Below, one piece after another: positions 1 through 41,017 of a stretch of 41,017 bases of DNA. Source of the stretch: Clostridium sp. Lineage in GTDB: Bacteria; Bacillota; Clostridia; Clostridiales; Clostridiaceae. The translations under genes and the position numbers were made by a program. The DNA lies in contig NZ_JABUTB010000018.1 of NCBI RefSeq assembly GCF_021443865.1, forward strand, positions 1 to 41,017. Direction: 5' to 3'. How positions within the stretch are numbered: position 1 is the stretch's first letter; each line of letters starts with the position of its first letter. The notes beneath the pieces are model-generated. The model did not search any database, was not told the origin of the DNA, and saw nothing but the letters and a program-made list of their open reading frames with translations.

Positions 1-466
1 CAGGAAAATCTGTTCTTCCTATAGAAGTATTAAATAGGGTATCACCTGTAAATATATTATCTTCTACTAAAAAGCATGTGCCACCCTTTGTATGTCCTGG
101 AGTAAAAATAGTTTTAAAAGTTAGATTACCTACCTTTATTTCTTGACCTTCATTTAAATATTTATAAAACTTTGGTAGTTTACCAAATATTCCAGTTGTA
201 TCTATATTCATATATTCTTCTTCAGCTTCATTTAAATATACATCTACTTTATATTTATCCTTTAACTCCTCAACTGCTCCATTATGATCAAAATGGCAAT
301 GAGTTAAAAGTATTACATCTATATCAATTCCTAAAGCTTCAATTTCTTTAATAAGATAATTTGCACTTGCTCCTGGATCTATAATAGCAGCTTTATTGGT
401 TTCTTCATCTATTGCTATATAGCAATTAGTTTGAAGGGATCCAAGAGGATATGTTTTTATTATCAT
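1..466 (-). CDS. MBL-fold metallo-hydrolase, 3' end truncated by the window edge
   Basis: Minus-strand translation MIIKTYPLGSLQTNCYIAIDEETNKAAIIDPGAS...ILLTHCHFDHNGA...FTPGHTKGGTCFLVEDNIFTGDTLF; HxHxDH motif; AGGAGG-like SD before ATG at 466. Confidence 0.9.
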   Translation of the reverse strand, partial: MIIKTYPLGSLQTNCYIAIDEETNKAAIIDPGASANYLIKEIEALGIDIDVILLTHCHFDHNGAVEELKDKYKVDVYLNEAEEEYMNIDTTGIFGKLPKFYKYLNEGQEIKVGNLTFKTIFTPGHTKGGTCFLVEDNIFTGDTLFNTSIGRTDFP

Positions 467-485
467 AAACTTTCCTCCTTTTAAA

Positions 486-935
486 CTAAAAATTCTTTTT
501 ACTATCTAAAATTATTGTCACTGGCCCATCATTTTGAATATCAACCTTCATATGAGCGCCAAATTTTCCAGTTTCTACCTTTAAATTAGTTTCTCTTAAT
601 AATTCAATAAATCTTTCATATAATGCATTAGCTCTATCTCCGCCTTCTGCCTCCATAAAGTTAGGTCTTCTCCCTTTTCTGCAATCTCCATATAGAGTAA
701 ATTGAGAGATAGCTAAAATATCACCTTTAACATCTAAAAGCGAAAGATTCATCTTATCATTTTCATCTTGAAATATTCTTAAATTCACTATTTTATCTTT
801 TAAATATAATAAATCTTCCTCTGTATCTGACTTTGAAAATCCAATTAATAAATTAAGCCCTTTATCTATTGAACCTACAACAATATCATTTACAATTACC
901 TTGGATGAAGCTACTTTCTGAACTACAACACGCAT
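486..935 (-). CDS. dtd: D-aminoacyl-tRNA deacylase
   Basis: MRVVVQKVASSKVIVND...SQFTLYGDCRKGRRPNF...GPVTIILDS, typical Dtd; next to relA as in many Firmicutes. Confidence 0.95.
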   Translation of the reverse strand: MRVVVQKVASSKVIVNDIVVGSIDKGLNLLIGFSKSDTEEDLLYLKDKIVNLRIFQDENDKMNLSLLDVKGDILAISQFTLYGDCRKGRRPNFMEAEGGDRANALYERFIELLRETNLKVETGKFGAHMKVDIQNDGPVTIILDSKKNF

Positions 936-947
936 AATTATTCCTCA

Positions 948-3137
948 CTAATTGTTCATTCTATAAACATCCATTACACCCTTAAGCCTTCTTATTTTTC
1001 TCATAAGTTCTTTTAATTGTTCAATGGAATCTATTTTTACTTTTATATTTATCATTGCTATATTACCTTTAGCTGATTTAGCATTTAAAGCATTTAATGG
1101 AAGCTTAGCTTCAGTTATTACTGTCATAATATCTGATAATATTCCTACTCTGTCTTCTGCTCTTACTTGGATTTCTGCAACATAAGCAGCTCCCTTTGAT
1201 AATCCCCAAGAAACTTCAACTACTTTACTAGGATCAAAGCTTATTAAAGATTTTAAATTATTACAATCACTTCTATGGATAGATACGCCTCTTCCCTTTG
1301 TTATATATCCTTGTATATCATCTCCTGGCACTGGGTTACAGCACCTAGCAAATCTAACCATAAGATTACTAACACCTTTAACAGTTACGCCATATGAATT
1401 GGCTTGTATAGAATTAGAATTATTTTTATCCGTTTTATTTATATGCTCATCAATAGCTTTATTAATATTCTCTATAGTATGCTTTTCAATATTATTTTCT
1501 TCTTTAAGCTTTGAAATGAATGAAGATGCTGATATTTGTCCTATACCTATAGCAGCATATAAATCCTCCATATTGTGGATATTATATCTCTTAATTGCCT
1601 TTTCATAGCTATCACCTTTTGCTATTTCTGAATAATTAACACCTTGCTTTTTAAGCTCCTTTTCAAAAGCTTCCTTACCCTTATCTATATTTTCTTCTTT
1701 TTTAATTTTCTTAAACCATTGTCTAATCTTACTCTTAGCTTGATTACTCTTAGCAATATTTAGCCAATCTATATTAGGTCCCTTTGCATTGTTAGATGTT
1801 AAAACCTCTACTATTTCCCCTGTCTTTAAATTATAATCAAGAGGAACTATCTTACCATTTACTTTTGCACCAACACATCTATTACCAACATCAGTATGGA
1901 TTCTATAAGCAAAATCTATTGGTGTTGCTTTACTTGGTAAGTTTATTACTACTCCCTTTGGTGTAAATACAAAGATTTCATCAGTAAATAAATCTATCTT
2001 GAAACCTTCAATAAATTCTTCTGCATCTGATGTTTCTTTTTGCCATTCTAGCATATCTCTTAGCCATGCTAACTTATTTTCGAAGGTATTTTCTCTTTCT
2101 TCTTGAGTATCACCTTCTTTATATTTCCAGTGAGCTGCTATACCATATTCAGCAGTTCTATGCATTTCAAATGTTCTAATTTGAATCTCAAAGGTTTTCC
2201 CTTGAGGCCCTATAACTGTGGTATGAAGAGATTGGTACATATTAGGCTTAGGCATAGCTATATAGTCTTTAAATCTTCCTGGAATAGGCTTATATATGGT
2301 ATGAACTATTCCTAATACTCCATAACAATCTTTTACAGTATTAACTAGAATTCTAATTGCTGTTAAATCAAATATTTGTTCAATACTCTTATTTTTAGTA
2401 ACCATTTTTTTATAAATACTATAAAAATGCTTTGGTCTTCCATCAATATCGCAATCTATTTCTGATTCATCTAATTTTTTATATAAATCTCCTTTAATTT
2501 CTGATATATATGTTTCTCTTTCTACTCTCTTTTCAGCTATTTCTTTAACTAAATCATAATATTCTTCTTCGTGTAAATATCTAAAAGATAAATCTTCAAG
2601 TTCCCATTTTATTTTAGAAATACCTAATCTATGAGCTAAAGGTGCATAAATATCTAGAGTTTCTTTAGCTTTTTGTTTTTGCTTTTCCTTTGGCATAAAC
2701 TTTAATGTTCTTAAATTATGAAGTCTATCTGCAAGCTTTATAATTATTACTCTAATGTCCTTTGCCATTGCTAAAAGCATTTTTCTTACATTATCAGCTT
2801 GTTGCTCCTCTTTTGTTTTATATTCTATTTTACCAAGTTTAGTTACCCCTTGAACTAAGTCTGCTATTTCTTGATTAAATATATTTTTAATATCATCATA
2901 AGTATAATCTGTATCTTCTATTACATCATGTAGAAGGCCAGCAGCAATAGTACTTGTATCCATACCCATTTCCGCCAAAATTATAGCTACATCAATAGGG
3001 TGAGTTATATAAGGTTCCCCTGATTCCCTTTTTTGGCTTTTATGAGCATCACAAGCTAAATCATACGCTTTTTTTATTATATTTATATCAACATTATTAC
3101 AATTTTCTTTAATTTTCTGCAATAGGCTTTCATACAT
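948..3137 (-). CDS. relA: RelA/SpoT bifunctional (p)ppGpp synthetase/hydrolase
   Basis: HD domain (HDVIEDTDYT), synthetase domain, TGS (VFTPKGVVINLPSKATPIDFAYRIHTDVG), ACT C-terminus. Confidence 0.95.
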   Translation of the reverse strand: MYESLLQKIKENCNNVDINIIKKAYDLACDAHKSQKRESGEPYITHPIDVAIILAEMGMDTSTIAAGLLHDVIEDTDYTYDDIKNIFNQEIADLVQGVTKLGKIEYKTKEEQQADNVRKMLLAMAKDIRVIIIKLADRLHNLRTLKFMPKEKQKQKAKETLDIYAPLAHRLGISKIKWELEDLSFRYLHEEEYYDLVKEIAEKRVERETYISEIKGDLYKKLDESEIDCDIDGRPKHFYSIYKKMVTKNKSIEQIFDLTAIRILVNTVKDCYGVLGIVHTIYKPIPGRFKDYIAMPKPNMYQSLHTTVIGPQGKTFEIQIRTFEMHRTAEYGIAAHWKYKEGDTQEERENTFENKLAWLRDMLEWQKETSDAEEFIEGFKIDLFTDEIFVFTPKGVVINLPSKATPIDFAYRIHTDVGNRCVGAKVNGKIVPLDYNLKTGEIVEVLTSNNAKGPNIDWLNIAKSNQAKSKIRQWFKKIKKEENIDKGKEAFEKELKKQGVNYSEIAKGDSYEKAIKRYNIHNMEDLYAAIGIGQISASSFISKLKEENNIEKHTIENINKAIDEHINKTDKNNSNSIQANSYGVTVKGVSNLMVRFARCCNPVPGDDIQGYITKGRGVSIHRSDCNNLKSLISFDPSKVVEVSWGLSKGAAYVAEIQVRAEDRVGILSDIMTVITEAKLPLNALNAKSAKGNIAMINIKVKIDSIEQLKELMRKIRRLKGVMDVYRMNN

Positions 3138-3172
3138 ATGGGTAATCTCCTTTGATTTAGTCTAAAATAATT

Positions 3173-3193
3173 GGCTGGTTTTAACAACCAGCC
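3173..3193 (-). terminator. Hairpin downstream of apt
   Basis: GGCTGGTT-ttaac-AACCAGCC perfect 8-bp stem between apt stop and relA start. Confidence 0.6.
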
Positions 3194-3237
3194 ATTTTCT
3201 ATTATTATATAATATTTATCTTTTTATTTCAACAAAA

Positions 3238-3756
3238 TTAGAACTCATAATCAACTAATGACATAACTTCATAATTTTTAAGCTTATCTCTTCCATTAAG
3301 ACCTGTAAGTTCAATAGCAAAATCTAAACAAACTACTTCTCCACCTGCTAATTCTACAAGTTCTGCTACAGCCTCTATTGTTCCGCCAGTTGCTAATAAA
3401 TCATCTACTATAGCTACTCTCTGTCCCTTTTTAATAGCATCTTTATGAATTTGTAATGTATCGCTACCATATTCTAAATCATAAGTTATTGATATTGTTT
3501 CTCCTGGTAATTTGCCTGGCTTTCTAACAGGAACAAATCCTATTCCCATAGCATAAGCAACTGGTACTCCGTAAATAAATCCTCTTGCTTCTGGACCAAC
3601 TATTACATCTATTTTTTTATCCTTTAAGTGCTCCACAATTTTGTCTATTGAGTACTTTAAAGCTTCACCATCACCAATAACTGTAGTAATGTCTTTAAAA
3701 CTAATTCCTTCCTTTGGAAAATTTTCAATTACTCTTATTCTTTCCTTTAGATCCAT
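3238..3756 (-). CDS. apt: Adenine phosphoribosyltransferase
   Basis: [25 protein letters not shown]...[17 protein letters not shown] motif. Start moved from 3825 to the ATG at 3756, preceded by GGAGGAG. Confidence 0.95.
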
Positions 3757-3857
3757 GATAACTCCTCCATCACTAATAATTATAGCCATATAATTATTAT
3801 AAGTACTTTCGAAAAAAAATACCATATATATTCTTATTCCAAAGTAATTTATAAAAA

Positions 3858-4709
3858 TTATATAGTCATTTTGGATTTATTTAAATATTTTGTTATTTGT
3901 TCTGCCCTATCTTTTTTAGTTGTTGTCAATAACTCTATAATAATGCGTGCGTTATCCATCATGGTTACAGCATTTATAGTTGGTGTAATAAGATTAATAA
4001 TCTTTAATATGCATTCATCATCCATTTCAACCATATCATAATAATCCATTATTGCTCTTAAACCGTAGTTATTTGTATTAATTAAGAACTTTCTACCTTC
4101 CTTTAAAATCACACCATTTTCACCCTTTAAAGGAACTTCTGCCCACTGTTCTCCTATAAGAATTAAATCTAGATATTTATTTATACTTTTTATATTATAA
4201 TATATTGCAATTGCTTGCATTAATTTAAAAGTAATTCCACTTATAGATAAATTCTTATATCTGTAATTACATCCTTTTTGATTTGGATTTATGTATATAT
4301 AATTTCTTCCACTATCTACTTCTTTATTTTCCAATACTATCAAATCTATCCCAAGATCCCCACAAAGCTTTTCCTCTTCATCTGACTTTAAATCTAATCC
4401 CAGAGTTATTAACAGTTGTCCTCCTAAAAAACTAACATTATTTATTATTTCTTCAGAAGTAATTCCAGAATTAGAATCCTCATCACAGATTACATATTCT
4501 ATATCTGCATTTAAATACTTTAAAACTAAATGTAAAGAAGATATGGCACATAATCCATCAACATTTGGTACCCCGTATATAACTATCTTTTTTCTATTAT
4601 TAACAGCTTCTACCATATGTTCAATAGCTTTGCTCATATTTTTAAGTATAAAGGGATTATATCCAGTAATATAATTTGGACTATAAATACTCTCCCAAAA
4701 CTTACGCAT
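3858..4709 (-). CDS. Degenerate RecJ/DHH-family protein, catalytic motifs lost
   Basis: Collinear with the RecJ N-terminal core ([71 protein letters not shown]). Located between secDF and apt. Start set to MRKF; GGAGGAG is the SD. Confidence 0.8.
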
Positions 4710-4793
4710 TATAAACTCCTCCATAAAACTTAAGAAAACACATATATTATAATGTATATTTATAAATAATACAAATGTTTTCTAAAAAAAATG

Positions 4794-4817
4794 AACCTCC
4801 ATTCACTTTAGGAGGTT
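4794..4817 (-). terminator. Rho-independent terminator downstream of secDF
   Basis: AACCTCC...GGAGGTT stem with T-rich flanks on both strands. Confidence 0.7.
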
Positions 4818-4837
4818 TATTTTTTATATTTTTGGAA

Positions 4838-6967
4838 TTAAACTAATTTTTTATTAGATTTTTTTTCTTCTCTATGTCTTAATAAAACCCATACTGGTGA
4901 TGCTATAAATATTGAAGAATATGCACCAGCAGCTATTCCTATAATTAATGGGAAAGAAAACTCCCTAACTGTAGGTACAAATATATTAACAGCAGTAATT
5001 GTTATTAATGTTGTTATTGTTGTATTTATAGATCTTGACATAGTTTGAGTTATGCTCTTATTAGCTATTTCCGTAGCTGAAGCTCTTCTCATATTTTTTT
5101 CATTTTCTCTTATTCTATCAAATATTACTATTGTATCATTTATTGAATAACCAACAATAGTTAATATTGCTGCAATAAACGGTGTATTTACAGGTATATT
5201 AAAAATAGCAAATACACTTATAGTAATTAATATGTCATGTACAAGTGCAATTATAGCAGCAACACCATAGTCCATCTTAAATCTTATAGCGATATAAGCT
5301 AACATTGCTAAGCAAGCTACTACTAAAGCAATTACAGAATTTCTAGTAAGTTCCTTACCTACTGAAGCTCCTATTTCATCTTGAGATAATAAAGCTTCCT
5401 CTTCTAAATTATATTTATCTTGTAGAGCTTTAAATACTTCAGTTACCTTAGTACTATCTAAATCTCTTGATTTTATCTCATATTGTGTATCTTCTGCTTC
5501 ATTAGTAACAGCATCTGGTACTAATGATTTTACAATTTCATCAGCTTCCGGCTTATTAAAGCCTTCTCCAAGCTCTACTACCATTTTAGTACCACCTAGG
5601 AAGTCTATTCCAAAGTTTAATCCCTTTGAAACTGTAAAACCTAGTCCCACTAATATAACTATTAATGATAATACAATCCAAAGCTTAGTTTTTTGAATTA
5701 TTTTAAACGGCTTAATTTCTTTCTTATTACCAAATTGCCATTTTTTCTTTAATAATCCTATATCAATTGATAAGTTCATTAAAATCTTTGTAACTATTAA
5801 AGCTGTAAATAAACTTAAAATAATACCTAGCATTAAAGTAACTGCAAATCCTTTTACAGATCCAGAACCTATGAAATATAATATTAACGCAGCAATAAAT
5901 GTTGTTGAGTTTGAATCAACAATTGATGACATAGCATTTTCAAATCCTGCCTTTACTGCACTTCTTATTGATATTCCATTATTTAATTCTTCTCTAATTC
6001 TTTCAAATATTAATACATTTGCATCTACTGCCATACCAATAGTTAAAAGAAATGCTGCTATTCCAGGTAATGTTAACGCAACTTTCATTTCAGTAAATAC
6101 TAATAAAACTAATGTAATGTATAATGTTAATGCAATACTTGCAAATATTCCTGGTACTCTATAGTAAACTATCATAAATAAGAATATTATTCCTATACCA
6201 ATAGCACCAGCCTTCATTGCATTTGGTAAGGCTTCTGAACCTAGTTGCGCTCCAATATTTGTAATTGAAACAGCCTTAACTGTAACTGGTAGTGCACCTG
6301 AGCTTATGATTCCAGATAGCTTTGTTGCTTCTTCCATTGATGCCATACCATTAATTACTGCTTTACCATTAGTAATTGCACTTTGAACTACAGGAGATGA
6401 AACTACCTCATCGTCCATATATATGCTAATAGCTTTACCAATATTATTTGCTGTTACTTCAGCAAACTTTTCTTGACCTTCACTATTTAATTCTAATGAT
6501 ACTACAGGCATTGATGTATCATCTAAAATGGCTGTTGCCTCTTTTACGTCTTTTCCTGTTAAGACTACATTTCCCTCTGAATCTTTGAATTCTAAGTTAC
6601 CAGTTTGACTTAATCCTTCAACTATTTCATTAGAGTCAAAAGCTCCAGGGACATCAATTCTTATTCTCTTTTCTCCCTCTTCAGTAACTACTGTTTCAGC
6701 TACTCCTATCTTATTAACTCTCAGTTCTAATAACTGTTTAGTTCTTTGGCGTACGTCAGATGAAACATCATCTTCTTGTATCTCCATTAAAACGGAAACT
6801 CCACCTTGAAGATCAAGGCCCTTTGTAATTGCATTATTAAATGATTTCACTTCCCAGCCTGCTATTTCAAATCCTTTGAAACCAACAAAAGCTAGTAATA
6901 TAATTACAACTACAGAAAGTACAAATAATATTGAACTTTTGCTCTTACTTTTGCTTTTCCCTTTCAT
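4838..6967 (-). CDS. secDF: Fused SecD-SecF protein translocase subunit
   Basis: SecD GLDLQGGVSVLMEIQ and SecF LNFGIDFLGGTKMVVELG in one 709-aa ORF; multiple TM segments. Confidence 0.95.
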   Translation of the reverse strand: MKGKSKSKSKSSILFVLSVVVIILLAFVGFKGFEIAGWEVKSFNNAITKGLDLQGGVSVLMEIQEDDVSSDVRQRTKQLLELRVNKIGVAETVVTEEGEKRIRIDVPGAFDSNEIVEGLSQTGNLEFKDSEGNVVLTGKDVKEATAILDDTSMPVVSLELNSEGQEKFAEVTANNIGKAISIYMDDEVVSSPVVQSAITNGKAVINGMASMEEATKLSGIISSGALPVTVKAVSITNIGAQLGSEALPNAMKAGAIGIGIIFLFMIVYYRVPGIFASIALTLYITLVLLVFTEMKVALTLPGIAAFLLTIGMAVDANVLIFERIREELNNGISIRSAVKAGFENAMSSIVDSNSTTFIAALILYFIGSGSVKGFAVTLMLGIILSLFTALIVTKILMNLSIDIGLLKKKWQFGNKKEIKPFKIIQKTKLWIVLSLIVILVGLGFTVSKGLNFGIDFLGGTKMVVELGEGFNKPEADEIVKSLVPDAVTNEAEDTQYEIKSRDLDSTKVTEVFKALQDKYNLEEEALLSQDEIGASVGKELTRNSVIALVVACLAMLAYIAIRFKMDYGVAAIIALVHDILITISVFAIFNIPVNTPFIAAILTIVGYSINDTIVIFDRIRENEKNMRRASATEIANKSITQTMSRSINTTITTLITITAVNIFVPTVREFSFPLIIGIAAGAYSSIFIASPVWVLLRHREEKKSNKKLV

Positions 6968-7083
6968 GTTCTTCCCCCTCTAGCTCATTTTCATATAAAT
7001 TATATTACTTATGTTAAGTAATATCAACAACTTTTTCTTTATTTGGTATATTATTACCATATTTTTCTTTTATTTATACTAAT

Positions 7084-7114
7084 AAAAAAGGCGTTGTAAT
7101 AACAACACCCTTTC
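7084..7114 (-). terminator. Terminator downstream of the TIGR04086-like membrane protein
   Basis: Minus strand AAAGGGTGTTGT-TATT-ACAACGCCTTTTTT. Confidence 0.7.
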
Positions 7115-7123
7115 TCTTAAATG

Positions 7124-7492
7124 CTAAAGATTAATTCCAAGCATTCCTGAAAAAAGTCCTATGAAAAGACATAATACAAATTTTATAAAATCATATATTG
7201 TTAAAGTAGCTTCTGCTCCAAATAGTATCCCAATTAAATACAGTACTATGTAAAATATACAACCTACAGCTAATCCAACAATCCAGCCTTTACTTCCATA
7301 AGATTTTACAGCAATTATAGAACCTAATACTAATGCTAAGCATGAAATTACAACATAAATAATATTAAATACATTTTCTCCTATAGGCATATTATTCATT
7401 ACAAAAGAGAAGATTATTGATATCATTATGGTAATTACAAGTGCCCAAACTATACCTCTTAATACACTTTTAAAATAATTTATCCACTCCAT
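7124..7492 (-). CDS. Small four-TM membrane protein, TIGR04086-like
   Basis: 122-aa hydrophobic protein directly after yajC. Confidence 0.7.
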   Translation of the reverse strand: MEWINYFKSVLRGIVWALVITIMISIIFSFVMNNMPIGENVFNIIYVVISCLALVLGSIIAVKSYGSKGWIVGLAVGCIFYIVLYLIGILFGAEATLTIYDFIKFVLCLFIGLFSGMLGINL

Positions 7493-7501
7493 AAAATTTC
7501 A

Positions 7502-7535
7502 CCCCCTAGTAAACATTTTATGATTTACTAGGGGG
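7502..7535 (-). promoter_or_regulatory. Intercistronic hairpin containing the RBS of the downstream gene
   Basis: CCCCCTAGTAAA-(10 nt)-TTTACTAGGGGG, perfect 12-bp stem; minus-strand 3' arm ...TAGGGGG is the SD for the ATG at 7492. Confidence 0.6.
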
Positions 7536-7543
7536 CATTATTC

Positions 7544-7819
7544 TTATTCTTCAGTTTTATTTATTTTGCTTGCAATTCCGTTTTTAGTTATTCTTAATTT
7601 AGTTCTTTCAGCACTAGTTTCAATTACTACATAGTCATCTTCAACTATTATGATTTTACCCATAATTCCGCCTCTTGTAACTATTTCATCATTTTTTTCT
7701 AAAGCTGAAACCATTTCGTTATATTTCTTTGTTCTCTTTTTCTCTGGTAAAATTAATAAGAAGTACATTAATGCAAACATTAAAGCAAAAGGTACTACTA
7801 GAGATAATATAGCTTCCAT
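7544..7819 (-). CDS. yajC: Preprotein translocase subunit YajC
   Basis: Single N-terminal TM, FLLILPEKKRTKKYNEMVSALEKNDEIVTRGGIMGKI. Confidence 0.95.
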   Translation of the reverse strand: MEAILSLVVPFALMFALMYFLLILPEKKRTKKYNEMVSALEKNDEIVTRGGIMGKIIIVEDDYVVIETSAERTKLRITKNGIASKINKTEE

Positions 7820-7918
7820 TTAGTTCATTCCTTCCATGTAAACTTTTTACTGTTCCATAATAAAAAATATATAACATTTATATAGTACTGTCAATCTTAT
7901 TAACAGATATTTAATACT

Positions 7919-9061
7919 TTAAGCTCTTCCATTCCACTCTTTAAGCTTTTGCTCTTTAAATTCCTTAAAGTATCCTCCATCTATAGCTGCTCTTATATCT
8001 TCCATAAGTTTATTATAGAAATAAAGGTTATGTAAAACGCAAAGTCTCATAGCTAACATTTCTTTAGCCTTAAACAAGTGTCTTATATATGCTCTCGTAT
8101 AGCTTTTACAAGCTGGACATTCACATCCTTCATCAATTGGTCTAGTGTCTAGCTCAAACTTAGCATTCATTAGATTTATTTTTCCTTCTTTCGTAAATAC
8201 ATGACCATGTCTTCCATTTCTTGCTGGAAGTACGCAATCAAAGAAGTCAACACCTCTATCTACAGCTTCTAAAATATTACTAGGAATACCAACACCCATT
8301 AAGTAAATTGGCTTATCTTCTGGTAAATAAGGCACAACTGCATCTATAATTCTATACATTTCTTCATGAGTTTCACCAACAGCCAAACCGCCTATAGCAT
8401 ATCCATCTAAATCCATTTTAGTAATAGTCTTAGCATGTTCTATTCTTATATCTTCGTAGCAACCACCTTGATTAATACCAAATAGCATTTGATCTTTATT
8501 TATAGTTTCTGGCAGTGAATTTAATCTATCCATTTCAACTTTACATCTTTCAAGCCATCTAGTAGTTCTTGCTACTGACTTTTCTACATATTCTCTAGTT
8601 GATGGATTAGGGATACATTCATCAAAAGCCATAGCAATTGTAGAGCCAAGATTACTTTGTATTTGCATTGATTCTTCTGGTCCCATAAAAATCTTTCTAC
8701 CATCTATATGTGAAGAAAAATATACTCCTTCTTCCTTAATCTTTCTCATTCCTGATAAAGAGAATACTTGGAATCCACCTGAATCAGTTAATATAGGTCT
8801 ATCCCAATTCATAAACTCATGTAATCCACCTAAATTGGCTACAACTTTATCAGATGGTCTTAAATGAAGATGATAAGTGTTTGATAATTCAACTTGGCAT
8901 CCTATTTCTTTTAAATCCATAGATGAAACAGCACCTTTTATTGCTGCTAAAGTTCCAACATTCATAAATACTGGTGTTTCAATGGTTCCATGGATAGTTT
9001 CAAATCTACCTCTTCTAGCTTTTCCATCTTTTTTTAATAAAGTATATTTTTTTGTACTCAA
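7919..9061 (-). CDS. tgt: tRNA-guanine transglycosylase
   Basis: LTDSGGFQVFSLS, GGLAVGE, Zn site CECPAC...H. Confidence 0.97.
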   Translation of the reverse strand: MSTKKYTLLKKDGKARRGRFETIHGTIETPVFMNVGTLAAIKGAVSSMDLKEIGCQVELSNTYHLHLRPSDKVVANLGGLHEFMNWDRPILTDSGGFQVFSLSGMRKIKEEGVYFSSHIDGRKIFMGPEESMQIQSNLGSTIAMAFDECIPNPSTREYVEKSVARTTRWLERCKVEMDRLNSLPETINKDQMLFGINQGGCYEDIRIEHAKTITKMDLDGYAIGGLAVGETHEEMYRIIDAVVPYLPEDKPIYLMGVGIPSNILEAVDRGVDFFDCVLPARNGRHGHVFTKEGKINLMNAKFELDTRPIDEGCECPACKSYTRAYIRHLFKAKEMLAMRLCVLHNLYFYNKLMEDIRAAIDGGYFKEFKEQKLKEWNGRA

Positions 9062-9082
9062 TATTTCACTTCCTCTTTCATG

Positions 9083-10111
9083 TTATTCTTTGATAAGCAT
9101 TGAATCTCCAAATGAGAAGAATCTATATCTTTCTTTTACAGCTGTATTATATGCATTCATTACATTTTCCTTACCTGCTAAGGCAGATACTAACATAATT
9201 AATGTTGATTCTGGTAAATGGAAATTTGTAATAAGCTCATCTATAACTTTATATTTATATCCTGGATAAAGGAAAATATCAGTCCATCCACTTTGTTCTC
9301 TTACAAAGCCATTTTCATCACCAATTGTTTCTAAAGTTCTTGTAGATGTAGTTCCTACAGCTATAATCTTATTTCCTCTTTTTTTAGTTTCATTAATTAA
9401 ATCTGCATTTTCTTTATCTAAATGATAAAACTCGGAATGCATTATATGCTCATTTATATCTTCAACTTTAACTGGTCTAAATGTACCAAGTCCTACATGA
9501 AGAGTTAAATAAGCAATATTAATTCCCTTAGCTTTAATTTCTTCCAATAGTTCATTAGTAAAATGTAAACCTGCTGTTGGTGCAGCTGCTGATCCCTTTT
9601 CCTTTGAATAAACTGTTTGATATCTTTCTTTATCATCAAGTTTTTCTGTAATATATGGTGGAAGAGGCATTTCTCCAAGTTCATCTAACACTTGTTCAAA
9701 TATTCCTTCATACGAAAACTCTATTATTCTATTACCTTCTTCTATAATATCAACAACTTTACATTTTAATTTACCATTACCAAAAACAAAGCTTTGACCT
9801 ATTTTCGCTCTTTTACCTGGTTTAGCAAGACATTCCCACTTGTCTCCTTCTAATCTTTTTAGAAGTAAAAATTCAATTTTACCACCAGTTTCCTCTTTTT
9901 CACCTATTAATCTAGCTGGCATTACTCTAGTATTATTTAATACTAGAGTATCTCCTTCATGTAAATATTCTATTACATCATGAAAGGATCTATGTTCTAT
10001 ATTTCCTGTATTCTTATCTAAAACCATTAATCTTGAAGCATCTCTTTTTTCTAAGGGATGTTGTGCTATCAATTCTTCTGGTAAATCAAAGTCAAAATCA
10101 CTAACCTTCAT
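9083..10111 (-). CDS. queA: S-adenosylmethionine:tRNA ribosyltransferase-isomerase
   Basis: [27 protein letters not shown]...[10 protein letters not shown]...TTSTRTLET. Confidence 0.97.
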
Positions 10112-10143
10112 TTTATTATCTCCTTATCTTTATTGTATATTTC

Positions 10144-11169
10144 TTAAAATAATTTTTGTTGTTCCCCTGTGCTGCTTCTCTTATTCTTACTTCTTCCTAA
10201 ATGTTCATAAGCCTTATCTGTAGCAACTCTTCCCCTTGATGTTCTAACTATAAACCCAGTTTGTAAAAGATAAGGTTCATATACATCTTCTATAGTGCCA
10301 AGTTCTTCTCCAATAAAGTATGATAGGGTTTCTATTCCCACAGGTCCACCATTAAAGTTATCAATTATAGCTTCTAAAATCTTGTTATCAACTCTATCGA
10401 AGCCCTTACTATCAACCTCTAATAGCTCTAAAGCTGCTCTTGCTTCCTTATAGCTTATTACTGAATTAGAGTATACTTCAGCGTAATCTCTAACTCTCTT
10501 TAACAATCTATTAGCTATTCTTGGAGTTCCTCTTGAACGTCTTGCAAGTTCATAAGCACCCTCTTCAGTTATATTACAATTAAAAACAAAAGCAGATCTT
10601 ATAATTATTTCCTTTAATTGTTCTTCAGTATAATACTGCATATCACAAAGGACTCCAAATCTATCTCTAAGTGGAGAGGTAAGCATCCCAATTCTAGTTG
10701 TAGCTCCTATTAAAGTAAACTTAGGTAAATCAAGTCTTATTGATTTTGCTGCTGCTCCCTTTCCAATAACTATATCTAAAACGTAGTCCTCCATAGCAGG
10801 ATATAATATTTCTTCAACATTTCTGTTAAGTCTATGTATCTCATCTATGAAAAGTACATCATTATCCTTTAAAGTTGTTAAAATTGCTGCTAAATCACCG
10901 GCTCTTTCTATAGCAGGTCCTGATGTAATCTTAAGTTCACCATTCATTTCTTTTGCTATTATATTTGCTAATGTAGTTTTACCAAGTCCAGGTGGTCCAT
11001 ATAAAAGTACATGATCTAAGGACTCATTTCTGTTTTGTGCAGCTTTTATAAATATATTTAATCTTTCCTTAACCTTGTCTTGACCTATATATTCTTGTAA
11101 ATTTTGAGGTCTTAAACTTAGAGTACTTCCATCTTCAAGAATTTCTTGTGGAGTTATTATTCTTTCCAT
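10144..11169 (-). CDS. ruvB: Holliday junction helicase RuvB
   Basis: [46 protein letters not shown]. Confidence 0.97.
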
Positions 11170-11179
11170 TTATTCACCC

Positions 11180-11785
11180 CTAACCCATAAGAACCTTTAA
11201 ACAATTCTTTATAATATTTTCTATGCTGTCATTTTTATCTACCTTCTTTATAGCTAATTCTGCTTCTTTTTCAGAATATCCTAATGCTAAAAGTGCTCCT
11301 AATGCTTCAGCTATATTATTAGCATTTTCAGGTACTATATCTTCAAAATCTCCTATATTTTCAATACCTTCTGCTAAGTCTTCCTTCTTAATCTTATCTT
11401 TTAATTCTAAAATGATTCTACCTGCTGTTTTTTTACCTATTCCAGGTGCCTTACATAAGTGTTTGTCATCACCCATCATAATTGCATAACGTAGATTATT
11501 AATTCTACTTATAGAAAGCAATGATAATGCAGCTTTAGAACCAACTCCATTTATGGAAATTAAAAGTTTGAACATCTCAAGTTCTTCTTTAGTATCAAAT
11601 CCATATAATCCCAAGAAATCTTCTCTAACTATTTGTTCAAGATAAAGCATTACTTCTTCGTCTATTTTAGGCATAGCTGACATAGTTGCTCCTGAAGTAA
11701 AAATTTTATATCCTATTCCATTATTTTCAACAATTATATAATCCTTATTTATTCCTTTATATCTACCTATTATATATTCGTACAT
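11180..11785 (-). CDS. ruvA: Holliday junction helicase subunit RuvA
   Basis: MYEYIIGRYKGI...REDFLGLYGF...GVGSKAALSLLS...PGIGKKTAGRIILELKDK. Confidence 0.97.
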   Translation of the reverse strand: MYEYIIGRYKGINKDYIIVENNGIGYKIFTSGATMSAMPKIDEEVMLYLEQIVREDFLGLYGFDTKEELEMFKLLISINGVGSKAALSLLSISRINNLRYAIMMGDDKHLCKAPGIGKKTAGRIILELKDKIKKEDLAEGIENIGDFEDIVPENANNIAEALGALLALGYSEKEAELAIKKVDKNDSIENIIKNCLKVLMG

Positions 11786-11954
11786 ACAACTACCCTTTCT
11801 TTATGCCAATACTAAAATTATTTTAATTCAATTTTTAATCTACACTATACTTTATCATTATAGCTAGAATAATTCAAGGCAAAAGAAAGAGCATTAATAA
11901 TTCTAGTTGCCAATATTTACAGCTTATAGCAAATTGTATTATTAAAATCAAACA

Positions 11955-11978
11955 AAAAAACTCCTTTCGGAGTTTTTT
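11955..11978 (-). terminator. Terminator downstream of degV
   Basis: AAAAAAACTCC-TTTC-GGAGTTTTTT. Confidence 0.85.
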
Positions 11979-12002
11979 ATAGATTTATTTTAAATTTTAA
12001 TA

Positions 12003-12869
12003 CTATCTGCTATTTCCAACAAAAAATAATGCCACTGTACCTGGGCCTGAATGGCTACCTACTGCAGGTCCTATATTATTAATTATAATTTCTTTTACTT
12101 TTATTTCACTTAATATTAATTCCTTTAAACTTTCTGCCTCTTCTATACAGTCTCCATGACTAATAAATATAGTTTGATTTTCAGAATCTACAATTTTCTC
12201 TTTAAGTTTGTCAAACAAAGCTTTAATAGATTTTTTTCTGCCCTTTACCTTTGATACTGGAATTAATCTTCCTTCATTATCAACGTGCATAATAGGTTTT
12301 ATGCTTAACATTGTACCTACTATTGCTACTGTACTTGATACTCTACCGCCTCTTTTTAAATGGTTTAAATCATCAACGGTAAACCAATGATTTAATTTAA
12401 GTTTATTTTCTTCAAGCCAATTAATTATATCTTCCTTACTTCTTCCATCCCTTAGCATATTAGCTGCATAATATACAAGTAACCCTAATCCCATAGATGC
12501 ACTTTTGGAATCTATTATAGTAATATCTGCATCTTTTATTTCTTCATCTATAAGTTCTTTTGCTAATCTTGCACTGTTCACACATCCACTTAAAGCTGAT
12601 GAAAACCCAATATAAATTATTGAATATCCTTCACTAACATACTTTCTAAAATTCTTTTCAAAAGTATCAACATTTACTTGTGATGTTGTAGGTAACTTAC
12701 CATTTCTTATAAGAGCATAAAAATCCTTATGTGAAATACTTTTACCTAAATCGTCTGGAATATCTTCTCCATTAATATTTACTCGTATTGACATAACTTG
12801 AATATTATTGTCTTTAACAAAGCTTATAGGTAAATCACAACAAGAGTCCGTGAAAAGTATTGTCTTCAT
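12003..12869 (-). CDS. DegV family fatty-acid-binding protein
   Basis: ILFTDSCCDLP...LPTTSQVNVDTF...IGFSSALSGCVNSA...DSKSASMGLGL. Start moved to MKTILF, preceded by GGAGGAATGTA. Confidence 0.92.
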   Translation of the reverse strand: MKTILFTDSCCDLPISFVKDNNIQVMSIRVNINGEDIPDDLGKSISHKDFYALIRNGKLPTTSQVNVDTFEKNFRKYVSEGYSIIYIGFSSALSGCVNSARLAKELIDEEIKDADITIIDSKSASMGLGLLVYYAANMLRDGRSKEDIINWLEENKLKLNHWFTVDDLNHLKRGGRVSSTVAIVGTMLSIKPIMHVDNEGRLIPVSKVKGRKKSIKALFDKLKEKIVDSENQTIFISHGDCIEEAESLKELILSEIKVKEIIINNIGPAVGSHSGPGTVALFFVGNSR

Positions 12870-12943
12870 TACATTCCTCCTATATTGCAAAAAATATCTT
12901 CATTATAATAATATTTTATTCTTTTATATTTAGTCCTTTTTTA

Positions 12944-14107
12944 TTATATTTCTTCATTTTTACACTGTCTAGATATATTAAGTAGTATTCCCATTGCTCC
13001 TAAGTTAAATACCAAGGATGTTCCACCATAACTAATAAATGGCATAGGAACCCCTGTTACTGGCATTGAACCACTTACAACTGCTATATTAATTATAGCT
13101 TGCAATGCAATAACTGAAATTATTCCTATAGCTAATAAAAACCCATAGTTGTCTCTTGCTTTTACAGCTATTGTGGCTCCTCTAATTACTATAAACACAA
13201 ATAGTAATATAACAAAAACACATCCAATTAATCCAAGCTCCTCACCTATAATTGAAAATATAAAGTCATTATGAGGCTCTGGCATAAATAAAGCCTTTTG
13301 TCTTGAATTACCAAGACCAACTCCAAATATTCCACCTGACCCTAATGCATAAAAGGATTGAATTAATTGATAACTATCTCCAGATGGATCTGCCCAAGGA
13401 TTTAAAAAACTTGTAAGTCTATCTAATCTATAGCTTTGAGAAAATATTAAAGCTAAACCTGCTGCAAAGCCAACTGGTATTAAAGAAAGTAAATGACTAA
13501 GTTTTGCTCCCCCAACCAAAATCATTATAAAGGCAACCATCATAATTATAGCTGTAATACTTAGATTTTTTTCAAGTAATATAAGACCTGCAAAAACAGC
13601 TGCTATACATAAATAAAATATTGTACCTTCGCCAAACTTCTTAATCTTACCCTTTCTTTTATCAATAAGTAAAGCTAAATAAAGAACCATTACATACTTT
13701 GCAAGCTCAGATGGTTGAAAGGATAAGGGTCCTAATCTTATCCATCTTACAGCTCCATTTATATCAGCACCAATAAATAATACTAATACTAAAAGCACTA
13801 TAGTAATTATAACTAACCAAGGAGTAATTTTTCTATAAAAATGATAATCTATAGACATAGTAGCAGCCATACCAATTATACCAACCAATACCCAGGTTAT
13901 TTCTTTTATAAAATAGTATTCTGTATTATAAACATCTTTTTGATACAAGGCATAGTATGAACTTGATGAATATACCATTACAACTCCAATAAAAAGTAAT
14001 AATAATAAACCACATAATAATGCATAATCTATGCTTTTCATATTACTTTTTTTTAATTTTCTTTTTTTAGTTCTGCTTCTTGAATTTACATTATTAACTT
14101 TATTCAT
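12944..14107 (-). CDS. FtsW/RodA/SpoVE family SEDS glycosyltransferase
   Basis: MVYSSSSYYA, IRLGPLSFQPSELAKY, PEPHNDFIFSIIGEELG, PFISYGGTSLVFNLGAMGILLNIS. Confidence 0.93.
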   Translation of the reverse strand: MNKVNNVNSRSRTKKRKLKKSNMKSIDYALLCGLLLLLFIGVVMVYSSSSYYALYQKDVYNTEYYFIKEITWVLVGIIGMAATMSIDYHFYRKITPWLVIITIVLLVLVLFIGADINGAVRWIRLGPLSFQPSELAKYVMVLYLALLIDKRKGKIKKFGEGTIFYLCIAAVFAGLILLEKNLSITAIIMMVAFIMILVGGAKLSHLLSLIPVGFAAGLALIFSQSYRLDRLTSFLNPWADPSGDSYQLIQSFYALGSGGIFGVGLGNSRQKALFMPEPHNDFIFSIIGEELGLIGCVFVILLFVFIVIRGATIAVKARDNYGFLLAIGIISVIALQAIINIAVVSGSMPVTGVPMPFISYGGTSLVFNLGAMGILLNISRQCKNEEI

Positions 14108-14122
14108 CTTATCTCCTATTAA

Positions 14123-16309
14123 CTATTCTTTTAAATCTAAAGAAATCTTCGTTCCTTTCTCAATAACCTTTCCTTCAATAACATTTTGTCCAGCAACTAA
14201 TCCCACTCCATTAGTTGTAAACTTCAAGTTCAAACTATTTAATATTTTAGTAGCTTCTTCCAAAGTTTTCCCTTTTAAATCAGGCATTATAATTTTGTTT
14301 GAATCTATTTTATCCCCTGATAAATTAACACTAATAGTTGATCCCCCTTCTACCAATGCTCCTGGATAAGGCTCCATATTAGTAACCTTAGAAGTAGAAC
14401 CCTCTATTCTCATAGATAAATTATATTCTTCTAATATCTTTTTAGCCTCTGAAAGACTTTTCCCTCTTATTTCTGGTACTACTACCGGTGCTTTTTCTAT
14501 ATATTTTTCTTTATATACTTGTGAATCCATATAATTAAATAACTCTGTAAGCAATGATTTTAATATTGGAGTAGTAACTGGTCCCCCATAATATTGACCT
14601 GCACTTGGCTCATTAACTTTTATATAAATCGTAATTTGAGGATCCTCTACTGGATATAATGCTAATACAGATGATATATATTTATCTGAAGAATAACCAC
14701 CATTTATAGAATCTATAGTTTGAGCAGTTCCTGTTTTTCCTCCTACTCTCCTATCCTTACCCATAAAGCTTCCAATTTCTTGTCCTTGATTAATTGTTCT
14801 TTCTAAATAATCTCTTAAAGTAGACGCTGTTCCTTCAGATATTATTCCCTTTTTAATAGAAGGTTCAAAAACTTTATCAATTACCTTTGTTCCACTAGTA
14901 GTTTCATAACTTATTTTTTTCATTATATGAGGTTGAATTAAATCTCCTCCATTAGCTATAGCATTAAAAGCAGTTAACAATTGAACACTATTTACTGTAT
15001 TAGTTTGTCCAAAAGCAATAGTTGCTAAGTCCATTTCACTCATATCACTAACTGACTTAACAATTCCTTCTGATTCTCCTGGTAAGTCTATATTAGTTAT
15101 TTCACCAAAGCCAAATTTATCAATATATTCTTTAAGTTTTTCACTACCAAGCCTTGCTCCTAATTCCATAAATCCTACATTACAAGAATTTTGTAATATT
15201 TCAGGAAGAGTTTGAGTTCCATGTCCTGATGTATTCCAACATTTTATTATTGTAGAACCAAATCTTACTCCACCATCACAATAAAAAGTATCATTTTCAC
15301 TAGCTGTACCTTCTTCTAAAGTAGCCGCCATAGTAATATTTTTAAATGTTGATCCCGGCTCAAAGGTATCACTAATTGCACTGTCTCTGAACATATTTTG
15401 AAGCTTTTCAAAATCATCTTCTCCAGCAAATTTTTCATAATCTTCATAAGGTGTATTAGGGTTAAAATCTGGTTTGTTTACCATTCCTAATATTTCACCA
15501 GTATGAGGATTCATAACAATTATAGTAACTTCTTTAGCCTTATTATCTTTATATCCTTGTTCTGCAGCTTTTTCAGCTATTAATTGTATATTTTCATCTA
15601 TAGTTAATTCAATATTTTTACCATCTACAGGATTTGAATATTTAACTGTTTGATAAGGTAATTCTCTTAAGCTTCCATCTATTTCTGAAATTTTATTTCC
15701 TGCTATTCCAGTAAGTTCATAATCATATTCTAATTCAATTCCATTTAGACCTATGTTGTCAGAATTTACACTTCCTAGAACATGAGATAAGAAATTATTA
15801 TTAGGATAATATCTTTTTTGGCTAATAGATGTTACTACACCATATATATTTAAAGCTTTAATTCTATCAGAAGTTTCCTTATCTATTCCTTTAACTAATG
15901 TACTGGTAGTTATTTTTACACCATCTTCATTAGTTGGATTTAACTTTCTATTTACCTCTGCTATACTTAGACCTGATGCCTCTGCCAATTGTTTTGCTAC
16001 TTCTTCTTTTGTTGTCTTTTCATCTTGAATGTGTATATCTATGGCTTCTAAATCTAAATCCACAGTATAAACATCTATTGATGTTGCCAGAATAGCACCA
16101 CTTCTATCAACTATGTCTCCTCTTGTTGCTTTTACTATTACATGAGAATTCCATTGTCCTTGAGCCATATGTCTATATTCCTTACTTTTATAAACCATTA
16201 TATATGTTAGTTTCCCAATTAATAATATGAAAACTAAACAAACGCATATGATTACATATAAAGCTCTTTCTCGATTGTTTTTTTTATTACGTTTACTACT
16301 TTTACTCAT
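14123..16309 (-). CDS. Penicillin-binding protein 2 / SpoVD-like transpeptidase with C-terminal PASTA domains
   Basis: PBP dimerisation domain, EPGSTFKNITMAATLEEG, SCNVGFMELG, GGKTGTAQ; two PASTA repeats (VVVPEIRGKSLSEAKKIL, IIMPDLKGKTLEEATKIL). Confidence 0.93.
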   Translation of the reverse strand: MSKSSKRNKKNNRERALYVIICVCLVFILLIGKLTYIMVYKSKEYRHMAQGQWNSHVIVKATRGDIVDRSGAILATSIDVYTVDLDLEAIDIHIQDEKTTKEEVAKQLAEASGLSIAEVNRKLNPTNEDGVKITTSTLVKGIDKETSDRIKALNIYGVVTSISQKRYYPNNNFLSHVLGSVNSDNIGLNGIELEYDYELTGIAGNKISEIDGSLRELPYQTVKYSNPVDGKNIELTIDENIQLIAEKAAEQGYKDNKAKEVTIIVMNPHTGEILGMVNKPDFNPNTPYEDYEKFAGEDDFEKLQNMFRDSAISDTFEPGSTFKNITMAATLEEGTASENDTFYCDGGVRFGSTIIKCWNTSGHGTQTLPEILQNSCNVGFMELGARLGSEKLKEYIDKFGFGEITNIDLPGESEGIVKSVSDMSEMDLATIAFGQTNTVNSVQLLTAFNAIANGGDLIQPHIMKKISYETTSGTKVIDKVFEPSIKKGIISEGTASTLRDYLERTINQGQEIGSFMGKDRRVGGKTGTAQTIDSINGGYSSDKYISSVLALYPVEDPQITIYIKVNEPSAGQYYGGPVTTPILKSLLTELFNYMDSQVYKEKYIEKAPVVVPEIRGKSLSEAKKILEEYNLSMRIEGSTSKVTNMEPYPGALVEGGSTISVNLSGDKIDSNKIIMPDLKGKTLEEATKILNSLNLKFTTNGVGLVAGQNVIEGKVIEKGTKISLDLKE

Positions 16310-16456
16310 CCTCGACCCCCATGGTTGTACTTGTATTTTCATAGGTTTTATTATCTATTATAACAAACATTAAATAATTATGTAAATTACTACATGCTCT
16401 TAAACCTAAATAATTAAGTTAATAACCCTATATTTGTACAAACTCACAAAATAAAA

Positions 16457-16473
16457 AAGGTGGAAACCACCTT
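16457..16473 (-). terminator. Terminator downstream of msrB
   Basis: AAGGTGG-aaa-CCACCTT; minus strand continues TTTTTTATTTT. Confidence 0.75.
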
Positions 16474-16476
16474 ATA

Positions 16477-16917
16477 TTATTTATCAAATAAACTTAAATA
16501 TTCTTCATAGCCTTCTTCTTTCATTTTGTCTTTAGGTATAAATTTCAACGCTGCTGAATTTATACAATATCTAAGTCCTCCTAACTCCTCTGGTCCATCA
16601 CAAAAAACATGTCCTAAATGAGAATCTGAAGATTTACTTCTTACTTCTGTTCTTACCATTCCATGGCTTCTATCTACTTTTTCATTTATTAGCTTTCTAT
16701 CTATAGGCTTTGAAAAAGCAGGCCAGCCACATCCTGATTCAAACTTTGCATCTGATACAAATAAAGGTTCTAAAGAAACTATATCTACATATATTCCTTC
16801 TTCAAAGTTATCGCAATATTCATTTGAATAAGGTGCTTCAGTAGCATTTTCTTGAGTAACCTTATATTGTAATTCTGTTAATCTATTTTTTAATTCATCT
16901 TTATCATATTTATTCAT
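16477..16917 (-). CDS. msrB: Peptide-methionine (R)-S-oxide reductase
   Basis: [41 protein letters not shown]. Start at MNKYDK after GGAGGGTG. Confidence 0.95.
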
Positions 16918-16962
16918 TTTTTCACCCTCCATTTATTTATATGTAATTATTACAATAATTTT

Positions 16963-17346
16963 TTATTTATTTTTTGTGATAAATATTCTTTTTACTATAG
17001 TTTGTGGTGGATTAGTTTTAGTCATAGCTTCACTTACTCTCATATAAACTAAATCCCCCTTTTGAAATTCTATCTTTTCTTTTTTATCGTTTGAAGAGTT
17101 CATAACTTTAGTTGTATCATCAATTATACCTACAACTTTTATTTTGTTTACCTCTTTATCTTTGATATAACCTTCAACTGTTATTCTAATAGATTTACTA
17201 TCTTCACTTTTTTCTACGTTTAATATTTCACCAATAATAATTGGGCTTTTAGCATTTATTGTTTTATCTGGCTCTGCAGCACCAATTAGTATAGAAGAAA
17301 ATATTAATAATGAGCAAATTACTAGTAATGATTTTTTTAATTTCAT
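16963..17346 (-). CDS. Secreted hypothetical protein with N-terminal signal peptide
   Basis: MKLKKSLLVICSLLIFSSILIGAAEPD signal-like N-terminus; start after GGAGGTTTATT. Confidence 0.55.
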   Translation of the reverse strand: MKLKKSLLVICSLLIFSSILIGAAEPDKTINAKSPIIIGEILNVEKSEDSKSIRITVEGYIKDKEVNKIKVVGIIDDTTKVMNSSNDKKEKIEFQKGDLVYMRVSEAMTKTNPPQTIVKRIFITKNK

Positions 17347-17402
17347 AATAAACCTCCTTGAATTAAAATCATTATTAGTTTTAAGCAAATCTATATAAAT
17401 AT

Positions 17403-18014
17403 TCATTTTTTTGATATATAACTATTATCTTTAATATAAAATCTCCATAAAAAATCCTTAGCTTCTTCAGCATAATCAATTCCTATTCTTTTTGTCTCAA
17501 TTATTTCAAAATTTTTATTTGGATTATGTTCTAAATATAAATCACCTTGTAAGTATAATTTTTTATAATTATCACTTTTTGTTATACTAAGGGCACTACA
17601 CAGCTTTGCAGGTCCATTAGTAAGATTCTTTTTTTGAGCTTTAGTTAGTTCTTCATAATTCTTATTAAATCTAATGTTAGCAAGGTAATCAAAGTTATCT
17701 AATGGTTCAACTGCCCTTATTAAAACAGCTTCTGGCTCATCTTTTTTATTAGTTACAATATTAAGGCAATAATATAATCCATAAATGAAGTAAACGTAAG
17801 CTATACCTCCATCCTCAAAAAGAGGTTTTGTCCTTTCAGTCTTTTTATAATTGTAAGCATGGCAAGCCTTATCAGTAGCTCCAATATAACTTTCAGTTTC
17901 AACAATCATAGTTTTAATCTTTTTGCCATTAACTTCTCTTATAAGAAAATCACCTAATATATTTTTAGCTATGTCTATTGCTCCCTTTTGATAAAATTCC
18001 TTATCTATCATCAT
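17403..18014 (-). CDS. DNA-3-methyladenine glycosylase (AAG/MPG family)
   Basis: [18 protein letters not shown]...[15 protein letters not shown]...AVLIRAVEP...[11 protein letters not shown]. Confidence 0.92.
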
Positions 18015-18159
18015 ATTTCTTCTCCAAACTATTTTTATATTTATAATTATATATTATTTTTTATTTTTCTTTATTATTTATTCCTTAATTTTTCATTTCA
18101 CTTATTTTTTTCTCTTTTATTGAAATAATAAATATTATAAAAACAAGGTGGTGCTACTT

Positions 18160-18513
18160 ATGTTAGAAAACTTTATAAAGATTATTCTTCCCCCATTAAT
18201 AAATATACTAGAACTAATAGGTATTTTTGTTATATGCGTAGGTTCTTCTAAAGCCTTTTATCACTATATAATGTCACTAATTAAAGGTACTCATTATCCA
18301 TTAAAATGGGAATATGCAAATTCAATGGCAACAGCTCTTGAATTTAAACTTGCAGCAGAAATTCTTAAAACAGTTATTATTCGAAATATTAATGAATTAA
18401 TTATCTTAGGTTCAATAACTCTAATAAGAGGATTTTTAACACTAATAATCCATTGGGAAATGAAATCAGAAAACCCAAACAAAGAAAAAAATAGCAAAGA
18501 TAAAGGAGCTTAA
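18160..18513 (+). CDS. DUF1622-like membrane protein
   Basis: MLENFIKIILPPLINILELIGIFVICVGSSKAFYHY...ALEFKLAAEILKTVI; SD AAGGTGGTG before ATG at 18160. Only convincing complete plus-strand CDS in the window. Confidence 0.8.
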   Translation: MLENFIKIILPPLINILELIGIFVICVGSSKAFYHYIMSLIKGTHYPLKWEYANSMATALEFKLAAEILKTVIIRNINELIILGSITLIRGFLTLIIHWEMKSENPNKEKNSKDKGA

Positions 18514-18538
18514 CAAGCTCCCATATCTTCGCTATTTT
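18488..18538 (+). terminator. Long terminator hairpin overlapping the DUF1622-like stop codon
   Basis: AAAATAGC AAAGATA a AGGAGCTT aac AAGCTCC c ATATCTT c GCTATTTT. Confidence 0.75.
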
Positions 18539-18653
18539 AAATTATTTAATGACTTTATGGTTCTTTTATTATATAAAATATTTTAAACTCATAAACTATA
18601 TAGTTTATTATAGCTCTTTTCGTCATATTGTCAATAACTTTAAAATATATTTC

Positions 18654-18860
18654 TTACCATTCTATTACAAGAACACTAACCTCATCTTTTGTTAAAGATA
18701 CCTTGTATCCATTAAAAATAAGCCAAGTTAAAAGTTCCTTTTGCATTTCTTCATTATTACAAACTATTAAAGCAGAAATCTTATTTAAATTCCTTTCTTT
18801 TGCATAATTAATATGATCTAAAATTTTTCTTTTTTGATTTAATATTAAATGGTCAACCAT
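18654..18860 (-). CDS. Small hypothetical protein
   Basis: MVDHLILNQKRKILDHINYAKERNLNKISALIVCNNEEMQKELLTWLIFNGYKVSLTKDEVSVLVIEW; SD GGAAGGGGAG. Confidence 0.55.
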   Translation of the reverse strand: MVDHLILNQKRKILDHINYAKERNLNKISALIVCNNEEMQKELLTWLIFNGYKVSLTKDEVSVLVIEW

Positions 18861-18963
18861 AAATATCTCCCCTTCCATAACCTATAATATTCCTATAAAT
18901 ATAATATTATGTTAATTATTTTCTGGGAAATATTTACATTTATAAATTAAAGAAGAGATATTT

Positions 18964-20388
18964 TTAATTTATATCTTCTTTAATTACTCCTATGGCAACA
19001 CCTAGTATACTTACATTTCTATTAGCTAAATCAATTGGTGAGTATAATGAATTGGCTGGCATCAATTTAGGATTTTCATCATTTAAATTTAATGTTTTTA
19101 ATGTAGCTTCACCATCTAAATTAGCAGCTACTATATCATTATGATTTGCATTTGCTTGCTTTTTGATTACAACCAAATCTCCGTTACAGATATTCTTATC
19201 TACCATGGAGTCACCCTTTACTCTTAATATAAAGGTATCCTTTCCTCTTTCAAGCCAGTACTTAGGTAAATAAAATGTACCTTCTATATTATCATTCATT
19301 TCAATAGGATTACCTGCAGCTATATTGCTAAACATAGGTAAGTCTACTAATTCCTCTTTATTATATATCGTATTATCATTATCAAATATTTCTTTATCAT
19401 TAGATGCTGTATCTATGTTAAACTCTACTATATCTTTATTTTTTAAATTTATATATTTGAATTTCTCTATAGTATTAATTACCTTCTTTTTCTTTTCAAA
19501 CTTTAACTTGAAGCTAAAGCTTTTTCCTTTAACATCAACACCTAGACTATTAAATTTTCTTCCTTTTATCATCCATGAGTTTTCTTTATTATTTAGTTCA
19601 CTATTAAGTATAAAGATAAAAGATGAATATGACTTTTCTTTATAAATAGCCTTTATAAAATCTATTTCAGCTTTAGTTAATCTTTCAATATCATCTAAAA
19701 ATACATGGCTGTATATACCATTGTATTTTTTTACATACTCAAGAGCAAATAGAATATGATCATATTTATCAATAAGTGAATTCATATATAGTTTATTATT
19801 ATACATATCTTTAATACTATAAATTGATTCTCTTGTATATGATGATTTCTTAATTCTATTTTTTCTGCCCTTTCTATCTACACTTAAATATTCCTCTAAG
19901 GTTAGATTACTAGCTTTAATCCATAATATTTCATCTAGTAAAAAATCTAATGTAGCCTTTTCAATAAACTTAGATTTTTTATAAAACTTCTCTATTTCAT
20001 CTTTTAAGCCTTCTAATATACTTAATGCTTCTTTTTTGTCTACTATTTTAAATACTTGTCCCTTTTCTCTTATATAAGCATTATAATATGTATTAATTAG
20101 TTCCTCAAAAGTCATTATATTTACTCTATTGGTTTCTAATGAAAATAATGAATAGAAATGTTCTTGATTATTTTCTTTATTATATAGATTATAAACATCA
20201 GTATTTTTACTATAATTAGAAGTAACAAATAGTATTTTATCATCTTCATAAAGGCAATAGTTATTTTCTAAGTTTAAAGCTTTATAAATTGAAGCTGTAC
20301 TTTTACCTGTACCTTCCTTACCCTTTAATACTTGATACCCGGATGATTTATGTCTTATAAACTTATTTTGTGCTTTAGTTAATTCCAT
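18964..20388 (-). CDS. UvrD/SF1-like ATPase half fused to a C-terminal LexA/S24 self-cleavage domain
   Basis: N-term LTKAQNKFIRH and Walker A GKEGTGKSTAS, Walker B-like HVFLDDIERLTKAEIDFI; C-term FSNIAAGNPIE (Ala-Gly site), VKGDSMVDKNICNGDLVVI (Ser), DGEATLKTL (Lys). Confidence 0.85.
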   Translation of the reverse strand: MELTKAQNKFIRHKSSGYQVLKGKEGTGKSTASIYKALNLENNYCLYEDDKILFVTSNYSKNTDVYNLYNKENNQEHFYSLFSLETNRVNIMTFEELINTYYNAYIREKGQVFKIVDKKEALSILEGLKDEIEKFYKKSKFIEKATLDFLLDEILWIKASNLTLEEYLSVDRKGRKNRIKKSSYTRESIYSIKDMYNNKLYMNSLIDKYDHILFALEYVKKYNGIYSHVFLDDIERLTKAEIDFIKAIYKEKSYSSFIFILNSELNNKENSWMIKGRKFNSLGVDVKGKSFSFKLKFEKKKKVINTIEKFKYINLKNKDIVEFNIDTASNDKEIFDNDNTIYNKEELVDLPMFSNIAAGNPIEMNDNIEGTFYLPKYWLERGKDTFILRVKGDSMVDKNICNGDLVVIKKQANANHNDIVAANLDGEATLKTLNLNDENPKLMPANSLYSPIDLANRNVSILGVAIGVIKEDIN

Positions 20389-20482
20389 GATTTCACCGCC
20401 TTAATACATGTCCAATTATTTATGTATTTTTATAATATATTTTATCTAGATTTCTGTCAAACAATAAAACAAATTATAATTA

Positions 20483-20529
20483 AAGGATAGTAAATTAGAC
20501 TATAACCCATAGACTACTTTACTATCCTT
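20483..20529 (-). terminator. Long hairpin downstream of ecfT
   Basis: AAGGATAGTAAATTAGACTAT-aaccc-ATAGACTACTTTACTATCCTT, 21-nt arms with two mismatches. Confidence 0.65.
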
Positions 20530-20561
20530 ATTAAAGTTTAATTAAGTCTATATTTTTTATT

Positions 20562-21389
20562 TTATATAAAGGGATTATAAAATCTTCCGTTGTTAACTTT
20601 AACAGATATTATAGCTATAATTAACAAGGCTATAGCTAAAGCTATTGTAATATAATCACCTTTTTCAAATTTTCTTCCATTATACCAAGTACGTTTTTTA
20701 TTTTTTCCAAAGGCTCTTAGCTCCATAGCTGAACTAATGCTTTCTATTCTATCTAAGCTTGAAAATATTAATGGCATTAATATTGAAGCTGAATTTTTAA
20801 TTCTTTTTGTTATCTTTTCTTTTTTAGACATATCTATTCCTCTTGCTTGTTGTGCAAAGGATATATCTTGATAATCTCTTTGAACATCTGGAATATATCT
20901 TAAAGCAATTGAAACAGAATAAGCTATTTTATAATTAACACCAATTCTATTTAATGAGGCAGCAAATTCACTTGGATTAGTTGCTACCATAAATAATAGT
21001 GCCATTGGTATTATAGAAAAATATTTTATTGTTATATTAAATTGATAAAATATTTGTTCTAATGTTAATGTATATGGTCCTACAATTTTAAATAAATCAG
21101 TTCTACTTCCATATATTTTCACTCCTTCATAGGGTGAAAAAATAAAAATTGCTAAATTATTTAGTAATAAAAATACTAATATAAAATATAGTACAAAGGA
21201 AACTTGTTTAAATTCTACTTTTGATATTTTAAATACTACTATACTTACAATAAACATTAAAATAAGAACTCTAGTATCATAAGTAATCATTGATGCCACT
21301 GCCCATATTATAAAAGCAATTAACTTAGCTGCACCAGTTAATCTATGAATAGGGGAATCTATATTTGAATACTCTAACATTTTGCTCAT
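20562..21389 (-). CDS. ecfT: ECF transporter transmembrane subunit EcfT
   Basis: SPIHRLTGAAKLIAF...ALRYIPDVQRDYQDISFAQQARGID...SSAMELRAFGKNKKRT. Confidence 0.9.
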   Translation of the reverse strand: MSKMLEYSNIDSPIHRLTGAAKLIAFIIWAVASMITYDTRVLILMFIVSIVVFKISKVEFKQVSFVLYFILVFLLLNNLAIFIFSPYEGVKIYGSRTDLFKIVGPYTLTLEQIFYQFNITIKYFSIIPMALLFMVATNPSEFAASLNRIGVNYKIAYSVSIALRYIPDVQRDYQDISFAQQARGIDMSKKEKITKRIKNSASILMPLIFSSLDRIESISSAMELRAFGKNKKRTWYNGRKFEKGDYITIALAIALLIIAIISVKVNNGRFYNPFI

Positions 21390-23092
21390 ATGGCTCTAAT
21401 CCTCCTATCATAATTAATAAACTTTTTAACAAAATCTCTTGGATTTTCTAAGTTAGCTTTTATAGCTAATTCATATAAAGAAGTTTCTTTTAAATTAGCC
21501 TCTGATATAACATTTTTGTCTGTTATAACATTGGCAGCAATATCATCTGCTAACTTTAAACCATTTGAAAATACTATTGCTCTATTAGTATATTCAAGCA
21601 TTAAATGCATGTCATGAGTAATCATTATAATTGTTACACCTTTTTGGTTTAATTCCTTTAAGAACTCCATAATTTCAGTGTAATGCTTAAAATCTTGACC
21701 TGCTGTTGGCTCATCTAATATAATTACTTCTGGATTTAATACTAATATAGATGCTATTGTTACACGTTTTTTCTGTCCAAAGCTCAGGGCTGAAATTGGC
21801 CAATTACGGAATTCATATAACCCACAAATTTTTAAAGTATTAAATACTCTTTCTTTAATTTCTTCTTCCTTTATTCCTCTTACTCTAAGACCTAATGCAA
21901 CTTCATCAAATATCATTGTTTTAGATATCATTTGGTTTGGATTTTGCAGTACAATACCAATTTTTTCAGCACGTTCTTTAATGGTTTCATTAAGTATGTT
22001 CTTACCATTAAATAATATCTCTCCCTCAGTTGGCTTATAAAAACCACAAATTAGCTTTGATATTGTAGATTTCCCAGCACCATTTCTTCCAACTATACTA
22101 AGCATTTCACCTTTATTAATTTTAAAAGAAATACCTTTTAATATTTCTCTATTTTTTTCATATCCAAATTTAACATTTTTTAATTCCAATAAAACTTCAT
22201 CTGATATTTCTGTACTTTCATCAAAAGCATCATTATACCAACCTTTTAACTTATCTTTACATTGCTCTAAATTTAATGTATTTATATGTTGTGGATTAAT
22301 ATTGGAATTCACGTCACAATTAGCATACTTTAAAGCTGTAATGTAAAGAGGTTCACGAATGCCAACCTCTGAAAGTATATTTGAGGCTAAAAGTTCTTTT
22401 GGTGCCATATCTGCTACTATTTCACCTTTATCTACAACAATTATTCTATCTACATCACAATGTAATACATCTTCTAGTCTATGCTCTATAATTATTATTG
22501 TTTTATTTGTCTTTGTTTTTATTTCATCAATTAATTCAATAGCATTTTTCCCCGTTGATGGATCTAAACTTGCAAGTGGCTCATCAAATAATAAAATATC
22601 CACATCCCCAACCATAACTCCTGCTAAAGTTACACGCTGTTTTTGTCCACCTGAAATACTATGGGGTGCTAAGTCCAAATGATTATCTATATCAACAATT
22701 TTAGAAGTTATCTTTACTTTTTCCTTCATTTTATCTTGTTCAATACAATCATTTTCTAGCTTAAAAGCAATATCCTCTGCTACAGTTAATCCAATAAATT
22801 GACTATCTGGATCTTGAAGAACTGTACCAACTGAATTAGATAATTCAAAAATACTCATATTTTTTGTTTCTTTTCCATTTATTTTTAAGCTACCTAAGAT
22901 ATTTCCTTTATATGAAAATGGTATTAATCCGTTTATGCAATTTGAAATTGTGCTTTTTCCTGATCCAGATGGTCCAACAATAAGAACTTTTTCACCTTCA
23001 TATATAGTTAAGTTTATATTATTTAATGTTGGCTTTGCTTGAGCTCTGTATTGGAAAGTAAAATTTTTGAACTCAATAACAGGTTTTTTCAT
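21386..23092 (-). CDS. ECF transporter ATPase with two ABC domains
   Basis: Two Walker A motifs (GPSGSGKST, GRNGAGKST), LLFDEPLASLDPST and IILDEPTAGQD. Confidence 0.93.
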   Translation of the reverse strand: MKKPVIEFKNFTFQYRAQAKPTLNNINLTIYEGEKVLIVGPSGSGKSTISNCINGLIPFSYKGNILGSLKINGKETKNMSIFELSNSVGTVLQDPDSQFIGLTVAEDIAFKLENDCIEQDKMKEKVKITSKIVDIDNHLDLAPHSISGGQKQRVTLAGVMVGDVDILLFDEPLASLDPSTGKNAIELIDEIKTKTNKTIIIIEHRLEDVLHCDVDRIIVVDKGEIVADMAPKELLASNILSEVGIREPLYITALKYANCDVNSNINPQHINTLNLEQCKDKLKGWYNDAFDESTEISDEVLLELKNVKFGYEKNREILKGISFKINKGEMLSIVGRNGAGKSTISKLICGFYKPTEGEILFNGKNILNETIKERAEKIGIVLQNPNQMISKTMIFDEVALGLRVRGIKEEEIKERVFNTLKICGLYEFRNWPISALSFGQKKRVTIASILVLNPEVIILDEPTAGQDFKHYTEIMEFLKELNQKGVTIIMITHDMHLMLEYTNRAIVFSNGLKLADDIAANVITDKNVISEANLKETSLYELAIKANLENPRDFVKKFINYDRRIRAI

Positions 23093-23242
23093 AGAAAATC
23101 TCCCTTTACAATTTAAATATAATATTAAAGATTTTATCTCCGACTTTAAATATTACTATATTTCCTTCAATATGTATACAAAAAAATAATATATATTACA
23201 TATAATTAATACATTATATTTATATATGTAAAAATAAAAAAT

Positions 23243-23276
23243 ACCAGAAACCTAAAGTCTCCAGTATTTTAATTGT
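23243..23276 (-). terminator. Terminator downstream of the UPF0397-like S component
   Basis: Minus strand AAAATACTGGAGAC-tttag-GTTTCTGGTATTTTTTATT. Confidence 0.65.
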
Positions 23277-23279
23277 ATT

Positions 23280-23831
23280 TTATTCTCTATCTAAACTTCC
23301 CTTTTTAACTCTAGTTTTTGAATAAGTATTAATTAGAAAAGTTCCTAGAATTCCAACTGTAATAGAATTAGAAATAGCAGCTATTATACCTTGTAAGTAA
23401 ACCTTATTAATTGGTTCTGCATAAATAATAACATCTAATGTAGGTGCAATTATAATCCATGCAAGTATGTTAGCAGCTACTTGATAAATATTAAATATAA
23501 TAATTTCCTTCTTTTGAAATTCACCATCATTAACCTTTAGCTTATTCCAACCTAATCCTAGTATTAAACCTACTCCAGCAGAAGCTATAACCCAACTAAA
23601 CCAAGGTGATCCATAGAATACTAAATCCTTTAATGCGTGACCTATAAATCCTATAGATAAACCTGCTATTGGTCCATATAAAACTGCCATTAAAGCTAAG
23701 AATGCATAACTTGTTTCAATATTGGTATTTGGTATTCCTGATGGAATAGAACCAAAACGTCCCAATATCATAAATACTGCTGCTCCTATTCCTATTGCAA
23801 CTATAGTTTTAATAGATAAATCCTTTTTCAT
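23280..23831 (-). CDS. ECF transporter S component (UPF0397-like)
   Basis: [64 protein letters not shown]. Confidence 0.88.
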
Positions 23832-23850
23832 TTTAATTCCTCCCTATATC

Positions 23851-24012
23851 TTAGGTGCTTTTTCTACCGACATTAGTCCATAAGCTACCAAATCTAATGT
23901 CTAAAGTATCAATTGTACCCGTTACATAATCATTTTCCTTTGTTACTTCATTTAGTCTCTTCCTTAGTACAAATACATTAAAAGTATATAATTCGAATAG
24001 TGATAAAGTCAA
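23851..24012 (-). pseudogene. Possible remnant of a SAM hydroxide adenosyltransferase (DUF62) gene
   Basis: Open frame ending ...LRKRLNEVTKENDYVTGTIDTLDIRFGSLWTNVGRKST*; the RFGSLWTN segment resembles the DUF62 'RFGNxxTNI' region. No ATG; flanking domains missing. Confidence 0.45.
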
Positions 24013-24080
24013 TACATTTTACACCCGTAAATATTACTATATTTATACTATTATTAATTCAATTTATTATAACCATAAAT

Positions 24081-24128
24081 AAAGGATAGTAAATTATCTA
24101 ATAAAAATCAGATAATTTACTATCCTTT
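24081..24128 (-). terminator. Perfect 19-bp hairpin overlapping the 3' end of the nuclease-family gene
   Basis: AAAGGATAGTAAATTATCT-aataaaaatc-AGATAATTTACTATCCTTT; contains the TAG stop at 24120-24122. Confidence 0.75.
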
Positions 24129-24908
24129 TGAATCTATAATTTCTAATTCAGCACTTACAGGATAATGATCAGAAGGATATTTCCCCTTCTTGTTATAATA
24201 TATTATTTCACTTTTTTTAACATTAAATTCTTCTGTAACAAAAATATAATCAATATGAAGTCCTTTTTGATTTCCTTTAAACTTACTTAAAGTAGACATA
24301 GAATAAATTTCTTTCTTGTTTGCTTGGACAGTTATAAATTTTTTTGCACCATATTTGCCTTCACAGAACTCTTTAATAGCCTTACTATTTGGACTAGCAT
24401 TAAAATCTCCCATTAATATGGCTGGATAATCATCTTTTTCATGTTTACTTTCCATATACTCACATATTTTTCTTAATCCATATTCTCTTGCTTTGGCCAA
24501 TAAAAAATCTAAATGAGTATTGTATACTCTAATAATATTTCCATCCTCTAATTCTATTAAAGCTGTAGTACAAATTCTAGGATATACAGAATACCATATA
24601 GAACTTCCTATTTTATCTGGTTTATCCGATAACCAAAAAGTATTGTAGTCAAGAATTCTATGTCTTGTAGAAACTAAAATATCATTTCTTTCTATAAAGT
24701 ACTTTTCACTTCTTGGATTTCCTACAAAATTATAATTAGATATTTCTGAAGTAAGATCTTTATACATTTTATTATTTAATTCTTGAACTCCAATTATATC
24801 AAAATCATTATTATTTATAACTTCATATACTATTTCTTTTCTCTTATTCCATCTATTATTAATGTCCAATGGAAAATCTGTCCTTAAATTAAAGGTCATT
24901 ACCTTCAT
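24120..24908 (-). CDS. Endonuclease/exonuclease/phosphatase family protein
   Basis: MKVMTFNLRTDF...DIIGVQEL...RVYNTHLDF...AILMGDFNASPNS...HIDYIFV...PSDHYPVSAELE. Confidence 0.93.
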   Translation of the reverse strand: MKVMTFNLRTDFPLDINNRWNKRKEIVYEVINNNDFDIIGVQELNNKMYKDLTSEISNYNFVGNPRSEKYFIERNDILVSTRHRILDYNTFWLSDKPDKIGSSIWYSVYPRICTTALIELEDGNIIRVYNTHLDFLLAKAREYGLRKICEYMESKHEKDDYPAILMGDFNASPNSKAIKEFCEGKYGAKKFITVQANKKEIYSMSTLSKFKGNQKGLHIDYIFVTEEFNVKKSEIIYYNKKGKYPSDHYPVSAELEIIDSKG

Positions 24909-24936
24909 AAATATTCCCTCTTTTTATAATTGCATT

Positions 24937-25458
24937 TTATTTTACAGAAACATGTGAAATTTTCTCTCTAATTTTTATCTTATTTAAAGAGTAACCAACT
25001 ACTACAAATATTATACCACTTACTAAAGGTTGTATTAATTCTAAATATAAAGTTATAAGTGGAGCAATAAAGTTTCCTGAAATAATAGCTCCTGCTAAAT
25101 AATATCCAAGGCATCCTACAATTCCTGCAATAAATACAGCTAAAATATTTCGTCTACAAATTATATTATCTGCTTTAGATGTAAAAAATAATACCATTGT
25201 AGGTTTAATAATTATGGTTGGTATAGCCCAAAGGATACCACCTGTTAAAGTGTCTGCAAGAGCACCACCAAGTCCTGCTGCTACCATTGCATATGGTGTA
25301 GGTAAAAGTACTGCAGCTAAATATATAAGTGTATCTCCTAAATGAATGTATCCACCATTAAAACCTGTTGGTATATGAAAAAAGGCAATTGTTATACATA
25401 TCATTGCCGCAAAAATTGCTGTTAATACAATATTCCTTGTTTTATTACTTGTGTTCAT
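24937..25458 (-). CDS. ECF transporter S component, probably for vitamin B6 by context
   Basis: FFHIPTGFNGGYIHLGDTLIYLAAVLLPTPYAMVAAGLGGALADTLTGG; start overlaps the 3' end of the pyridoxine kinase gene. Confidence 0.8.
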   Translation of the reverse strand: MNTSNKTRNIVLTAIFAAMICITIAFFHIPTGFNGGYIHLGDTLIYLAAVLLPTPYAMVAAGLGGALADTLTGGILWAIPTIIIKPTMVLFFTSKADNIICRRNILAVFIAGIVGCLGYYLAGAIISGNFIAPLITLYLELIQPLVSGIIFVVVGYSLNKIKIREKISHVSVK

Positions 25459-26284
25459 TTATTAAAATCAACTCCTTTAAAAACAGCTCAAACATAATTC
25501 CCTCTTTTGGATTAGTATTAAACTTAGATGTAAAATTTATAGCATTACATATAAATTCAGTTGCATGTTTAACTGAATAATTTAAATCATGACCATTTAA
25601 AAGTAAACCTGTAATTATTGAAGTAAAAATATCACCAGTTCCACTATAAGATTCATTATTAAATTCTGCTTCTATAATAAAATCTTTATCTTCATCCCTA
25701 TTGTAAGCATAATTATAAATTTTATTTTCTCTAATAATACCTGTTATTATTACTTGCTTAGGCCCCATACTAGATATCTTTCTAGCTATTTTCTTTACTT
25801 TTTCACTGCTAGTTTTATATTTATCATATACTTCATCTGTTAAAATACAAGCTTCTGTTAAATTAGGTGTAACTAGGTCTGCTACAGAAACTAACTTTTT
25901 CATTTTTCTACACATTCCCTCTGTAAAGGTATCATATATACTTCCATTATCACCCATAACGGGATCAACAATAATTAACGCATCTTTCTTTTCTTTAACA
26001 AAATCTAATACTATATCTATTTGTCTTTCTGACCCTAAAAATCCACTATAAATACAATCAAAATTAAACCCTAGTTCCTTCCAAGTCTCTTTGTATTTAA
26101 TCATTTCATCAGTAATATCTAGAAAAGTAAATTTTTCAAATTCTGTTTGAGAAGATAATACTGCTGTTGGAAAAGGACAGCATTGCACTCCTAATGCTGA
26201 TAAAATCGGTATTGCTACTGTTAAGGAGCACCTTCCTATTCCTGATAAATCATTTATTGTTGCTACTTTTTTAACTTCATTCAT
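25445..26284 (-). CDS. Pyridoxal/pyridoxamine kinase
   Basis: ATINDLSGIGRCSLTVAIPILSALGVQCCPFPTAVLSSQTEF...VDPVMGDNG...SYSGTGDIFTSI. Confidence 0.9.
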   Translation of the reverse strand: MNEVKKVATINDLSGIGRCSLTVAIPILSALGVQCCPFPTAVLSSQTEFEKFTFLDITDEMIKYKETWKELGFNFDCIYSGFLGSERQIDIVLDFVKEKKDALIIVDPVMGDNGSIYDTFTEGMCRKMKKLVSVADLVTPNLTEACILTDEVYDKYKTSSEKVKKIARKISSMGPKQVIITGIIRENKIYNYAYNRDEDKDFIIEAEFNNESYSGTGDIFTSIITGLLLNGHDLNYSVKHATEFICNAINFTSKFNTNPKEGIMFELFLKELILINEHK

Positions 26285-26372
26285 AAGTGCACCTACTTCT
26301 AAAAGTTATTTACTTTATAATAATCCAAGATTTTCATTTTGTCCATTGTATCGGTACAATTATTAAAGCATT

Positions 26373-26397
26373 AAAAAAACTCCTTTCGGAGTTTTTT
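26373..26397 (-). terminator. Terminator downstream of htpG
   Basis: AAAAAAACTCC-TTTC-GGAGTTTTTTT, same core as the hairpin at 11955. Confidence 0.85.
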
Positions 26398-26424
26398 TAT
26401 TCAAGATATTATAAATAATATAAT

Positions 26425-28281
26425 TTATAATCCAATAACTATATTCAATAATTTATTGCTTCTATCTATGAAGTTATCCATTTCTTCCGAAGATAATTCT
26501 TTGTTAGATAATAAAGCAAGATCAAGTATATAATTACAAATTAAATTTACTTTTTCTTCTTTTCCTTCTAAATCAATTGAAGCTATTTTCTTAATAATTG
26601 GGTTATTATTATTAATAACTAAAGTTCTTTCTTCTTTAAACATATCTGGCATATCCATGCCACCAAACATCTTACTCATTTCAATCATTCTTCTTGACTG
26701 TTCTGAAACTAATATCATAGCTGGTGTTTCAGTATTTTTTAAGCTTTCTACTTTAACTTCTTTTACTCCATTAGAAATAACTTCATTAAATAGATTCTTT
26801 ATTTTTTCATTTAAATCCTTTAAGTCTTCTGTATCATTATTCTTTAATGTTTCAGATATATCAGAGTCTATTCTTGCAAAGGTAACCCCTGTTTCCTTAG
26901 CTTCTAAAAAGCTTATAAAATGATTGTCTAATGAACAATCTAGCACTAAAGCATCTAAGTTTGCTTCTTTAAACATTTTAATATATTGAGATTGTTGCTT
27001 CTCATCAGTTACATAAAATACTTTATTTTCATGTTTTTCTTTATTTTCTTCAAGGTATTCCTTTAAAGTTATATATTCACCATTTAATCTTTTAAATATA
27101 ATAATATCTTTTATTTTTTCATAAAAACTTTCATCTCTTAGGCAACCATATTTAACAAATATTTGGATGTCCTTCCAGAAACCATTAAAGTTATCTCTTT
27201 CATTTTTATAAAGACTTACCAATTTATCTGCTACTTTTTTTACTATATGTTTAGAAATTTTAATAACATCCTTATCTTTTTGAAGGAAGCTTCTAGAAAC
27301 ATTTAAAGGTAAATCTGGGCAATCTATTGTACCCTTTAATAAAAGTAAAAATTCTGGTATAACTTCTTTTATATTATCAGCTACAAAAACTTGATTATTA
27401 TATAACTTAACTTGACCTTCTGTAGCTTCTAATTCATGCTTTAATTTAGGGAAATATAATATTCCTTTTAAATTAAATGGATAATCTACATTTAAATGAA
27501 TCCAAAATAAAGGATCATTAAAATCTAAGAACACTTTTTTATAAAAATCTTTGTATTCCTCATCTGTACAATCCTTTGGAGATTTCATCCAAAGTGGTGT
27601 TGTATCATTTAATGGTTTCCTATCCTCTTCTTTTACCTCTTTACCCTCTTCTTCTAAATATATTTCTGTTGGTAAGAAAGAACAGTATTTTTCTATAATT
27701 TCTCTAACCTTATATACTTCTAAAAATTCTTTACTATCTTCATCTATAAATAGAGTTATAGTAGTTCCTCTTACTTTTCTATCTTCAGATGGGTATATTT
27801 CATATTCAGTTCCACCATCACAAATCCAAGTTACAGCTTCTGCTCCTTCTAAATATGACAGTGTATCAATTTGAACTCTTTTTGCTACCATAAAAGCAGA
27901 ATAAAAACCTAAACCAAAGTGTCCTATTATATCCTTATCTTCATTTATTTTATCTTTGTATTTGCTTATAAAGTCTTCAGCTCCAGAAAAGGCAACTTGG
28001 TTGATATATTTTTTTACTTCTTCCTCAGTCATTCCAATACCATTGTCAATAAACTTTAATGTTCCATTTTCCTTATTAACTGAAACTAAGATTTTATATT
28101 GCTCATCTTCATTTACTTTTGCTTCCCCTAAGGTACTTAATCTTTTTAATTTACTTATTGCATCACATCCATTACTAATAAGCTCCCTAATAAAAATATC
28201 TTTATCAGAATATAACCATTTCTTTATAATAGGGAAAATATTTTCAGTATGAATTGATATATTTCCTTTATTTCTCTCCAT
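26425..28281 (-). CDS. htpG: Chaperone HtpG (Hsp90)
   Basis: FIRELISNGCDAISKLKRLS, FIDNGIGMT, GHFGLGFYSAFMVA, LPLNVSRSFLQKDK. Confidence 0.96.
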   Translation of the reverse strand: MERNKGNISIHTENIFPIIKKWLYSDKDIFIRELISNGCDAISKLKRLSTLGEAKVNEDEQYKILVSVNKENGTLKFIDNGIGMTEEEVKKYINQVAFSGAEDFISKYKDKINEDKDIIGHFGLGFYSAFMVAKRVQIDTLSYLEGAEAVTWICDGGTEYEIYPSEDRKVRGTTITLFIDEDSKEFLEVYKVREIIEKYCSFLPTEIYLEEEGKEVKEEDRKPLNDTTPLWMKSPKDCTDEEYKDFYKKVFLDFNDPLFWIHLNVDYPFNLKGILYFPKLKHELEATEGQVKLYNNQVFVADNIKEVIPEFLLLLKGTIDCPDLPLNVSRSFLQKDKDVIKISKHIVKKVADKLVSLYKNERDNFNGFWKDIQIFVKYGCLRDESFYEKIKDIIIFKRLNGEYITLKEYLEENKEKHENKVFYVTDEKQQSQYIKMFKEANLDALVLDCSLDNHFISFLEAKETGVTFARIDSDISETLKNNDTEDLKDLNEKIKNLFNEVISNGVKEVKVESLKNTETPAMILVSEQSRRMIEMSKMFGGMDMPDMFKEERTLVINNNNPIIKKIASIDLEGKEEKVNLICNYILDLALLSNKELSSEEMDNFIDRSNKLLNIVIGL

Positions 28282-28418
28282 AAAAATCCCTCCTCTTACA
28301 ACAAAATATTTTATTTAAATAAATATTATATGTCAATATTTACTATAATTCATTTTATCCTTATTTTAGTTTTTATCTTAAAATAAATAAACAAATTTCA
28401 ACATATTAAAGTAAAGCT

Positions 28419-29831
28419 TTAAATCTCTATTATTTCAATATTTTCATTTTCTATTCCAATTACAGTTAAATTATTTTTTAGATATTCTTCTATTAACGCC
28501 TTTACTTCTATAGTAATAATTTCTCCTGGACAAACTATTGGAATTCCTGGTGGATATGGTATTATAAAGCTTTTAGATATTTTACCTATGGACTCATTAA
28601 TTGAAACTTTATTATAGTTTAAATTTAATACTTCAAAAGGTTCTAAAACTTTATTTGGTAATATACTTTTATATATATAAATTTCTTCTACTGAAGCTAT
28701 ATTATTCATATCTAGTTCCTTTATTACACAATATAGTTTTTCAAGATCACTATTATTATTACAAGGTGATAAAATTAATACTAATCCCTTAGAAAAGCTC
28801 ATTTCTGATTGAATCTTTTTTTCTTTTAAATAATCTAAAAGCTTATGACCACTATATCCATCCTCTAAAGTAATTAAATATCTACTTTTATCTATTTTAT
28901 AATTATCATCTATTTTAATATTACTTACTATATTAATTTTATTAAGAGAATTTATTCTATCCTTCCAAAACTCCGCTCTTTCAATAAGCTTATCATAATC
29001 CTCTTCACCATAATTATCTAAGTAATATCTGCCATAATCTAATGATGCCATAATTAAATATGATGGTGATGTAGTCATAAATGCTTTTATATAAAAGTCA
29101 ATGTTTTTATCATCGCTATTTACTAATAAAAATCCTCCTTGAGTAAGACTTGGCAAGGTTTTATGTGCACTTAACACTACATAATCACCTAGTTTAGCTA
29201 AAGATTTAGGTAATTCTTTACTTACTCCAAAATGAGCTCCATGAGCACTATCTATTATTACCTTTAGTCCCTTTTTCTTAAGTTCTCCTATTATTTCATC
29301 TATTTCATAATAAACACCAAAATAATTAGGATTAGTTAATATAATTCCCTTTGGATTTTTAGATTTATTAAGAGCTTTAATTATTTCTTCTTTCCTAGAA
29401 GGTAAAAATATACCTAATTCTTTCTCTATAACAGCCTCAATATAAACTACTTTTAATTTTCTTAAAATAAGAGCATTATAAATTGATTTATGGCAATTTC
29501 TCTCTACTAATACCTCATCCCCCTCATTAAAAGCAGAAAAAATTGATGCTAAATTCCCACTGGTGCTTCCATTTACAAGAAAGTATGCTTTTTTTACTCC
29601 ATAAGTCTTAGCTAAAAGCTCCTGTGCATCTTTTATTACTCCCTCTGGGCAATGTAAATTATCTAGGTTACCAACCTCTGTAATATCTAAATCTCCTAAA
29701 GCTTCTTTAAAACTTTTTCCTAAGGAATCTCTTAAAAAGCCTTTACCACTTTTATTTCCTGGCATTGATAAAATTAAGTTCTCTTCTTTATGGTATTTTA
29801 ATAATTCTTCCAATAAAGGTGCTTTATTCAT
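28419..29831 (-). CDS. Orn/Lys/Arg decarboxylase-family PLP enzyme
   Basis: FLVNGSTSGNLASIFSAF, IDSAHGAHFG, SAHKTLPSLTQGGFLL, IPYPPGIPIVCPGE. Start probably MNKAPLLE. Confidence 0.9.
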   Translation of the reverse strand: MNKAPLLEELLKYHKEENLILSMPGNKSGKGFLRDSLGKSFKEALGDLDITEVGNLDNLHCPEGVIKDAQELLAKTYGVKKAYFLVNGSTSGNLASIFSAFNEGDEVLVERNCHKSIYNALILRKLKVVYIEAVIEKELGIFLPSRKEEIIKALNKSKNPKGIILTNPNYFGVYYEIDEIIGELKKKGLKVIIDSAHGAHFGVSKELPKSLAKLGDYVVLSAHKTLPSLTQGGFLLVNSDDKNIDFYIKAFMTTSPSYLIMASLDYGRYYLDNYGEEDYDKLIERAEFWKDRINSLNKINIVSNIKIDDNYKIDKSRYLITLEDGYSGHKLLDYLKEKKIQSEMSFSKGLVLILSPCNNNSDLEKLYCVIKELDMNNIASVEEIYIYKSILPNKVLEPFEVLNLNYNKVSINESIGKISKSFIIPYPPGIPIVCPGEIITIEVKALIEEYLKNNLTVIGIENENIEIIEI

Positions 29832-29868
29832 TACTATCTTCCTTTTCATATTAATACGCTCTAATATT

Positions 29869-31086
29869 TTAATTACTTATTACTTCTATAGATTTATATT
29901 TAAAGACTTTCTTAACTACCTCTAAAATATACTTCTTATCCATATTTATAAGATTATTAAACTCTTCAGAATATAATTTATAATCACCAAACATTGTATT
30001 ATATGTAGATAATTCCTTTGCCAAAATTATATTTTGTTCTTCTCTAAACCATCTTCTTAGCTTCATAGACTTTATAAAATCTCTTATATCTTCTTCAGTT
30101 ACTACATTTTCAAACTTATCTATCTCTTTTATACATTTGTTTATTAATTCTAAGGATTTGTCTAAATTCTCCTTTGAGGTACTATAGGTTATTTTATAAA
30201 GCTTTATATACTTTTCATAAGAAATCTTTGTTAAAACATCATATACAAGTCCATTTTTAGTTCTTAATGTATCAAACAATAATGAATTAACTCCTTCACC
30301 AAAGTATTCATTAAATATTCTTAATGCTTTTATTTCTTCATAATTCAATTCATCTATAGGAAAAATCATTTGAACTTTACAGCTATTAATTCCATCTCTA
30401 TTATTTTTATATACTCCAAAAGTATCTTTATCATAAATAATTTCTTCATTTTTTCCTTCATAAGAGGAATTTTCCCAAGCTTCAAAATACCTTTCAATTA
30501 TACCTTTAACCTCTTCAAACTCTAATGAGGAAACAACTGCAATAGAGGTTTTATTGGGCAAATAATTTTCTTTATAAAATTTCTTAATATGCTCTAAATT
30601 AATTTGTTGCAAATCTTTAGTTGTACCTATAATAGGATATTTTATCCTTCTTTTTTTGAAACTATTTAAAAACAGCTTATCTTCACAAAATTGCTCTAAT
30701 TCCTCATCCCATTCCTTTAATTCTTCACTTATAACCTTCATTTCCTCTTGAAAGCCTTCACTTGAGAAAGTAGGGTTTAAAATTATATCACAAAAAATTT
30801 CTGTTGCTCTTTCAAAATCTTCATTTAACATAGTTCCATAGTAAATAACATAAGGAAAATTAGTCATAGCATTTTGAAAGCCAAAAATTTTGCTTAAATC
30901 TTTATTTATCTCCTGCTCTGTTCTGTTTTTTGTACCCTTATATACCATATGTTCTGTGGCATGAGCAACTCCTAATAAATCTTTTTCCCTGCAAGCTCCT
31001 GCATCTAAAGATATTGATATTGAAGTTAAGTTAGATGTTGTTTTCTTATATATAAGTTTTATTTTATTTTTTAATGTAAATTTCAT
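29869..31086 (-). CDS. M16 family zinc metallopeptidase
   Basis: GVAHATEHMVYKG (HxxEH) with downstream EEMKVISEEL; GGAGGT SD before MKFTLKNKIKLIYKK. Confidence 0.9.
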   Translation of the reverse strand: MKFTLKNKIKLIYKKTTSNLTSISISLDAGACREKDLLGVAHATEHMVYKGTKNRTEQEINKDLSKIFGFQNAMTNFPYVIYYGTMLNEDFERATEIFCDIILNPTFSSEGFQEEMKVISEELKEWDEELEQFCEDKLFLNSFKKRRIKYPIIGTTKDLQQINLEHIKKFYKENYLPNKTSIAVVSSLEFEEVKGIIERYFEAWENSSYEGKNEEIIYDKDTFGVYKNNRDGINSCKVQMIFPIDELNYEEIKALRIFNEYFGEGVNSLLFDTLRTKNGLVYDVLTKISYEKYIKLYKITYSTSKENLDKSLELINKCIKEIDKFENVVTEEDIRDFIKSMKLRRWFREEQNIILAKELSTYNTMFGDYKLYSEEFNNLINMDKKYILEVVKKVFKYKSIEVISN

Positions 31087-31129
31087 TTTAACCTCCAAAA
31101 CTTATTCTTCTTATTATTGTAATATAAAA

Positions 31130-31161
31130 GGCTGGTATCTGAACATAAGCAAATACCAACC
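31130..31161 (-). terminator. Hairpin between scfB and the M16 peptidase gene
   Basis: GGCTGGTAT...ATACCAACC; the single C/A mismatch on plus is a G-U wobble in the minus-strand RNA. Confidence 0.5.
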
Positions 31162-31173
31162 CTTATATTTATA

Positions 31174-32529
31174 TTACTCTGCTTTTAAAGCTATAGCACA
31201 TTCAATTCTCTTCTTTTGCATTTTACAACCAATTTCATAAGGAATTTTCATATCCCCATTAAAGCTAAAGTTATTTGCTTGGCATCCTCCACTGCAATAG
31301 AATCTTGCCCAACAGTCTCTACATTTAGGTTTATTATATATATGAGCCTTTTTAAACTCTTTACCAAGATCTTTATTGTATGTATCATCATATATGCTTC
31401 CAAGTTTAAATTCTTCTTTTCCTACAAATTGATGACATGGGTATACATCTCCTTGTGGAGTAATTGCAACATACTCAAAACCTGCTCCACAACCTGAAAT
31501 TCTTTTATAAACACATGGTCCACCATTTAAATCTACATTAAAGTGATAGAAGTTATACTCTCCATTTTTTTCTCTTTTTCTTTTTGCCATATCTTCATAT
31601 AGCTTATCATAGTTTTTCATTATTTCAGGTAAATCTTCTTCTCTTAAAGCAAGAGGATGTCCATTTTCTAAGACTACAGGTTCTATAGATACTTCATCAA
31701 AGCCTTCATTTACCATAGCCATTACATCTTCAAAAAAGTCAGTATTTGCTCTTGTAAATGTTCCTCTAACATAGTACATCTTACCTGGTGTTCTTCTTTC
31801 AATCATTTTCTTTATATTTGGAATTATGTCATCATATGATCCACTTCCATCAACTTTTATTCTTACATTATCATTGATGCATTTTCTACCATCTAGTGAT
31901 AATATGATGTTTCCCATTTCCTTATCCATAAAATCCATCATATCATCATTTAAAAGAGTAGCATTTGTTGTCATAGTAAATCTAATGTTTTTCTTCCACT
32001 CTTTCTCATTATCTCTAGCATACTGTATTATTTCCTTTACAGTATCCATAATCATAGTAGGCTCTCCACCAAATAAATCTATTTCTATATTTCTTCTTGG
32101 ACCACTTCTTTTTACAACATAATCTATTGCTTTTTTTGCAGTTTCTAAAGACATAACACCTTTATGGCCATTATATTCTCCTTCATCTGCAAAACAATAT
32201 TTACATCTTAAATTACACCCATGAATTATATTTAAGCAAACTGCCTTTATATAATCTCTATCTTCCATAGATCCATGAGCTATATCCTCATACTTATCTT
32301 CAGAATATAACATTCCATCATCTATAAGTTGTAATATTTCATCGTAAGCTTCTATAATAGTTTCCTTATCATACTTATTAGCTAAAAGCTTAACTGTTTC
32401 ATCTTTATCTTTCATTCCATTATCATGAACTAAATCATATACTAACTCATCTACTATATGAACTGCTCCTGTATTTACATCTAATACAAAGTAATTTTCC
32501 CCTTGTTTAAATTTGTGTATTAAAGACAT
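31174..32529 (-). CDS. scfB: Radical SAM SCIFF maturase with SPASM domain
   Basis: CNLRCKYCFADEG radical SAM motif, LFGGEPT, C-terminal CGAGFEYVAITPQGDVYPCHQFVG...CRDCWARFYCSGGC; adjacent to a six-Cys 45-aa peptide. Confidence 0.95.
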   Translation of the reverse strand: MSLIHKFKQGENYFVLDVNTGAVHIVDELVYDLVHDNGMKDKDETVKLLANKYDKETIIEAYDEILQLIDDGMLYSEDKYEDIAHGSMEDRDYIKAVCLNIIHGCNLRCKYCFADEGEYNGHKGVMSLETAKKAIDYVVKRSGPRRNIEIDLFGGEPTMIMDTVKEIIQYARDNEKEWKKNIRFTMTTNATLLNDDMMDFMDKEMGNIILSLDGRKCINDNVRIKVDGSGSYDDIIPNIKKMIERRTPGKMYYVRGTFTRANTDFFEDVMAMVNEGFDEVSIEPVVLENGHPLALREEDLPEIMKNYDKLYEDMAKRKREKNGEYNFYHFNVDLNGGPCVYKRISGCGAGFEYVAITPQGDVYPCHQFVGKEEFKLGSIYDDTYNKDLGKEFKKAHIYNKPKCRDCWARFYCSGGCQANNFSFNGDMKIPYEIGCKMQKKRIECAIALKAE

Positions 32530-32566
32530 TTACATCCCTCCAAAAGCTTTTTCAAACAAAAAGTAA

Positions 32567-32588
32567 GCAGCAACTGTCTTGTTGCCGC
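32567..32588 (-). promoter_or_regulatory. Hairpin plus T-run between scfA and scfB, possible attenuator
   Basis: Minus strand GCGGCAAC-aagaca-GTTGCTGC followed by TTACTTTTTGTTTG. Confidence 0.55.
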
Positions 32589-32597
32589 TTTCTTTAA

Positions 32598-32735
32598 TTA
32601 GTTTTCACACTCTAAGTTTGCAACTGTACAAGATGTCTTGCAAGCTGATTGACATGAGTTAGCACATTCCTTACAACCTGGTTTAACTAAGCTGTTTTTG
32701 ATATTTGTCTTATTAATTGTCTTAATATGCTTCAT
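32598..32735 (-). CDS. scfA: SCIFF ranthipeptide precursor, 45 aa, six cysteines
   Basis: MKHIKTINKTNIKNSLVKPGCKECANSCQSACKTSCTVANLECEN*; GGGGGAG SD; absent from the supplied ORF track. Confidence 0.95.
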   Translation of the reverse strand: MKHIKTINKTNIKNSLVKPGCKECANSCQSACKTSCTVANLECEN

Positions 32736-32954
32736 GATTATACTCCCCCATAACTAAAAATACTCAAAGATTATATCATAAAATATATCTCAATAAAAGA
32801 TATATTTATCTGATTTTCCACAATTATAAGTATAAATCCATTATAAGGTAATATAACTTAAAACAATATATATTCTATCTTATAAATTCTATAAATATAC
32901 TATTTTACCCCCTATTTTATAGTACATATTACCTATTATTACTTTAATTTCTTA

Positions 32955-33071
32955 TTGATAAAATTTTAAATTCTGTTATTATATATTTATACTTAAGTAT
33001 CTTCCAAGTGGAGTGAAAAGGTAGTTTACAGAGGAATTCTGGAGAGTGATTTTGGCAAATCACTCTTTTTT
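32955..33071 (+). ncRNA. Candidate stand-alone small RNA (promoter to terminator, no ORF)
   Basis: TTGATA-16 nt-TATTAT promoter-like; about 80 nt without ORF; ends in perfect 10-bp terminator AGAGTGATTT-TGGC-AAATCACTCTTTTTTT. Confidence 0.5.
33043..33071 (+). terminator. Strong plus-strand rho-independent terminator
   Basis: AGAGTGATTT/AAATCACTCT perfect 10-bp stem, TGGC loop, T8 tract on plus only. Confidence 0.85.
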
Positions 33072-33744
33072 ATTTATGATTTAAATATTCCTCAAATTTT
33101 CTAATAGAATTCTTTTTTCCTATAACCACTATAAAATCATTTTCCTTTAATATAAAATTAGGATCTAATTCAATTATAGTTTCATCATCTCTTTCTAAGG
33201 CTATGATATTTAATCCAAATTCATTACGCACTTTAGATTTCAATATTGATTTACCATCTATTACTTTAGTAACTCTAAGCTCTTCTATATGAATATCATT
33301 GTTTAACTCAATAAATTCGAAAGCTTCTTCGTTTAATAATCTATTTGCAATTCTAATTGCCATATCGTTCTCTGGATATACAATTTCAGCACCTATTTTC
33401 TTTAATACACAACCTTGCTCATATGTATTAGCTTTAGCTATAACTCTTTTAACCCCCATATTTATTACATTTAATGTGGTTAAAATACTAACATCTATCT
33501 TTTCACCAATACATACAAATACTGTTTCACAATTCTGAATACCAGTTTCCTCAAGGGCTTCTTTTCCTAAATTATTTACTACAAAAGCATTGTCAGTTAA
33601 GTTTCTTATTTGCTTTATCTTATCTTCATCGCTATCTATAACTATAACTTCCTTACCTGCTTCAATTAAAGTTTTTGCTAATGCGAAACCAAATCTTCCT
33701 ATTCCTATTATTCCAAATTCTATAGATACTTTATGATTAAACAT
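33070..33744 (-). CDS. TrkA/KtrA family K+ uptake regulatory subunit
   Basis: FGIIGIGRFGFALAKTLIEAGKEVIVIDSDEDK Rossmann RCK-N, then TrkA-C. Start at MFNHK after GGAGG. Confidence 0.93.
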   Translation of the reverse strand: MFNHKVSIEFGIIGIGRFGFALAKTLIEAGKEVIVIDSDEDKIKQIRNLTDNAFVVNNLGKEALEETGIQNCETVFVCIGEKIDVSILTTLNVINMGVKRVIAKANTYEQGCVLKKIGAEIVYPENDMAIRIANRLLNEEAFEFIELNNDIHIEELRVTKVIDGKSILKSKVRNEFGLNIIALERDDETIIELDPNFILKENDFIVVIGKKNSIRKFEEYLNHK

Positions 33745-33754
33745 ATTTATCCTC

Positions 33755-35047
33755 CTATCCAATTATAACTGCTTCTTCTGAATAACAAGCATTTGACGGC
33801 TCTTTCACTAGCCATATACTTGCCATAGTCATTGGTCCTAGTCTACCTATAAACATAATTATAGATATTATTATTTTACTTAAATCTCTAAGGTCTGGAG
33901 TAATTCCAGTTGATAATCCTACAGTTCCAAAAGCACTAGTAACCTCAAATAACAATTGAATAAATGTACGATTAGGCTCTAATATGCTTAATAAAAACAC
34001 TCCAAAACAAACTACCATAATAGCTAGTACAAAAATATTAAATGCTTTAAATATAACAGATGACGGTATTTTTCTTTTATATGCTACACAATTCTTATTT
34101 GTAGATGTACTATATATACTTTTAACCAAAGTAAAGATTGTTGTAGTCTTTATACCTCCCCCTGTTGAACCAGGTGATGCACCAATAAACATTAAAACAA
34201 TTAATGTAAATAATCCTGCATTTGTAAAATTTCCAAGATTATAAGTACTAAATCCAGCTGTTCTTGCAGAAGTACTAAAGAAAAATGCTCCAAGCCATGA
34301 TATGTTTTCTGTTGCTTTTAATAATAAAGTACCTGCTACAAGTAGAATAGCAGTTACAGTTATAACTACCTTTGCATGTAGACTGAATTTTTTAAACTTT
34401 TTAATTATTATTATTTCTTTAATAACTAAGAATCCTAACCCACCAAAAATAATTAGTCCACATGTAGTTAAATTTAACAATACATTATTTTGATATGGTA
34501 TTAAATTATGAAGTCCCCCTAAAATATCAAATCCTGAGTTATTAAAAGCTGCTATAGAGTGGAACACACTTATTCCTAATGCATCTAATGGATTGTAATC
34601 CTTAGAAAAGACTAGATAGCTTAAAATTACTCCAATTACTTCAAAACTTAAAGTAACTAATAATACAGATTTAACTAGTTTTACAAGACCTTTCATTGTA
34701 TCTAAGTTCATTGATTCTTTAATTAGTACTCTTTCTTTTATTCCAACTTTTTTTCTCATCAGCAAAATAAATCCAACACCTACTGATGTAACTCCAAGTC
34801 CACCTATTTGAATTAATAAAGCTACTATAGCTCGTCCAAAAACAGTAAAGGTGTCAGCAGTATCAATTGCAATTAATCCTGTTACACAAACTGCACTAGT
34901 TGATGTAAATAAAGCATCAACCCAAGAGACACTTACCCCATCACGAATTGATATAGGTAACTTTAATAATATAGTTCCAATAACAATTACAGAAAAAAAT
35001 CCCAAAACAATTATTCTGCCAGGGCTTAATTTTTTAAAAAAGTTCAT
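33755..35047 (-). CDS. TrkH/KtrB family K+ transporter
   Basis: Pore-loop repeats TSTSAVCVTGL, FNNSGFDI, GGGIKTTT, TSAFGTVGLSTG; adjacent to the TrkA/KtrA gene. Confidence 0.93.
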   Translation of the reverse strand: MNFFKKLSPGRIIVLGFFSVIVIGTILLKLPISIRDGVSVSWVDALFTSTSAVCVTGLIAIDTADTFTVFGRAIVALLIQIGGLGVTSVGVGFILLMRKKVGIKERVLIKESMNLDTMKGLVKLVKSVLLVTLSFEVIGVILSYLVFSKDYNPLDALGISVFHSIAAFNNSGFDILGGLHNLIPYQNNVLLNLTTCGLIIFGGLGFLVIKEIIIIKKFKKFSLHAKVVITVTAILLVAGTLLLKATENISWLGAFFFSTSARTAGFSTYNLGNFTNAGLFTLIVLMFIGASPGSTGGGIKTTTIFTLVKSIYSTSTNKNCVAYKRKIPSSVIFKAFNIFVLAIMVVCFGVFLLSILEPNRTFIQLLFEVTSAFGTVGLSTGITPDLRDLSKIIISIIMFIGRLGPMTMASIWLVKEPSNACYSEEAVIIG

Positions 35048-35534
35048 ATTCCTTTCTCCTTTAAGTTATGTAAATAAATAAGTCTTATGCCACAATTTAT
35101 CTTTATTCAACTCATTATATATTCCATAATTTACACTGTCAATTTCCTTATTTTTATTTAAATTGCTAGAATTTAGCTGAAAACTGTAAATAAATTCATT
35201 TATACTTCTTTTTATCATAAAACATTCAAAATACATCTATTTTTATTAACTTTTATTAGAATTTTATTTATTTTCAATAAGTAAATAAATCTATTACTAT
35301 ATTCTCTATTACCTATAGTAATACTTATAAATATACTAATTAATATGTTAAAATAAATGCCATTAGTCATTTTACATTGTGAAGTAATAATAAATTTAAT
35401 TTAGTTATTACTCTCTAATCTCTGTTTTGTGTATATAAATATTTCTAACTTTTTGATCTAGTAATACTAGCTCTTTTTTATTAAATAAAATATTCTAATT
35501 TATATTAATTAATGTAACTTTTTAGATAAGCAAA

Positions 35535-35597
35535 AACACCTCCCTGACTACTTTATAGATATTATTAACTAATATATAAAGTAATCAAGGAGGTGTT
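35535..35597 (-). terminator. Long (about 28-bp) hairpin downstream of yebC
   Basis: AACACCTCCcTGAcTACTTTATAgATATTA...TAATATATAAAGTAaTCAaGGAGGTGTT; in minus RNA the odd pairs are U-G and the arm is followed by TTTTTG. Confidence 0.6.
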
Positions 35598-35748
35598 ATA
35601 TATATCTTAATCCTTGTTTATATCTCTTAAATTTTAAATAGCTAAATTAATATGTATATCTTAATCAAGCTGTTTTACACTAAATTATAAGCTGATATTA
35701 TACTTATTAAATTCTTTGAATCTATTGATATCACTGTTTCTAACAGTA

Positions 35749-36486
35749 TTATTCATCCCATCCTTCAGGGAATTCAGCATTGTGGTAAACTGCTTGAACA
35801 TCATCATCATCTTCAAGTAAGTCTAACATCTTTTGGAATTTTTTAGCATCATCTTCGTTAATTTCAGTATATGTGTCTGGTATCATCTTAACATCTGCTT
35901 CTAAGAATTCTATTCCTTCAGCTTCTAATGCTTCTCTTACTGTTCCAAAATCTTCTGGAGTAGTTGTTACTATAAATACTTCTTCTTCTGCTTGGAAATC
36001 TTCTGCTCCAGCATCTAATGCAAGCATCATTATTTCATCTTCATCTTTATCTTCTTTTTCAATAACAATTTCACCTTTTTCTTGGAACATAAAGCTTACA
36101 CATCCTGTAGCTCCCATGTTTCCACCACCTTTTGTAAAGGCGCTTCTTACGTTTCCTGCTGATCTATTTTTATTATCTGTTAATGTTTCTACAATTACAG
36201 CAACTCCTGATGGACCATAACCTTCATAAACTATCTTTTCATAGTCTACTCCTGAAAGTTCTCCTGAAGCTTTTTTAATTGATCTAGATATTGTATCATT
36301 AGGCATATTTGCAGCCTTTGCTTTAGCAATTACGTCTCTTAATCTTGGATTATTGTCGGGAACAGGACCACCATTTTTAACTGCTATAACAATTTCTTTA
36401 CCTAATTTTGTAAAGATTTTTCCTCTTTTTGCGTCTGCTTTTCCTTTTTTGTTTTGTATATTATGCCATTTTGAATGTCCTGACAT
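35749..36486 (-). CDS. YebC/PmpR family regulatory/translation factor
   Basis: [32 protein letters not shown]...[14 protein letters not shown]. Start corrected to MSGHS after GGGAGG. Confidence 0.96.
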
Positions 36487-36564
36487 TTTTATTCCTCCCA
36501 ACACTAATAAATATTTTATAAATACAGTGGAATTATATCACAATTAATTTATTATGACAAACTT

Positions 36565-37212
36565 CTAAATTACCTTAAATAACCTATTTTCTTCCTTAAA
36601 ATATATATCTTCATCAGTTTTGCTTATTATTATTTTACCATTAGAAATTTCTATTACAGTTTTTTCTATTATTTTTGATAATTCAATATCTGCTAATATA
36701 TGAACTACTACTTTATCTGTATACTCTACTTCTTCGATATGCCAATTATTTTCGTTACATTTATATTGTATTTTTCCCAACATATCATAATCCATACAAA
36801 GCAATAATCTAATTCCTTTTACCTTCTCTACTATACCTCCAGCCTTTAAAGCTACAGAGGCTCCCTTTGTATAAGCTCTTGTAAGACCTCCAGCTCCAAG
36901 TAGTATACCTCCAAAATATCTTGTAACTACTACTGCACAATCGGTAATATTACTTTTTTTCATTACTTCTAATATAGGTATTCCAGCAGTTCCTTGAGGT
37001 TCTCCATCATCACTATATCTTTGAATTCCCATATTTTCACCAATTACATAAGCATAACAATTATGAGTAGCTTGTTTATGCATGTTTTTTATTTCTGCTA
37101 CAAATGCTTTTGCTTCTTCTTCAGTTTCACATCTTTTTGCATAACCTATAAATTCTGATTTCTTTTCTAAAAATCTATCTTCTCCAAAATCTCTTATAGT
37201 AACGTAACTCAT
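36565..37212 (-). CDS. YigZ/IMPACT family protein
   Basis: KKSEFIGYAKRC...ATHNCYAYVIG...YSDDGEPQGTAGIPILEV...VVTRYFGGILLGAGGLTRAYT. Confidence 0.93.
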   Translation of the reverse strand: MSYVTIRDFGEDRFLEKKSEFIGYAKRCETEEEAKAFVAEIKNMHKQATHNCYAYVIGENMGIQRYSDDGEPQGTAGIPILEVMKKSNITDCAVVVTRYFGGILLGAGGLTRAYTKGASVALKAGGIVEKVKGIRLLLCMDYDMLGKIQYKCNENNWHIEEVEYTDKVVVHILADIELSKIIEKTVIEISNGKIIISKTDEDIYFKEENRLFKVI

Positions 37213-38612
37213 TTAAGCTCCTCCTTTATTAAATTTATTCCTTCAACTATTTTCTCTTTGCTTGCTTGGGAGAAACTAATTCTAAAATAATAATCTCCAT
37301 TACTTGAATCTTTAAATAGTATAGCTCCTGGTGTAATAAATAAATTTTTCTTTTTTAATCTATAAAATAATTCCTTTGAATTTATACTTTTATTTTTAAT
37401 TTCTAAATAAAAATATAAACCTCCCTTTGGATCTATATATGAAACCTTATTAGAAAGCTCTTTATTTATTAATTCTTTCATTAATAAATATTTTTCTTTA
37501 TACATCTTTTGTTGATAATCTATGCTCTTTTTCCAAAGACCTTCATTAATATATAACTCTAAAGCTCTTTGCATTAGACTAGAGGTTGATATATCAGTAT
37601 TAATCTTAGAACTTTGAATACTTTCATTAAATGAAGATGGAGCTATCATATATCCAAGTCTTATTCCAGGCAAAAAAATCTTAGAAAAACTTTTAATATA
37701 TATTACTCTTTCATACTTATCTAAACTTTTTAATGGTTGATGCTGTACATCATTGTCATATATAAGTTCTGATAAATAATCATCTTCTATAATATAAAAG
37801 TCATATTTTTTTGCAAGCTCTAGTAATTTTATTTTCTTCTCTAAACTATAGCTTATCCCTGTAGGGTTATGAAAATAACTCATTGTATAAAAACAGCTTA
37901 TATTATTCTTTTTTAATATCTCTTCTAATTCTTGCAAGTTAGCTCCATCATTTTCTAAGTTAAGTTCAAATATATTAGCTCTTCTCCATTTAAATACTGA
38001 AATAGCCCCTCCATATGTAGGTTTTTCTACTACTACATTATCATTTATATTTACTATTGCCTTAGAAGCAATATCTATCCCTTGCTGTGCTCCTGAAACT
38101 ATTAATATATTATTTAAATCTAATTCATCATTCCAAAAAGCTTTATTAATAGTATTTCTTAGATTTTCATATCCAAGAGATTCCTTAGCTATTAAAGCAT
38201 TAGCTCCATCTCTATCTAAAACTTCATTAATTACATGTTTAAAATCTTCTATAGGAAAGTAGACATCTGAATTTGTTTCTCCAGTAAAATCTATTATATC
38301 TTTTAAATCCTTTGAAGATAATTCCTTAAAACTCTTGGAATATTCTCTATTAAAGGATGAAATAGTTTCTTTTCTTTTAGCGTAAGTTCCTGAGCCTACC
38401 TTTTGATATGCATAACCGTCAACCTTTAATTTTTTATATGCATTAACTATTGTAACTTTATTTACCTTTAAAGTATTAGAAAGTTCTCTAATAGTTGGTA
38501 GTTTTTCTCCATCTTTTATTTGTCTACTCTCTATTAATTTTTTTATATTACCTGCTACTTGAATATATTTAGGAATATCCTCTTTAAATTTTATATTATA
38601 TATTTCCTCCAT
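37209..38612 (-). CDS. MocR/PdxR-type GntR regulator with aminotransferase domain
   Basis: N-terminal GntR wHTH (LPTIRELSNTLKVNKVTIVNAYKKLKVDGYAYQKVGSGTY), C-terminal AAT-I fold with YIKSFSKIFLPGIRLGYMIAP. Confidence 0.92.
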   Translation of the reverse strand: MEEIYNIKFKEDIPKYIQVAGNIKKLIESRQIKDGEKLPTIRELSNTLKVNKVTIVNAYKKLKVDGYAYQKVGSGTYAKRKETISSFNREYSKSFKELSSKDLKDIIDFTGETNSDVYFPIEDFKHVINEVLDRDGANALIAKESLGYENLRNTINKAFWNDELDLNNILIVSGAQQGIDIASKAIVNINDNVVVEKPTYGGAISVFKWRRANIFELNLENDGANLQELEEILKKNNISCFYTMSYFHNPTGISYSLEKKIKLLELAKKYDFYIIEDDYLSELIYDNDVQHQPLKSLDKYERVIYIKSFSKIFLPGIRLGYMIAPSSFNESIQSSKINTDISTSSLMQRALELYINEGLWKKSIDYQQKMYKEKYLLMKELINKELSNKVSYIDPKGGLYFYLEIKNKSINSKELFYRLKKKNLFITPGAILFKDSSNGDYYFRISFSQASKEKIVEGINLIKEELK

Positions 38613-38627
38613 AAAGCCTCCAGCTTA

Positions 38628-39527
38628 TTAGTTTTTATAACTATATACGTTTTCCATAGCTAGGAAGTTACCTTTAGAATCTCTAAATTCTCTTCTTTCC
38701 TTAAGAATAATATTATTCTCACATAATACATTTAATACTTCTTCAAATTTTATTTTAAAATTTTTAAAATATGGATTTATTTTAATATCATAAAAGCTTA
38801 AAGGTCTATTTTCATTTTTTATAAAATCAATTAAATCCTTAGAAGCTTTTTCTATATTATATTCTAAGTAATTTTCCATATAATCTAATATATCTTTAAT
38901 AGTTTTATGGTTAACATCTTTAGATAGTAAATTTTTTACCTTTTCATTTAATACATCGTTTAAATTACATGCCATAGTTAATGAATCCTTACTTACTGTA
39001 TATCCATTTACACTTAAAAAAAGCATTGAAAAATTATTTAATGCTCTTAATAAAAGTTCATGGGCAGTATATATACTACCTTTACTTATATATTTTTTAC
39101 AAATTCCAATTTCCTTAAAAAAGTTACCCAGATATACTAAGTTTAATCTTCCTTTATCAGAATCTATCATATATATAATCTTTTGATATAAATCATTTAT
39201 TTCATCATCTATTGAATATATCATTTTGGAAGAAATTAAAGAATTCTTTATTACTTCTCTTTTTCCTGCTTCATTATAATATTTTTTAAATAATTCCTTA
39301 CTTATAAATTTTATATGTATTGGTATATCTAATACTTCTGAATAAATATCTCTAATTTCATCAAAATCTTCTTTATATATTACAAACAAGTCTATATTTG
39401 ATCCTTCCCAAAGGTCTCCGCTAACCATACTTCCAAATATAAATATAGAAAGAGCATTATCATTTTTCTTAAGTGTTTCTGTTATTTCTTTAAAGGCATT
39501 TTGATAATCTATAATTGATTTTGCCAT
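38628..39527 (-). CDS. Nucleotidyltransferase-domain protein
   Basis: ALSIFIFGSMVSGDLWEGSNIDLFVIYK (GSxxxG...DxD-like motif). Confidence 0.75.
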   Translation of the reverse strand: MAKSIIDYQNAFKEITETLKKNDNALSIFIFGSMVSGDLWEGSNIDLFVIYKEDFDEIRDIYSEVLDIPIHIKFISKELFKKYYNEAGKREVIKNSLISSKMIYSIDDEINDLYQKIIYMIDSDKGRLNLVYLGNFFKEIGICKKYISKGSIYTAHELLLRALNNFSMLFLSVNGYTVSKDSLTMACNLNDVLNEKVKNLLSKDVNHKTIKDILDYMENYLEYNIEKASKDLIDFIKNENRPLSFYDIKINPYFKNFKIKFEEVLNVLCENNIILKERREFRDSKGNFLAMENVYSYKN

Positions 39528-39585
39528 TACTTGTCCCCCTGTTATTTACTATTCATTATTAAAATAATTATATAGAATATGAATA

Positions 39586-39620
39586 AAAACTGCAATAAAG
39601 TATAACTTCATTGCAGTTTT
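39586..39620 (-). terminator. Perfect 11-bp hairpin downstream of the SF3 helicase gene
   Basis: AAAACTGCAAT...ATTGCAGTTTT; T-rich on both strands. Confidence 0.75.
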
Positions 39621-39637
39621 ATAATTTTTTATATAAT

Positions 39638-40910
39638 TTAGGAAATTATGATTGTTACAAACTCTTTAGACTTATTATATATCTCATCATCTACTTCAAC
39701 TAACATATAACTTCCATCTTCTCTGTATTCTTCTTCTAAAACTCTACCATTTCTATGAAGGAATGAATTAATATCACTTCTATCATAAGGTATTATATAC
39801 TCACACTTTTTCATTTTATATGGGAGTTTTTCTTCAATTAGCTCTAGAATACCATCTAAATTTATATTTTCTTTTGCTGAAATTTCAATTACTTCATATT
39901 CAGAACATGCTTTTCTTAATTCTTCTAAAAGTTCATCAGCATTATAAATCTTATCTGTTGCTGTGATATCTTTACCTTCTTCTTTGTCGTATTTTTCCAA
40001 CCATTTCTTTAACTTTGAAATTCTTATTCTATATCTATTCCCACCAGCTGATGAACAAATAGAATTATCTTTTAGAAAGTTTTCATAAACTGAATTAGAC
40101 CTGTCAAAATAAATAGCTCCTATTCCTATTGAATTTACTTTCTTCTTCAAAGATAAAGCTGTAAATCTTTCTCCATCAAAATCATGTTCATGCTCTAAGA
40201 TAAATTCAGACAACATCACAAGTGCATTTGACTTATAATTGCTATTGCCTGACTTCAATATATCATCAAGATTATTGTAAGGAATAAACAATTCAGTAGG
40301 AGTAACCTGATAAAGCAATTTCCAGAAATCTTCATAAAACTTTCTCAGTCTATTCTTATCTGGAGTTTTATATTTATTCAAAATCTCACAAAGTCTGTCC
40401 TCTATATTGAATTGAACAAGTCTTCTTTCATCTGGATTCTTTATTATTCTTGCTGTCGCTGGCTCATTAGCACTGCCAATAAAGATAAATCTGTTCTCTA
40501 TCTTCTGCTCATCAACTCCTTTTCTTTCTATGATAAATTCATTATTCGTGATTGTATTCTTGATTTTCTCGTAATAATCTGTAAATTTGTCAAAACTTCC
40601 TACTTCATCCATCCTGAAGATTAAGCCAAAGTTCAAAACTGATGCGTTAAAATTCTTTCCTAATAAGTTTGAAAATGTATTTCCAAAAGTTAAATTATCA
40701 ACAACCCTCTGAAGTGATTGTAAAAGTTCTGTCTTGCCTATTCCTCCTTTCCTTGACCAAAACCACCAGAGATGATTACTTGTATTGTCTCTATTCCCAT
40801 AATAAGAATTCAAACCTTTAATCTCTCTCTTGATTCTATTCATCATTGCTATTAACTTGATAGCATTATGCCCTTTGTTCCCATAACAATAAACAATGTT
40901 CTTAAAAAAG
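39638..40910 (-). CDS. SF3/VapE-like phage or plasmid helicase-primase C-terminal part, N-terminus missing
   Basis: [19 protein letters not shown] Walker [62 protein letters not shown]. Real coding homology appears to stop near 40910; the track's upstream 30-odd codons are antisense to another gene. Confidence 0.7.
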
Positions 40911-40913
40911 AAG

Positions 40914-41017
40914 CTTGCAACCTTTATTGCAGGACCGTGCTGTGCCAGATATCTGGCGGACTTAGGCGCAGAAGTTATTAAAGTAGAGTCTCCGAAAGGC
41001 GATCCTTTAAGATTCAC
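40914..41017 (+). CDS. Fragment of a CaiB/BaiF (family III) CoA-transferase, truncated at both ends
   Basis: Plus-strand [34 protein letters not shown], typical family III CoA-transferase N-terminal motif. Confidence 0.8.

Follow-up and report, generated by a model that had tools for sequence, protein, structure and literature searches.

The locus and its expression signals

The window, that is, the whole stretch of 41,017 nucleotides of Clostridium sp. DNA analysed here, carries on its minus strand a gene for a 474-aa protein in which a diverged UvrD-type helicase lobe is followed by an S24 autopeptidase domain of the LexA/UmuD type (Table 1). A preliminary description made from the letters alone had the reading frame, strand and length right (18964-20388, ATG start). 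Upstream of the gene are ecfT/ecfA-type genes, and downstream are a 74-aa ORF, a DUF1622 gene and a 3-methyladenine glycosylase-like gene, all of them except DUF1622 being named by eye from the sequence. The 74-aa ORF (18654-18878, minus strand), of unassigned family, lies just downstream; its place beside the gene is conserved only in five near relatives. Proteins of the same layout number 57, the window's included, and were seen only in Clostridiaceae, so that the fusion is not a one-off. We refer to these as short forms, and to their larger relatives, treated below, as long forms.

Table 1. Features of the short-form gene and its product, in window coordinates
Feature	Position	Strand	Basis
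Short-form gene, UvrD lobe-1-like + S24 autopeptidase, 474 aa	18964..20388	-	ORF with ATG start, homologue set, profile alignment
Sigma-A type promoter TTGACA-17-TATTAT	20432..20460	-	11/12 match; kept in near relatives
Ribosome-binding site AAGGCGGTG	20394..20402	-	GGTGA conserved in close relatives (upstream alignment)
N-terminal domain, residues 1-292, diverged UvrD/Rep lobe 1 (1A with 1B insertion)	19513..20388	-	35/57 short forms match PF00580; aligns to long-form lobe 1; PADLOC NERD+UvrD 3.3e-5
Walker A GKEGTGKST, residues 23-31	20296..20322	-	Lys29 present in 56/57 short forms
Walker B position VFLDDIER, residues 229-236	19681..19704	-	DExx Glu replaced by Asp233
Linker, residues 293-349	19342..19512	-	Long-form lobe 2 and HSDR_N_2 nuclease missing here; Y-I-N/D-L-K strand before S24 common to long forms (profile alignment)
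S24 (LexA/UmuD-type) autopeptidase domain, residues 350-470	18979..19341	-	PF00717 E=2.5e-30; PDB LexA/UmuD matches to 2.6e-20
Predicted self-cleavage site I356-A357-A358/G359	19312..19323	-	Invariant in 57/57 short forms
Ser394, predicted nucleophile	19207..19209	-	57/57 short, 23/23 long
Lys431, predicted general base	19096..19098	-	57/57 short, 23/23 long

With the clostridial LexA box defined as GAACnnnnGTTY (PMC4234289), no box was found in the 250 bp preceding the gene, the best match having three mismatches, while lexA of this genome, which served as a positive control, carries the expected GAACATAAGTTT box. LexA control of the gene was ruled out on this basis and, judged by its sequence, the gene is outside the LexA (SOS) regulon. 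Across the short-form family LexA boxes were not in excess over shuffled upstream sequences; three distant short forms (L050, L053 and L063) have boxes with 0-1 mismatches, which we do not claim, since the overall number of such matches was not above that in the shuffled sequences. The upstream alignment disclosed no conserved palindromic operator at the gene's own promoter.

Beyond close relatives the short form has no constant operon partner, its neighbours being housekeeping genes, and neither a recurrent umuC-like gene nor a constant repair gene was found among them. In another branch of Clostridiaceae (L087, L092, L094, L106, L107 and L108), clpS, encoding a Clp protease adaptor, lies just downstream of the short form with gaps of 10-226 bp.

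The S24 domain and its predicted cleavage site

The window protein scored 105 bits against PF00717 (curated cut-off, 23.3), and the domain was above cut-off in all the short forms, which bears out the fusion to a LexA/S24 domain noted in the preliminary description. The NCBIfam model TIGR00498 gave 119 bits against a cut-off of 111, the match coming from the C-terminal part only, and the NCBIfam UmuD model gave 82 bits, under its cut-off of 110. The Ala-Gly site, Ser and Lys that had been picked out by eye are A358-G359, S394 and K431. They are spaced by 35 residues from Gly to Ser and by 37 from Ser to Lys, the corresponding distances in Escherichia coli LexA being 34 and 37. I-A-A-G, Ser and Lys occur in 57/57 short forms although many of these are only 29-40% identical overall to the window protein; loss of these residues in orthologues, named beforehand as an observation that would speak against the proposal, was seen in none of the 57.

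The cleavage site is lost or altered in three long forms that keep the domain, reading ISAD in L048, VSGD in L124 and IASG in L115, so that a requirement for folding does not by itself account for the invariance among short forms. These three (L048:5766-8204, L124:9013-11445 and L115:6065-8551), in which Ser and Lys remain, are natural variants that may not self-cleave. One short form (L058:6430-7815) lacks Walker A altogether and keeps the whole cleavage machinery. A RecA-driven self-cleavage switch is what we naturally infer from the invariant I-A-A/G, Ser and Lys.

The helicase-derived lobe and the long form

When searched alone, the window N-terminus had no library match above cut-off, Pfam included, the best being the PADLOC NERD+UvrD model. 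By homology it is nevertheless a lobe 1 of SF1 helicases, because its homologues match the UvrD N-terminal family (PF00580, best E=4.7e-21) and align to the long form. The profile comparison of short and long forms runs end to end (E=7e-149 for the full alignment), residues 1 to about 300 corresponding to UvrD lobe 1 and about 301-474 to the C-terminal S24 part. The UvrD/SF1-like half proposed in the preliminary description thus stands, as do the absence of SF1 domain 2 (lobe 2, with motifs IV-VI and the Arg finger, is absent, and about 320 long-form residues are without counterpart in the short form) and that of an HTH domain, for which domain-profile searches gave no match in the window protein or in the other short forms. 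An AlphaFold model built on a five-sequence alignment had a mean pLDDT of 36, too low to confirm the fold.

The label of ATPase, on the other hand, is misleading and not supported. The box read as DEAQ-like is in fact D-D-I-E, with Asp in place of the catalytic Glu. While the Walker A Lys is present throughout the 23 aligned long forms and in all short forms but one, the DExx Glu is found in 23/23 long but only 15/57 short forms, and the A-Q-S of motif III in 0/57, the window protein having LNSEL in that region. Since the catalytic Glu (absent in 42/57), the motif III Gln and lobe 2 are all gone, the lobe more likely binds ATP but does not turn it over; in the 15 short forms with a DExx Glu, a failure to hydrolyse would have to follow from the loss of lobe 2 and motif III. 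In sampled pairs dN/dS was 0.13-0.26 for the N-terminus and 0.03-0.13 for S24, the slowest evolving part. At an S24 identity of 0.6-0.7, the mean N-terminal identity was 0.42-0.43 among short forms versus 0.63 among long ones. The N-terminus is therefore more diverged and yet under constraint, which argues that the lobe is kept for something other than turnover, and its preserved P-loop chemistry hints at the binding of a nucleotide. The lobe resembles a pseudo-helicase that binds nucleotide and is maintained by purifying selection, and an architecture that is the same in 57/57 proteins at such low dN/dS is, on these comparisons, far beyond chance.

The long form (about 815 aa) has the domain order UvrD-helicase, UvrD_C, HSDR_N_2 nuclease and S24, and in the aligned set Walker A, the DESQ box, motifs III-VI and the nuclease E...D...ExK are intact or nearly so. 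It occurs in many Clostridiaceae, in other families of Bacillota and on one replicon of Fusobacteriota (Ilyobacter), where the protein (WP_013389202.1) is annotated only as an S24 family peptidase; this was also the single record with at least 80% coverage in the plasmid search, lying amid housekeeping genes on pILYOP01, a replicon of about 1 Mb. Helicase-only relatives are present as well (L038-L041, about 560-655 aa, and L045 and L049). In one genus of Bacillota the long form is of 844-861 aa (L190-L193; G571, G406, G550 and G528, contig C1) and, in the genomes found, sits no further than 12-33 kb from the beginning of the main contig, possibly at a hot spot for insertion close to the start of the chromosome. 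Recurrent neighbours of long forms are type IV restriction-like helicases, NERD-HRDC proteins, HNH proteins and Hhe-like proteins, and in an unselected sample PADLOC matched immediate neighbours of 2/10 long versus 1/10 short forms, so that a defence link of the long forms is suggestive only. Long forms with all motifs intact (among them L046:5942-8401, L114:5980-8430 and L118:5974-8427, about 815 aa) sometimes have as neighbour either a type IV restriction-like helicase (PLD-ResIII-DUF3427) or a NERD-HRDC protein, and these could be candidate defence modules with a damage fuse.

As read from the alignment, the short form is the long helicase-nuclease-S24 protein minus lobe 2 and the nuclease. 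A tree of the N-terminal domain splits the short forms into two sets: 13, of the window's genus, branch from among the long forms of that genus, and the other 44, to which the window protein belongs, are placed separately. A single clade of short forms was rejected by an AU test (p=0.00067) run on 50 rows of the 86-row set, with long branches left out, and the S24 tree showed the same nesting with modest support. The short architecture thus arose at least twice, unless recombination mimicked this in both domains. The direction from long to short is likely, since the short form is seen only in Clostridiaceae while the long one ranges far wider and has the full UvrD fold. A phage origin was rejected, as scans of phage and viral contigs turned up helicases and S24 proteins only as proteins apart from each other. 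Some genomes carry both forms (for example G003, G004, G028 and G050); most of those with a short form, the window's included, are without a long one. That the motor half was lost independently at least twice, lobe 1 and the cutter being retained each time, speaks for a real function of the minimal pair, and the repeated origin of the pairing suggests a useful job.

Candidate functions and relation to known systems

We believe, at a probability of about one half, that the best explanation is a self-cleaving S24 protein with a degenerate SF1 lobe as its cargo, the intact protein acting via the lobe and cleavage triggered by RecA-ssDNA ending that activity. The S24 domains would dimerise the intact protein, and the lobe, nucleotide-bound, would hold or block a partner, be it ssDNA, an active helicase or some other factor of repair or transcription. 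Upon DNA damage, RecA-ssDNA would stimulate the cut between A358 and G359, which would separate the dimeriser from the lobe and end the block. The tails of cut LexA, -VAA or -LAA, are read by ClpX, and -IAA is a similar end; the freed lobe would end in -IAA and may then be destroyed. Such a brake would be released by damage directly at the protein level, bypassing LexA-controlled transcription. The protein might also be a decoy or a scaffold. The control of S24 proteins by damage and the removal of the LexA N-terminal fragment by ClpX are established (PMC10584840). Against an SOS tie of the short form we count the lack of a LexA box and of a constant repair-gene partner; and IrvR of Streptococcus mutans is reported to be an S24 protein that acts without RecA (PMC7101444), which counts against the RecA-dependent reading.

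Other readings of the same evidence have to be weighed. UmuD requires merely a short N-terminal arm. If the C-terminal fragment were what matters, as in UmuD, cleavage would free an S24' that binds a polymerase or another repair factor and the helicase lobe would be only a mask or delivery module; the slow evolution of S24, which resembles UmuD as well as LexA, fits this, but a 290-aa lobe with an intact P-loop maintained in 56/57 proteins does not, nor does the want of a recurrent umuC-like partner beside the gene, and we hold it unlikely. Slightly less credit goes to the idea that the short form is left over from the long helicase-nuclease and has no function of its own, or that it acts as a dominant-negative subunit where a cell also has a long form: the descent from the long form and the genomes with both forms would agree with it, whereas a dN/dS well below 1, wide retention, repeated origin and the absence of a long form from most short-form genomes would not.

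The classic S24 fusions of the same layout (LexA, CI) are repressors, and, S24 proteins apart, the profile of the short N-termini comes closest among solved structures to HelD, a motor of RNA polymerase (E=1.6e-5, for a stretch of just 41 residues), so that the lobe might bind DNA or RNA polymerase and repress or activate genes until cleavage. This we find a shade more improbable, in view of the missing HTH and the lack of a conserved palindrome at the gene's own promoter, and because the HelD match covers the P-loop region only while long forms match PcrA/Rep far better than HelD. Membership of the HelD family was ruled out on the extent of that match. The least probable reading is that S24 serves for dimerisation only, cleavage having been lost in the cell; S24 domains do dimerise, and the three long forms with a lost or changed site keep the domain, but the conservation of site, Ser and Lys in every short form, many of them distant from the window protein, is hard to square with it.

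Repressors (LexA, CI) and polymerase subunits (UmuD) are the proteins known to us to undergo self-cleavage driven by RecA, and a helicase-derived cargo would widen the range of what DNA damage switches directly at the protein level. More tentative is the wider proposal that in Clostridia a self-cleaving helicase-nuclease of defence type was converted, more than once, to a small brake that damage releases, in which an ATP-bound pseudo-helicase lobe would block a partner in repair, replication or transcription until the self-cut induced by RecA-ssDNA. This would be an SOS output by protein cleavage alone, the lobe replacing the DNA-binding domain of a repressor. The long form is a candidate for a helicase-nuclease that carries its own damage fuse, an idea for how a dangerous nuclease may be restrained or triggered.

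We found no description of a fusion of an S24 self-cleaver with an SF1 helicase, long or short, in the open literature, subscription journals being mostly outside the search; S24 self-cleavers and SF1 helicases are both known, and it is their combination that is apparently undescribed in open papers. With LexA (TIGR00498) the window protein shares the S24 domain, the Ala-Gly site, the Ser/Lys dyad and the layout of an N-terminal effector followed by a self-cleaving C-terminus, but LexA has a winged HTH where the window protein has a UvrD lobe. A true LexA is encoded elsewhere in this genome (L002; G000:C106); it has an N-terminal domain and a box of its own and is 37% identical to the window protein in S24, and the window gene is not the lexA orthologue. 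UmuD and HumD likewise have an S24 domain without HTH, but the window protein differs from them in its 290-aa helicase-derived N-terminus, in having no umuC partner and in its score under the NCBIfam UmuD cut-off. The Gabija GajB and the NERD+UvrD candidate of PADLOC have UvrD-type helicase homology in common with it; no S24 domain is known to us in these families, and inspection of the genes neighbouring the window gene showed no GajA partner. Lobe 1 and Walker A are homologous to those of the SF1A helicases UvrD, PcrA and Rep (PF00580), from which the window protein differs by the loss of the DExx Glu, the motif III Gln and lobe 2 (motifs IV-VI) and by the added S24. The long form, finally, is collinear with it at both ends and has the same S24 domain, but differs in its full helicase and nuclease motifs, its wider and more scattered range and its sometimes defence-like neighbours.
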